This document shows, in pieces, positions 1 through 54,545 of a stretch of DNA of 54,545 bases. The position numbers and the translations under genes are program-made. The first letter of the stretch is position 1. The number at the start of each line of letters is the position of its first letter. The stretch is from assembly GCA_020160875.1 (NCBI GenBank), contig JAIUPE010000009.1, positions 1 to 54,545 of the forward strand, in the 5' to 3' direction. Under the pieces are notes generated by a model. It was given only the letters and a program-made list of their open reading frames with translations, did not search any database and was not told the DNA's origin. This DNA comes from Pseudomonadota bacterium. GTDB taxonomy: Bacteria > Pseudomonadota > Alphaproteobacteria > Rhodospirillales > Rhodospirillaceae.

Positions 1-1197
1 ATGATGCCGGGCATGATCAACCTCGACTTCGCCGACGTCCGGACGGTCATGAAGGAAATGGGCCGCGCGATGATGGGCACGGGCGAAGCTTCCGGCGAAC
101 GCCGGGCGCTCGACGCCGCCGAAGCCGCCATCGCCAACCCGTTGCTCGAAGATACGTCGATGAAGGGCGCCAAGGGCGTTCTCATCAACATCACGGGCGG
201 CTCCGACATCACCCTGTTCGAAGTCGACGAAGCGGCCAACCGTATCCGTGACGAAGTCGAAGGCGATGCCCACATCATCTTCGGTTCGTGCTTCAACGAA
301 AGCATGGAAGGCAAGATCCGCGTGTCGGTGGTCGCTACCGGCATTGAATCGGCCGCGGGCGTGCAGCCCCGTCCGATGTCGCAGCGTACCGAAACCCGCG
401 CGGTCGGCCGCCGCATGCCCGAGGCCCGCACCTCGGCGGCTCCGGCGACCCCGGCGCCAACGATGCGGGCTCCGGTTGCGCCGATGGCTGCCGCTCCGGC
501 CGCTGCTCCGGCGGCTCCCGCCGCTCCGGCTTCCGCGCCGACGCTCGCCGCTTCGCTTGCGCCGGTGCAGACCTCGTTTGCCGGCTTCGGCGGTCCGACC
601 CTGGCTCCGGCCACAGGCACCGCCGACCTGCAGGCCGAAGAACAGGCTCTGATGGATATGGCCGCCGCCGTGCGGGCTGAACTCCAGGCCGCCGCTCCGG
701 CCCCGGAAGTCATGCCCGAGCCGGTGACGGCTGCGCCGGTTGCGCCGGCAGCTCCGGCCCCGATCGCGGCGCAGGCCGCGGCGGTGGCGGAAGCGGTCGC
801 CCGTGCTCCGGCCGCGGCCGCCCCGCGTATGAACATCGCCCCGCGCGATGTCTTCATCCCGAAGGCCGCCGTGGAACCGCGCATGGACTTCCGCATGGAT
901 AACGAGCGCGCGGAAATCGTCGCGGGCACTGCACCGGCCCCCGCGCCGGTGGAAGCCGCGCCCGCTCCGGCCCCGGCGCCCGCCGCCGCGAAGCCGGCGG
1001 AAGGCCGCGTCAGCCTGTTCGGCCGCTATCGCAGCCTGACCGCGCGTCCGAAAGTCGAGGAAGTGAAGGCTCCGGAGCCGCAAGCCAAGGCCCCGGCCGG
1101 TCTTAACATCTCGGTCGGCCCGATGGACCGTCCGGTTTCGTCCCACGACGAGGATGAGCTGGAGATCCCGGCCTTCCTGCGCCGCCAGGCGAATTAA
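1..1197 (+). CDS. ftsZ: Cell division GTPase FtsZ (3' part; 5' end outside window)
   Basis: FtsZ polymerises into the cytoplasmic Z-ring that recruits the division machinery. The window opens inside the gene, so the N-terminal GTP-binding domain with its tubulin signature is missing. What is visible is the C-terminal globular domain (about residues 1-117 of the fragment, including [19 protein letters not shown] and [15 protein letters not shown]). A low-complexity Ala/Pro-rich linker of about 260 residues follows. The gene ends with the conserved C-terminal peptide EIPAFLRRQ, which binds FtsA, ZipA-like or MinC partners in the family. Alphaproteobacterial FtsZ often has a long linker, but this one is at the long end. 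The ATG at base 1 is an internal methionine, not a start. A strong terminator follows directly. Confidence 0.97.
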
Positions 1198-1229
1198 GAC
1201 TTATATATAAAGCCTACCATTTGTCGGGG

Positions 1230-1263
1230 GGCCCGCATCTTGCGATGCGGGCCTTTCGCTTTT
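1230..1263 (+). terminator. Rho-independent terminator after ftsZ
   Basis: There is a perfect 10-bp stem, GGCCCGCATC at 1230-1239 and GATGCGGGCC at 1244-1253, around a TTGC loop. The T-rich run TTTCGCTTTT follows. It lies 33 bp after the ftsZ stop and separates ftsZ from the enoyl-CoA hydratase. Confidence 0.9.
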
Positions 1264-1297
1264 AAGAGTCCTGCATCTCAATATTTGGAGGGCGGAC

Positions 1298-2077
1298 ATG
1301 GCGACTTACGAAAATATCCTGGTCGAAACGCGTGGTGGGGTGGGCCTGATCACCCTCAATCGCCCCAAGGCGCTGAACGCCCTCAACTCCGATCTTATGC
1401 GCGAGCTGGCAGCCGCCATCGACGGCTTCGAAGCCGATCGTAACGTCCTGTGCATGGTGCTGACGGGCAGCGAGAAGGCCTTCGCCGCCGGCGCCGACAT
1501 CAAGGAAATGGCCGTGCGCGACTTCCCCGATACCTACACCACCGACTACATGTCCGGCCTGTGGGAGCGCGCCTCGACCTGCCGCAAGCCGATCATCGCG
1601 GCTGTAGCCGGTTACGCCCTCGGCGGCGGATGCGAGCTGGCCATGCAGTGCGACTTCATCATCGCGGCCGACAACGCCAAGTTCGGCCAGCCGGAAGTCA
1701 ATCTCGGCACCATCCCGGGAATCGGAGGCAGCCAGCGCCTGACTCGTGCGGTCGGCAAATCAAAAGCGATGGATATGATTTTGACAGCCCGCAACATGGA
1801 CGCCGCGGAAGCCGAACGCGCCGGCCTGGTCGCCCGGGTCGTCCCGCTGGCCAGCCTGATGGACGAGACCCTGAAGGCGGCGGAGAAAATCGCGAGCCTA
1901 TCGCTGCCGGCCATCCTGATGGCCAAGGAAGCCGTGAATCGGTCCTTTGAGGTGACCTTGGCCGAGGGGGTCCGGTTCGAGCGCCGCCTGTTCCATTCGA
2001 CCTTTGGCGTGGCGGACCGGAAAGAAGGCATGACCGCTTTCGCGGAAAAGCGGAAACCCAACTTTATTCACAAGTAA
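1298..2077 (+). CDS. Enoyl-CoA hydratase (crotonase family)
   Basis: This 259-residue protein is the usual length for a soluble short-chain enoyl-CoA hydratase, which adds water across trans-2-enoyl-CoA in beta-oxidation or related acyl-CoA pathways. The crotonase signature is intact: [10 protein letters not shown] near residues 62-71 supplies the oxyanion-hole region. Both catalytic glutamates of true hydratases are present, E113 in GGGCELA and E133 in [11 protein letters not shown], so hydratase rather than isomerase or decarboxylase activity is expected. The start ATG is preceded by GGAGGG about 6 nt upstream. It is a stand-alone unit after the ftsZ terminator, and no other fatty-acid gene is adjacent. 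Confidence 0.93.
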
Positions 2078-2234
2078 CGCCGCCTCCCTTTGCTAGCGGA
2101 ATCAGCCGGTTTCCCCCCGGCGGCTTCGCAGGCAGTGGTTGTGGTTGCGTGTGCAAAGCAATATGGAAAGTCGGTCTGGTCTAAAAATTCCGGCCAAAAT
2201 GTTGTCTTTCCTTCCTTTTTTTGCTTGTAAAACC

Positions 2235-2260
2235 GGAACAAACCGCAGAAATATCGGTTC
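2235..2260 (+). promoter_or_regulatory. Possible ECF-type promoter upstream of lpxC
   Basis: GGAAC at 2235-2239 is followed 15 nt later by CGGTT at 2255-2259. This resembles the GGAAC...CGTT pattern of the alphaproteobacterial general-stress sigma factor EcfG. The match is imperfect and the site is about 95 bp before the lpxC ATG. The 275-bp gap also holds a T-rich pyrimidine run near 2206-2221. Confidence 0.25.
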
Positions 2261-2352
2261 TAGGTGAGGTCTCGGGGGTTTGCTACCGAACCATGGCGTT
2301 GGCCACGGGCGGAGATGTGCTTGTGGCGACGCTTAAGAACAATCGGTGATGT

Positions 2353-3387
2353 ATGACCTTTGACTCGAGTGCCTTGGACGCCGGCGGCGTCCCCTTGACG
2401 ACATCTACTTCCTACGACGACCGCAAACCGGTCTTTCAAAAGACTCTCAAAACCTCCATCGGCTGCACCGGCATCGGCCTGCACACGGGTGTGCGCGTTG
2501 CGATGAAGCTGCACCCGGCTCCGCCGAACACCGGGATCGTTTTCCGTCGTGTCGACCTGGTCGGCGGCGGCGCGACGATCAAGGCCAGCTGGGCCCAGGT
2601 GGTCGACAGCCGCATGTGCACCGTGCTGGCGGACGAAAACGGAATTAGTGTCGCGACCGTCGAACACCTTATGTCGGCCCTGTACGGCCTCGAGGTCGAT
2701 AACGTGGTCGTGGAACTCAACGGGCCGGAAGTGCCCGCCATGGATGGCAGCGCGGCCCCCTTCATTTTCCTCATGGAATGCGCCGGCATCGTCGAACAAG
2801 ACGTGCGCCGCCAGGCCCTGCGCATCCTGAAACAACATTCCTACGTCAGCGGCGACAAGATGGTCGCTCTGGGCCCGTGGCACGACGGCCTGCGCGTCGA
2901 TTTCCACATCGACTTCCGCGCCCCGGCCATCGGCCGCCAGAGCTGCTCCTTCGTCGTCGGCACGGACACGTTCAAAGAAGAACTCAGCCGCGCGCGCACC
3001 TTTGGCCTCCTGTCGGACGTCACGGCCCTGCGTGAGGCGGGCTTGGCGCGCGGCGGCAGCCTGTCCAACGCGATTGTGGTGGACGGCAACCGTATCCTGA
3101 ATGAAGACGGCCTGCGTCATGACGACGAGTTTGTCCGCCACAAGGCGCTCGACGCCGTGGGCGACCTCTACCTGACCGGCTACCCCATCATCGGCCATTT
3201 CATCGGCCGTTGCTCCAGCCATGCCGATACGGCGCGCCTGATGCATCAGGTGTATGCCGATCCGACGTGCTGGGAGATGGTGGACATGTGGCACCGCCCG
3301 CCCGCAGATACCGCGTCCTGGCTGAATAAGGCCGGGATTGCCGCGCGTGCGGCGACCCCGGAACGCCGTTCCGCCATCGTCGGCTAG
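2353..3387 (+). CDS. lpxC: UDP-3-O-acyl-N-acetylglucosamine deacetylase
   Basis: LpxC catalyses the committed, zinc-dependent step of lipid A synthesis, removing acetate from UDP-3-O-acyl-GlcNAc in the cytoplasm. The 344-residue product carries the family motifs: GIGLHTG near residue 41, the zinc ligand H105 next to E104 in TVEHLMSAL, and the second ligand pair H263/D267 in RHKALDAVGD. H282 in IIGHFIG is a likely catalytic histidine. The N-terminus is about 25 residues longer than E. coli LpxC. No strong Shine-Dalgarno marks the chosen ATG, and a TTG at 2395 is an alternative start. The gene heads the lpxC-bamD-recN-ligA series common in Alphaproteobacteria. Confidence 0.96.
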   Translation: MTFDSSALDAGGVPLTTSTSYDDRKPVFQKTLKTSIGCTGIGLHTGVRVAMKLHPAPPNTGIVFRRVDLVGGGATIKASWAQVVDSRMCTVLADENGISVATVEHLMSALYGLEVDNVVVELNGPEVPAMDGSAAPFIFLMECAGIVEQDVRRQALRILKQHSYVSGDKMVALGPWHDGLRVDFHIDFRAPAIGRQSCSFVVGTDTFKEELSRARTFGLLSDVTALREAGLARGGSLSNAIVVDGNRILNEDGLRHDDEFVRHKALDAVGDLYLTGYPIIGHFIGRCSSHADTARLMHQVYADPTCWEMVDMWHRPPADTASWLNKAGIAARAATPERRSAIVG

Positions 3388-3419
3388 GACTGGATTTAAT
3401 CTTTTCAGGCACTTATAGC

Positions 3420-3455
3420 GAGGGCCGCAGCGTGACACGCTGCGGCCCTCTGCTT
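3420..3455 (+). terminator. Strong hairpin terminator after lpxC
   Basis: A perfect 13-bp stem pairs 3420-3432 with 3438-3450 around the loop TGACA, and TGCTT follows. It lies 33 bp after the lpxC stop, so bamD probably has its own promoter. The T-tract is short. Confidence 0.75.
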
Positions 3456-3520
3456 ATACTGCGGCCCAATCCGCGGCCCTTTTGGACCGCCCTCTCCCTT
3501 GCGTGGAGCTCTATAGGTCT

Positions 3521-4324
3521 ATGCTGAAGTTACAGCGCGTTATTGCTGCGTCCGTTCTGATCCTGACTGGCGCCCTTCTGTCCGCCTGCAGCGACAAGGA
3601 ACTCGCGTACCGTGAACAGTCGGTCTACGAGATTTATAGTCAGGCCGTGGTGCACCTCGAGAACGGCCGCTATGAGCAGGCCGCGCAGTTCTTCGACGAA
3701 GTCGAACGTCAGCATCCGTACTCGGTGTGGGCGACGAAGGCCAAACTGATGTCGGCCTACAGCTACTATCATGACGGTAAGTACGATGAGTCCGTGACGC
3801 GCCTCGACCGCTTCATTCAAGTGCATCCCGGTAACCGCGACATCGCCTACGCCTATTACCTGAAGTCGCTGAACTACTACGAACAGATCGCCGACGTGCG
3901 CCGCGATCAGGAATACACCGTCAAAGCCCTGGATGCGCTGCAAGACGTGGTGACGCGTTTTCCCGCGACGCCCTATGGCCGCGATGCCCGCCTGAAGCTG
4001 GACCTCACCCGCGATCATTTGGCCGGCAAAGAAATGATGATCGGCCGTTTCTACTTGAACAACCGCTACTTCTTCGCCGCCATCAACCGCTTCAAGAACG
4101 TGGTGAACAACTACAGCACCACCTCGCATGTGCCTGAAGCGCTGTTTCGCCTGACGGAAGCCTTCACGGCCCTCGGTCTCAAGGAAGAAGCGCAGAAGAG
4201 CGCCGCCGTGCTCGGCTACAACTTCCCGCAGGATCAATGGTACAGCGACGCCTACGCGCTCATGGGCGGCAACGCGACCGTGATCGTGCGCGATCAGCCC
4301 GCACCGCCGCCGGCGCAGCAGTAA
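3521..4324 (+). CDS. bamD: Outer-membrane protein assembly factor BamD
   Basis: BamD is the essential lipoprotein of the BAM complex that inserts beta-barrel proteins into the outer membrane. The 267-residue product starts with a lipoprotein signal peptide whose lipobox LLSAC places the lipidated cysteine at C23. TPR-like helical repeats follow, for example around YEQAAQFFDEVERQHPYS and YDESVTRLDRFIQVHPGN, ending with a short Pro/Ala/Gln tail. The ATG at 3521 was chosen because the signal peptide begins there; a TTG 39 bp upstream would add a non-signal extension. It sits between lpxC and recN, a conserved placement in this class. Confidence 0.94.
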   Translation: MLKLQRVIAASVLILTGALLSACSDKELAYREQSVYEIYSQAVVHLENGRYEQAAQFFDEVERQHPYSVWATKAKLMSAYSYYHDGKYDESVTRLDRFIQVHPGNRDIAYAYYLKSLNYYEQIADVRRDQEYTVKALDALQDVVTRFPATPYGRDARLKLDLTRDHLAGKEMMIGRFYLNNRYFFAAINRFKNVVNNYSTTSHVPEALFRLTEAFTALGLKEEAQKSAAVLGYNFPQDQWYSDAYALMGGNATVIVRDQPAPPPAQQ

Positions 4325-4354
4325 GTCGCCGTATAAGCGGGGGCATGGGGTGGC

Positions 4355-8127
<3,773 letters not shown>

Positions 8128-8180
8128 ACCAAGCCCCCGAGGCAGGCTGGAGGATCGGCAAAACACACCGAGGAGCAGTC

Positions 8181-8735
8181 ATGGCCGCGAAAAAGAAAGC
8201 CGTAAAGAAGCGCTCTTCCCCTCAACCCGCCGCGCGCCAAGCGCGCGCGCGAAAGGTGAAATCCAAGAAGGCTGGCCCGATCCCGAAGGGGATGCACAGT
8301 CTCACGCCGATGCTCACCTTCAAAAGTGCGGGCGCCGCGCTCGCCTTCTACAAGGAGGCGTTTGGGGCGAAGGAGCTCTACCGCCTGACAGAACCCAGTG
8401 GCAAGATCGGTCATGCCGAGATGATGATCGGCAATTCGCTCATCATGCTGGCAGAGGAATATCCCGATATGGCGCTGTTTGCCGCCGACCACTACGGCGG
8501 CATTCCGATGCGCGTCCACATCGCTGTGAAGGATGTGGACCGGACCTTTCAACGTGCCGTTCAGGCCGGCGCCCAAGCCACGCGCCCTGTCGAAGATCAG
8601 TTCTACGGCTGGCGCAGCGGGAGCATCAAGGATCCCTTCGGCTACCACTGGATCATCAGTACGCGGATCGAGCGCCTGTCACCGAAGCAAATGCAGAAGC
8701 GTTGGCAGAAGCTGTTCGCGCTGCCGTCCGCTTAG
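8181..8735 (+). CDS. VOC (PhnB/glyoxalase-like) protein with basic N-terminal tail
   Basis: Residues from about 36 onward form a VOC fold of the PhnB-like type (LTPMLTFKSAGAALAFYKEAF, then KIGHAEMMIGNSLIML and RVHIAVKDVDRTFQRAV). The substrate is unknown; such proteins include metal-dependent dioxygenases, isomerases and catalytically inert binders. The first 35 residues are unusual, a Lys/Arg/Ala/Pro tail (AAKKKAVKKRS ... KVKSKKAG) resembling histone H1-like DNA-binding tails rather than a signal peptide. GAGGAG lies 5 to 6 nt before the ATG. The stop overlaps the stop of the convergent SDR gene. Confidence 0.8.
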   Translation: MAAKKKAVKKRSSPQPAARQARARKVKSKKAGPIPKGMHSLTPMLTFKSAGAALAFYKEAFGAKELYRLTEPSGKIGHAEMMIGNSLIMLAEEYPDMALFAADHYGGIPMRVHIAVKDVDRTFQRAVQAGAQATRPVEDQFYGWRSGSIKDPFGYHWIISTRIERLSPKQMQKRWQKLFALPSA

Positions 8736-9631
8736 AGGTAGGCTTTCGTCAGCTCTTCCGAGACGGCCCACAGCCGCTCGGCCATCGCATCGTCGGTCAT
8801 ATGCGGTCCCGTGACCGACTCACTGTTGTCGGCGAAATATTTGCCGGTGACGCCGCGCACCTCGGGATGCGCGGCGAGATAGCACATGGTCGAGGCGCCG
8901 GTGGGGATGTCTTTCATCTGACGCTTGGCGATGGTGTGCACCAGCAGGCGCAGCGGTAGCGGAAGATTATGGAAGATGTTGGTGTAGACACGGCCCGGGT
9001 GGAGTGAGTTCGCGGTCGTGCCCGTCGATGCAAGGCGCCGCGCGAGGCTGCGCGTAAACAGGTGATTGGCGAGCTTCGTCTGACCGTACTGCTTCATGAA
9101 AAAATAGCCGCGTTCGGCCGAAAGGTTGTCGAACTCGATCCCCGTCTTGGGCGCGCGTTTATGCGCGTTCGAACTGACAATCACGATGCGCCCGCCGGGT
9201 GTAACGCGCGGGGCAAGCCTGTTCACCAGCACGAACGTCGCAAGATGATTCACAACGAAAGTCTTTTCGATGCCGCCGATGGTTTCGCGGCTCCATTTGC
9301 CGACCACGCCAGCGTTGGCGACGAGGACATCGAGCGGCGCGCCAAGAGCGCGAATTTCGTCGGTGAATTTGACGACGTCCTCCAACCGTTCCTGATCGCA
9401 ACCGAACGGTTGAAGAAGATCGTTACGAACGCCAGAAAGTGCCGCGATGGCGGCGGCCGCCTTTTCGCGCGTCCGTCCCACAGCAAGAACCCGTGCGCCT
9501 CGCAAGGCCAGCACACGCATGGTTTCGAGCCCGATGCCGGCCGTGACGCCGGTGACCAGAGCGGTCTTACCGCTAAGGTCGATCCCGGACGTCACTTGCT
9601 CGGCGGTCGCGGATGCGTCGAACGTCGCCAT
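8732..9631 (-). CDS. SDR-family oxidoreductase (retinol dehydrogenase/WWOX-like)
   Basis: This 299-residue short-chain dehydrogenase/reductase reduces or oxidises carbonyl/alcohol groups with NAD(P)H. The cofactor motif TGVTAGIG lies near residue 27, NAG near residue 106, and the catalytic Tyr/Lys pair sits in YGQTKLANH after a serine in IVIVSSNAH. Sequence character is closest to the retinol dehydrogenase/WW-domain oxidoreductase type of classical SDRs, but the substrate cannot be inferred. The pirin gene lies 19 bp upstream on the same strand, so the two may be co-transcribed. Confidence 0.85.
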   Translation of the reverse strand: MATFDASATAEQVTSGIDLSGKTALVTGVTAGIGLETMRVLALRGARVLAVGRTREKAAAAIAALSGVRNDLLQPFGCDQERLEDVVKFTDEIRALGAPLDVLVANAGVVGKWSRETIGGIEKTFVVNHLATFVLVNRLAPRVTPGGRIVIVSSNAHKRAPKTGIEFDNLSAERGYFFMKQYGQTKLANHLFTRSLARRLASTGTTANSLHPGRVYTNIFHNLPLPLRLLVHTIAKRQMKDIPTGASTMCYLAAHPEVRGVTGKYFADNSESVTGPHMTDDAMAERLWAVSEELTKAYL

Positions 9632-9650
9632 GTCCCCCCGACATCAATCG

Positions 9651-10556
9651 CTAGCCGGCCACACCTTTTGGTTCGGATGGCGCGCCGGGGCGCGCCATCT
9701 GGCCGAATTTGCCGCTGTTGAAATCCTCGATGGCCTGGATGATCTCGTCGCGCGTATTCATGACGAAGGGGCCGTGGCCGAACACGGGCTCGTCGATCGG
9801 CTCGCCCGACAGCAGCAGAACCGTGGCGTCCGTCTTGGCTTCGACCGTGACATCGGCGCCGGCACGATCGAACAGCACGAACTGCGCGGCTCCCGCCTTC
9901 GTCTCGCCGTTCACGACGACGTCCCCATTCAGCACCACCAGTGCCAAGGTCCGCCCATCATGCACCGGGAATGTCGTCGGCTTGCCCTGAGAGAGACGGA
10001 TGTCCCACACGTCCATCGGCGTCGTCGTCCGCGCGGGGCCTGTATTGCCCTGATAGTCGCCGGCGATCACCCGCAGCGAACCGCCGCCGCCAGCGAGATC
10101 CACGCGGGGAATGTCCTTATCGAGCAACGTCTGATAGCCGGGCGCGCTCATTTTGGCCTTGGCGGGCAGGTTCACCCAAAGCTGCACCATCTCCAGCGTC
10201 CCGCCGTTCATGGTGAACTCGTCGGAGTGGAACTCCTCATGGATGATGCCGGAGGCGGCCGTCATCCATTGTACATCGCCCGGACCAATGAGCCCGCCGG
10301 CACCGGTGGAATCCTTGTGCGCGACACCGCCCTGATAGACGATTGTAACCGTTTCGAAGCCGCGATGCGGATGCTCGCCGACACCGCGCCGACGCATCGT
10401 CGGCTCGAATTCGGCCGGGCCCGCATAGTCCAGAAGCAGGAACGGCGTCAGATGCTTGTTGTGGGGACCATTGTAGGAAAACAGCGAGCGCACGGGAAAA
10501 CCATCGCCGACCCAATGACCGGGTGGAGCGCTATGGACACCAAGGACCTTCTTCAT
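9651..10556 (-). CDS. Pirin family protein
   Basis: Pirins are bicupin iron proteins; bacterial members include quercetin 2,3-dioxygenases and regulators of central metabolism. The 301-residue product has the pirin N-terminal metal-binding motif EHPHRGFETVTIVYQGG and the downstream IIHEEFHS histidine/glutamate pair, then the C-terminal cupin. The ATG at 10556 was preferred over one 33 bp upstream because GGAG lies 7 nt before it. It precedes the SDR gene in a probable two-gene unit and diverges from the FkbM methyltransferase. Physiological role unknown. Confidence 0.88.
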   Translation of the reverse strand: MKKVLGVHSAPPGHWVGDGFPVRSLFSYNGPHNKHLTPFLLLDYAGPAEFEPTMRRRGVGEHPHRGFETVTIVYQGGVAHKDSTGAGGLIGPGDVQWMTAASGIIHEEFHSDEFTMNGGTLEMVQLWVNLPAKAKMSAPGYQTLLDKDIPRVDLAGGGGSLRVIAGDYQGNTGPARTTTPMDVWDIRLSQGKPTTFPVHDGRTLALVVLNGDVVVNGETKAGAAQFVLFDRAGADVTVEAKTDATVLLLSGEPIDEPVFGHGPFVMNTRDEIIQAIEDFNSGKFGQMARPGAPSEPKGVAG

Positions 10557-10757
10557 TGTCGTCTCCGTAACGCCTAGACCGGCGTTCATATGGGGGGGTT
10601 CAATTGGACCTTAGATAGGGATACGGCTGTGCCCTTGCAATTGCCACCCCTTCCCCTGTACCCCCGCACGGTTTGTGGCGGTTTGCGGGTGGGACCTTAT
10701 AATGACCGCCGCAAGGGGACTTTTATTTTCGGGAGTTTGGGAGCTTTGAGGACATCC

Positions 10758-11516
10758 ATGGACTCCATTCCGTGGACACCGCGCTTTACCTGGGAAGAGC
10801 GGTTCAAATACGACCTGATCCCGGCGCGCCTATATCTATGGCGGCTGCTGCGTAAGCATTGGCGCAAGGGCGAGCCCGAGATCCGGATTCTGCCCGAGAT
10901 CGTGCCGGCGGGCCGCATGGCCATCGACGTGGGCGCCAACAAGGGCGTCTACACCCATTTCCTGAGCCGGCTGGCGAGCCATGTGCACGCTTTCGAGCCG
11001 AACCCGAAAATGCACCGCCTGCTGACGCGCACCCTGCCGAAAAACGCGACCGCCTATACGTGCGCCCTGTCCGACCGCGACAACGAGGTCGCCGAACTCA
11101 TCGTGCCTATTTATGGGAGCGTGTTCTCGAACGTCGGCGCGTCGCTCAATCCGCTGATGAAAGGGCGAAACCACGGTACCGTTTCCGTGCCCACGCGCAC
11201 GCTCGATTCCTTCAACTTCACGAATGTGGGCTTCCTGAAGGTCGATGTCGAAGGCTTCGAAAAAACCGTGTTCAACGGCGCCGTTGAATTGATCCGCCGC
11301 GAGCGGCCCGTGATCCAAGTTGAGATGGAAGAAGGTCACACCGGTGAACCCATCGAGGCGTCGCACGCCTTCATGGCCCAGTTCGATATGGCGGGCTTCT
11401 TCGTGCGAGACGGAAAGCTGCTCCCGCTGTCAGCCTTCGATGCCGACAAGGATCACCGGCAGAAAGTGCGCAAGCCAGGCTACGTGAACAACTTCATCTT
11501 TAAACCGCGGCGATAA
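10758..11516 (+). CDS. FkbM family methyltransferase
   Basis: The 252-residue product has the SAM-binding motif AIDVGANKGVYTHFL followed by VHAFEPNP, and the FkbM signature FLKVDVEGFEKTVFNGA. FkbM-type enzymes O-methylate sugars, polyketides or other small metabolites; the substrate here is unknown. The ATG at 10758 was chosen because residues upstream of it in the frame are low quality and proline-rich, and family homology begins near WTPRFTWEERFKYDL. No glycosyltransferase or polysaccharide gene is adjacent, so the usual context clue is missing. Confidence 0.85.
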   Translation: MDSIPWTPRFTWEERFKYDLIPARLYLWRLLRKHWRKGEPEIRILPEIVPAGRMAIDVGANKGVYTHFLSRLASHVHAFEPNPKMHRLLTRTLPKNATAYTCALSDRDNEVAELIVPIYGSVFSNVGASLNPLMKGRNHGTVSVPTRTLDSFNFTNVGFLKVDVEGFEKTVFNGAVELIRRERPVIQVEMEEGHTGEPIEASHAFMAQFDMAGFFVRDGKLLPLSAFDADKDHRQKVRKPGYVNNFIFKPRR

Positions 11517-11519
11517 GAC

Positions 11520-11545
11520 TCCTTCGCCCGCTTGCGGGAGAAGGA
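11520..11545. repeat. Palindromic hairpin between convergent fkbM-like and pepP genes
   Basis: A 12-bp stem with one mismatch pairs 11520-11531 (TCCTTCGCCCGC) with 11534-11545 (GCGGGAGAAGGA). A smaller hairpin ATGCCC-GAA-GGGCAT follows near 11563-11577. There is no T-tract. The first element resembles short palindromes dispersed in many proteobacterial genomes and may act as a bidirectional transcription end. Confidence 0.5.
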
Positions 11546-11642
11546 CGGGGGCCGTCGCGTCATGCCCGAAGGGCATCAAGCTGATTATCGAAGCGGACGG
11601 CGAACAACAGAGCGAGCGCGAGTCAGACACGCACCGCGCGGA

Positions 11643-13430
11643 TTAAACCGCGGCAGTCGCGGCGTTCAGCCAGGCGCGGGTCTTTTCGTCCAGCAGCGGC
11701 GACAGGGTCTCGCGCACTTGCGCGTGATAGGCGTTGAGCCACGCCTTCTCGGCGACGTCCAGGATCGACGCGTCGACCATCTTGAGATCGATCGGCGCGA
11801 GGGTGAGCGTCTCGAATTCGAGCAACGGCTTCTCGGCGCCTTCAGGTTTCCGAGCTTCGCGCACGGCGACCAGGTTCTCGATGCGAATGCCATACTCGCC
11901 GGTCTTGTAGTAACCGGGTTCGTTCGAGATCACCATGCCGGGTTCCAGCGCGACGGTGTTGCCAACCTTGCTGATGCGTTGCGGCCCCTCGTGCACGCCG
12001 AGGAACGTGCCGACGCCGTGGCCGGTGCCGTGATCGTAATCGAGCCCCTCGGACCAGAGCGCGTGACGCGCGAGTGCGTCCAATTGGCTGCCGCTGGTGC
12101 CCTTCACAAAGCGCGCCTTGCCGAGGGCGATATGGCCCTTCAGCACGAGGGTGAAACGGCGCTTCTGTTCCGGCGTCGCCTTTCCGATAGCCACGGTGCG
12201 GGTGACATCGGTCGTGCCATCCAGATACTGACCACCGGAATCAACCAGCAGGACCATATCGGCTTTGATCCGCGCGGCGGTTTTTTCCGAGGCTCGATAA
12301 TGCACGATGGCGCCGTTGGCGCCCGCACCGCAGATGGTCGCGAAACTCGGCGTACGGAACAGATTGCTTTCGGCGCGGAAAGCTTCGAGCCGATCCGCCG
12401 CCGTGACTTCATCAAGTGTCCCCTTCGGGCCTTCAACGTCCAGCCACGCGAGGAAGCGCGTCAGCGCCGCGCCGTCGCGCACATGTGCGTCGCGCACGCC
12501 TTGCAATTCGACAGGATGCTTCGGCGCCTTCAGAGCCATGCACGGATCGACGCCGATTTTTGGTTTCTTGCCGGCGGCTGTGATGATGTCGGACAGCCAG
12601 CGTGAGCTGTAGTCGCGATCAAGACCAATGACCGCGATGTCGGCGGAGAGATTTTTCACCGTTTCTTCGAGCGCGTCGTAGGGCGCCAGCGTCACGGCCG
12701 GCTGATCCTTTGTAAGATGCGCGCGCACATCATCCGTCACTTTGGCGGGATCGATAAACAAGGTGGCGCGGCCATCGGCGTACAGGATCGCGTAGGCGTA
12801 GACTTGCGGCGTGAACTCGCCGTCGGTGCCGCGGATGTTGAAGAGCCAAGCGATGGCGTCCAATGCCGAGATCACGAAAGCGTCCACGCCGTCGGCCTTG
12901 AGGGCCTTGGCGGCCATCGCGCGTTTTTCGGCCGAGGTGCGACCGGCAAAACGTTCGGGATAGACCTCGGCCGTGGCCTTCGGACGGGACGGCTGGCCGG
13001 TCCACACGGCGTCGATGAGATTCTTAGGCAGGGCCACCAGCGTTGCCTTCGCACGCGCCGCCGCTTCTTCAAAGCGCGCGACCGACGCCGCCGTGAGAAG
13101 CTTGGGATCGAAACCGACCTTCATGCCCGGCTTCAGGTTCTCGACCAGCCAGGCGTGCGGGGGTTCATCGATAAGATGGCGATAGGCGTAGAGCGTGCCG
13201 TCCACCTGATCGCGGACTTGAAGCGTGTAGCGTCCATCGATGAAAACGGCCGCCATATCGGCCATCACCACACCCATACCGGCGGAACCCGTGAAGTCCG
13301 TGAGCCATTTCAGCCGTTCGGCGTAAGGCGCGGGATAGGCGTCGACGCCTGCTCCGGCCATGACTTTCCGTAAAGCCGCGAGGCGCGTGGCTGCGGCGGT
13401 GTGCGTCGAAGGTGTGGGTGCTGCGTCCAT
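11643..13430 (-). CDS. Xaa-Pro aminopeptidase (aminopeptidase P, M24B)
   Basis: This enzyme removes the N-terminal residue from peptides with proline in position 2. At 595 residues it is the long, eukaryote-like form with two N-terminal creatinase-like domains before the catalytic pita-bread domain. The dinuclear metal ligands are visible in order: the two aspartates of VDSGGQYLDGTTDVTRT, the histidine of GTGHGVG, and the glutamates of ISNEPGYY and GIRIENL. HEGPQR completes the site. No signal peptide is seen, so it is probably cytoplasmic. It is transcribed alone, convergent to the FkbM gene. Confidence 0.93.
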   Translation of the reverse strand: MDAAPTPSTHTAAATRLAALRKVMAGAGVDAYPAPYAERLKWLTDFTGSAGMGVVMADMAAVFIDGRYTLQVRDQVDGTLYAYRHLIDEPPHAWLVENLKPGMKVGFDPKLLTAASVARFEEAAARAKATLVALPKNLIDAVWTGQPSRPKATAEVYPERFAGRTSAEKRAMAAKALKADGVDAFVISALDAIAWLFNIRGTDGEFTPQVYAYAILYADGRATLFIDPAKVTDDVRAHLTKDQPAVTLAPYDALEETVKNLSADIAVIGLDRDYSSRWLSDIITAAGKKPKIGVDPCMALKAPKHPVELQGVRDAHVRDGAALTRFLAWLDVEGPKGTLDEVTAADRLEAFRAESNLFRTPSFATICGAGANGAIVHYRASEKTAARIKADMVLLVDSGGQYLDGTTDVTRTVAIGKATPEQKRRFTLVLKGHIALGKARFVKGTSGSQLDALARHALWSEGLDYDHGTGHGVGTFLGVHEGPQRISKVGNTVALEPGMVISNEPGYYKTGEYGIRIENLVAVREARKPEGAEKPLLEFETLTLAPIDLKMVDASILDVAEKAWLNAYHAQVRETLSPLLDEKTRAWLNAATAAV

Positions 13431-13752
13431 GCGTTCAACCTAATGGGCCGCCGGAGGGGTTTCAACGAAGGTCGGAGCCGCTCTTTTCAGGCCTGGAGTC
13501 GCGTTGACAATCGAGCCGTTTAGGCCGGCACAGCGCTTGGCCCGGCGTGGGTCATCCGAGTCCCCCAAACGAGTAGGAGAGAATTATCCACAGGATGAGC
13601 ATTGATTCGACGTCATTTTTCGCACGTTTATACGGAGCGCCACAGAACGCAACAGACGGGCGCAAAACGTTAACGAACGACTCACGGTTGCGAAAATAGC
13701 GTGATGGGGCGTGGCGAAGGGCCACGAGACTTTTGGGTGGAGAAACTTCCCA
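13431..13752. other. 322-bp divergent intergenic region with one perfect DnaA box
   Basis: The region lies between the divergent starts of the aminopeptidase and the di-heme oxidoreductase, so both promoters should be here. A perfect 9-mer TTATCCACA (DnaA-box consensus) is at 13584-13592. A 34-codon frame starts at 13595 but has no well-spaced ribosome site, so I do not call it. No convincing RNA gene is seen. Confidence 0.5.
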
Positions 13753-15144
13753 ATGCCCCAACGCGCTTCCCTCCTCATCTTGACCATGACACTCGCCTCT
13801 TCCACGGCCGCCCTCGCGCAGAACGCCCCGCCGCCGCGCAACAACAACGGCAACGGCAACGGCCAGGTCAACACAACCGCCGCCACCGATCCCGGCCTTC
13901 GTACAGGCCCCGCCGACGCGGGCAGCCCCCTCGCCGATCTCGAGACCAAACAGTGGAATTTCTTCGCTGCCGCGCAGGACGTGTTCAACGAGATCACGTC
14001 GGTGTTCGGCAATTTGAACGGCGAAGAAGGAAGGGGCCTGGGCCCGCGTTTCAATCATACGAGCTGTGGAGGCTGCCATGCCTTTCCGTCCACCGGCGGC
14101 ACGAGCCCGCCTCGCAATCCGCAAATCGCCGCCGCGACGGCGCACGGCGCACAAAATGCCGTCCCGTCCTTCATCACCGCCAACGGTCCGGTGCGGGTCG
14201 CCCGCCTTGTCCGGGACGCGCAAGGACGCCCCGACGGCGGGGTACATGCCCTCTTCACCATCACGGGCCGCACAGACGCGGGGACCTGCCGCATCACGCA
14301 GCCGAACTTCGCGGCTGAAGTCGCGGCCGACAACGTGGTGTTTCGCATCCCGACGCCGCTCTATGGGCTGGGCCTTGTTGAAAACACGCCCGACGCCAAC
14401 CTGCGCGCCGCCTTCAACGCCAACGCGGCATTGAAGGAGTCCCTGGGAATCTCAGGCCACTTCAATTTCAGCGGCAACGACGGCTCGATCATGCGCTTCG
14501 GCTGGAAGGCGCAGAACAAGTCCCTGATGATGTTCTCGGGCGAGGCGTACAACGTCGAACAGGGCGTGACCAACGAAGTATTCCCGAACGAGCGGGAAGA
14601 CGAAGCCGCCTGTCAACTGAATGCCACTCCCGAAGACGGCGTGCCGTTCGAGACCACGCCGAACGCCATGAGCCCGGCCGCCGCGGCCTCGTCGGACACG
14701 GCGAACGTCACCATGTTCGCGCGCCTGCTCGCGGCGCCGGCACCGGTTCCGAATGCCGCTGCCGTGCGTGGGGAGCAGGTGTTCAGCCGGGTGGGGTGCC
14801 ACACCTGCCATACGCCGACACAGACGACAGGACGCTCGGAGATCGCGGCGCTCGACCGGGTGAGCTATCACCCCTACAGCGACTTCGCGCTGCATAACAT
14901 GGGGGGCCGTCTCAACGACCGCATCACGCAGGGCGGCGCCAATGGCGGCGACTGGCGGACGGCGCCGTTGTGGGGCCTGGGCCAGCGTGTGTTCTTTCTG
15001 CACGATGGTCGCACCAGCGATCTCGTGACGGCGATCCAGGCGCATGCCAGCCAAGGCTCCGAGGCCAATACCGTGATCGGCAACTTCAACACCCTGTCGC
15101 GTCAGGACATGGCCGACCTGCTCGCCTTCCTAAGGGCGCTCTAA
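13753..15144 (+). CDS. Secreted di-heme c-type oxidoreductase (DUF1111/thiol oxidoreductase-like)
   Basis: The 463-residue product begins with a clear Sec signal peptide (SLLILTMTLASSTAALA, cleavage near residue 22) and an Asn-rich spacer. It has two CxxCH heme-binding sites, CGGCH at C105-H109 and CHTCH at C349-H353. Spacing and surrounding motifs (FNHTSCGGCHAFPSTGG, then LWGLGQRVFFLHDGRT near the end) match the DUF1111 di-heme family, related to MauG/cytochrome c peroxidases and annotated as thiol oxidoreductases. It should act in the periplasm; substrate unknown. The ATG at 13753 was chosen because the signal peptide begins there. No partner genes of the imelysin/iron-uptake type are adjacent. 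Confidence 0.88.
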   Translation: MPQRASLLILTMTLASSTAALAQNAPPPRNNNGNGNGQVNTTAATDPGLRTGPADAGSPLADLETKQWNFFAAAQDVFNEITSVFGNLNGEEGRGLGPRFNHTSCGGCHAFPSTGGTSPPRNPQIAAATAHGAQNAVPSFITANGPVRVARLVRDAQGRPDGGVHALFTITGRTDAGTCRITQPNFAAEVAADNVVFRIPTPLYGLGLVENTPDANLRAAFNANAALKESLGISGHFNFSGNDGSIMRFGWKAQNKSLMMFSGEAYNVEQGVTNEVFPNEREDEAACQLNATPEDGVPFETTPNAMSPAAAASSDTANVTMFARLLAAPAPVPNAAAVRGEQVFSRVGCHTCHTPTQTTGRSEIAALDRVSYHPYSDFALHNMGGRLNDRITQGGANGGDWRTAPLWGLGQRVFFLHDGRTSDLVTAIQAHASQGSEANTVIGNFNTLSRQDMADLLAFLRAL

Positions 15145-15161
15145 CCAGCGTCCTCGGATCA

Positions 15162-15191
15162 CCGGCAGGGAGGTTGCCCCCGCCCTGCCGG
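15162..15191 (+). terminator. Hairpin after the di-heme oxidoreductase gene
   Basis: A perfect 9-bp inverted repeat, CCGGCAGGG at 15162-15170 and CCCTGCCGG at 15183-15191, has a 12-nt loop. There is no T-tract, so termination would be weak or Rho-assisted. Confidence 0.4.
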
Positions 15192-15259
15192 CACGCGCCG
15201 CGCAACCTTATCTTCAGCGCGCCGTTTCTAAGGGACACGGATCACAGGAGTTCCAAGCC

Positions 15260-15514
15260 ATGTCCCTCATCGGCACCCTCATCATTGGTCTTTTGGTCGG
15301 TATCGCCGCGAAATTCCTGATGCCGGGAAAAGACCCAGGCGGATTCATCGTCACCATCGCGCTAGGTGTCGCCGGCGCCTTTGTCGCCACCTTCCTCGGC
15401 CAGCGCCTCGGAATTTACCGGGCAGACGAGGCCGCGGGCTTTATCGGCGCGGTGGTGGGCGCGGTGATCCTCCTTTTCCTTTACCGGCTGATTGCGGGAA
15501 AGCGGGCCAGCTAA
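15260..15514 (+). CDS. GlsB/YeaQ/YmgE family small membrane protein
   Basis: This 84-residue inner-membrane protein has three predicted helices (about 3-21, 29-48, 58-76) with the glycine-rich pattern of the transglycosylase-associated/GlsB family (LIIGLLVGIAAKFLMPGKDPGG, shown here in part as KFLMPGKDPGG). Family members are often stress-induced; the molecular function is unsettled. AGGAG lies 9 nt before the ATG. The sequence ends with a short basic tail (AGKRAS). Confidence 0.85.
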   Translation: MSLIGTLIIGLLVGIAAKFLMPGKDPGGFIVTIALGVAGAFVATFLGQRLGIYRADEAAGFIGAVVGAVILLFLYRLIAGKRAS

Positions 15515-15624
15515 CCCGGCCGAAGCGCAAACGGCCCCTTTCGGACCCGCGCGCGGAACGGCTAATCTCTCCCCCTTCGCGAACAACAAGGCCCGGGTGG
15601 ATTTAGGGGGCCAGGGAGGGACAC

Positions 15625-16722
15625 ATGAAATTACATTCGCGCCTTTATGGGCTTTCGCTCGCGGTGCTGATCGCCGCTACGCCTGCTTTAGCCCAGGAAA
15701 AAGGTGGGCTCGACGAAACCGGCCCCTATAACCCGGTCGCCGGCTGGTACAAGCCGCCCATCAACGGATGGGATCAACCGGTCATCTCGGTTGTCGTCGA
15801 CAATCCGAACCGCATCATCATCGGCGCGGGCGATCAGTCCGTCACGCAGCCGAATGCCCCGATCATCGATATGGACGGCAACGTGCGCAAAGAGCGCAGC
15901 ACCACCTCCACCAAGCCGGCCGCCGAAAAGACGCACGCGCATCAGTTGATGGTGCTCGACGGCACGGGCAAGACCATCGAGACCTGGAGCCAGTGGGACG
16001 CGCGCATCGACCAGCCGCACAGCATCTACATCAGCCCCTACGATCCGGAGCGCCATGTGTGGGTCGTCAACCGCATGGGTCACGAGATCCTGAAGTTCAC
16101 AAATGACGGCAAGAAGCTCGTTCAAGTGCTGGGCGAACGCAACGTCCAGGCCTCGGACAAGACGCACTTCGCGCAGCCCGCGGGCATCGCGTTCCTGCCG
16201 GACGGTTCGTTTCTCGTCGCCGACGGCTACGTCAACTCGCGCATCGTGCGCTTCGATAAGGCCGGAAAATATGTGAACGAGTGGGGCACGAAGGGTTCCG
16301 GCCCAGGCCAGTTCAATCTCGTCCATGCCGTCACCATCGACCCGCAGGGGCGCATCTATGCGGCCGATCGCCGCAACAACCGCGTGCAGGTGTTCGATAA
16401 GGACGGCAAGTTCATCGAAGAGTGGCCGAACATCCGCAGCGTGACAAAATTGATCGTGACCAACGACAACGCGATCTACCTGGCCTCGGCGGACGGCAAC
16501 AACCGCATGGCTAAGTTCGACCTGAACGGCAAACTGCTCACCTACTGGGGCGTGACGGGCAGCGAACCGGGCCGCTTCGACAACCCGCATCAGTTCGCCG
16601 TGGATGCGCAAGGCAATCTCTTCATCGCCGATGCGTGGAACAACCGCTTGCAGAAATTCACTCCGAAGCCGAACGCGGATAAGTCGCGTCTCATGACGAC
16701 TGAGTACGTGCCAAAGAAGTAG
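15625..16722 (+). CDS. Secreted NHL-repeat (six-bladed beta-propeller) protein
   Basis: The 365-residue product has a Sec signal peptide (LYGLSLAVLIAATPALA, cleavage near residue 23). Repeated NHL blades follow, each with the pattern GxxxVADxxNxRxxxFDxxG, for example FLVADGYVNSRIVRFDKAG, IYAADRRNNRVQVFDKDG and LFIADAWNNRLQKF. The overall look is similar to the peptidyl-hydroxyglycine amidating lyase type of NHL protein, but lyase activity is not established. A ribosome site GGAGGG lies 6 nt before the ATG. A strong terminator follows. It likely acts in the periplasm. Confidence 0.82.
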   Translation: MKLHSRLYGLSLAVLIAATPALAQEKGGLDETGPYNPVAGWYKPPINGWDQPVISVVVDNPNRIIIGAGDQSVTQPNAPIIDMDGNVRKERSTTSTKPAAEKTHAHQLMVLDGTGKTIETWSQWDARIDQPHSIYISPYDPERHVWVVNRMGHEILKFTNDGKKLVQVLGERNVQASDKTHFAQPAGIAFLPDGSFLVADGYVNSRIVRFDKAGKYVNEWGTKGSGPGQFNLVHAVTIDPQGRIYAADRRNNRVQVFDKDGKFIEEWPNIRSVTKLIVTNDNAIYLASADGNNRMAKFDLNGKLLTYWGVTGSEPGRFDNPHQFAVDAQGNLFIADAWNNRLQKFTPKPNADKSRLMTTEYVPKK

Positions 16723-16746
16723 ATTCGGATGTAAGCTGACGAAGCG

Positions 16747-16777
16747 AAGGCGGCTCAGCGATGAGCCGCCTTTCTTC
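16747..16777 (+). terminator. Rho-independent terminator after the NHL-repeat gene
   Basis: An 11-bp perfect stem, AAGGCGGCTCA at 16747-16757 and TGAGCCGCCTT at 16762-16772, encloses the loop GCGA. The pyrimidine run TCTTCT follows. Confidence 0.88.
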
Positions 16778-16789
16778 TAGGACCTTAAG

Positions 16790-17005
16790 ATGACACCAGC
16801 ATTCCAGATCGTTATCGGCCTTCTCCTGATCGCGGGGGGCGGCTTTGTCGTGCTCCAGGGCCTGCGCGCGAAGGCCAAATTCGAAGCCGCGCAAAAACCT
16901 CTGCCCGGCTTCTTCAAGGTCGCCTTCATCGTGCACGCGGCGATCGCGCTGATCGGCTTGTTCCTGGTCGCCAAAAACCTGATGGCGATGATGGGCGGAG
17001 CGTAA
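16790..17005 (+). CDS. Small two-helix membrane protein, unknown function
   Basis: The 71-residue product has a hydrophobic segment at about 6-23, a polar, basic stretch (RAKAKFEAAQK) and a second hydrophobic segment at about 45-68. I do not recognise the family. AGGA lies 8 nt upstream of the ATG. The gene is 3 bp from the following MFS gene, so the two are probably co-transcribed and coupled. Confidence 0.65.
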   Translation: MTPAFQIVIGLLLIAGGGFVVLQGLRAKAKFEAAQKPLPGFFKVAFIVHAAIALIGLFLVAKNLMAMMGGA

Positions 17006-17008
17006 GCC

Positions 17009-18190
17009 ATGCTGCAAAGCCAGATGCACCGGCAGGTCCTGCTGCTGGCGACAGCCCAAGCGCTGTTCCAAAGCACCAGCGTGCTTGTCGTGACCATCGG
17101 CGGCCTTGCCGGCAGCCATGTGGCCGCCTCTCCGGCGCTGGCGACCGCGCCACTGGGCGCCATGTTCCTCGGCAACGCTTTCACGACCTTCCCGGCCGCG
17201 ATGTTCATGGCGCGGGTGGGACGGCGCGTCGGCTTCATCACCGGCGCCGCGCTGGGGATCGTCGGCGGCTTGGTGTGCGCCGCCGGCGTCGTGATATCCT
17301 CGCTTGTGCTCCTGTGCCTCGGCACGATGCTCCTTGGCGCCTATCAGGCGTTCTCGCTCTATTACCGGTTCGCCGCGTCGGAAGTTTCCGACGAGGCCTT
17401 CCGGCCGAAAGCGATTTCCTTCGTGATGACCGGCGGCATCGTCGCCGCGTTCCTGGGCCCGGCGCTTGCGCGTTGGGGCGAACCGCTGATCGCGCCGCAA
17501 TACACCGGCTCGTTCCTGTTGGTCTCGGCGACATCCGTCATCGCCATGTTGCTTCTGTTCGCGGTTCGCGTGCCCGCCCCGGCGGCCGCCGCGTCGGGAG
17601 CCGTGCGCCCGCTGGCCCAGATCGTGCGTCAGCCCTCCTATCTGATCGCGCTGTTCGGCGCCGCCACGGGTCAGGGCGTGATGGTGCTGGCCATGACGGC
17701 CTCACCGATCGCCATCGTCGCGCACCACCACACTGTCGCCGATGCGGCGCACGCCATCCAGTTCCACGTACTGGGCATGTTCCTGCCGTCCTTCTTCACC
17801 GGTGCGCTGATCGCGCGTTTCGGCGTTGTGCGAATCATGTTCGCGGGCGTGGGACTTCTGGCCGGTCACATCACGCTGGCCTTGAGCGGAACAGACGTGC
17901 CGTTCTTCATCTCGGCGCTCACGTTATTGGGCGTGGGCTGGAACTTCCTGTTCATCGGCGGCACGACGCTGCTGACCAAGGCCTATACCCCGGCGGAACG
18001 CGGCCGGGCGCAGGCGGTGAACGATCTCACCGTCGTGACGGTGGGCTTCCTGTCGTCGGCAAGCTCCGGCGCGCTGCTCGCCACCGTCGGCTGGCAGACG
18101 ATGAACATGCTTCTGCTGCCCTGGCTAGGTTTGATGGCGGCGGCACTGATCTGGTTCGCGCGCCGTCAAACCGCGTCGGCGACAGCGTAG
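17009..18190 (+). CDS. MFS transporter
   Basis: This is a 393-residue inner-membrane carrier with about 12 predicted helices in two halves. The MFS loop-2/3 pattern is seen as ARVGRRVGFITGAALG after helix 2, and the later half has IARFGVVRIMFAGVG. Substrate is unknown; the sequence looks like drug/sugar-efflux-type MFS proteins. It follows the small membrane protein by 3 bp. Its stop directly abuts the stop of the convergent AhpD-like gene, with no intergenic base. Confidence 0.88.
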   Translation: MLQSQMHRQVLLLATAQALFQSTSVLVVTIGGLAGSHVAASPALATAPLGAMFLGNAFTTFPAAMFMARVGRRVGFITGAALGIVGGLVCAAGVVISSLVLLCLGTMLLGAYQAFSLYYRFAASEVSDEAFRPKAISFVMTGGIVAAFLGPALARWGEPLIAPQYTGSFLLVSATSVIAMLLLFAVRVPAPAAAASGAVRPLAQIVRQPSYLIALFGAATGQGVMVLAMTASPIAIVAHHHTVADAAHAIQFHVLGMFLPSFFTGALIARFGVVRIMFAGVGLLAGHITLALSGTDVPFFISALTLLGVGWNFLFIGGTTLLTKAYTPAERGRAQAVNDLTVVTVGFLSSASSGALLATVGWQTMNMLLLPWLGLMAAALIWFARRQTASATA

Positions 18191-18598
18191 CTATTTCACC
18201 TGGAATTCCGGATCGACCGGGATCTGCAGCGCGGTCGCCAGATGGTTGGTCTGGCCGGCGAGACCGATGATGGCCACCAGCTCGGCATGCTGCGCACCGG
18301 TCATACCTTTGGCGCGGGCCGCGGCCGTGTGGGAGTGGATGCAGTAGGAGCATCCGTTGGCGGTGGAAACCGCGATGTAGATCAGTTCGCGGGTTAGGGG
18401 ATCGAGCGCGCCGGGCGCGCCCATGATGGCCTTTATCTGACCCCAGATCCTTGCGAGTTGCGCGGGGTCGTGGGCAAGGCCGCGCCAGAAGTTATTGATG
18501 AAGTCGGACTTGCGGGCGGCGCGGATCTCGTCGAACACCGCTTTCACGGCCGGAATAGCCTCCGCCTCCTGGTCCGTCATCAGCTTCACTGTCGCCAT
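18191..18598 (-). CDS. Carboxymuconolactone decarboxylase/AhpD-like protein
   Basis: This all-helical 135-residue protein belongs to the AhpD-like family. The redox motif CxxCxxxH is present as CSYCIHSH, with C83, C86 and H90, the catalytic arrangement of AhpD-type alkylhydroperoxidases. True decarboxylases of the superfamily lack the paired cysteines. It probably acts as a thiol-dependent peroxidase or reductant partner in the cytoplasm. No ahpC is nearby. Confidence 0.85.
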   Translation of the reverse strand: MATVKLMTDQEAEAIPAVKAVFDEIRAARKSDFINNFWRGLAHDPAQLARIWGQIKAIMGAPGALDPLTRELIYIAVSTANGCSYCIHSHTAAARAKGMTGAQHAELVAIIGLAGQTNHLATALQIPVDPEFQVK

Positions 18599-18654
18599 CT
18601 TTAAGCCCCTTCCCAGTCCTGTTCTTGTGACAAAACGTTACCATGGGCGGCTGG

Positions 18655-18681
18655 AAGGAGGGCAATAGCAATGATCTAATG
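18655..18681 (+). promoter_or_regulatory. Ribosome site feeding a two-codon minicistron before the DUF3750 gene
   Basis: AAGGAGG at 18655-18661 is ideally spaced (9 nt) from an ATG at 18671, which encodes only Met-Ile before TAA. That stop overlaps the in-frame ATG at 18679 as TAATG. The main gene's own ATG is 17 nt from the ribosome site, so it may be reached by termination-reinitiation. Confidence 0.4.
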
Positions 18682-19515
18682 CGGCCCATGCCCAAGATTT
18701 TGCGCACGCTTTTCACGGGTTTTCTGATGCTCGCGGCCATCATGGCGGCCGTGCCGCTGGCGCGTGTGTTTTTCGGCAATGCCGTTCAGGCACAAGATTG
18801 GCGCACCGCGAGCCGTGAACCCGTCGGCTGGGCGCCCCATCCGGACACATACGAACCCGCCGTGGTGCAGGTCTATTCGGCTCCGGCTGTGCGTTGGCGC
18901 GGCGCTTTCTCGGATCATACGTGGATCGCCGTGAAGCCGAAGGGCGCGGCGTACTACACGCGTTATGAAGTCACGGGCTTTTATCTGCGGCGCAATCAGA
19001 ACGCCATCCGCATCACCGAGACCAAGGAACCGGATCAGCGCTGGTACGGATCGAGCCCTAAACTGCTTCAGGACCTGCGCGGCGAAGATGCCGAAGCGGT
19101 CATCAAAGACCTACCGGGCGTGGTCGACAATTATCCATACGCCAACACCTACGTCGTGTGGCCGGGCCCGAACAGCAACACCTTCATCGCGCATATCGGG
19201 CGTGAGATCCCGGCCCTGCATCTCACCATGCCGGGCAACACGATCGGCAAGGACTTCACCGGCTGGCGTTTCATCGCGCCGACACCCAGCAACACCGGCT
19301 TGCAACTTTCGTTGGGCGGCGCTTTCGGCGTTGCCTTGGCTAAGGACGAAGGGATTGAGGTCAACATCCTGGGTCTCGTCATCGGCGCCAATCCCTTGGA
19401 CTTGTCGCTGACCCTGCCGGGCGTTGGCCGCTTTCCGGGGCGCGACGACTGGACCAACGGCGCGCATCAGGTGAAGGCGGCCGAGAACCTGGCCGCGGAT
19501 ACCGCCGCGCCTTGA
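18679..19515 (+). CDS. DUF3750 domain protein
   Basis: The 278-residue product has an N-terminal membrane segment or signal (about residues 8-28, TLFTGFLMLAAIMAAVPLA), then a domain I recognise as DUF3750. Its features are the opening VQVYSAPAVRWRGAFSDHTWIA, a RWYGSSPKLL segment and a C-terminal glycine-rich region with a DLSLTLPGVGRFPGRD end. Function is unknown. The start could also be the ATG at 18688 (Met-Pro-Lys). It overlaps the next gene by 4 bp (TTGA), implying coupling. Confidence 0.75.
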   Translation: MRPMPKILRTLFTGFLMLAAIMAAVPLARVFFGNAVQAQDWRTASREPVGWAPHPDTYEPAVVQVYSAPAVRWRGAFSDHTWIAVKPKGAAYYTRYEVTGFYLRRNQNAIRITETKEPDQRWYGSSPKLLQDLRGEDAEAVIKDLPGVVDNYPYANTYVVWPGPNSNTFIAHIGREIPALHLTMPGNTIGKDFTGWRFIAPTPSNTGLQLSLGGAFGVALAKDEGIEVNILGLVIGANPLDLSLTLPGVGRFPGRDDWTNGAHQVKAAENLAADTAAP

Positions 19516-20438
19516 TCGCGCTCACGAAGCTTCGTGACCTCGACCTCAAAGGTCCTATCTCACCGGGGCGTCCCGCTTACCTTAGCGCCGCCAGCGGGCT
19601 CGTGCGTATCGATGACGTCCTCTATGTGGTGGCCGACGACGAACACCACCTCGGGATCTTCCGCCGCGAGGGCCCCGGCACATTGCTGAAACTTATCGAC
19701 GGCGAACTCCCCACCGAAGCAAAAGCCCGCAAAAAAGCCAAACCTGACTTCGAGGCGCTGGTGCGCCTCCCGGCGTTCAAGGGTTATCCGCATGGCGCTT
19801 TGCTCGCATGCGGGTCAGGATCGAAGCCCAATCGGCGTAAGGGCATCTTGATCGGCCTCGACGCGCGCGGGCGTCATGCGGAAGTCCACGGCGTCGATCT
19901 CGGCGGCCTGATGGACCCGCTCGTGGCCGAATTCGGAAAAATCAATCTCGAGGGCATGGCGGTGCGCCAAGACGAACTCTGCGTCTTCCAGCGCGGCAAT
20001 AAAGGCCACAAGAGAAATGCGGTTATTCGGTTCGCCTTGGATGGCGCCCTTGCCGCACTCACATCGGAAACGTCCGCGCCGCTGGCGCCTCTCGACTGTC
20101 AGGACTATGACCTCGGCGAAATCGGCGGCGTGCCACTTACGTTCACCGACGGCGCGGCGCTCCCTGATGGCGCCTTGGTCTTTTCCGCTGCCGCCGAGGA
20201 CACCGGCGACTCCTATGCGGACGGCGCCTGCTGCGGTTCGGCGATTGGGCTGATCAACCCGGATGGAACGCTCGCTTGGGTCGCGCCGTTTCGTGAGGCG
20301 TATAAGATCGAAGGCCTCGACGCCCGGCAACAGGACGACGTGTTGCACCTTTTGTTGGTAACTGACGCCGACAGCATCGACATCCCCGCCGGCCTCTTCG
20401 CCGCGACCGTCAGCCGCCGAAGCGGGAGATCGCTTTAG
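19512..20438 (+). CDS. Conserved hypothetical, beta-propeller-like (SdiA-regulated/DUF6929-like)
   Basis: This 308-residue protein starts with TTG inside the stop of the DUF3750 gene. It has no signal peptide. Repeated short beta segments with charged turns (VLYVVADDEHHLGIFRR, GILIGLDARGRHAEVHGVDL, GALVFSAAAEDTGDSYAD) suggest a propeller-like fold. The motif INLEGMAVRQDELCVFQRGNK recalls SdiA-regulated/phytase-like propellers. I infer only the fold; no enzymatic role is visible. The 3' end overlaps the convergent GNAT-like gene by 29 bp. Confidence 0.6.
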   Translation: MIALTKLRDLDLKGPISPGRPAYLSAASGLVRIDDVLYVVADDEHHLGIFRREGPGTLLKLIDGELPTEAKARKKAKPDFEALVRLPAFKGYPHGALLACGSGSKPNRRKGILIGLDARGRHAEVHGVDLGGLMDPLVAEFGKINLEGMAVRQDELCVFQRGNKGHKRNAVIRFALDGALAALTSETSAPLAPLDCQDYDLGEIGGVPLTFTDGAALPDGALVFSAAAEDTGDSYADGACCGSAIGLINPDGTLAWVAPFREAYKIEGLDARQQDDVLHLLLVTDADSIDIPAGLFAATVSRRSGRSL

Positions 20439-21483
20439 GCACGAGGCGTTCAAGCGGCTCTTCCGAGGCTTTCAGCATCGCGTGCAGCGCGCGGCCGACC
20501 ATGGTGGCCCGGGTCGGGATGATGATCGTGTATTCGATGGCGAGGTTGGCGCCGCGCAACTTCTTGTAGTGACCGGCGCCGGCGCCGAAGTTGACGATCG
20601 CCTTGCGTTCGCGCCCAATCTCTAGCGCGAGCGCGAAGATTTGGCGGTAGAGCCCGGCCTTCTTGTCCACATCGGTACGGTAACCGATGAGCGGGACCGA
20701 CAGGAAATCGCCGTGGTCGCGTAGCGCCACGAAAGCTTGAAGCACGCCGTTTGATTTGAGACCGAAGAACTCCGCACCGCGTGTGCGGTGAACGTCGGCG
20801 AAGAAGACCGGCGTGAGCTGTGGATTACGGCTGCCGTGGCGGCCGATATAGACGGCGGTGTACTGCGCGTGGGCCGCGTCAAGGTCGGCGAGCGTGAAAT
20901 CGTCGTGAACGATGCGCTCCAACTTCGCTTTTCGAAGGAGCGCTTGATCTCGCTCCGCGTTGATCTTGTCCGGGAGTTTTCTTTCTGTGAGATCGAACGC
21001 ATAACTGACGCGGCTGGGAAACGAAGTGCCGCCCGCCAGCGCCGCGCAGGCTTTCACCGCATCGCGGTGCGCGACTATGCCTCGCGCGGCGACGACACGC
21101 TTCGGCCACCGCGCGGCCGCCTCGCGCAGTGCGCCCGCGAGGCCATGCAACCCGCTCGGTCCGATGGGCGACACCGACAACAGCGCGTTATTGACGATCG
21201 CTGCTTTGTCCGCCCCGGCGAACAGGGCCAGTCGCTCGACGAGGCCAAGCACCAATCGTAAAAACCGGCCAGCCGCATCCCCGGTCGATATCGCCTCGTC
21301 CTTGGGGGTACCGATCAGGGCTGAAACGAGCGACGTCAACCACGTCGCTTGCCGGCCCTGATCCGCGTCGCCGAGCGTAACCGTCCAGCGTTTGCCTGCG
21401 GCCGCGAGGGTTTCCAGACGGGCCTTGCCGTTTACGATCCATGGCGCGGTATCGCCGCTCTCAGGCGGCCAGCTCATAGACAT
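20410..21483 (-). CDS. GNAT/FemAB-like putative acyltransferase, coupled to btaA
   Basis: The 357-residue product begins within the last codons of btaA (ATG at 21483 or 21477, overlapping by 17-23 bp), so it is translationally coupled. The C-terminal half (about 200-330) looks like a BioF2/FemAB-type GNAT fold: LTPVFFADVHRTRGAEFFGL, then VLQAFVALRD, then FGAGAGHYKKLRGA, where the YK near a glycine pair resembles the acyl-CoA-facing segment of that group. The N-terminal half is helical and not recognised. The open frame continues upstream of 21483, but that part is only antiphase reading of btaA. Function is inferred to be modification of a lipid or amino group. Confidence 0.65.
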   Translation of the reverse strand: MSMSWPPESGDTAPWIVNGKARLETLAAAGKRWTVTLGDADQGRQATWLTSLVSALIGTPKDEAISTGDAAGRFLRLVLGLVERLALFAGADKAAIVNNALLSVSPIGPSGLHGLAGALREAAARWPKRVVAARGIVAHRDAVKACAALAGGTSFPSRVSYAFDLTERKLPDKINAERDQALLRKAKLERIVHDDFTLADLDAAHAQYTAVYIGRHGSRNPQLTPVFFADVHRTRGAEFFGLKSNGVLQAFVALRDHGDFLSVPLIGYRTDVDKKAGLYRQIFALALEIGRERKAIVNFGAGAGHYKKLRGANLAIEYTIIIPTRATMVGRALHAMLKASEEPLERLVPKAISRFGG

Positions 21484-22678
21484 GGAAATTGCCGTAGATG
21501 CCGGAACGATCGCGGGCGTGCAGCTGGTCGGAAAGCGCGTCGAGACGGCGCCAGCCGGACCAGGCGCCGGTCTCAAGGTACGGCGTGAACGGCGGGATGG
21601 TGCCGGCGGTGCGGAACACAACGCGGGCACCCGGCTTCGCGGTGCGCCCGATCTGGCTCCAGAGCGCGACCAGCGTGCGTTCATCCATCCAGTCCTGCGC
21701 ATCGAGAAGAACGTAGCGGTCAAAGGCCGCAGCCTCTTGCCGGGCAAGGAAGTTGGTGACGGAGTCATGTTCGAGATGAAGCTGACAGGCCCGCCGGCGC
21801 ATGATGTCGAAATTCTCGCGCGTGAGATACGGCGGCAGCGCGCGTCCGTCGGCGCTCGGTTTGTAGCCGTGCGTGAACGCCTGCCACAGGAAGTAGTTCT
21901 CGCTGGACTTGACGGCGCCCAGCAATTGCTCGGTGCGGTCGGCAAGGACGCTGGCCATGCGGTCCGGACGGCCGTCACACAGAAGCTCGAACTGGCGCGG
22001 CGGAATACCGAGCAGAAACAGGGGATGGCGCAGAGAGAACAGCATCGACAGGAGGCGGCCTTCAAACACCGGGCGCAGCACCTTGCGGGCCCACGCACGC
22101 TGTTGATCGGCGTCGTCCATGGCCAGTGCATCTTCGAGACGCACGCCGTGGAGGCGCGCGAGAAGGCGCGCGAGTGTTATGGCCTTGCCGAGCAGGCCCT
22201 TTTTGAAGAAACCCGATACAAAGTCCTCGTAACGGGCGCGGCGCCCCCCTTCCCAATAGGCCTTGATGCCGGCTGGAAGCTTGGCAGCGATCCGGTCCTG
22301 ATAGAGCGCGCGGTTGCGCGCGCCCGCGGCCTTCACGAATAAGGAGCGGATGTCGTCGTAGGAGCCGACGGCGCCGAAAGCGGCGCGTTTCAGGCCCGCG
22401 AGCGACAAATGGGAGAAATTGAGGTCGATGGCCGTCACCTCGACGTCCGGCGCGGCGGTGAGATAGGAAAGCGCATTACAACCCGCCGAGCAGATGGTCG
22501 CGACCTTGTGCCCCGGCTTCAGCTCCATCGCCGCAATGTCCACTTCGGGGTCTTCCCAGATTTGGGTATAGACCAGCCGGTCGAAACTTTCGGCGAACCT
22601 TTTATCGCTAGGGCTTAAGGAATGATCGCCCCCCTGGACGGCGTCTTGGATAAGGATGGCGCTCGTTTGCTCGGACAT
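21461..22678 (-). CDS. btaA: BtaA-like 3-amino-3-carboxypropyl transferase (DUF3419)
   Basis: BtaA moves the 3-amino-3-carboxypropyl group of SAM onto diacylglycerol, giving diacylglyceryl-homoserine, the precursor of betaine lipids such as DGTS. The 405-residue product has the family opening (FDRLVYTQIWEDPEVD), a SAM-binding segment (VATICSAGCNALSYL, then VTAIDLNFSHL) and the C-terminal half with FDRYVLLDAQDWMD. The ATG at 22678 was preferred over frames starting up to 99 bp upstream because homology begins near it. The usual partner, the N-methyltransferase BtaB, is not in the window. Instead a GNAT-like gene is coupled downstream. Confidence 0.85.
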   Translation of the reverse strand: MSEQTSAILIQDAVQGGDHSLSPSDKRFAESFDRLVYTQIWEDPEVDIAAMELKPGHKVATICSAGCNALSYLTAAPDVEVTAIDLNFSHLSLAGLKRAAFGAVGSYDDIRSLFVKAAGARNRALYQDRIAAKLPAGIKAYWEGGRRARYEDFVSGFFKKGLLGKAITLARLLARLHGVRLEDALAMDDADQQRAWARKVLRPVFEGRLLSMLFSLRHPLFLLGIPPRQFELLCDGRPDRMASVLADRTEQLLGAVKSSENYFLWQAFTHGYKPSADGRALPPYLTRENFDIMRRRACQLHLEHDSVTNFLARQEAAAFDRYVLLDAQDWMDERTLVALWSQIGRTAKPGARVVFRTAGTIPPFTPYLETGAWSGWRRLDALSDQLHARDRSGIYGNFHVYELAA

Positions 22679-22799
22679 TGCTCTGAAAACCCACGGCGTT
22701 AGGGGTGGCGCGACGAACGCCACACCATGATCAGAGGCCATGACGGTGGCGTGACGCTTCCATGAAGCAATCAACAAATTGTCGCGGTTTCAGATGGGT

Positions 22800-22827
22800 G
22801 GACCGGGCTGCCGCCGGCGGCCGGTCC
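22800..22827. repeat. GC-rich inverted repeat in the btaA-degP divergent region
   Basis: GGACCGG at 22800-22806 pairs with CCGGTCC at 22821-22827. The enclosed segment contains the nested palindrome GCCGCCGGCGGC. It could form a stable hairpin in the 5' region upstream of degP, or serve as an operator; nothing in the sequence decides. Confidence 0.45.
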
Positions 22828-22896
22828 CTTGCGATAAGGCCTCGCTGAGATCCGGCTAACAGTTATTTTAGCCTGTTTATAGCTCGCCAAGCCCCC

Positions 22897-22926
22897 GGAA
22901 CTCTTTGATTCCGTATGGCTTTCGAG
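22897..22926 (+). promoter_or_regulatory. Possible extracytoplasmic-stress promoter for degP
   Basis: GGAACT at 22897-22902 resembles the -35 element of RpoE-type and EcfG-type promoters and lies about 75 bp before the degP ATG. The matching -10 region (TTCGAG near 22921) is a poor match, so this rests mostly on the known stress control of degP homologues. Confidence 0.22.
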
Positions 22927-22977
22927 TTTGGAGATGCTATCTAAAGTGTCTGGGGCGTTCCCTGATCCGGAGAGCCA

Positions 22978-24411
22978 ATGCCGCGCGCACGTTTCCTAGT
23001 TGTGACTGTCCTTGCCTTGGCCGCCGTCGGTGGCGGGTATTATTTCACGCGAGATAAAGACATCTCCTTCCTAGGCCAGACGGCCTCCTCGTCCTCCAGT
23101 TCGGCACCTTTCGTCTCGAATGGCGACGCCGCCGCGCCTTACACCGGCATCGCGGACGTGCTCGAGCGTGTGACACCCGCCGTCGTCAGCATCCAGGTGA
23201 AAGAGCAGCAGGAAGAATCCGAGCTGTCTCCGCTCCTGCAAGACCCGCGCTTCCGCCGCTTCTTCGGCGTACCGGACCGGCAGCAGCAACCGCGCCGCGA
23301 GCAGCGTACCGGCGCCGGTTCGGGCGTGATCGTGGACGCCAAGGAAGGTTACGTCATCACCAATTTCCATGTGGTCGACAAAGCGGAAGATATCGCCGTC
23401 ACCTTGAAGGATCGGCGCACCATCACCGCGAAGGTGATTGGTAAAGACCAGGCCACGGACCTCGCGCTCCTGAAGATCGATGCGCCGGACCTGACCGCGC
23501 TGCCCATTGGCGACATGGCCAATTTGCGCGTCGGCGATTACGTGCTCGCGGTTGGCAACCCCTTCGCCCTCGGCCAGACCGTGACCGCCGGCATCGTCTC
23601 TGCGCTGGGCCGGTCGGGCTTCATCGATCAGGGTTTCGAAGACTTCATCCAGACGGACGCCGCGATCAATCCCGGCAACTCGGGCGGCGCGCTGGTGAAC
23701 CTCAAGGGCGAACTCATCGGTATTCCGACCGTCATCCTCAGCCAGAGCGGCGGCAACGTCGGTATCGGCTTCGCCGTGCCGACCAGCATCGTCACCAATG
23801 TGATGAACCAGCTGATCCAATCGGGTGAAGTGAGCCGCGGCCGCCTCGGCGTCGCGATTCGGGACCTCACGCCCGACTTAGCGCAGAATCTCGGCCTCTC
23901 CATCAATCATGGTGCGCTCGTAAGCAGCGTTGAGAACGGCTCACCGGCCGACACCGCGGGGATTCAGGCCGGCGACGTCGTGGTGGCCGTGAACGGCTCC
24001 GACATCGAGGGCTCGGCCAGCCTGCGTAATCGGGTCGGCATGACCCCGCCGGATACGAAACTGAAGCTCTCCATCATTCGCGACGGCGAACAACGCGAAC
24101 TGGATGTAACCACGGCGAAGCTCGACCCGACCCAAGCGGTGGCCGACGCCGCGCCGCAAGAACGCGCCGAGCCGAGCCGCATCATGGGCGCCGTTTTCGA
24201 GAACGCCTCGGGCGGTGTCCGTGTCGTGGATGTGGAAGAAAATTCACCCGCCGCGGTCATGGGCCTGCAGCCGGACGATATCGTCACGGCGGTCAACCGC
24301 ACGCAGATCCGGTCCATGTCCGATTTGGAAACGGCGCTTAAAAACGTGAAGAGCCAATCGGTGGTGCGCGTAAAGCGTGACGACCGTGACGTGGTGCTGA
24401 TCGTTCCGTAA
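22978..24411 (+). CDS. degP: Periplasmic serine protease DegP/HtrA
   Basis: This Do-like protease/chaperone degrades misfolded envelope proteins. The 477-residue product has an N-terminal signal/anchor (about 5-22), a Ser-rich spacer, a trypsin-like domain and two PDZ domains (about 275-365 and 395-475). The catalytic triad is complete: H131 in ITNFHVVD, D161 in ATDLALLK and S235 in NPGNSGGAL. A Q-rich LA loop lies around residues 77-110. GGAGAG is 4-5 nt upstream of the ATG. The two PDZ domains favour DegP/DegQ over DegS. No two-component genes are adjacent. Confidence 0.95.
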   Translation: MPRARFLVVTVLALAAVGGGYYFTRDKDISFLGQTASSSSSSAPFVSNGDAAAPYTGIADVLERVTPAVVSIQVKEQQEESELSPLLQDPRFRRFFGVPDRQQQPRREQRTGAGSGVIVDAKEGYVITNFHVVDKAEDIAVTLKDRRTITAKVIGKDQATDLALLKIDAPDLTALPIGDMANLRVGDYVLAVGNPFALGQTVTAGIVSALGRSGFIDQGFEDFIQTDAAINPGNSGGALVNLKGELIGIPTVILSQSGGNVGIGFAVPTSIVTNVMNQLIQSGEVSRGRLGVAIRDLTPDLAQNLGLSINHGALVSSVENGSPADTAGIQAGDVVVAVNGSDIEGSASLRNRVGMTPPDTKLKLSIIRDGEQRELDVTTAKLDPTQAVADAAPQERAEPSRIMGAVFENASGGVRVVDVEENSPAAVMGLQPDDIVTAVNRTQIRSMSDLETALKNVKSQSVVRVKRDDRDVVLIVP

Positions 24412-24415
24412 AATC

Positions 24416-24433
24416 GGCGCGGAATGCCGCGCT
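24416..24433. terminator. Short hairpin between degP and prmA ends
   Basis: GCGCGG at 24417-24422 pairs with CCGCGC at 24427-24432 around an AATG loop. It lies between two convergent genes and is followed by TTAGCGTTTATTT on the plus strand, so it may end degP transcripts. Confidence 0.5.
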
Positions 24434-24439
24434 TAGCGT

Positions 24440-25324
24440 TTATTTACGAAGGACCAGCGTGGTCCAGGGCGCGAGCCGATAACGCTTCACGAGGCGCAAG
24501 CCGTGCATGCGGTAAGGCGCGAGGACCATCTGTTCGTGGTGGCGCAGGAAGCCCGCGAGGATGAGCGTGCCGCCCGGCGCGAGCAATTCAGCAAGGTCCG
24601 CCGACATGGCGGCTAGCGGGCGCGCCAGGATATTGGCGGTGATGACATCGTAAGGACCACCGCGTGTCACCTCGCGCTGGCCGCAGCCTTCGCTGAGGAC
24701 CGCATGGATCAAGGGTGTGACGCCGTTACGGGCGGCATTGTAGCGGCTTACTTTCACGGCCACGGGGTCGATGTCAGCCGCCACGACCGGCGCGCGCCAG
24801 GCCTTGGCCATGCCGATGGCGAGGATCGCGGTACCCGCGCCCATGTCGAGGCCGCGGCGGATGGCCTTGCGGCGATGGCTGAGATCGTCCAGCGCCAGGA
24901 GGCAGCCCATGGTGCTCGCGTGGTGGCCGGATCCAAAAGCCGTCGCGGCGTTCACCAAGATGCGGATGGCGCCGGGCGGAAAGGGACCTTGGATATGATC
25001 GCCATGAATGTAGAAACGCCCGGCACGCAATGGCGGAAAAGCCATGGCGCTTTCGGTCAGCCAGTCTTTCACCGGAATTTTAGCAATCACCAGTTCCGGT
25101 TCCGCGACCCCGAGGCTCGAGGCCGCGAGGGCGATACGCTCGGCGAGTTCCGCGCGCGGCGGCGCTTCGTCGAAGGTGCCTTCGACGGTCCATGTAAAGC
25201 CATCGGGATTGGCTTCGTACATCGAGACGACGCCTGCGAGCCCGCTGAAAGCTTGCTCAAACGCGTCGGCGTGTTCGGTTTTGACGGTGACCTTGGCGCT
25301 CCAGGCGGAGCCAATATCGTTCAT
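24440..25324 (-). CDS. prmA: Ribosomal protein L11 methyltransferase
   Basis: PrmA trimethylates several amino groups of ribosomal protein L11 using SAM. The 294-residue product has the family's N-terminal substrate-recognition domain and the linker, then the methyltransferase domain with AFGSGHHASTMGCLLAL, the SAM loop GLDMGAGTAILAIG (glycine-rich motif I) and the NILARPL motif corresponding to NxxxxP. Length is typical. Its start overlaps the end of the upstream helicase gene by 4 bp, so the two are coupled. Confidence 0.93.
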   Translation of the reverse strand: MNDIGSAWSAKVTVKTEHADAFEQAFSGLAGVVSMYEANPDGFTWTVEGTFDEAPPRAELAERIALAASSLGVAEPELVIAKIPVKDWLTESAMAFPPLRAGRFYIHGDHIQGPFPPGAIRILVNAATAFGSGHHASTMGCLLALDDLSHRRKAIRRGLDMGAGTAILAIGMAKAWRAPVVAADIDPVAVKVSRYNAARNGVTPLIHAVLSEGCGQREVTRGGPYDVITANILARPLAAMSADLAELLAPGGTLILAGFLRHHEQMVLAPYRMHGLRLVKRYRLAPWTTLVLRK

Positions 25325-27642
25325 TTGGAGGGTTCCACGAAGCTATCGAGCACTTTCTTGCGGCCCGCTTTGTCGAAAGCGATGTCCAGCTTGCTGTCGT
25401 CGATACTTTCGACGATGCCGTAGCCGAATTTCTGATGGAAGACGCGGTCACCGATGCGGAATTCGTTGGCGCTGATACGCTCCTGGGCCTCCCACGATCC
25501 GGTCTTCCCAAACTCGCCATAGTCGCCTAAACGCCGGCGGATACCCGCACCGCTGCGCGCGGACTCGCCGAATCCGGACCAGCCTCCACCACCGGCGCGA
25601 TGGCCGTAGAGCCCCTGATCGGCATCCTGTTCGATATTCTCCTTCGGCAGCTCGTCGACGAAGCGCGAGGGAATGCTGGACTGCCACTGGTTATAGACAC
25701 GCCGGTTGGCGGCGAAGGAGATGAACGCGCGGCGGCGCGCACGCGTGATGCCGACATAAGCAAGACGGCGCTCTTCCTCGAGCGCCTTTTCGCCGCTTTC
25801 ATCGAGCGCGCGGCGATTCGGGAAAATGTCTTCCTCCCAGCCGGGCATGAACACGGTGTCGAACTCCAAGCCCTTGGCGCTGTGAAGCGTCATGAGCGTG
25901 ACACCCGCCTCGCCGGCGTTGGCATCGTTCTCCATCACCAGGCTGACGTGATCGAGGAAGCCGCCGAGGTTCTCCCACTCGTCGAGGCCGGAGACGAACT
26001 CTTTCAGGTTGTCGAGGCGGCCCGGCGCTTCGGGCGATTTGTCCTTCTGCCACATCTCGATGTAGCCGGACTCCTCGAGCACCTGAGCGGCGATCTCGGC
26101 TGGCGGCACGGTTTCACGCAAAGAGCGCCAGCGCTCCATGTCGCGCGCGAAGCCCGCGAGCGCGGTGCGGGCTTGCGGGCGCAACTCGTCCGTCTCGCCC
26201 ATACGCAGGCTGGCTTCCATCAGCGAAACACCCTGCGCGCGGGCGAGAATATGGATCTTCTGGACAGTGGTATCGCCCAAGCCGCGCTTCGGCTTGTTGA
26301 TGATGCGTTCGAACGCAAGATCGTCGTCCGGCTGCTGGATCAGACGCAAATAGGCCACCGCGTCGCGGATCTCGAGGCGCTCGTAGAAGCGCGGGCCACC
26401 GACGACGCGATAAGGAACGCCCGTCGTGATCAAGCGCTCTTCGAATTCCAGCATCTGGAAACCCGCGCGCACCAAGATCGCGATCTGATCGAGCGGATGC
26501 CCCGCGCGTTGCAGGATTTCGATCTCGTCCACCAGCCAGCGCGCTTCTTCGGCGCCGTCCCACACGCCGCGCACCTTGATCGGCGCGCCTTGCTCGATGT
26601 CGTCGAGGCCCGTGCGGAGAGTTTTGCCGAGGCGGCCTTCGTTATGGGCAATGAGATGGGACGCCGCGGCCAGAATGGTCGGCGTAGAGCGGTAATTGCG
26701 CTCCAGGCGAATCACCTTTGCGTCCGGAAAGTCCTTCTCGAAACGCAAGATGTTGCCCACTTCGGCCCCGCGCCAGGAGTAGATCGACTGGTCGTCGTCG
26801 CCGACGCAGCAGAGATTTCGGTGCTTCTGCGTCAGGAGGCGCAGCCACAGGTACTGGGCAACGTTGGTGTCCTGGTATTCGTCCACCAGCACGTAGTGGA
26901 ACTGTTCCTGGTACTCCGCGAGGATATCCGGGCGCGTTTGGAAAAGCGTGAGGCAGTGCAGGAGCAGGTCGCCGAAGTCGGCGGCGTTCAAGGTCTTCAG
27001 ACGCTCCTGATAGGCCTTGTACATCGCGACGGCGCGGCCATTGGCATAGTCCGAACCGCCTTCTCCACCCACTTTGTCAGGCGTCAGCCCACGGTCTTTC
27101 CAACGCTGGATCACGCCCATGAGGCCCTGCGCCGGCCACTTCTTGGAATCGATGCTCTCGGCTTCCATGATCTGTTTCAGGAGGCGGATCTGATCGTCGG
27201 AATCAAGGATCGTGAAATTGGACTTCAGGCCCACGAGCTCGGCGTTGCGGCGCAGGATGCGCACGCTCAGGGCGTGGAAGGTGCCAAGCCACACGGCCTC
27301 GGCGGACGGCCCGATGAGCTGCATCACACGCTCGCGCATCTCGCGGGCGGCGCGGTTGGTGAAGGTCACCGCCAGCACCTGCCATGGCCGGGCGCGGCGC
27401 TGGAGAAGGATCCAGCCCACACGCGTGGTCAGCACGCGGGTTTTGCCGGTCCCCGCGCCCGAGAGCACGAGCACAGGGCCTTCGGTGGTTTCGACGGCTT
27501 GGCGCTGTTCGGGATTCAGTTTCTCCACCCACACCGGCGGCGCGATGGGCACCGGGGAAGCGGCAGGCGAAGCCGGCGCGGCGGGCCCGGGCGCGAGCGG
27601 TTCAAACGGTGGATCGTCGGAAAGTTCGAAAGGGTCGGACAT
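25321..27642 (-). CDS. UvrD/PcrA-type superfamily 1 DNA helicase
   Basis: This 3'-5' SF1A helicase acts in nucleotide-excision and mismatch repair and in clearing replication obstacles. The 773-residue product has the Q motif (LNPEQRQAVE), Walker A GAGTGKT at 62-68, motif II VDEYQDTN, motif III VGDDDQSIYSWRGAE, motif IV RLERNYRST, motif V LMTLHSAKGLEFD and motif VI GITRARR. The C-terminal tail has the Tudor-like DNA/RNA polymerase-binding domain of PcrA/UvrD (IGDRVFHQKFGYGIVESI). The N-terminal 40 residues are Pro/Ala-rich. I cannot tell UvrD from PcrA by name alone. It is upstream of prmA with a 4-bp overlap. Confidence 0.95.
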   Translation of the reverse strand: MSDPFELSDDPPFEPLAPGPAAPASPAASPVPIAPPVWVEKLNPEQRQAVETTEGPVLVLSGAGTGKTRVLTTRVGWILLQRRARPWQVLAVTFTNRAAREMRERVMQLIGPSAEAVWLGTFHALSVRILRRNAELVGLKSNFTILDSDDQIRLLKQIMEAESIDSKKWPAQGLMGVIQRWKDRGLTPDKVGGEGGSDYANGRAVAMYKAYQERLKTLNAADFGDLLLHCLTLFQTRPDILAEYQEQFHYVLVDEYQDTNVAQYLWLRLLTQKHRNLCCVGDDDQSIYSWRGAEVGNILRFEKDFPDAKVIRLERNYRSTPTILAAASHLIAHNEGRLGKTLRTGLDDIEQGAPIKVRGVWDGAEEARWLVDEIEILQRAGHPLDQIAILVRAGFQMLEFEERLITTGVPYRVVGGPRFYERLEIRDAVAYLRLIQQPDDDLAFERIINKPKRGLGDTTVQKIHILARAQGVSLMEASLRMGETDELRPQARTALAGFARDMERWRSLRETVPPAEIAAQVLEESGYIEMWQKDKSPEAPGRLDNLKEFVSGLDEWENLGGFLDHVSLVMENDANAGEAGVTLMTLHSAKGLEFDTVFMPGWEEDIFPNRRALDESGEKALEEERRLAYVGITRARRRAFISFAANRRVYNQWQSSIPSRFVDELPKENIEQDADQGLYGHRAGGGGWSGFGESARSGAGIRRRLGDYGEFGKTGSWEAQERISANEFRIGDRVFHQKFGYGIVESIDDSKLDIAFDKAGRKKVLDSFVEPSK

Positions 27643-27659
27643 CGGGTTTCTTATTTTAA

Positions 27660-27764
27660 GTCATCCTTGCGACCAAAGGTCGCGAGGATCCAGGGGGTTT
27701 TGGGTTTATCGCATACCCAAAAAACAAAAACTCCTGGGTCCTCGCGCCCTCGGGCCAAGGACGA
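27660..27764. repeat. REP/BIME-like palindromic element (copy A)
   Basis: Two inverted units, 27660-27693 and 27734-27764, each form a hairpin and share the ends GTC-TCCTTG and GCGAGGA-CCAGG. Between them TTTTGGGT at 27698-27705 pairs with ACCCAAAA at 27715-27722. The whole gap between uvrD and metF can fold into one long branched palindrome. A related element is at 40354-40441. Confidence 0.75.
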
Positions 27765-27773
27765 CGATAACAG

Positions 27774-28676
<903 letters not shown>

Positions 28677-28783
28677 CTAGAAACATCTGGAAAACGGGGT
28701 GAAAAGAGCTCCCACCCAAGGAGACCAGCGCACCAAACTCCGGCAGCCGGCCATGTCGAAATACATATATCCTTCTTGAAATC

Positions 28784-28794
28784 GGTATGATACC
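28784..28794. promoter_or_regulatory. Palindrome GGTATGATACC in the metF-mlaA divergent region
   Basis: An 11-bp perfect palindrome around a central G lies within the AT-richer core of the divergent intergenic region. Its place between two promoters makes it a candidate operator; no regulator is identified. Confidence 0.3.
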
Positions 28795-28855
28795 CGTCTT
28801 TCACGCTGGTGGGGGCTAAGTCGATATAAATACGATAGAAAATAGACCCTATTGC

Positions 28856-29701
28856 ATGTCCATCTCCTCCCTTCTCCGCACTTCCATCCTCCTTCTGGCG
28901 GGCCTTACGGCCAGCGCCTGCGCGACGCGTCCGCCCGCGACGAACCCCGAGGCCGTGGCGGCTTACGAGGAAGCCCGCGATCCCTTGGAGCCGTTCAACC
29001 GCGCCATGTTTCGGACCGACCAGGCTTTGGACAAAGCACTCGTGCGCCCGGTGGTGAAGACCTACCGCTTCATGGTGCCCGAGGGCGGCCGCCAGAGCGT
29101 CGGCAACGCCCTCCGCAACCTGCGCTCGCCGATCACCCTTGTGCACGACGTGCTGCAAGGCCAACCCAACCGGGCCGGCATCACCCTCTCGCGCTTTTTC
29201 GTGAACACCTTCATCGGCGTGCTCGGGCTGTTCGACGTGGGTGAGGAAATCGGCCTGCCCTATCATTCCGAGGATTTCGGCCAAACGCTGGCGGTGTGGG
29301 GCGTCGGCGACGGCCCCTTCATCTACGTCCCGCTGTTCGGCCCATCGACGTTGCGCGACGGCACGGGCTATGGCGTCGACGCTTTCTTCGTCGATCCGTT
29401 GGCCTGGTACAGCCGCGGCAACGGGGCGGAAACCTGGATCCAATGGGTCGTCCTTGGCGGCACCTATATCAATCTCAAGGACGAGACCATGTTCGCGACC
29501 GACGAACTGGAGGCGTCGTCCATCGATTATTACGCCGCTCTCCGATCCGCCTATCGGCAAATCCGCGCGAGCGAAATCCGCAACGGCGCGCCACCGCCGA
29601 TGGAGGATTTCGATGAGTTTTCAAGCACTTTCCAGACGCCGACGTTAGCGGCGAAAGCCGCCTCGGAAATGCCGCAGACATCCCTTACGTCTGAGCGTTA
29701 G
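28856..29701 (+). CDS. mlaA: MlaA (VacJ) outer-membrane lipoprotein
   Basis: MlaA sits in the outer membrane and removes mislocalised phospholipids from the outer leaflet, passing them to periplasmic MlaC. The 281-residue product has a lipoprotein signal with lipobox TASAC (C22), then the family core: RDPLEPFNRAMFRTDQALD, NALRNLRSPITLVHDVLQG, a FFVNTFIGVLGLFDVGEEIG helix and DFGQTLAVWGVGDGPFIYVP, with PLFGPSTLRDGTGYGVD following. It is 17 bp from mlaC, a likely operon. The inner-membrane mlaDEF genes are not adjacent. Confidence 0.94.
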   Translation: MSISSLLRTSILLLAGLTASACATRPPATNPEAVAAYEEARDPLEPFNRAMFRTDQALDKALVRPVVKTYRFMVPEGGRQSVGNALRNLRSPITLVHDVLQGQPNRAGITLSRFFVNTFIGVLGLFDVGEEIGLPYHSEDFGQTLAVWGVGDGPFIYVPLFGPSTLRDGTGYGVDAFFVDPLAWYSRGNGAETWIQWVVLGGTYINLKDETMFATDELEASSIDYYAALRSAYRQIRASEIRNGAPPPMEDFDEFSSTFQTPTLAAKAASEMPQTSLTSER

Positions 29702-29718
29702 ACCATAACGGAGCTGCC

Positions 29719-30336
29719 ATGATTTCCCGCCGTCATCTCATCGCCCTCGCCCCGGCGTTTGCCTTGGCACCGCGCCTCGCGTTTGCGCAGGGCGCAGTCG
29801 AGCCAGGCGCATTCGTGTCCGAATTCGCCCAGAAAGGTATCGTCGATATCCTGGCGGCGAAGATCGCCAACGCGGAAAAGCAGACCCGCTTCCGTTCGAT
29901 GTTCACGACATCCTTTGATCTGCCGTCCATCGGCCGCTTCGTCCTGGGCCGCTATGCCCGCACGGTGAAACCCGAGGATCTATCCGCCTTTCAGCCGTTG
30001 TTCGAGGACGTGATCGTCTACACATGGTCGCGCCGTTTCTCCGAATACAACGGCCAGACGCTGAAGGTCGGCGCCAGCACACCGGATGGTGACGAAGGCG
30101 CCATCGTGAAGTCGACCATCGTCGGCAACGCCGGCGAGAACTTCGCGGTGGATTGGCGCCTGCGCAAGCGCCCCGACGGTTGGAAGATCGTGGACGTCAT
30201 CGTCGCGGGCGTGAGCATGGCGATCACCTATCGTCAGGAATACACCACGCTCATCGCTCAGCAGGGCGGCTTTCCGGGGCTGATCACGCAGCTTCAGAAG
30301 CAAGTGGGCGACCTGAAGGCCGCCCAGCCCGCCTAG
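29719..30336 (+). CDS. mlaC: MlaC periplasmic phospholipid carrier
   Basis: MlaC shuttles phospholipid between the outer-membrane MlaA complex and the inner-membrane MlaFEDB transporter. The 205-residue product starts with a twin-arginine-looking but probably Sec-type signal (ISRRHLIALAPAFALAPRLAFA). The Ttg2D/MlaC fold follows, with the F-x-F-motif region DLPSIGRFVLGRYARTVKPEDL, a VDWRLRKRPDGWKIVDVIVAGVSM core and a C-terminal helix. GGAG lies upstream of the ATG. Its stop codon overlaps that of the convergent OYE gene (CTAG). Confidence 0.92.
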   Translation: MISRRHLIALAPAFALAPRLAFAQGAVEPGAFVSEFAQKGIVDILAAKIANAEKQTRFRSMFTTSFDLPSIGRFVLGRYARTVKPEDLSAFQPLFEDVIVYTWSRRFSEYNGQTLKVGASTPDGDEGAIVKSTIVGNAGENFAVDWRLRKRPDGWKIVDVIVAGVSMAITYRQEYTTLIAQQGGFPGLITQLQKQVGDLKAAQPA

Positions 30337-31448
30337 TTCAAACTCGCGCTGTCGATTGCGTGACGTGCCGTCGAGCCTTTCGGCGCGGCGCGCAGATATT
30401 GTGCCGGCCAGGTCGTGGCGTGGCCGAGCGCTTCGGCCGCATGCAGAGGCCAATAAGGATCGCGCAGCATTTCACGAGCCAGCATGACGAGATCGGCCTG
30501 GCCGGTGCGGATGATGTGATCGGCCTGCGCTGGGTCTGTAATCAGCCCCACCGCCGACGTGGCGATGCCACCTTCGCGCCGAATCTTCTCGGCAAAGGGC
30601 GTTTGATAGCCGGGCCCAACGGGGATCTCGGCTTTTTCCACATTGCCGGCGGTGGATACGTCGATGAGATCGACGCCCAGCGCCTTCAGTTTGCGTGCGA
30701 GCTCGACAGTTTGATCCGCATCCCATCCGCCGGCCACCCAGTCCGTCGCCGACAAGCGTACGAACAGCACCGCGGGGTCCGGAAGCTTCGCACGAACCTC
30801 AGTGGCCGTTTCGGTGAGGATGCGAATGCGGTTCTCGAAGCTGCCGCCGTATTGGTCGGTGCGGTGATTGGACAACGGCGAGAGGAACTCGTGGAAGAGA
30901 TAGCCGTGGGCCGCGTGCAGCTCGATCACGCGGAAGCCCGCCTCATATGACCGCACGGCGGCCGTGACGAAGGCCTCCCGCAGCGCGGCGATCTCGGCGA
31001 GCGTCAATTCCTTCGGCTGCGGATAGGTTTTCGAGAACGGAATGGCCGACGGCGCCACGACCTGCCAGCCGCCATTCTCGGGCTTCACTTCGCCGGTCGG
31101 CTCGCCGGGAAACGCGCGGTGGGTCGAAGCCTTGCGGCCCGCATGCGCGAGTTGGATGCCGGGGACCGCGCCCTGGCCGGCCATGAAATGGTTGAGCCGC
31201 GCGAGAGGCTCAAAATGTTTCTCGCTCCATACGCCGAGATCCTGCGGCGAGATACGGCCGTTGGGCATCACCGCCGCGGCTTCGGTGAGCACGAGCCCCG
31301 CGCCGCCGACAGCCCGGCTGCCGAGGTGGACAAAGTGCCAATCGTTGGCGAAGCCGTCCTCGGAGCTGTACTCGCACATAGGCGAGACGACGATACGGTT
31401 ACGCAAGGTCACGCCGCGCACGGCGTACGGTTCGAACAGATGGGGCAT
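30333..31448 (-). CDS. NADH:flavin oxidoreductase (OYE family, YqjM-like)
   Basis: This FMN-dependent ene-reductase of the Old Yellow Enzyme family reduces activated C=C bonds. The 371-residue protein starts the barrel with LRNRIVVSPMCEYSS, where the CxYS pattern with a cysteine near the flavin is typical of the YqjM-like class. It continues with QLAHAGRKAS, the substrate-binding HAAHGYLFHEFLSPLSNHRTDQYGG segment (read in part as HGYLFHEFLSP) and VRLSATDW. Physiological substrate unknown. It is transcribed alone. Confidence 0.92.
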   Translation of the reverse strand: MPHLFEPYAVRGVTLRNRIVVSPMCEYSSEDGFANDWHFVHLGSRAVGGAGLVLTEAAAVMPNGRISPQDLGVWSEKHFEPLARLNHFMAGQGAVPGIQLAHAGRKASTHRAFPGEPTGEVKPENGGWQVVAPSAIPFSKTYPQPKELTLAEIAALREAFVTAAVRSYEAGFRVIELHAAHGYLFHEFLSPLSNHRTDQYGGSFENRIRILTETATEVRAKLPDPAVLFVRLSATDWVAGGWDADQTVELARKLKALGVDLIDVSTAGNVEKAEIPVGPGYQTPFAEKIRREGGIATSAVGLITDPAQADHIIRTGQADLVMLAREMLRDPYWPLHAAEALGHATTWPAQYLRAAPKGSTARHAIDSASLN

Positions 31449-31603
31449 GGACGGGATCGCTTCTGTAAAGATGGGAAGGCAAAGGATATTTGTAACCGGC
31501 GCGAGAGGAAAATGGCCATATTCAGCGGGTCAGCCCTGCAATTCCGCTTGATTGACGGACGTTTGCTTGCTTCCTACGGGGACCTCCCATCACAAGCCTT
31601 TCC

Positions 31604-32473
31604 ATGGCCCGACGCGCGCTTCTCATCGTCAACGAAAACAGCCGCCAGGGTCAACGGGCCGCGCAAACGGCCGAGATGCTTTTGCAAAAGGCCGGACTCC
31701 ACGTCCTGCGCGAACGTTCCAACGGTCCGTCAGAACTCGATGCCCTGATCCGCAAGCACGCCGCCACCGTGAATGTCGTTGCGCTCGGCGGCGGTGACGG
31801 GACATTCAACGGTGCGGCCCACGCGCTGATCGATACCGGACTCACGCTCGGAATCCTGCCGCTGGGCACCGGCAACGACCTCGCCCGCACGCTCAATATC
31901 CCGATGGATCTCGCGACCGCGGTAGACACCATCGTCGCGGGCAAGACGCATCACATCGACCTCGGCGACGTGAACGGCCGGCCGTTCTTCAATGTCGCGA
32001 GCTTTGGCCTCAGCGTGCGCCTCACGCGCAATCTCACATCCGATGTCAAGCGGCGCTGGGGCCGGCTGGGCTATGCCATCGCGCTTCTCCGCGCGCTGAT
32101 CCGCGCGCGCCCCTTCTCCGCCGAAATCGTCTGCGGCGGGACCACCCAGCATGTGCGCACCTTACAAATCGCGGTGGGCAATGGCCGCCACTATGGGGCA
32201 GGCATGACGGTGGAAGAGGATGCCCGCATCGACGACGGCGTCCTGAACCTTTACAGCCTGGAGTTCGATCATCCCTGGAGCCTTTTGTTGATCTATCCCG
32301 CCTTCCGCAAGGGGAAACACGGGGTGTGGAAGCAGGTGCGAACGCTGAAATGCAGCGAGGTCGAAATCCGCACGCACAAACCGCGCTCGATCAACACAGA
32401 CGGCGAAATCACGACGCACACCCCGGCACGCTTCAAAGTGATCCGACGCGCGGTGAAGGTATTTGTACCGTAG
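31604..32473 (+). CDS. Diacylglycerol/lipid kinase (YegS/DagK family)
   Basis: This 289-residue lipid kinase family protein has the nucleotide-binding signature VVALGGGDGTFNGA (GGGDGT at 62-67) and the following GILPLGTGNDLARTL loop characteristic of the DAGK catalytic domain. The C-terminal half provides the lipid-binding beta domain. Members phosphorylate diacylglycerol, phosphatidylglycerol, sphingosine or ceramide; the exact lipid is unknown. With btaA and mlaA/mlaC nearby, a role in membrane-lipid turnover is plausible but inferred. Confidence 0.88.
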   Translation: MARRALLIVNENSRQGQRAAQTAEMLLQKAGLHVLRERSNGPSELDALIRKHAATVNVVALGGGDGTFNGAAHALIDTGLTLGILPLGTGNDLARTLNIPMDLATAVDTIVAGKTHHIDLGDVNGRPFFNVASFGLSVRLTRNLTSDVKRRWGRLGYAIALLRALIRARPFSAEIVCGGTTQHVRTLQIAVGNGRHYGAGMTVEEDARIDDGVLNLYSLEFDHPWSLLLIYPAFRKGKHGVWKQVRTLKCSEVEIRTHKPRSINTDGEITTHTPARFKVIRRAVKVFVP

Positions 32474-32583
32474 TGCGACCCACCGGCATCGTCCGCCGCG
32501 AAGCGGCCGGGTGGTCCATCGTGCGAAAACCCAACTCTTGCGGATGAGACCCCGGCCTTCCCAGGATGCGACGGTTGAGTGGG

Positions 32584-33015
32584 TTAAGACGTCAGCGAGT
32601 TATCACCCAACGCAACATCCAGAATGAAGTTGGCCATGTCCTTGGGCTTGATCTTCGGCACTTTGGAATCGCGCCCCTCCATCGTGCGCTTGATGACGAT
32701 GTTGGCTTCGACCTTCCGCTGTTCGACGCGCACGATGTCCTTCGCACCTTTGATTTTCGGGTAGTAGAGCGGATCGATAATCTTCATGCGTTCGCCGAGG
32801 CGAGCCATCAGGGCGGCCTCGTCGATACTATCGGTCTCGCGCGCACCCACGAGCGTCCAGTCCTTTTGGCCGCCGTAGCCGGTTTCGTTCAGCTCCTTCA
32901 CCGCGTCTTCAGGCGCGTCATCGGTGAAACCGACCCGGTAGAGGTGCTTGCTGATGCCGGCATCGTTACCCCATTCCTGCATGGTTTCGCTCATGGCGAT
33001 GTAGACGGACGGCAT
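32584..33015 (-). CDS. Hypothetical protein, possible degenerate GIY-YIG-like fold
   Basis: The 143-residue product has no signal or membrane segment. The first half, VYIAMSETMQEW ... HLYRVGFTDDAPEDAVKELN, has the spacing of GIY-YIG/T5orf172 proteins (a YIxxS strand, then a KVGxTxD-like strand), and a glutamate follows near residue 68. The canonical GIY and YIG triplets are absent, so nuclease activity is doubtful. The second half is charged and not recognised. It diverges from threonine aldolase across a 43-bp gap. Confidence 0.55.
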   Translation of the reverse strand: MPSVYIAMSETMQEWGNDAGISKHLYRVGFTDDAPEDAVKELNETGYGGQKDWTLVGARETDSIDEAALMARLGERMKIIDPLYYPKIKGAKDIVRVEQRKVEANIVIKRTMEGRDSKVPKIKPKDMANFILDVALGDNSLTS

Positions 33016-33058
33016 CCTTCTCTCCTAGGCTCATTCGCTCTTCAGGGGACCTTCATAC

Positions 33059-34060
33059 ATGATCGATTTGCGCAGCGATACCGTCACGCAACCCACCGCC
33101 GGCATGCGCAAAGCCATGATGGAAGCCCCTGTTGGCGATGATGTTTTTGGCGACGACCCGACGGTGAACCGCCTTCAGGCGATCTCGGCGGAGCGCGCGG
33201 GGAAAGAGGCCGGCTTGTTCTTGCCGACAGGCACACAGAGCAACCTTGCCGGTCTCATGGCCCACTGCGAGCGCGGCGACGAATATATCGTCGGCCAGAA
33301 TGCCCATACCTATAAGTACGAAGGCGGTGGGGCGGCGGTGCTGGGCAGCATCCAGCCCCAGCCCCTCGCTAACGCCGCCGACGGCACGATCCCCCTGGAT
33401 CTCGTCGCCGCCGCGATCAAGCCCGACGACACCCATTTCGCAAAGACGCGGCTTCTCGCGCTGGAGAACACCATCGGCGGCAAGGTGCTGCCGGCGAGTT
33501 ATGTGGCTGAGGCGACGTCCTTCGCGAAGTCCAAGGGTCTCGCGACGCACCTTGATGGCGCACGCATCTGGAATGTGATGGTTGCGTCCAACGCGTCCCT
33601 CGCCGATTTGTGCGGCGGGTTCGACACCGTCTCCATGTGTTTCTCGAAAGGCATGGGCGCACCGGTGGGCTCGGTGCTGGTGGGATCAAAGGAGCTGATC
33701 AAACGCGCCGCGCGCTGGCGCAAGACATTGGGCGGCGGCATGCGCCAGGCGGGCGTGTTGGCGGCGGCATGTCTTTATGCGCTGGATCACCATCTTACCC
33801 GCCTGCGGACCGATCACGAGAATGCGGAGAAGCTCGCGAAGGGTTTAGGCGAAATTCCAGCGCTGAAGATCACCTCGCAGAGCACCAATATGGTGTTCGT
33901 GGCGGTGCCCGAGAAGGATTGCGCGCCACTGGCCACTTTCCTGAAGGAGCGCGGTATCCTGACGCTCATGTCGCCGAACCTGCGCCTCGTCACGCACGGC
34001 GACATGACCGTCGCCGATATCGACACGGCGATCGCGGCGTTCAAAGCCTACTTCAAATAA
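33059..34060 (+). CDS. ltaE: Low-specificity L-threonine aldolase
   Basis: This PLP enzyme cleaves L-threonine/allo-threonine to glycine and acetaldehyde. The 333-residue product has the full fold-type I pattern: IDLRSDTVTQPT at the N-terminus, LPTGTQSNL for phosphate binding, HLDGARIWN with the ring-contacting aspartate, and the Schiff-base lysine K197 in MCFSKGMGAPVGS. A ribosome site is weak (GGGGA about 10 nt upstream). Its stop directly abuts the stop of the convergent glnS. Confidence 0.94.
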   Translation: MIDLRSDTVTQPTAGMRKAMMEAPVGDDVFGDDPTVNRLQAISAERAGKEAGLFLPTGTQSNLAGLMAHCERGDEYIVGQNAHTYKYEGGGAAVLGSIQPQPLANAADGTIPLDLVAAAIKPDDTHFAKTRLLALENTIGGKVLPASYVAEATSFAKSKGLATHLDGARIWNVMVASNASLADLCGGFDTVSMCFSKGMGAPVGSVLVGSKELIKRAARWRKTLGGGMRQAGVLAAACLYALDHHLTRLRTDHENAEKLAKGLGEIPALKITSQSTNMVFVAVPEKDCAPLATFLKERGILTLMSPNLRLVTHGDMTVADIDTAIAAFKAYFK

Positions 34061-35725
34061 CTACTGCGCTTTCGCGAAGCTGTCGCGCAGGCCGACGGTG
34101 CGGTTGAACACCAGACCCTTCGCCTTGGAATCGCGCACGAAGTAACCCAGGCGCTCGAACTGCACCGTGGTCTTTTCGTTGCGCGCCGCGAGCACGGGTT
34201 CGAGCTTCGCGTCCGCGATCACTTCCAGCGAGTTCGGGTTGAGGTCCTTCACCACATCGCCGTCGGCGCCCGGATCGGGGCGGCTGAACAGCGTGTTGTA
34301 GATGCGGACTTCCGCGTTCACCGCATGCGGGGCCGAGACCCAATGCATGGTCGCCTTCACCTTGCGGCCGTCGGGCGCGTTGCCGCCCTTGGTCGCCGGA
34401 TCGTAGGTGCAGCGCAGCTCGACGATGTTGCCGGCCGCATCCTTGATGGCTTCGCGGCAGGTGATGAAATAGGCATAACGCAGGCGCACTTCCATGCCCG
34501 GCGACAAGCGGAAGAACTTCTTCGGCGGGTTCTCCATGAAGTCGTCCTGCTCGATATAGAGCTCACGGCTGAACGGCACCTTGCGCGAACCGGCGCTCGG
34601 GTCTTCGGGGTTGTTCACCGCTTCGAGCTCTTCCGACTGACCTTCAGGATAGTTCTCGATCACGACCTTCAGAGGCTTCAGCACGGCCATATAACGCGAG
34701 GCGGCCTTGTTGAGGTATTCGCGCACGGCCGCGTCGAACATGGCGATGTCGACCACGCTGTTGGCACGCGCGACACCGGCGCGCTTCACGAAGTCGCGGA
34801 TCGCTTCGGGCGGGATGCCGCGGCGGCGCATACCGGCGATGGTCGGCATGCGCGGATCGTCCCAGCCATCCACATGGCCTTCCTTCACGAACTGAGTCAG
34901 GGAGCGTTTCGAAAGGACCGTGTAGGTCATATTGAGGCGCGCGAATTCATACTGACGCGGGCGCGCGGGCACAGGAAGCTGCTCAAGCAACCAGTCATAG
35001 AGCGGGCGGTGGTCGTCGTATTCGAGCGTGCAGAGGGAGTGCGTGACGTGTTCAAGCGCATCCGACTGACCGTGCGCGTAGTCGTACATCGGGAAGATGC
35101 ACCAGGTGGTGCCCGTGCGCGGATGCGGCGTGTGGATGATGCGGTAGAGCACCGGATCGCGCAGATTGATGTTGCCCGAGGCCATGTCGATCTTGGCGCG
35201 GAGCGTACGGGCGCCGTTCGGGAACTCACCGGCCTTCATGCGGCGGAAGAGATCGAGGTTCTCGGCGACCGCGCGCTCGCGGAATGGGCTTGGTTTGCCG
35301 GCTTCGGTCAACGTGCCGCGATTGAGGCGCATCTCATCCGGCGTCTGGTCGTCGACGTAAGCGAGACCTTTTTCGATTAGGGTCTCGGCCCACAGATACA
35401 ACTGCTCGAAATAGTCCGAGGCGTGATAGAGGTGCCGCCCCCAGTCGAACCCGAGCCAACGCACGTCCGCCTCGATGGCGTCGATATACTCCTGCTCTTC
35501 CTTCGCCGGATTGGTGTCGTCGTAGCGCAGGTGGCAGCGCCCGCCGAATTCCTCGACCAGGCCGAAATTGATGCAGATCGCCTTGGCGTGGCCAAGGTGG
35601 AGGTAGCCGTTTGGCTCCGGCGGAAAGCGGGTGACGATCTCCTTGTGCTTCCCCGAAGCGAGGTCCGCGCTGACGATATCGCGCAGGAAATTGTTTACGA
35701 CGACGGGGGCTTCGGTCTCGGACAT
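34061..35725 (-). CDS. glnS: Glutaminyl-tRNA synthetase
   Basis: This class I synthetase charges tRNA-Gln. The 554-residue protein has the HIGH motif as HLGH in [17 protein letters not shown], and a KMSKS equivalent at VLSKRSL. Two C-terminal beta-barrel anticodon-binding domains cover about residues 340-550. GlnRS rather than non-discriminating GluRS is indicated by the [15 protein letters not shown] segment and the overall length. Most alphaproteobacteria instead make Gln-tRNA with GatCAB, so its presence is notable. Transcribed alone. Confidence 0.95.
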
Positions 35726-35766
35726 GAAATCTCTCGGGGATGGGCTAGACGGACAACGGCAGGAAA

Positions 35767-37458
35767 TTAACCTACATCGTCGTTAAAGCCATTGGTAATT
35801 GGGTAGCGATAGTCGCGCCCGAAGGCGATTTTGCTGATTTTTACGCCCGGCGGCGCCTGACGGCGCTTGTATTCGGCGTTCTTCAGCATTCTGAAGACCC
35901 GGCGCACGGTCGCCTCGGCAAAACCTTCAGCCGCCACCTCCCCGATCCCCTTCTGCCCCTCGATCAGGCCTTTCAGGATCCCATCCAGGTCCTCGTAGGG
36001 CGGCAGCGTATCTTGGTCTTTTTGATTGGGTTTCAGTTCGGCCGTCGGCGGCTTGGTGATGACGTTCTCGGGCATCACCGGGCCCTCAGGGCCAAGGCCG
36101 CCCGCCGGCTTGTGCGCGTTGCGCCAGCGGCAAACCGCGAAGACGGTGGTCTTGTAGAGATCCTTCAGCACGGCATAGCCGCCGCACATATCGCCATAGA
36201 GCGTGGCGTAGCCGGTGGACATCTCACTCTTATTGCCCGTGGAGAGCACCATCTTTCCGAATTTGTTCGAGATCGCCATCAGCGCCATGCCGCGCGCGCG
36301 GGACTGGAGATTCTCTTCCGTGATACCCGCGTTGGTTCCCACGAACAGCGGCCCGAGCATCTCGTCATAGGCCGCCATGGCCGGACCGATGGAGATGGTG
36401 TCGAGACGTACGCCCAGCAGCTTCGCACAGGCGGCCGCGTCATCGAGGCTTTCCTGCGACGTGTAGGGCGACGGCATCATGACGCAGTGAACCTTGTCCG
36501 GCCCGAGCGCATCGGCGGCGATGGAGGCCGCCAGGGCGCTGTCGATGCCGCCCGAGAGGCCCAGCACCACCCCGGGAAAGCGGTTCTTGCGCACATAGTC
36601 GCGCAGGCCCATCACTGTCGCCTGATAGATGTTCTCGGCGCGCTCACAGGCGGGCGCGGGCGCCTGCGGCGTGCAGACCCAGCCCTTTTCCGTACGCGTC
36701 CACGTCGTGACGAGAAGGTCCGTCCGCCACCAGGGCATTTGCGCCGCCAGCGCGCGATCGGCATTGAGCACGAAGGAACCGCCATCGAACACCAGATCGT
36801 CCTGGCCGCCGACTTGATTCACATAAATGAGCGGAAGGTTGGTTTCGAGCACGCGGCCGACGGCATGATTGAGACGCCCGTCATGTTTGGAGAGTTCGAA
36901 CGGCGAGCCGTTCGGGACGACCAAAATCTCGGCGCCGGATTCCTGAAGGGTCTCGGCCACATCCTCGAACCACATATCCTCGCAGACCATCGCGCCCAAG
37001 CGCACCCCACGGAACGGGATCGGTCCCGGCGCGGGGCCGGGCATGAACACGCGGTATTCGTCGAAGACGCCATAGTTCGGCAGATGGTGTTTATAGCGCA
37101 CGCCCTGCACCTGCCCATGATCGAGCAGCAGCACGGCGTTGTGCGCGCGCAGACGCACGTCTTCACCGATCTTTTTGACCTTCGCCTGCCAGGGCGAACC
37201 GATCAGAAGCGCGGGGCCTTTGTCGGCGGTGAGCTCAGCGAGCGAACCGACCGCCTTCTCGCAAGCTTCGAGGAAAGAGACCCGGTAAACCAGGTCCTCG
37301 GGTGGATAACCGCTGACGCAGAGCTCCGGGAACACCACGAGATCGGCGCCGAGGGCGCGCGCCTTTTCACGCGCGTCCTTGATGAGCGCGACGTTGCCCG
37401 CGATATCGCCCACGGTCGGATTGACCTGAGCCAACGCGATCGTGAGGGAGTCTGCCAT
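35767..37458 (-). CDS. nadE: Glutamine-dependent NAD+ synthetase
   Basis: NadE amidates nicotinic-acid adenine dinucleotide to NAD+. The 563-residue two-domain form has an N-terminal nitrilase-type glutaminase with the Glu-Lys-Cys triad (in [26 protein letters not shown] and MVCEDMW). The ammonia-using synthetase domain has the P-loop [13 protein letters not shown]. The [11 protein letters not shown] and C-terminal [12 protein letters not shown] segments agree with the family. It lies 9 bp downstream of aroG, probably one operon. Confidence 0.95.
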
Positions 37459-37467
37459 CGCGCGGAC

Positions 37468-38865
37468 TTACGACGCGGCGGCCAAGCGATCCTTTTTCTG
37501 CAGAACACGCTCTTCCTTGAGCGCTTCGGCGATAAGGAAAGCGAGTTCCAGCGACTGCGAGGCGTTGAGGCGCGGGTCGCAGTGGGTGTGATAGCGATCG
37601 GCGAGGCTGGCTTCGGTGATGGCTTGGGTACCGCCGACGCACTCGGTCACGTCCTTGCCGGTGAGCTCGAAGTGAACGCCGCCCGGGTGCGTGCCCTCGG
37701 CGCGATGCACGGCGAAGAAGGCGCGCACTTCGGAAAGGATACGGTCGAACTGGCGGGTCTTGTAACCGGTGGAGCTTTTCACCGTGTTGGCGTGCATGGG
37801 ATCGCATACCCACACGATCTTCCGGCCCTCGCGCTGCACGGCGCGCACCAGCGTCGGCAGATGTTCAGCGAGGCGTTCGGCGCCCATACGGGTGATGACG
37901 GTCAGGCGCCCGGCCTCGTTCTGCGGATTGAGCAGATCGCAGAGCGTCAGCAATTCTTCCGGCGTCGTCTTCGGGCCGACTTTCACGCCAAGCGGGTTCT
38001 GGATGCCGCGCATGAATTCCACATGAGCGTGATCCGGCTGGCGCGTACGCTCGCCAAGCCACAGCATGTGGGCCGAGCAGCCGTACCACTGGCCGGTGGT
38101 GGAATCGTTGCGGCACATGGCTTCTTCATATGGAAGCAGCAACGCCTCATGCGACGTGTAGAGTTCGGTTTCGCGGATCTGCGGCACCGTATCGCCCGTC
38201 AGACCACAAGCTTCCATGAACTCGAGCGTTTCCTGGATGCGATCGGCGAAGCGCTTATACTTTTCCGCCGTAGCGGCGTCGGTCATGAAGCCAAGCGTCC
38301 ACTGATGGACCTTATGCAGGTCGGCGTAACCGCCTTGCGCAAAGGCGCGCAGAAGGTTGAGCGTGGCGGCAGACTGATTGTAGGCCTGCACCATGCGCTT
38401 CGGATCGGGCGTGCGTGCTTCGGCTGTGAACTCGGGGCCATTGATGTTGTCGCCGCGGTAAGACGGTAGAGTCACCTCGCCGATGGTTTCATCGGACGAG
38501 GAGCGCGGCTTGGCGAACTGTCCGGCGAGACGGCCGACCTTCACGATCGGCACCGCGCCGCCGAATGTGAGCACGACCGCCATCTGCAGGAGAACGCGGA
38601 ACGTGTCGCGGATATTGTCCGGATGGAATTCGGCGAAGCTTTCGGCACAGTCCCCGCCCTGGAGCAGGAACGCATTGCCGTCGGCGACCTTGCCGAGCGC
38701 GGTCTTCAAGCGGCGCGCTTCACCGGCGAATACCAGCGGAGGATAACCGCGCAATTGCTTTTCGACGGCGGTAAGGACGGAGGCGTCCGGATAAACGGGC
38801 ACCTGCTGGATGGGCTTGGCCCTCCAACTTTCCCGGCTCCATTTTCCTGTCTCACGTATTGCCAC
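37468..38865 (-). CDS. Class II DAHP synthase (3-deoxy-7-phosphoheptulonate synthase)
   Basis: DAHP synthase condenses PEP and erythrose-4-phosphate, the first step of the shikimate pathway. The 465-residue plant/Mycobacterium-like class II enzyme has the metal-binding and PEP motifs: [38 protein letters not shown] and the [15 protein letters not shown] histidine segment. The GTG at 38865 was chosen because GAGG lies 6 nt upstream; a TTG 12 bp earlier is possible. It diverges from the SAM methyltransferase gene. Confidence 0.94.
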
Positions 38866-38887
38866 GGCGCGCCTCAATGGGTTCTCA

Positions 38888-38905
38888 CGTACATATCGTA
38901 CATAT
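38888..38905. repeat. Tandem 9-bp direct repeat in the aroG promoter region
   Basis: CGTACATAT occurs twice with no spacer at 38888-38896 and 38897-38905, within the AT-rich region immediately upstream of the DAHP synthase gene. It could be a regulator-binding site or promoter element. Confidence 0.5.
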
Positions 38906-38993
38906 AATGCGCTGGTATTAATGATTTCACGCCCCCTTTTCCAGGAAAAAGCCCAAATACGAACAATTCCAACCGGTTGTGAAAGCTTTGCGC

Positions 38994-39602
38994 ATGAATC
39001 ATCCCTCGGCTGCCGATATCACCGCCCTCTATCAGCGCCACGCGGCCGCTTGGGATAAAGAGCGGGGCCGCACTTTGTGCGAGCGGCCCTGGCTGGACCG
39101 CTTCCGCGCGGCATTGCCGTCCGACCGGTCGGTCCTCGATCTCGGTTGCGGCGCCGGCGAGCCCCTCGCCCGCTATTTGATCGAACAGGGCGATCGCGTG
39201 ACGGGCGTCGATAGTTCACCCGCGTTGATCGATATCGCCCGTCGCCGTTTCCCCAACGAACGATGGATGACGGACGACATGCGCACTGTTTCTTTTTCGG
39301 AACGCTTCGGCGGAATCCTGGCGTGGGACAGCTTCTTCCATCTCACACCGGACGATCAGCGCGCGATGTTTCCGGTGTTCGCGGCATATGCTGCGCCCGG
39401 CGCGGCGCTGATGTTCACCAGCGGGCCGAAATTCGGTGAGGCAATCGGGAACTACCAGGGCGACGCGCTTTACCACGCGAGCCTGGACGCGGCGGAATAT
39501 CGCGCGCGGCTGGCGGAACATGGCTTTCGCGTGATGGCGCACGTTGTGGAGGATCCAACGTGCGGCGGTCACACGATCTGGCTAGCGAAGTTCAGCCCGT
39601 AA
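38994..39602 (+). CDS. Class I SAM-dependent methyltransferase
   Basis: The 202-residue product has motif [17 protein letters not shown] and the acidic motif after VTGVDSS, with a motif-III-like [10 protein letters not shown]. It belongs to the broad small-molecule/tellurite-resistance-like methyltransferase group. The substrate cannot be read from sequence. The ATG at 38994 was chosen over a GTG 15 bp upstream. The 3' end overlaps the convergent TauE gene by 11 bp. Confidence 0.85.
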
Positions 39603-40341
39603 GCAGACGCGGCACCGACGAAATCAGCAGCGAGATTCCGGTGAGCGACAGGATACCGAGGATCAAGCGCCGGAACGCGGCGTCGCTGATCTTCGTGTAC
39701 ATCTTCGCGCCGATCAGCGATGGGATCACCATGGCGGGGATGGCGATAAGCAGCCAACTCGCGCGCTCGACGGTGATGATGCCGCGCACGAAGTAGCCGC
39801 TAATCGTGACAATGTGCATGGAGAGGTTGAACCACTGGATGATCGCGCGCTGCTCATCCTTGCTCCAGGCCTGGAACGATGCCCAGAGCGTCGGCACAGC
39901 GCCCGCGAAACCGCCGATACCGCCGAGGATACCGCCCACGAAGCCGAAGCCGCCGTTCACGGCAGGCCGCTCCTTTTGCACATGCACCTTGCCGCCGTAG
40001 AACAGCATCAAGGGGCAATAAAGCGCGAGAAATCCACCGACGGCGGCGCGAAACACGATTTGGTCGATCAAGGGCAGGATCGCGATGCCGAGCGGCACAC
40101 CAAGCACGCCGCCGATAATGAACGGCAGCGTGCGCTTGAGATTGAACCCGCGCCGCGCGGCAATGATGGTGATGGCCTGACCGATGACCGAGCAACCGAC
40201 CACAACAACGGCCGCGAGCTGCGGATCAACCGTCCACGCCCAGAAGGCCATGGCGCACATGGCAAAGGCAAAACCGGAAAGACCTTGCACGAAGCCGGCG
40301 GCGGCCGCGCCGACGATAATAATGAGGGTTAGGGAGTCCAT
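39592..40341 (-). CDS. TauE/SafE family permease
   Basis: This 249-residue membrane protein has about seven to eight helices in two repeats. The family pattern is visible in AAAAGFVQGLSGFAFAMCAMAFW and GGFGFVGGILGGIGGFAGAVPTLW (each read in part as GLSGFAF and GGIGGFAGAVPTLW). Members export sulfite or other organosulfonate/anion by-products; the substrate here is unknown. Transcribed alone, convergent with the methyltransferase gene. Confidence 0.9.
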   Translation of the reverse strand: MDSLTLIIIVGAAAAGFVQGLSGFAFAMCAMAFWAWTVDPQLAAVVVVGCSVIGQAITIIAARRGFNLKRTLPFIIGGVLGVPLGIAILPLIDQIVFRAAVGGFLALYCPLMLFYGGKVHVQKERPAVNGGFGFVGGILGGIGGFAGAVPTLWASFQAWSKDEQRAIIQWFNLSMHIVTISGYFVRGIITVERASWLLIAIPAMVIPSLIGAKMYTKISDAAFRRLILGILSLTGISLLISSVPRLLTG

Positions 40342-40353
40342 CTAAAACGCAGT

Positions 40354-40441
40354 GTCACCTTGGGCGAAGCCCAGGGTCCAGAGTTTTCGAACACCGGCGT
40401 CTCATTTGGCAACCCTGGATCCTGGGCTGCGCCCAGGATGA
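40354..40441. repeat. REP/BIME-like palindromic element (copy B)
   Basis: Two inverted units lie at 40354-40381 and 40415-40441. Each is a hairpin (TTGGGC-GAA-GCCCAGG; CCTGGGC-TGC-GCCCAGG) flanked by GTCA and TCCAG ends, which are shared with copy A at 27660-27764. It sits between the 5' end of tauE and the 3' end of glutathione reductase. The stem sequence differs from copy A, while the flanking positions are conserved. Confidence 0.75.
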
Positions 40442-40461
40442 TCAGCCAGAAAACAGAAAAA

Positions 40462-41847
40462 CTACATCTCAGCGGCGGCCGGATCCTTCTCCGGCACGGG
40501 ATCGCGCATCGTGACGAACTCTTCCGCCGCGGTCGGGTGGATGCCGACGGTTTCGTCGAATTGCTTCTTGGTGGCGCCGGCTTTGAGCGCGACGGCGAGC
40601 CCCTGAATGATCTCGGGCGCGTCTTCGCCGACCATGTGGCACCCCAGCACGCGGTCGGTCGCCTTATCCACGATCAGCTTCATCATGGTGCGTTCGTCGC
40701 GGCCCGAGAGCGTGTGTTTCATCGGCTTGAAGCGCGCGATGAAGATGCTGACCTTATGATCCTTGCGCGCCTGTTCTTCGGTCAGGCCGACCACGCTGAC
40801 GGGCGGTTGCGTGAACACCGCCGAGGCGATGTTCGTATAATCGAGGGTCATCGGGTTCTTGTTGAAAAAGGTCTCGGCGAAGACGCGGCCTTCGTTGATC
40901 GCCACCGGCGTCAGGTTGACGCGGTCGGTGACATCGCCGACGGCGAAAATGCTCTCGACGCTGGAGCGGTTCTGCGCGTCCACAATGATGGAGCCGTTCT
41001 TCTTGAGCTGGACGCCGGCTTCTTTGAGCCCAAGGTTCGCCGTGTTGGCGGCCCGGCCGGTGGCATAGAGCACGCAATCGGCCGCCATCGCCTCGCTCTT
41101 GTCGAAGCGCACGGCATACGCCTCGCCGTTCTTCTCGACCGCGTCGACGACACAGTCGCGGCGGATCTTGATGCCTTGCTTCTCGAGTTCCTCGGCCAAG
41201 GTCGCGCTGACGTCTTGGTCAAAGCCGCGCAGGAGCGAGCGCGAGCGGATGACGAGGGTCACCTCGGAGCCGAGCGAGCGGAAGATGCAGGCGAACTCGA
41301 CGGCGATATAACCACCCCCGACAATGACGATGCGCTTCGGACGCTCCTTGAGTTCCAGGGCCTCGTTCGAGGTGAGCACATACTCCTTGCCCGGGAAGTC
41401 GGGGACCAGGGGCCAGCCACCGACGGCGACAAGAATCTTCCCGGCGGTCATGCGCTTGCCGTCGACCTCGACCGTATGCGGGTCGGCGATGACACCGCGC
41501 CCGGCGATGAGATTCGCGCCCGCGTCGCGCAAAATCCGGGCGTAGATGCCCTCCAGGCGGTCCAGTTCCTTGTTCTTGGCGGCGATCATGGCGCCCCAGT
41601 CGTGGGACGCGCCGTCGATCTGCCAGCCGTAGCCGAGGGCGTCCTGGAAGTGGCTGGCGAAGTGGGAGCCGTACACCAGAAGCTTCTTGGGCACGCATCC
41701 CCGGAGCACGCAGGTGCCGCCGGGGCGGCTGGCCTCGACGACGGCGACCCGGCCGCCGTACTTGGCCGCGAGGCGCGAGGCCCGGACTCCGCCGGAGCCG
41801 GCGCCGAGGGTGATGAGATCGTAGTCGTAACGCTGGCCCTGGGTCAT
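40462..41847 (-). CDS. gor: Glutathione-disulfide reductase
   Basis: This FAD/NADPH enzyme keeps glutathione reduced in the cytoplasm. The 461-residue product has the FAD GxGxxG motif (LGAGSGG), the redox disulfide C46/C51 in GGTCVLRGCVPKK, an NADPH-binding IVIVGGGYIAVEFA segment and the C-terminal catalytic motif HPTAAEEF on the dimer partner. The RGCVPKK form and the absence of a lipoamide-type GGTCxNxGC distinguish it from dihydrolipoyl dehydrogenase. The ATG at 41847 was preferred to one 36 bp upstream because homology begins there. Confidence 0.94.
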   Translation of the reverse strand: MTQGQRYDYDLITLGAGSGGVRASRLAAKYGGRVAVVEASRPGGTCVLRGCVPKKLLVYGSHFASHFQDALGYGWQIDGASHDWGAMIAAKNKELDRLEGIYARILRDAGANLIAGRGVIADPHTVEVDGKRMTAGKILVAVGGWPLVPDFPGKEYVLTSNEALELKERPKRIVIVGGGYIAVEFACIFRSLGSEVTLVIRSRSLLRGFDQDVSATLAEELEKQGIKIRRDCVVDAVEKNGEAYAVRFDKSEAMAADCVLYATGRAANTANLGLKEAGVQLKKNGSIIVDAQNRSSVESIFAVGDVTDRVNLTPVAINEGRVFAETFFNKNPMTLDYTNIASAVFTQPPVSVVGLTEEQARKDHKVSIFIARFKPMKHTLSGRDERTMMKLIVDKATDRVLGCHMVGEDAPEIIQGLAVALKAGATKKQFDETVGIHPTAAEEFVTMRDPVPEKDPAAAEM

Positions 41848-42047
41848 GAAGCTGTCAACTTTTCGGTTTTTTACGGCCGCCATCCGCGCCTCCCTGGTTG
41901 GAAAGACGGCGCGTGGATCGTCTTTATATACCGGCCAGCCCCGGTGCCTGAAAATAATGCCCGGAATTACAGCCGGACGCTGGGAACTTTTCGCAAGTCA
42001 GGCGTTCTATCTGGCTTCTGGTGGAATACCGTCAAGGGTACGTCGTT

Positions 42048-42458
42048 ATGAGTTGTTTGGCAGGCCTTCGCATCCTGATCGTCGAGGACGACGCTCTCGT
42101 GGCGCTTAACCTTCAGGAATTCGTGGAAAGCCTGGGCTGCGCGGTGATCGGCCCGACGGGCCGCCTGGCCGAGGCCTTGGACGTCCTGGACCGCGTGCCC
42201 ATCGACGGCGCCATGCTGGACATCAACCTGCACGGCGAGATGGTCTATCCCCTGGCCGAACGGCTGGCGGAGCGTCAGATCCCGATGATGTTCTGCTCGG
42301 GCCACGCCTTCACACAGGCGGTGCCGTCGAAGTTCCGGAGCTACCCGCAGGTCGCCAAACCGATGGTCGAGCACACGCTGCGCACGGCGATGACGGAAAC
42401 CTTCGGGTTCCTGACGGCGGCGCCCGCCGCGGCCAGAAGCGCAGGCGCCGGGGCCTAG
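42048..42458 (+). CDS. Stand-alone response-regulator receiver protein
   Basis: The 136-residue product is a single CheY-like receiver domain. The acidic pocket is E13/D14/D15 (VEDD), the phospho-acceptor is D58 in MLDINLHG, the switch serine is S84 in FCSGH and the conserved lysine is K104 in VAKP. There is no output domain, so it probably works by protein-protein contact. No histidine kinase is adjacent. The ATG at 42048 was chosen over one 27 bp upstream because the fold begins there. Confidence 0.87.
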   Translation: MSCLAGLRILIVEDDALVALNLQEFVESLGCAVIGPTGRLAEALDVLDRVPIDGAMLDINLHGEMVYPLAERLAERQIPMMFCSGHAFTQAVPSKFRSYPQVAKPMVEHTLRTAMTETFGFLTAAPAAARSAGAGA

Positions 42459-42475
42459 CCCGCGTCCAATTCCAC

Positions 42476-44299
42476 CTACTCGACCGTCACGCTCTTGGCC
42501 AAATTCCGCGGCTGGTCCACGTCGGTGCCTTTGAGCACGGCGGTGTGATAGGCGAGCAGCTGGATCGGGATCGAGGCGATGATGGGCACCACGAACGGAT
42601 CCATCTTCGGCAGGCAGATGGAGTGCTTGGCGTTCTTGCCGGTACGGCGGATGCCTTCCTCGTCACTGATGAGAATGACCTTGCCGCCGCGCGCGACCAC
42701 CTGCTCGATGTTCGAAAGCGTCTTGTCGAAGAGGCTGTCGCTGGGCGCGATGACCACCACGGGCACATGCTCGTCGATGAGCGCGATGGGGCCGTGTTTC
42801 ATTTCACCGGCGGCATAACCTTCGGCATGGATGTAGGAGATTTCCTTGAGCTTCAGGGCGCCTTCGAGCGCGATGGGATAGGACGCGCCGCGGCCGAGAT
42901 AAAGCACATCGCGCGCCTGCATGAGATCTTCGGCGATGGCGCGGATATGTTCGTCAAGATGCAGGACCTCGGCGGCGCGCGAGGGCACTTCGGCGAGCGC
43001 CGTCGAGAGTTGGGCTTCGCGCTTGGAATCGATGACGCCCCGGGCGCGCGCGAGGCAGATCGCGAAGCAGGCCAGCGACATCAACTGCGTCGTGAAGGCC
43101 TTGGTGGACGCCACCCCGATTTCTGGACCGGCGAGCGTCGGCACCACCACATCGGATTCGCGCGCGATGGCGCTTTCGGGCGAATTGACCACGGAGAGAA
43201 TGTGCTGCTTCTGGGTCTTGCAGAACCGCAGCGGCGCGAGCGTGTCGGCCGTTTCGCCGGATTGCGAGACGAAGACGCCAAGACCACCCGGCGCCAACGG
43301 TGGTTCGCGGTAACGGTATTCGGAGCCGACGTCGGTATCGACCGCGACACGGGCCAGTTGTTCGATCCAATACTTCGCCACAAGGCAGGCGTAGTAGGCG
43401 GTGCCGCAGGCAACCGCAGTGATGCGTTCGATCTTCGCGAGATCGAAAGGCATCGGCGGAAGGGTGAGCGAGCGTTCGGCCGGGTTGAACAGCGCGCGCA
43501 GGGTATCGCCGAGGACCTGCGGCTGTTCGTAAATCTCCTTCAGCATGTAGTGGCGGTATTCGCCCTTGCCGATGAGCGCGCCGGTCAAAGCGGTTTGCTT
43601 GATCGCGCGCTCGACCTTCTGGCCGTTGCCGTCTCGAATTTCGACCTTGTCGCGCGAGATCAGCGCCCAGTCGTCGTCCTCGAGATAGGTGATCTTCTGT
43701 GTCATCGGCGCAAGCGCCATGGCGTCGGAGCCGAGGTACATCTCGCCGTTGCCGTAGCCCACGGCGAGCGGCGAACCGCGGCGGGCACCGATCAGGATGT
43801 CGTCGCGGCCGGCGATGAGGATCGCGAGCGCAAAGGCGCCCTGCAGGCGCGGAAGCGCTTTCTGCACGGCGTCTTCGGCTTTCATTCCCCGATCGAGGTT
43901 CTCCGTGATCAGGTGAACGACGACTTCGGTGTCGGTGTCGCTGGTGAACTTATGGCCCTTCTTCTCGAGTTCACCCCGTAGTTCCTGGAAGTTCTCGATG
44001 ATGCCGTTGTGAACGACGGCAACGCGGCCGTTGGAATGCGGATGGGCGTTGGTATCGCTGGGAACGCCGTGGGTGGCCCAACGGGTGTGACCGATGCCCG
44101 TCGTCCCCGCGAGCGGCTCGCGCGCGACGTGCGCCGCGAGATTGGCGATCTTGCCCGAAGCGCGACGGCGGTCGATGGAGCCGTTGGTGATCGTCGCGAC
44201 ACCGGCCGAGTCATAGCCGCGATATTCAAGGCGGCGCAGGCCGTCGATCAGATGCTCCGCCGCATTCTCACGGCCGATAATGCCGATAATTCCGCACAT
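42476..44299 (-). CDS. glmS: Glutamine--fructose-6-phosphate aminotransferase (isomerizing)
   Basis: GlmS makes glucosamine-6-phosphate from fructose-6-phosphate and glutamine, the entry to UDP-GlcNAc for peptidoglycan and LPS. The 607-residue protein keeps the N-terminal nucleophile C2 (MCGIIGIIG), the glutaminase motifs TRWATHG and NGIIENF, two SIS domains (SQSGETADTL; LGRGASYPIALEGALKLKE) and the C-terminal DQPRNLAKSVTVE tail. It lies 8 bp downstream of glmU in a glmU-glmS operon. No glmS ribozyme is visible, as expected outside Firmicutes. Confidence 0.97.
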   Translation of the reverse strand: MCGIIGIIGRENAAEHLIDGLRRLEYRGYDSAGVATITNGSIDRRRASGKIANLAAHVAREPLAGTTGIGHTRWATHGVPSDTNAHPHSNGRVAVVHNGIIENFQELRGELEKKGHKFTSDTDTEVVVHLITENLDRGMKAEDAVQKALPRLQGAFALAILIAGRDDILIGARRGSPLAVGYGNGEMYLGSDAMALAPMTQKITYLEDDDWALISRDKVEIRDGNGQKVERAIKQTALTGALIGKGEYRHYMLKEIYEQPQVLGDTLRALFNPAERSLTLPPMPFDLAKIERITAVACGTAYYACLVAKYWIEQLARVAVDTDVGSEYRYREPPLAPGGLGVFVSQSGETADTLAPLRFCKTQKQHILSVVNSPESAIARESDVVVPTLAGPEIGVASTKAFTTQLMSLACFAICLARARGVIDSKREAQLSTALAEVPSRAAEVLHLDEHIRAIAEDLMQARDVLYLGRGASYPIALEGALKLKEISYIHAEGYAAGEMKHGPIALIDEHVPVVVIAPSDSLFDKTLSNIEQVVARGGKVILISDEEGIRRTGKNAKHSICLPKMDPFVVPIIASIPIQLLAYHTAVLKGTDVDQPRNLAKSVTVE

Positions 44300-44307
44300 G
44301 TAAGACC

Positions 44308-45657
44308 CTACTTCTTCTTGTCCTGCTTCATCTGCCGGTACTTCGCCGCGAAGCCTTCACGCGTTTCCTGGCGGGAGGAATTCAAAGCCAACCCATCCGC
44401 CGGAACATCCTTACGCACGACCGCGCCCGCGCCCGTCATGGCGCCGTCGCCGATTTTCACCGGCGCGACGAGCACCGAATTGGAGCCGATCGACGCGCCC
44501 GCGCCGATGTCCGTGCGCGACTTGTTGAACCCGTCATAGTTGGCGGTGATCGTGCCGGCGCCGATGTTGGCTTTCGCGCCGACACGCGCATCGCCGATGT
44601 AGGTCAGATGGTTCACCTTCGCGCCGTTTTCCAGGCTCGCGTTCTTGACCTCGACGAAATTGCCGACATGCGCATCGGCGCCGATGTCCGCGCCCGGACG
44701 CAAACGGGCGTACGGGCCGACGATGGCGCCGCCCGCGATGTGCGCGCCTTCGATGTGGCAGAAGCCTTTGATGACGGCATTGTCGTCGACGGTCACACCC
44801 GGACCAAAAACGGTGAACGGGCCGATCTCGACGTCCTTGCCGACTTTCGTATCGGCGGAGAAATAGACCGTATCGGGCGCCGTCAGCGTCGCGCCATTCT
44901 CCATCGCCTGCTTGCGGCGGCGGCGTTGGTAGATGGCCTCGGCTTCGGCGAGTTCGACGCGGCTGTTGATGCCGAGCAGTTCGTCCTCGTCGCCCTCCAC
45001 GACCGCGCAGGCCATGCCGGCCTTGCGGGCGAGCGCCACGATGTCGGTCAGATAAAATTCGTTCTTGGCGTTGTTGGGCGTGACCTGCGCGAGCAATTGC
45101 CACAGCGCCTTGGCTTCAACCAGCATGATGCCGGAGTTGCACAGCGTGATGGCCCGCTCCGCCGGGGTCGCATCCTTCGCCTCGACAATACGCTCGAGGC
45201 CGTCGGGGCTGGTGACCAAACGCCCATAGCCGCCCGGATCGTCCGGCGTGAAGCCAAGCACCACGACGGCGGGCTTCTTGCCTCCGGCGCGGGCCGCGCG
45301 CATGCGCGCAATGGTCTCGCCGCCGATAAAGGGGGTGTCGCCGTAAACCACGACGATATCGCCGCTGAAATCCTTGAGGGCGCCCTCGGCCTGTTGGACG
45401 GCATGGGCCGTACCGCGGCGGTCGTGCTGGATGGCCGTGGGGTGCGGGGCGACCGCCTTGGCGAGTTGATCCATCTCCGGCCCGATCACCACCACCACGG
45501 GGGCGATATCCTGCCCGGCCAGGGTCACCAGGACGTGGTTGACCAACGGCCGCCCGGCGACTTTGTGCATCACTTTGGGAAGGGCGGACTTCATACGCGT
45601 GCCGAGACCGGCAGCAAGGACTATGGCGGCGGTCGCCGTCAGCGCGGGAGAGGTCAT
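44308..45657 (-). CDS. glmU: Bifunctional GlmU (acetyltransferase/uridylyltransferase)
   Basis: GlmU acetylates glucosamine-1-phosphate and uridylylates it to UDP-GlcNAc. The 449-residue product has the pyrophosphorylase signature LAAGLGTRMKSALPK, then GDTPFIGGET for nucleotide binding, and a C-terminal left-handed beta-helix of hexapeptide repeats (VGNFVEVKNASLENGAKVNHL onward). The ATG at 45657 was chosen because the conserved signature follows within ten residues; longer frames upstream have no homology. It is upstream of glmS. The region upstream holds the transposon's left end. Confidence 0.95.
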   Translation of the reverse strand: MTSPALTATAAIVLAAGLGTRMKSALPKVMHKVAGRPLVNHVLVTLAGQDIAPVVVVIGPEMDQLAKAVAPHPTAIQHDRRGTAHAVQQAEGALKDFSGDIVVVYGDTPFIGGETIARMRAARAGGKKPAVVVLGFTPDDPGGYGRLVTSPDGLERIVEAKDATPAERAITLCNSGIMLVEAKALWQLLAQVTPNNAKNEFYLTDIVALARKAGMACAVVEGDEDELLGINSRVELAEAEAIYQRRRRKQAMENGATLTAPDTVYFSADTKVGKDVEIGPFTVFGPGVTVDDNAVIKGFCHIEGAHIAGGAIVGPYARLRPGADIGADAHVGNFVEVKNASLENGAKVNHLTYIGDARVGAKANIGAGTITANYDGFNKSRTDIGAGASIGSNSVLVAPVKIGDGAMTGAGAVVRKDVPADGLALNSSRQETREGFAAKYRQMKQDKKK

Positions 45658-45792
45658 GAAAAGCCGATATCTGGAGCCAGGAGATGGGTGAAAATGGCAC
45701 GCTAAAGCCCAAGGATAAAGAGCGCGCAAACAAGCTTTGCTCTCGCAACCGGTGAAAAAAGTGTCACCATCAATGAGTTAGGCGCTCAGGGG

Positions 45793-45800
45793 CGGCTTCG
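45793..45800. repeat. Left target-site duplication of the transposon
   Basis: The 8-mer CGGCTTCG directly flanks the left inverted repeat and is repeated exactly at 48592-48599 beside the right one. An 8-bp duplication fits IS1- and IS1595-type transposition. Confidence 0.9.
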
Positions 45801-45819
45801 GGTACTGCCTCAGTTTGAA
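45801..45819 (+). repeat. Left terminal inverted repeat
   Basis: GGTACTGCCTCAGTTTGAA, the exact reverse complement of 48573-48591. The match ends at base 20. It begins with GG and has a TGCC core, loosely like IS1 ends. Confidence 0.93.
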
Positions 45820-45840
45820 AATAAGCAGTATTGACCGGAA

Positions 45841-45869
45841 TTGATGAACCGGGCGTCCGGGCCTATGCT
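45841..45869 (+). promoter_or_regulatory. Promoter for the two small passenger genes
   Basis: TTGATG at 45841-45846 and TATGCT at 45864-45869 are 17 bp apart. The ribosome site AGGAGAG at 45882-45888 and the ATG at 45894 follow. The promoter lies inside the element, 22 bp from the left repeat. Confidence 0.55.
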
Positions 45870-45893
45870 TAGCGGTAGGCATAGGAGAGAGTC

Positions 45894-46091
45894 ATGCGGC
45901 GTTTTCTTTCGCTGGCGTTCATCGCCGCCCTAATAGGTGGCGGCCTCTACGTACTGTATTTCGAGATGTTCCTCGCTGCGGTCATTAGGGGACAGGCGCT
46001 AGCAATGGCCGGCTTTTTATTCGCATTGGGCGTCGGTTGGTTGTGGGGTGACTTTGTGCTTCCGGCCCTCCGCTCAAGGAGAACAAGCTGA
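45894..46091 (+). CDS. Small two-TM membrane protein (transposon cargo)
   Basis: The 65-residue product has a hydrophobic segment at about 4-22, a second at about 37-56 and a basic C-terminus (RSRRTS). I do not recognise the family. It is preceded by a good promoter and a Shine-Dalgarno (AGGAGAG, 5-6 nt). It overlaps the next gene by one base (TGATG), so the two are coupled. Its position between the inverted repeats shows it moves with the element. Confidence 0.7.
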   Translation: MRRFLSLAFIAALIGGGLYVLYFEMFLAAVIRGQALAMAGFLFALGVGWLWGDFVLPALRSRRTS

Positions 46092-46327
46092 TGCCGAAAG
46101 GCCCCAAAGGTCAGAAGCGCCCGGCCGACGTGATCGGCAACGCCGTTAAGGTCATGCGGATTGCGACCGGCCAGGAAACCGAAGATGCCCCGGTAAAGAG
46201 CGCCGCCGCGACGCTTGGAAGCCTGGGTGGAAAGGCGCGGGCCGCAAGCCTTTCCTCCGCGAAACGAAAAGCAATTGCTCGCAAGGCGGCGAAAGAGCGG
46301 TGGCGAGAAAAGGTTACTTCTGAATAA
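46091..46327 (+). CDS. Small basic GGKARA/RW-motif protein (transposon cargo)
   Basis: The 78-residue product starts KGPKGQKRPADVIGNAV and ends with a helical basic motif LGGKARAASLSSAKRKAIAR...ERW. This resembles a conserved short alphaproteobacterial family found on chromosomes and plasmids, function unknown; a nucleic-acid-binding role is a guess from charge. It is coupled to the upstream membrane protein, and its last 14 bp overlap the 3' end of the convergent ATPase gene. Confidence 0.72.
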   Translation: MPKGPKGQKRPADVIGNAVKVMRIATGQETEDAPVKSAAATLGSLGGKARAASLSSAKRKAIARKAAKERWREKVTSE

Positions 46328-47537
46328 AGCCGCCCAGCATCCGATCTTTCAATCCCATCATGATTACGTACGGCTGCATCATCGGGTCGGTGAATCTATA
46401 CCGATAGTTCTTCGGCGTGCCCTCCTGCTGAAGGATCGCGCCGCGCTCCTGAGAGCAGAAGGCCTTCAAATGGCGGGAAAAATCGGGAATGTCGCGCTCC
46501 TTCCCCATAATTGTGCTTAAGGGGGCGCGGACTGACGCGGCGGTAAATGATCCTACATCATCAGGAGTCGCCATGGCACAAGCGAGCAACGCCTGGCGAT
46601 TCAAGTTGTTTGGTTTAGAACTGTGCGTGGCGCGAAAGTAGGCTTGACGTGTAGAGGCGCCGGCATCCTCCAAACAGGTTTGCAACGACTGATAAAAGTT
46701 ATCATCGTTGATATGCAGAGAGTGGTTCTTGATGGCCGCCAGCGCCGAGTTTTTCCCCAAGAGGTGTGTGTAAGCTGGCATCCCCCGAGACGCCCACACA
46801 ATCGTTCCCTGCGTGTGTGCATCAATCGTCATGCCCGCGCGATCAACGCGTTTTTTGATGATGTCTTGCAGCTCGTCTGGACGCATGCGCGGCATTTCGA
46901 TTTGCCGGAGTGCGCGCAGGACTGACTCGTGCCCCAAAAACAGCTCTTGTATGGTCTTTGCCACGCCTGCGATGACGATGGTGGACTCTGCTGACCTGTC
47001 CGAGAACAGTTTGATAGTTTCGGCCATCTTTGTCTTGGTCGGTCCGTCCGTGACGCGATCAAATTCGTCGAACACGAACACCGGCTGCATAGTCCGCGGA
47101 AACTTATCAATGACACTTAAAAGACCGTCGGGGTCTAAAGCCGAATCAATGTCGTCTATCGCGTAGTCGCCATTGGCCCAGACGTGGTCTTTAAGCACGC
47201 GCTCCCAAATTTTTACGTAATCGTCATCGCCAAAACACTGCGCCGAGAAAAACTTAACGCGCGTGGACTTCGCAAAAATGCGTTGGATCATCGTGTTGAT
47301 AAGAGATGTCTTTCCGACCCCTCGGTCTCCATAAACAACGATGTGCTGACCATCCTGAAAGATCGCATCCATGAACCGGCTTACTTGCGTGCTGCGACCT
47401 ACAAAAAGATCTCTCTCCTTCACCGGATGCGTCGGACTGAAAAGCTGGGAAATTTCAAACTCTTTGGAAAACCAATAATCCTCATCTACCGGCGCGTGCA
47501 CTCCCAAGCCTGGGAGCGTGGGCTGATTGTCGCTCAT
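46314..47537 (-). CDS. ORC1/Cdc6-like AAA+ ATPase (transposon cargo)
   Basis: The 407-residue protein has an ORC/Cdc6-like N-terminal start (LFVGRSTQVSRFMDAIF), Walker A GDRGVGKT at 70-77, Walker B FVFDEFD with D157/E158, a sensor-1-like strand (TIVIAGVAKT), and a C-terminal region that looks helical/winged-helix (IPDFSRHLKAF, then YRYRFTDPMMQPY). Archaeal Orc1/Cdc6 loads replicative helicases; bacterial relatives of this shape include phage, plasmid and transposon regulators such as TnsC/IstB-type ATPases. It is transcribed divergently from the transposase and is AT-richer than its neighbours. Its role in transposition is inferred only. Confidence 0.82.
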   Translation of the reverse strand: MSDNQPTLPGLGVHAPVDEDYWFSKEFEISQLFSPTHPVKERDLFVGRSTQVSRFMDAIFQDGQHIVVYGDRGVGKTSLINTMIQRIFAKSTRVKFFSAQCFGDDDYVKIWERVLKDHVWANGDYAIDDIDSALDPDGLLSVIDKFPRTMQPVFVFDEFDRVTDGPTKTKMAETIKLFSDRSAESTIVIAGVAKTIQELFLGHESVLRALRQIEMPRMRPDELQDIIKKRVDRAGMTIDAHTQGTIVWASRGMPAYTHLLGKNSALAAIKNHSLHINDDNFYQSLQTCLEDAGASTRQAYFRATHSSKPNNLNRQALLACAMATPDDVGSFTAASVRAPLSTIMGKERDIPDFSRHLKAFCSQERGAILQQEGTPKNYRYRFTDPMMQPYVIMMGLKDRMLGGFIQK

Positions 47538-47538
47538 C

Positions 47539-47615
47539 TGTTAAGATGTCCCTTCCAAGTGCAATAATGGGATGGTAACCCGCATTTATTAGCGCTTCAA
47601 CCAGTTATCTTAACA
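47539..47615. promoter_or_regulatory. Divergent ATPase/transposase control region with inverted TGTTAAGAT boxes
   Basis: TGTTAAGAT at 47539-47547 and its exact reverse complement ATCTTAACA at 47607-47615 flank the ATPase promoter region. The first box lies within a smaller palindrome, CATCT-GTTA-AGATG. A paired 9-mer between divergent genes suggests one regulator, possibly encoded by the element. Confidence 0.45.
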
Positions 47616-47644
47616 TCAAAGACAATTATAATAACACATAGTTC

Positions 47645-47673
47645 TTGACGCTAAGCATAAAAGTTCAGATACT
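47645..47673 (+). promoter_or_regulatory. Transposase promoter, probably leaderless
   Basis: TTGACG at 47645-47650 and GATACT at 47668-47673 are 17 bp apart. The transposase ATG follows the -10 by only 6 nt, so the expected transcription start falls on or beside the start codon and no Shine-Dalgarno fits between. Confidence 0.5.
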
Positions 47674-47679
47674 CGGGAC

Positions 47680-48582
47680 ATGGCAAACAAGCTCCCGACC
47701 GAAACCCGCGTCCAAATCCTCAACATGCTTTGCGAGGGCGTTTCGATGCGCGGGATCTCCCGCGTTACCGGGGTCTCCACGAACACGATTGATAAGCTGC
47801 TTGTTGATGCTGGTTTGGTCTGCGCGCGCTTCCACGATGAGAACGTGCGCGGCGTCAAATGCAAGCGCGTACAGGCGGACGAAATCTGGTCGTTCGTCTA
47901 TGCGAAACAGAAGAACGTAGCGAAGGCCACTGCCGCCCCGGAGAACGCGGGCGATGTGTGGACGTGGACCGCCATCGATAGCGACAGCAAGCTGATTATC
48001 TCGTACCTCATCGGCGGTCGTGACGCTGAGTACGCCAATGAGTTCATGGACGATCTCCACCAGCGCCTTGCGGATAAGGTCCAACTGACCACAGATGGTC
48101 ACAGCGTTTATCCTGATGCCGTGGGCGGGGCCTTCGGTCGCAACGTGAACTACGCGCAGCTGGTGAAGATCTACGGCGCCGCCCCTACGCGCGGCGAACA
48201 GCGTTACTCGCCCGCCGTCTGCCTGGGTGCCAAGAAGAAGCGCGTTATCGGTCGTCCGAACCAGGACCACATTTCAACGTCGCATGTGGAGCGCCAAAAC
48301 CTCTCCATGCGTATGCACATGCGCCGGTTCACCCGCCTGACCAACGCGCACAGCAAGAAGTTTCAGAACCACTGCCACATGATCTCGCTGTACACCGTCT
48401 GGTACAACTTCGTGCGGATCAACTCGGCGGTGAAGATGTCCCCGGCGATGGCTTGCGGTCTCTCCCCTCGCCTGTGGGAAATGTCGGATATCGTGGCCCT
48501 GATCGATTCGGCGGCCGCGACCCCAAAACCTCGTGGTCCTTACAAAAAGAAGGCTACCGCGTTGATTCAAAATTCAAACTGA
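47680..48582 (+). CDS. IS1-family DDE transposase
   Basis: The 300-residue protein has an N-terminal HTH (about residues 18-45, GVSMRGISRVTGVSTNTIDK), then a DDE catalytic domain: D67 in QADEIW, D139 in TTDGHSVY and E204 in SHVERQNLSMRM, with the HVERxNL pattern of IS1-type enzymes. A C-terminal segment (LYTVWYNFVRINSAV) follows. It is a single open frame, unlike IS1 itself, which needs a frameshift. The stop TGA is inside the right terminal repeat. It is probably expressed from a leaderless promoter. Confidence 0.9.
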   Translation: MANKLPTETRVQILNMLCEGVSMRGISRVTGVSTNTIDKLLVDAGLVCARFHDENVRGVKCKRVQADEIWSFVYAKQKNVAKATAAPENAGDVWTWTAIDSDSKLIISYLIGGRDAEYANEFMDDLHQRLADKVQLTTDGHSVYPDAVGGAFGRNVNYAQLVKIYGAAPTRGEQRYSPAVCLGAKKKRVIGRPNQDHISTSHVERQNLSMRMHMRRFTRLTNAHSKKFQNHCHMISLYTVWYNFVRINSAVKMSPAMACGLSPRLWEMSDIVALIDSAAATPKPRGPYKKKATALIQNSN

Positions 48583-48591
48583 GGCAGTACC
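48573..48591 (-). repeat. Right terminal inverted repeat
   Basis: TTCAAACTGAGGCAGTACC, a perfect 19-bp reverse complement of the left repeat, overlaps the transposase stop codon (TGA at 48580-48582). Confidence 0.93.
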
Positions 48592-48599
48592 CGGCTTCG
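48592..48599. repeat. Right target-site duplication of the transposon
   Basis: CGGCTTCG, identical to 45793-45800. Removing the element and one copy restores GGCGGC-TTCGG-GCCGCC, a 6-bp hairpin whose loop was the insertion point. Confidence 0.9.
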
Positions 48600-48606
48600 G
48601 GCCGCC

Positions 48607-48635
48607 TTGACAGGGGCCGGGACGGACTTTAAGAA
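48607..48635 (+). promoter_or_regulatory. tRNA-Val promoter
   Basis: A consensus -35 TTGACA at 48607-48612 and a -10 TAAGAA at 48630-48635 have 17-bp spacing, with the tRNA about 38 bp downstream. The -35 begins 7 bp after the transposon's right duplication, so the promoter itself is intact. Confidence 0.7.
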
Positions 48636-48673
48636 CCGGCCTTCCTTTTGCATCCTTCGACCGGTTGCAGGAC

Positions 48674-48748
48674 GGGCGGTTAGCTCAGCGGGAGAGCACA
48701 CGCTTCACACGCGTGGGGTCACTGGTTCAATCCCAGTACCGCCCACCA
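48674..48748 (+). tRNA. tRNA-Val (anticodon CAC)
   Basis: The 75-nt cloverleaf has a 7-bp acceptor stem (GGGCGGT with ACCGCCC), a D arm GCTC/GAGC and a 5-bp anticodon stem CACGC/GCGTG. The loop is TTCACAC, giving anticodon CAC for GUG codons. The T arm is ACTGG-TTCAATC-CCAGT, with discriminator A and an encoded CCA end. All stems are perfectly paired, so it should be functional. Confidence 0.96.
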
Positions 48749-48843
48749 TTTTCTCCAAAACGCCGAAAATTCAGAACGTTATTTCTTTTGCGGTTGAACA
48801 CGCCGCAGGAGACCCGCCATTAACGCCGCGCGAAATCCATGAA

Positions 48844-50157
48844 ATGGCGGATATAGAAGTGACACACCCGGCCCCAGCCGCTGACAAAGCCCTTTCGTTC
48901 AAACGCGTCCTGTCCTCGGCGGCCATCGGCCAGTTTGTCGAATGGTATGACTTCGTCATCTACGCCTATTCGGCCGCGACCATCGCGAAACTGTTTTTTC
49001 CGGCGGGCGATCCGGCGATCGCGATCCTGGCGACCTTCGCGATCTATTCGGTCGGCTTCCTGGCCCGCCCCGTCGGCGGCTACATCTTTGGCACACTCGG
49101 CGACAAAATCGGCCGCCGCCGGGTTCTGTCGCTCGTCATTCTATTGATGGGCAGCGCGACCGTCGGGATCGGGCTTCTGCCGACCTACGCGCAAATCGGC
49201 ATCCTCGCGCCGATCCTCTTGATCGTCTGCCGCTTGCTCCAAGGCCTTTCCGCCGCGGGCGAAACCGTCAGCTCGAACTCTTTCGTCGCCGAGCATGCGC
49301 CGCCCCGTCACCGCGGCCGCTTCGTCTCGTTCACATTCTCATTCTCGACGGCGGCGCCGGTGGCCGCCGCCATCGTGGTGCTGGCGTTCTCGAACGGCAT
49401 GCCCGCCGAGGATTATCAGTCATGGGGCTGGCGCATTCCGTTCATCCTGGGCGGCCCACTCGCGCTGATCGGGTTGTACATCCGCCGGATCGTGGATGAG
49501 TCCCCGGCCTTCGAGCAGGTGGTCGCCACGGCGGGCATCTCCACATCGCCGCTTCGCGAGGCCGCAACGCTGCAAACCGCCGCGATGGTGCGCGCGTTCG
49601 CGCTCGCGGCCTTCTCGTCACTCGGTTTCTACTCGCTCAGTGGCTACTTCGTGACCTATCTGGTGGAAACGGGATTGGACCGCCAGGACGCCCTGCTCTC
49701 CAACGGCCTCGCGATGTTCATCGCCTTCGTCAGCTTTTGGGGCGGCGGCGAGTTGTCGGACCGCTATGGGCGCAAGCCGGTCGTGCTTTCAACGATCGTG
49801 CTCAGTCTCATCTTGACCATCCCAGCGTTCATGCTGGCCAGCAGCGCCAGCTTTGGAATGGCGTTGCTCGGACAAACCCTGCTCGGGATGAACTATGGAT
49901 TTTTCTGGGGCGCGTTCGGAATCGCGGTCGTCGAGATGTTCCCGGCCCGCACGCGCGTGACCGGCGCAACGATGAGCTTCAACATCGGTTACACGCTGTT
50001 CGGAGGCACGGCGCCGTTCATCGGCACATGGCTGCTGCTGAAGACGGCGGACAATCTGTCGCCCGCCTATTACATCGTCGCGGTCTCGGCGCTGGCGCTG
50101 TTCGCCGCCGTCACGATGCGGGAGACCGCCGGCGGCAGCATGGCGGATGGGAAATAA
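48844..50157 (+). CDS. MHS-family MFS transporter
   Basis: The 437-residue product has 12 predicted helices and the metabolite:H+ symporter opening GQFVEWYDFVIYAYSAA with the loop-2/3 signature GDKIGRRRVL. MHS members take up dicarboxylates, alpha-ketoglutarate, proline, betaine or shikimate; the substrate is unresolved here. The ATG at 48844 was chosen because the conserved hydrophobic core starts soon after; the open frame continues upstream through the tRNA but that part is not coding. Confidence 0.9.
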   Translation: MADIEVTHPAPAADKALSFKRVLSSAAIGQFVEWYDFVIYAYSAATIAKLFFPAGDPAIAILATFAIYSVGFLARPVGGYIFGTLGDKIGRRRVLSLVILLMGSATVGIGLLPTYAQIGILAPILLIVCRLLQGLSAAGETVSSNSFVAEHAPPRHRGRFVSFTFSFSTAAPVAAAIVVLAFSNGMPAEDYQSWGWRIPFILGGPLALIGLYIRRIVDESPAFEQVVATAGISTSPLREAATLQTAAMVRAFALAAFSSLGFYSLSGYFVTYLVETGLDRQDALLSNGLAMFIAFVSFWGGGELSDRYGRKPVVLSTIVLSLILTIPAFMLASSASFGMALLGQTLLGMNYGFFWGAFGIAVVEMFPARTRVTGATMSFNIGYTLFGGTAPFIGTWLLLKTADNLSPAYYIVAVSALALFAAVTMRETAGGSMADGK

Positions 50158-50464
50158 CCCTCCGCTTTTTTGTGTGCGACACTTGCGACAGCGACACGTT
50201 CGAAATTTGTAAGCACGTTCAAAACGTTAGCTGAAACCCGGCCGTTTGCGACACTGCGCGACACTTTGCGACACTTGGAAGAGCAGGCGCGCGTGAGGGG
50301 CCGGGGCCGCCGTTTTTTCTCACCGCGATTCACGATGTCAAAGAGCGAAAGGCACCCTAGCGGAAACGCGGGAGAATGTCAATGTTTTGGGGACGCATTC
50401 TTGTTATGGGGACATCTTCCCACCCCGCCTTGACCGTACCCGCGCCATTGCATACCCACGGCCC
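50158..50464. other. 307-bp intergenic region with phased GCGACAC repeats
   Basis: This gap between the MHS transporter and the ATP-grasp gene holds the GCGACAC cluster annotated at 50176-50274. It also holds a loose direct repeat ACGTTC-AAA at 50196-50205 and 50215-50224. No small gene or RNA is convincing. Confidence 0.6.
50176..50274. repeat. GCGACAC repeat cluster, three copies at exact 10-bp phase
   Basis: GCGACAC starts at 50176, 50191, 50248, 50258 and 50268, plus a one-mismatch GCGACAG at 50185. The last three are spaced exactly 10 bp, i.e. one helical turn, as in operators or iterons bound on one face of DNA. It could control the downstream ATP-grasp gene. Confidence 0.7.
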
Positions 50465-51517
50465 ATGCCGCCCCGCGCCCCCGTCGCCATCCTCTACCAG
50501 GCCCTGCCGCCGCCCGAGATCGGCGGGTTGCGCAAGGACGCAAAGCCGGGCGGCTATTCGGATAGCGGCGCCGACATCGGTTTTTGTCTCAAGGGCCGCG
50601 GCGTCAAGATCCTGACGCCCGTCGCGGCCCCCGACCCCACGCGGCCCATGGACTGGGTGTTCCCGGATACGCACGAGGGAATCCAAGATGCCATCGGGCG
50701 CGGCGCCGGCGTGCTCTGGGCCAACACCGTGTTATTCGAAGGCCATCCCCTGGAGCGCGTCATGGCCACGCACTGGATCGTCGGCCAGCCTCCGGCGGCA
50801 CAACAATCCGGCGACGACAAATTCGCGACCAATACGCGGCTGCGCGCGAACGGCTTGCCCCTGCCCGCCTCATTGGTGGCCGGACGCGCGGCGCTCCGCG
50901 CCCTTACACCGGCCGCCCTGCGCGCCGCCGGTCTCGATTTCCCCTTGGTCGTGAAGCCGATCCGCGGGCGCGGCAGTCAAGGCGTGAGCCGGGTCCGGGA
51001 TCTTGATGCGCTTCTCGCCGCCGCCGAGGCGCTCATCGCCTCGGCCCGCTTCGGCGACACCGTCATGATCGAGCAATATCTGAGCGGCGCCGAAATGACG
51101 GTGACCGTCCTTCCCACGGACACGGACTTCACCGCACTTCCGCCGGTGCTGCGTTTCAACCACCACGACGGCGTCGCGCCATACAACGGCGTTGTGGCCG
51201 TGACGCAGAACAGCCGCGCCTTGACGCCGCGCGAGCAAGCGGCTCCCGCCGTCACCCGCATGTTGGAACACTGTATCGCGGCGGCGCGGCTCATGCAGGC
51301 CCGCGCGCCGATCCGCATCGACTGCCGCGGCGACGGCGCCGGAGAGATGCGACTGTTCGACCTCAACATGAAGCCCAATCTTACCGGCGCGGGCCGCCCC
51401 GGCCGCGAGGATCAGGACAGCCTGTCGACCATCGCCGCGCGCGCGATGGGCTGGAGCTATGGCGATCTGCTCTGTGACATGCTGGCGCATGCATGGATGT
51501 CGCACACGGCCCCATAA
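50465..51517 (+). CDS. ATP-grasp family protein (D-Ala-D-Ala ligase-like)
   Basis: The 350-residue product has an N-terminal Rossmann-like part and an ATP-grasp core: FPLVVKPIRGRGSQGVSRV for the nucleotide lysine, MIEQYLSGAEMTVTVLP and the metal/substrate segment RIDCRGDGAGEMRLFDLNMKPNL (read in part as FDLNMKPNL). The last motif has an Asp where D-Ala ligases usually have Glu before Asn. Such enzymes join a carboxylate to an amine or thiol; substrate unknown. The ATG at 50465 was chosen over one 78 bp upstream because homology begins there. Confidence 0.75.
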   Translation: MPPRAPVAILYQALPPPEIGGLRKDAKPGGYSDSGADIGFCLKGRGVKILTPVAAPDPTRPMDWVFPDTHEGIQDAIGRGAGVLWANTVLFEGHPLERVMATHWIVGQPPAAQQSGDDKFATNTRLRANGLPLPASLVAGRAALRALTPAALRAAGLDFPLVVKPIRGRGSQGVSRVRDLDALLAAAEALIASARFGDTVMIEQYLSGAEMTVTVLPTDTDFTALPPVLRFNHHDGVAPYNGVVAVTQNSRALTPREQAAPAVTRMLEHCIAAARLMQARAPIRIDCRGDGAGEMRLFDLNMKPNLTGAGRPGREDQDSLSTIAARAMGWSYGDLLCDMLAHAWMSHTAP

Positions 51518-51644
51518 CGCGCCATCGGCCCGGCATCCTGGAGGATTGCCGCGACCGCCGGCCACGGCGGTTGATCGCGATCAATGCCCTTACCCAACAC
51601 GCGCGCCATGGTCGTAAAAGACGACGTATAAGGGCTGATTTTCC

Positions 51645-51824
51645 ATGGACAACCAAACACGCGAGGGCGTGGGCGACCCGGCCGAATTCGCCGCCGCATC
51701 CGCAAAGCTTACCGACGTCCCGCAAGGCGCATTCGCGCTCGCGGGCACGGCGGTGGGCTTGCTCGTGATCGGCTGGCTGCTGGTCTATTTCCTTATTTTT
51801 CTGCCCCGCGGGCCGGTCGGCTGA
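51645..51824 (+). CDS. Small single-TM subunit of the ba3-type oxidase (59 aa)
   Basis: The 59-residue frame has an acidic/polar N-terminus (MDNQTREGVGDPAEFAA) and one transmembrane helix at about residues 30-53. Its stop TGA is 1 bp from the ATG of subunit II (TGAGATG), so the three oxidase genes are packed as one operon. In ba3-type oxidases a small one-helix subunit (IIa/CbaD-like) accompanies subunits I and II; this position and size match. Sequence identity to a named family cannot be claimed. It is easily missed because it is so short. Confidence 0.72.
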   Translation: MDNQTREGVGDPAEFAAASAKLTDVPQGAFALAGTAVGLLVIGWLLVYFLIFLPRGPVG

Positions 51825-51825
51825 G

Positions 51826-52368
51826 ATGGCGATCAGTGAAACTGGCGTCGTGCAAAGCGAGCGCCGCTGGGCTTTAGCGATGGCCGTGGTGTCGGTGATC
51901 TTCCTCACCGCGATCCTGTACGCGGCCATCGCTCAACATCTCAGCCCACCGTCGAACGTCGAACTCATCGATCCGGCGACCATCCATGTCAGCGGTGAAT
52001 TCGCCGAAGACAATCTTGGCACGCGCCTGGAACCCGAGGGCGGCGTCGTCATCCGCCTTGTGACCACGCAATTCTCCTTTGTGCCGTCGTGCGTCGTTGT
52101 CCCGCAGGACGCGCCCGTGACGTTCCGCGTCGTAAGCCCCGACGTGATCCACGGCATCATGGTCGTGGGCACCAACGTCAACACCATGATCGTTCCCGGC
52201 TATATCAGCCGCGTGCGGACCCGCTTCGCTGAAGCCGGCGAGAAGCTGATGCCGTGTCACGAATTTTGCGGTCTGGGACACAGTCAAATGATCGCCAAAG
52301 TACGTGTGGTTCCCGTGAACGAATTCAAACCCGATGCCGATGGGAGGGCGCACTGTGCCGAGCCTTAG
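51826..52368 (+). CDS. Cytochrome c oxidase subunit II (ba3 type)
   Basis: Subunit II takes electrons from cytochrome c at the CuA centre on the periplasmic side. The 180-residue product has one N-terminal membrane helix (about 15-36) and a cupredoxin domain. The CuA ligands are complete: H109 in VIHGIM and C144, C148, H152, M155 in CHEFCGLGHSQM. One helix and short length fit ba3/B-family oxidases rather than aa3 (two helices). It lies between the small subunit and subunit I, overlapping the latter by 14 bp. Confidence 0.92.
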   Translation: MAISETGVVQSERRWALAMAVVSVIFLTAILYAAIAQHLSPPSNVELIDPATIHVSGEFAEDNLGTRLEPEGGVVIRLVTTQFSFVPSCVVVPQDAPVTFRVVSPDVIHGIMVVGTNVNTMIVPGYISRVRTRFAEAGEKLMPCHEFCGLGHSQMIAKVRVVPVNEFKPDADGRAHCAEP

Positions 52369-53986
52369 CCGCCTGATTCTCGCCCATCTCTGGACCGCGT
52401 TCGCGGCGTTCGGCGGCGCGATCATCCTGGGCCTTTGGCAGATGTGGGTGCGCAGCCCATTCGCCGCGCCCCTGTCATCGTCGGAAAACTACTTCATCTC
52501 CGTCACGGCCCACGGCTCAGCGATGGGGTACGTCCTCACGACGTTCTTCATCATGGGCTTCGGATACTTCGTCGCCGAGACCGCGTTGAAGCGTCCCGTG
52601 CCATTTCCGCAACTCGCGTGGGCCGCGTTCTACGCCGGCATCGCCGGGGTCGTGCTCGTGGTCGCGACGGTGATCAGCGGCCAGGCGACCGTGCTGTTCA
52701 CCTTCTATCCGCCCCTCACGGCAAGCCCCTGGTTCTACGTCGGGCTCGTTCTCGTCGTTGCCTCATCCTGGGTCTGGTGCGTGCTCATGCTGGTCGCCAT
52801 GGGTCAGTGGAAGCGGGAAAACCCGGGCAAATCCGTCCCCCTTGCGATGTTCGCGACCGCCGCGAACGCCGTCTTGTGGCTGTGGACGACGATCGGCGTC
52901 GCGGCGGAGATCGTCTTCGTCGTGCTTCCGGCCGCGTTCGGCGTGACGGACACGGTGGACGTAGGGCTTACCCGCACGCTGTTCTCCTGGACGCTACACG
53001 CCATCGTCTATTTCTGGCTGCTCCCCGCCTATATCGCTTTCTATACGATGGCACCGCAGAAAGCGGGGGGACGTCTCTATAGCGATACGATGGCGCGCAT
53101 CAGCTTCGTCTCCTTCCTGATCTATGGACTGCCCGTCGGCCTCCACCATCTGTTCATGGATCCGCACCCACCCAGCGGATTCAAGACGGTGCAAATGGTT
53201 TTCACGGTGCTTGTCGCGGTGCCGACCCTGCTCACGGTGTTCACGGTTTGCGCGTCGATGGAAACGGCCGGCCGGCTCCGTGGCGGCCAGGGGTTACTCG
53301 GATGGGTGGGCGCCCTTCCTTGGAAAGAGCCAATGGTGCTCGCGACCGGCCTGTCGTTCTCGATGCTGTGGTTCGGCGGCTTCGGCGGCCTGATCAATAT
53401 GAGCTATGGCATGAACGCCATGATCCACAACACATCGTGGGTGACAGCGCATTTCCACATGATTTTCGGCGGCAGCGTCGTGATCATGTATTTTGCGATC
53501 GCCTACGAGATCTGGCCGAAACTCACCGGCCGCAAGACGCCGTCCGTCGCCCTGCAACGTGTGCAACTTTGGTCGTGGGCCATCGGGATGATGATCCTCA
53601 GCTTGCCCTGGCACGTCCTCGGCTTGTTCGGCCAATGGCGCCGCGTCGCGCAATTCGACTACAGCGACCCCAACATCGCGTGGTGGTCGCCGTGGATGGC
53701 CGCGTCGCTGCTCGGCGGCGCGATCCTGGTGGTCAGCGCCGCGCTGTTCATCTGCAACATTGCGCGCTTCCACATCGACGACAAAAAGCTTCAGGCCGAG
53801 ACCGAACCGATGCGTTATGCGGTCTCGCTTCATCCCGGCACAGCCGCGCCCGCCGCGCTCAATGGGTTCTCACTGTGGAACGTGCTGGTCCTTGTGCTGA
53901 TGACGGCGGCCTACGCCGTGCCGATTGCGCACTCCTTCGTCGTGAAGCCCCCTCAGGCTCAGGTACACCGCGTCAATGGACAATAG
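52355..53986 (+). CDS. Cytochrome c oxidase subunit I (ba3 type)
   Basis: The 543-residue heme-copper catalytic subunit reduces O2 to water and pumps protons. It has about 13 membrane helices. Heme/CuB histidines are seen in VTAHGSAMGY (H53, low-spin heme), LHAIVYFWLLPAY (CuB H and cross-linked Y), GLHHLFMDPHPPSG (CuB pair) and VTAHFHMIFGG (heme a3 and low-spin heme). HAIVYFW has Ala where ba3 oxidases often have Pro. The GTG at 52355 was chosen because GGGAGG is 6-7 nt upstream. It overlaps subunit II by 14 bp and the next gene by 11 bp. Confidence 0.93.
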   Translation: MPSLSRLILAHLWTAFAAFGGAIILGLWQMWVRSPFAAPLSSSENYFISVTAHGSAMGYVLTTFFIMGFGYFVAETALKRPVPFPQLAWAAFYAGIAGVVLVVATVISGQATVLFTFYPPLTASPWFYVGLVLVVASSWVWCVLMLVAMGQWKRENPGKSVPLAMFATAANAVLWLWTTIGVAAEIVFVVLPAAFGVTDTVDVGLTRTLFSWTLHAIVYFWLLPAYIAFYTMAPQKAGGRLYSDTMARISFVSFLIYGLPVGLHHLFMDPHPPSGFKTVQMVFTVLVAVPTLLTVFTVCASMETAGRLRGGQGLLGWVGALPWKEPMVLATGLSFSMLWFGGFGGLINMSYGMNAMIHNTSWVTAHFHMIFGGSVVIMYFAIAYEIWPKLTGRKTPSVALQRVQLWSWAIGMMILSLPWHVLGLFGQWRRVAQFDYSDPNIAWWSPWMAASLLGGAILVVSAALFICNIARFHIDDKKLQAETEPMRYAVSLHPGTAAPAALNGFSLWNVLVLVLMTAAYAVPIAHSFVVKPPQAQVHRVNGQ

Positions 53987-54545
53987 ATCGAAACCGACCC
54001 ACGACACTTTTGGGGCCAAAGCCGCCGGCCTCATCGGCGCCACCGCCCTTATCGCGGGGCTGCTCGCGTTCCTTGCCGTTCCGGCGATGCTGGGCCGCGA
54101 GGAAGGCCTTGATGTGTTCGCGGCCCTCTGCCGGGCCATCGGTCTCACCGTCGAGACGTCACCCAAAGTGGCCACACAAACCGCAGGCTCCACGGTCGCC
54201 CTGGACCAGGGCACAGCGGCGCTTCTGGCCGCGGGCAACGCGGAAAAGGGCGCGGCGCTGGCCGGCGATGTGTGCATAAGCTGCCATCTCGCGGACGGGG
54301 AAACCTCCGATCCGGCGACCATCCCCTCGATTACGGGACAGTCCGCGCGGGCGATCTTCAAGCAACTGCGCGACATCAAGACCGGCGCCCGCGCAAGCGA
54401 CGTCATGAAGCCGATCGCCGATGACCTCGACGATCAGCAGATGAGCGATCTCGCGGCGTATTTCGCAGGCCTCCATCGCCGGAATTACAACAACCCCGAG
54501 ACGCCGGCGATTTCGGAAGGGGCATTGGCCCTCATCCAGAAAGGC
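53976..54545 (+). CDS. c-type cytochrome (3' end outside window)
   Basis: This open frame continues past the edge of the window. The visible 190 residues have an N-terminal membrane segment (about 17-37) and a class I cytochrome c domain with CISCH at C100-H104. A methionine-bearing C-terminal part (ASDVMKPIADDL ... MSDLAAYFAGL) is typical of c553/c5-like domains. The closing residues (EGALALIQKG) look like the run-up to a second CxxCH, so it may be a di-heme protein. It starts inside the subunit I stop, so it is the likely electron donor to the oxidase. Confidence 0.88.
   Translation, partial: MDNRSKPTHDTFGAKAAGLIGATALIAGLLAFLAVPAMLGREEGLDVFAALCRAIGLTVETSPKVATQTAGSTVALDQGTAALLAAGNAEKGAALAGDVCISCHLADGETSDPATIPSITGQSARAIFKQLRDIKTGARASDVMKPIADDLDDQQMSDLAAYFAGLHRRNYNNPETPAISEGALALIQKG

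Follow-up and report, generated by a model that had tools for sequence, protein, structure and literature searches.

IS1 elements are defined by target-site duplications (TSDs) of 8–9 bp and GG-ended inverted repeats, and in their usual layout the InsA and InsB frames are joined by a frameshift; single-ORF members are also known, and the family includes single-ORF and ISMhu11-like groups with sizes of up to about 4.6 kb. To our knowledge, canonical IS1 elements carry a transposase only. In Tn7, the ATPase is a core component. Passenger genes are described for transporter IS/IS1595 elements in a paper citing Siguier 2009 (PMC3129680).

The window analysed here is a 54,545-nt stretch of a Rhodospirillaceae genome (contig JAIUPE010000009.1), in which an element of 2,791 bp spans positions 45801–48591. 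Its left inverted repeat (IRL; 45801–45819, plus strand) and right inverted repeat (IRR; 48573–48591, minus strand) are identical at 19 of 19 positions (GGTACTGCCTCAGTTTGAA; the common form of IRL in relatives is GGTAGTGnnTCAGTTTGAA), and they are flanked at 45793–45800 and 48592–48599 by the 8-bp TSD CGGCTTCG. The flanks joined with a single TSD copy match continuously in a congener, which provides an uninterrupted empty site (G047:C176:7998-8268; 87% over 1–270), and a further joined-flank match lies at G050:C145 (77% over 11–270). The insertion site of the window copy is a palindrome. The repeats, the duplication and a transposase stop codon inside the right repeat had been put forward in the original prediction and proved exact, the TGA lying at 48580–48582 within IRR. 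As also predicted, three further genes lie inside the ends: small gene 1 (45894–46091, plus strand; 65 amino acids), which appears membrane-spanning by eye and whose stop overlaps the start of the next gene; small gene 2, hereafter small2 (46091–46327, plus strand; 78 amino acids), which encodes a basic protein; and an ORC/STAND-like AAA+ ATPase (46314–47537, minus strand; 407 amino acids). One copy of the transposase was found in the source assembly (219 contigs). In the search that paired inverted repeats with TSDs, 24 of 25 pairs were GG-ended, compared with 0 of 25 in a decoy search with the arms reversed, not complemented.

The transposase (47680–48582, plus strand; 300 amino acids) has a helix–turn–helix (HTH) and a DDE domain, and its D67, D139 and E204 residues, invariant in A1, probably form the catalytic triad. 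It scores 29.6 bits against the Pfam model DDE_Tnp_IS1 (PF03400; cut-off 24.1), and the predicted complete IS1-type element with cargo is supported. Because its score against the NCBIfam IS1 model NF033558 is 72 bits, below the cut-off of 100, the sequence places it as a remote IS1-type member and not a plain IS1; the IS1595 model NF033547 gives 21.5 bits (cut-off 75). Plasmid relatives (H15–H17) bear the annotation ‘IS1 family transposase’. Consistent with the family definition, the window element has GG-ended repeats and an 8-bp TSD, and it has one 300-amino-acid ORF instead of the two frames InsA and InsB.

A genome scan yielded at least 558 relatives, 80 of which are in our listing. From 165 loci, after setting aside 37 that were undelimited, one 14.9-kb chance pair (L093) and three exact duplicates (L086, L131 and L149), 124 different elements were delimited, the window copy included. 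Their TSDs agree at 7 or more of 8 bases in 113 elements and at all 8 in 109, and the relatives occur in Alphaproteobacteria and on viral contigs. A profile of small2, trained on 65 sequences taken from the same elements, matches in 123 of the 124 (weakly in L130, on the opposite strand in L142 and not in L153), and small2 lies near the transposase in 25 of the 37 undelimited loci, one of these (L012) being a weak opposite-strand match. In a draw of 337 genomes, 27 of the 29 near-full transposases have it no more than 6 kb away; 24 of these co-occurrences are strong (more than 60 bits) and three weak (38–43 bits), and one of the weak ones, G138, is on the opposite strand and doubtful. Distances between small2 proteins track those between transposases (r = 0.58, 121 elements; 0 of 500 permutations). 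The protein carries the motif KRPxD..ATGE..GGxARA..RxEIAxxAAxxRW and is predicted to fold into three helices (pLDDT 77.9, pTM 0.37). Thus, small2 is a constant, almost always present partner of the transposase. The original prediction's link between small proteins and the element is therefore supported for small2; small gene 1, whose cluster is present in 3 of 124 elements, is variable.

The elements share constant blocks, namely the two ends, small2 and the transposase, with variable slots in between: slot A before small2 (which holds small gene 1 in the window), slot B between small2 and the transposase, and slot C after the transposase. Slot B is wholly different between close relatives. 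L011 has the ATPase and L013 a different cargo; their first 89 bp share 98% identity, their small2 genes 90% and their transposases 91%, whereas their slots B gave no plus-strand blastn match at an E value of 1e-5. Five pairs compared within L041/L043/L079/L092/L096 show the same pattern. Because close relatives share the left end, small2 and the transposase and differ between them, the ATPase slot is exchangeable, and the window ATPase is one among several alternative slot-B cargoes. Two elements of 1.3 kb (L135 and L139) have room for small2 and the transposase alone. Cargo was surveyed in 226 of 229 mechanically called ORFs of at least 140 amino acids, some of which are not genes; three L106 ORFs were left out as copies of L104. 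Among them, in family lists limited to 25 entries, PADLOC models, which overlap, matched RmrA (RosmerTA-type; 23), PD-lambda-2_B (22) and capP (22), and Pfam families include ImmA/IrrE (32) and P63C (15). For RmrA-like (r = 0.05, 21 elements) and PD-lambda-2_B-like cargo (r = −0.07, 20), distances do not track those between transposases. On a quick transposase tree (of its 120 internal branches, 50 are left open; L144 and L165, with 12 and 10 stops, written with X), PD-lambda-2-like cargo is nevertheless clustered: the 53 labelled rows need 7 changes, a number as low as none of 500 shuffles reached, and all 124 rows need 12, so some cargo associations last.

The AAA+ nature of the ATPase was borne out by Foldseek matches of its predicted fold to Cdc6/ORC, RuvB, RFC and CED-4, a comparison that discriminates little (916 PDB matches at E ≤ 0.001, with query TM scores of about 0.4–0.5 among the rows listed). 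Despite the ORC-like predicted fold, it scores 28.2 bits against the Orc1/Cdc6 model TIGR02928 (cut-off 181.3), and its best PADLOC match, to mad8, is weak and partial (27.8 bits, E = 4.2e-7). The original prediction likened it to TnsC, MuB and IstB, which choose or protect targets; were it such a subunit, ATPase-less relatives would use another protein. That fold, a weak PDB sequence match to VchTnsC (E = 0.0024), the antisense position between small2 and the transposase in all 10 elements carrying the whole gene and a weak correlation of ATPase and transposase distances (r = 0.39, P of about 0.02 over 10 elements, falling to r = 0.23, P = 0.10 once L130 is removed) all speak for such a subunit. 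However, 113 of the 124 elements lack the ATPase, including minimal 1.3-kb elements with exact TSDs, so that copies do not always carry it. It is whole in 10 and a fragment in one more, which departs from Tn7, Mu and IS21, where autonomous members have the ATPase. On the transposase tree its 11 rows are scattered, needing 11 changes, and none of 500 shuffles of the labelled rows needed more; in L118 and L146 the ATPases are 70% identical and the transposases 63%. Absence and scatter rule out the ATPase as a universal partner, and, with a target preference that is the same with or without it (below), they make a target-choosing subunit highly improbable. Even less credible is the view that all internal genes, small2 included, are accidental passengers of a single insertion. 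The transposase-only layout of canonical IS1 would fit it, as would three of six distant IS1-type relatives examined, which were delimited as cargo-free elements of 818–1,186 bp and share GGTAGT ends with the window family. The near-constancy of small2 in delimited elements and in the genome draw refutes it for that gene: copies consistently without the small genes, named in the original prediction as a mark of accidental cargo, are not what we found for small2. For the ATPase, whose absence from copies was named likewise and is seen here, it is true only insofar as the gene is not constant. A stronger competitor, which we consider possible but would not favour, is that the cargo consists chiefly of addiction modules, which maintain the element in its host population and defend against phages only incidentally. 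Many cargoes are toxin–antitoxin (TA)-like (ImmA/IrrE, SocA-Panacea, PemK and HipA), and TA pairs are proposed to be part of the transposition module in Tn3 transposons (PMC7157771); by contrast, RosmerTA is presented as a TA system that defends against phages (PMC10440598), PADLOC, a library of defence models, includes PD-lambda-2, and methylases, P63C and SDH protease cargo are not TA-like.

The insertion sites share a feature of their own. A TTGAC box (at least 4 of 5 bases) lies exactly 7 nt outside the duplication at 56 of 129 pooled sites and is absent there from 73; it is present at 48 of 107 discovery sites, compared with a mean of 3.45 and a maximum of 6 at shifted positions, and at 8 of 22 further chromosomal sites. 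Another set, of mostly distant viral loci (17 viral sites and 6 from genomes), failed to show the preference, with the box at 2 of 23, and four sites are in both further sets (L242, L243, L245 and L190, the last being L419). ATPase-bearing copies also show the box (6 of 8 sites), so target choice is unlikely to be the work of the ATPase. A symmetric target was rejected (box on both sides at 0 of 108 sites), as was a hairpin or terminator target (stem scores at the TSD no higher than elsewhere in 107 joined sites). The box often resembles a promoter −35 element, and the window copy lies immediately before a promoter-like pair (48607–48635, plus strand), in which TTGACA, 7 nt beyond the TSD, is followed after a 17-nt spacer by TAAGAA; tRNA-Val(CAC) lies downstream of the pair (48674–48748, plus strand; aragorn). 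Whether this reflects promoters or simply a preference of the transposase for the sequence itself is closely balanced, and we put the latter at somewhat less than even. It would account for a box on either side (35 right and 34 left of 69 orientable sites) and for a −10-like hexamer (at least 4 of 6 bases) at only 15 of 56 boxed sites. Against it, boxes are few at shifted positions, −10-like hexamers follow 23% of 35 perfect target TTGACs versus 4% of the 2,507 other TTGACs in these loci (Fisher P = 1.2e-4; odds ratio 6.6), and tRNA genes lie within 350 bp downstream at 5 of 48 boxed discovery sites, whereas the opposite flank has none in 48.

Our preferred reading, to which we assign a probability of roughly three in four, is a modular IS1-type family with constant ends, small2 and transposase, slots swapped by recombination, the ATPase as conflict cargo and insertion beside TTGAC. 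The transposase and small2 would together form the transposition module, in which small2 would either be a regulator or act on DNA, and slot cargo would be exchanged when elements recombine homologously via their common small2 and transposase arms. The ATPase may work as a stand-alone conflict protein (anti-phage or addiction), outside target choice. Statistically, many members, the window copy included, insert 7 nt outside a TTGAC box, often promoter-like, in either orientation, leaving the promoter intact.

Such a family resembles the single-ORF and ISMhu11-like IS1 groups in its IS1-type DDE domain, GG-ended repeats and 8-bp TSD; it differs from the IS1 family in its near-obligatory small2 and exchangeable slots, and the NCBIfam IS1 cut-off is unreached. 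Both it and transporter IS/IS1595 elements are IS-sized with genes unrelated to transposition (PMC3129680), both it and Tn3 transposons carry and exchange TA modules within one transposon family (PMC7157771), and both it and Tn7-like transposons have defence or TA cargo and an AAA+ ATPase (PMC8649781). Unlike IS1595, the window family has a second gene that stays constant and blocks that are exchanged repeatedly, and it scores below the IS1595 model's cut-off; unlike Tn3, it has a different transposase family and small2, not a TA pair, as constant partner; and unlike Tn7, its ATPase is optional cargo on elements of about 3 kb. Among the matches listed in a literature search of titles and abstract openings, with subscription papers mostly outside, we found none on IS1-type elements with such a companion, exchangeable defence cargo or TTGAC-side insertion.

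What looked like one odd element is thereby a member of a defined family with a core, in which a small protein is nearly inseparable from an IS1-type transposase. We tentatively suggest that this two-gene core, an IS1-type transposase with a small basic companion, could be a mobile platform on which conflict systems are exchanged as cassettes, and that it homes to the stretch immediately before sigma70-type promoters; it might recognise the −35 box, or small2 or the transposase HTH might touch RNA polymerase. If confirmed, insertion close to promoters would be a case of a bacterial transposon settling beside promoters without breaking them, recalling yeast Ty elements, which lie near tRNA genes. 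Because slot B gathers defence and TA genes on elements of about 3 kb, its uncharacterised genes are candidates in the search for new anti-phage activities and, if the platform reading is true, slot cargo such as the window ATPase would provide a source of defence genes not yet described.

The element occupies window positions 45801–48591, carries 19-bp perfect inverted repeats at both ends and is flanked by an exact 8-bp duplication, CGGCTTCG; its right repeat contains the stop of the transposase (47680–48582, + strand). The original prediction described this anatomy correctly. Joining the window flanks with one duplication copy gave a continuous match in a same-genus genome (87% over 270 nt), which shows that the element is a real insertion. 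The transposase occurs in one copy in the source genome.

Relatives were sought with an alignment of five transposases as the query, and loci (L-numbers) were taken for 80 of at least 558 genome relatives and 80 of 141 viral-contig relatives; four plasmid loci and the window brought the total to 165. Elements were delimited at 128 of these by looking for GG-ended inverted repeats accompanied by duplications (control: decoy search 0/25, real search 24/25); discarding a chance pair and three duplicates left 124. These measure 1,323–5,556 bp (median 3,203 bp, n = 124), and in 113 the duplication agrees at seven or more of eight bases, being exact in 109. Many elements lie on IMG/VR viral contigs (L091–L170, L260–L392), and a RES-domain/MbcA-type antitoxin pair sits at the edge of and directly outside the Acidiphilium copy (L003, 6880–7718). 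Six distant IS1-type relatives on plasmids (23–32% identical) were also analysed: three carry no cargo and have exact duplications (818, 1,178 and 1,186 bp long), one has an IS21 element inside its 3.7-kb stretch, one yielded as its only repeat pair one without the family end sequence, and in one the same repeat-and-duplication search found no pair.

The nearly invariable partner of the transposase is small2, a 78-aa basic protein (46091–46327, + strand). A profile built from 65 training sequences found it in 123 of the 124 elements, L153 being the sole element without a match; the gene is on the transposase strand in 122 (opposite in L142), the match is weak in L130 (20.9 bits), and in 114 of 123 the gene starts no more than 420 nt from the left end. 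Across 2.47 Mb of loci, 140 matches above 25 bits fall within delimited elements and 32 outside, 27 of the latter in undelimited loci. Elements L135 and L139, 1.3 kb each, have space for nothing beyond small2 and transposase, and small2 distances between elements track transposase distances (r = 0.58, 0/500 permutations). Because the locus set of best matches is biased, we also searched 337 genomes sampled evenly across the class, the window's genome included, with both profiles. Small2 lay within 6 kb of 27 of 29 near-full transposases (24 matches above 60 bits, three at 38–43 bits, among them a doubtful, opposite-strand match in genome G138), and upstream on the same strand in 24 of the 29; of the two transposases lacking small2, one is a distant type and the other sits 644 bp away from the end of its contig. 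Conversely, 26 of 34 strong small2 genes had a transposase nearby; four of the other eight are cut by contig ends and six retain the left repeat. Small2 without an adjacent transposase was seen at L234, L236, L237 and L240, with a left repeat at L234 and L237; these are perhaps non-autonomous or decayed elements. Its motif, GGxARA..RxEIAxxAAxxRW, seems to occur also in larger proteins, namely a 409-aa cargo ORF of L132 (same cluster) and phrog_2384 (338 positions). Since P63C-domain proteins are common as cargo (15/226), a link between the motif and these proteins is possible.

The ORC-like AAA+ ATPase (46314–47537, − strand) lies in slot B, the variable stretch between small2 and transposase, and is cargo of the element. 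The expectation that relatives always carry the ATPase and small proteins held almost without exception for small2 and failed for the ATPase: of the 124 elements, 10 have it complete and one more has a fragment. These 11 occurrences require 11 changes on the transposase tree, no fewer than under shuffled labels. In L011 and L013 the left end, small2 and transposase are 90–98% identical at the DNA level, whereas their slots B, one with the ATPase and the other with other genes, gave no blastn match; this block pattern recurs in five compared pairs from a Mesorhizobium-centred group of five elements. Between L118 and L146, identity is 70% for the ATPase and 63% for the transposase. Speaking against free exchange of cargo are a weak correlation between ATPase and transposase distances (r = 0.39, p about 0.02; leaving out L130, r = 0.23, p = 0.10) and the clustering of PD-lambda-2-like cargo on the transposase tree. 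A search of 72 further genomes from the same bacterial family did not find this ATPase. Among the 337 genomes its profile matched ten times, twice inside elements (the window and G370, contig C19) and seven times with no small2, repeats or transposase alongside. The remaining match, L439 (G331, contig C131), is possibly a decayed element: no repeats or transposase were found there, but the 3′ end of the ATPase gene adjoins what is left of a small2 gene, a weak match of 26 bits.

Insertion sites show a target preference. Of 107 discovery sites (the first set), 48 have TTGAC (at least 4/5 bases; 30 perfect) on one side at an outward distance of exactly 7 nt from the duplication, in either orientation; on the right side of 108 sites, seven other offsets gave 0–6 occurrences versus 27 at the true one. 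The box recurred at 8 of 22 further chromosomal sites (other offsets 0–2), for a pooled 56 of 129. It was not seen as a preference in another new set of 17 viral and six genome sites (2/23; four sites common to both new sets), and so the preference appears to vary with clade or context. A −10-like hexamer follows 23% of 35 perfect target boxes versus 4% of 2,507 elsewhere (p = 1.2 × 10−4). A tRNA gene lies within 350 bp beyond the box in 5 of 48 boxed discovery sites and on the opposite side in 0 of 48, a count that leaves out eight further boxed sites with too short a flank. The window copy itself lies 7 nt from a TTGACA-17-TAAGAA pair upstream of tRNA-Val (duplication copy, promoter-like pair and tRNA, 48592–48748). 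As 6 of 8 ATPase-bearing sites have the box, the ATPase is unnecessary for explaining target choice. Its proposed likeness to the ATPases of Tn7 (TnsC), Mu (MuB) and IS21 (IstB) is thus unsupported, given also its rarity and its scatter on the tree.

For the 226 cargo ORFs with a length of 140 aa or more, PADLOC, whose models overlap, matched RmrA (23), PD-lambda-2_B (22), capP (22) and RmrT (at least four), and Pfam matched ImmA/IrrE (32), P63C (15), nSTAND1 (10), SocA-Panacea (at least six), NYN (six), SDH protease (five) and Abi_2 (at least three). RmrA with varied RmrT toxins constitutes the RosmerTA phage-defence system, according to passages of PMC10440598. The window ATPase was classed as an ORC-like AAA+/STAND protein (structure model pLDDT 83; Foldseek search), and we infer that it may likewise be a conflict protein.

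Earlier reports describe IS elements that likewise carry genes beyond transposition (PMC3129680), and Tn3 (PMC7157771) and Tn7 (PMC8649781) elements whose cargo includes toxin–antitoxin or defence genes. What emerges more strongly is that these IS1-type transposons make up a family in which the small companion is nearly invariable, a swappable slot frequently carries conflict genes, and targets beside promoter-like boxes are preferred.
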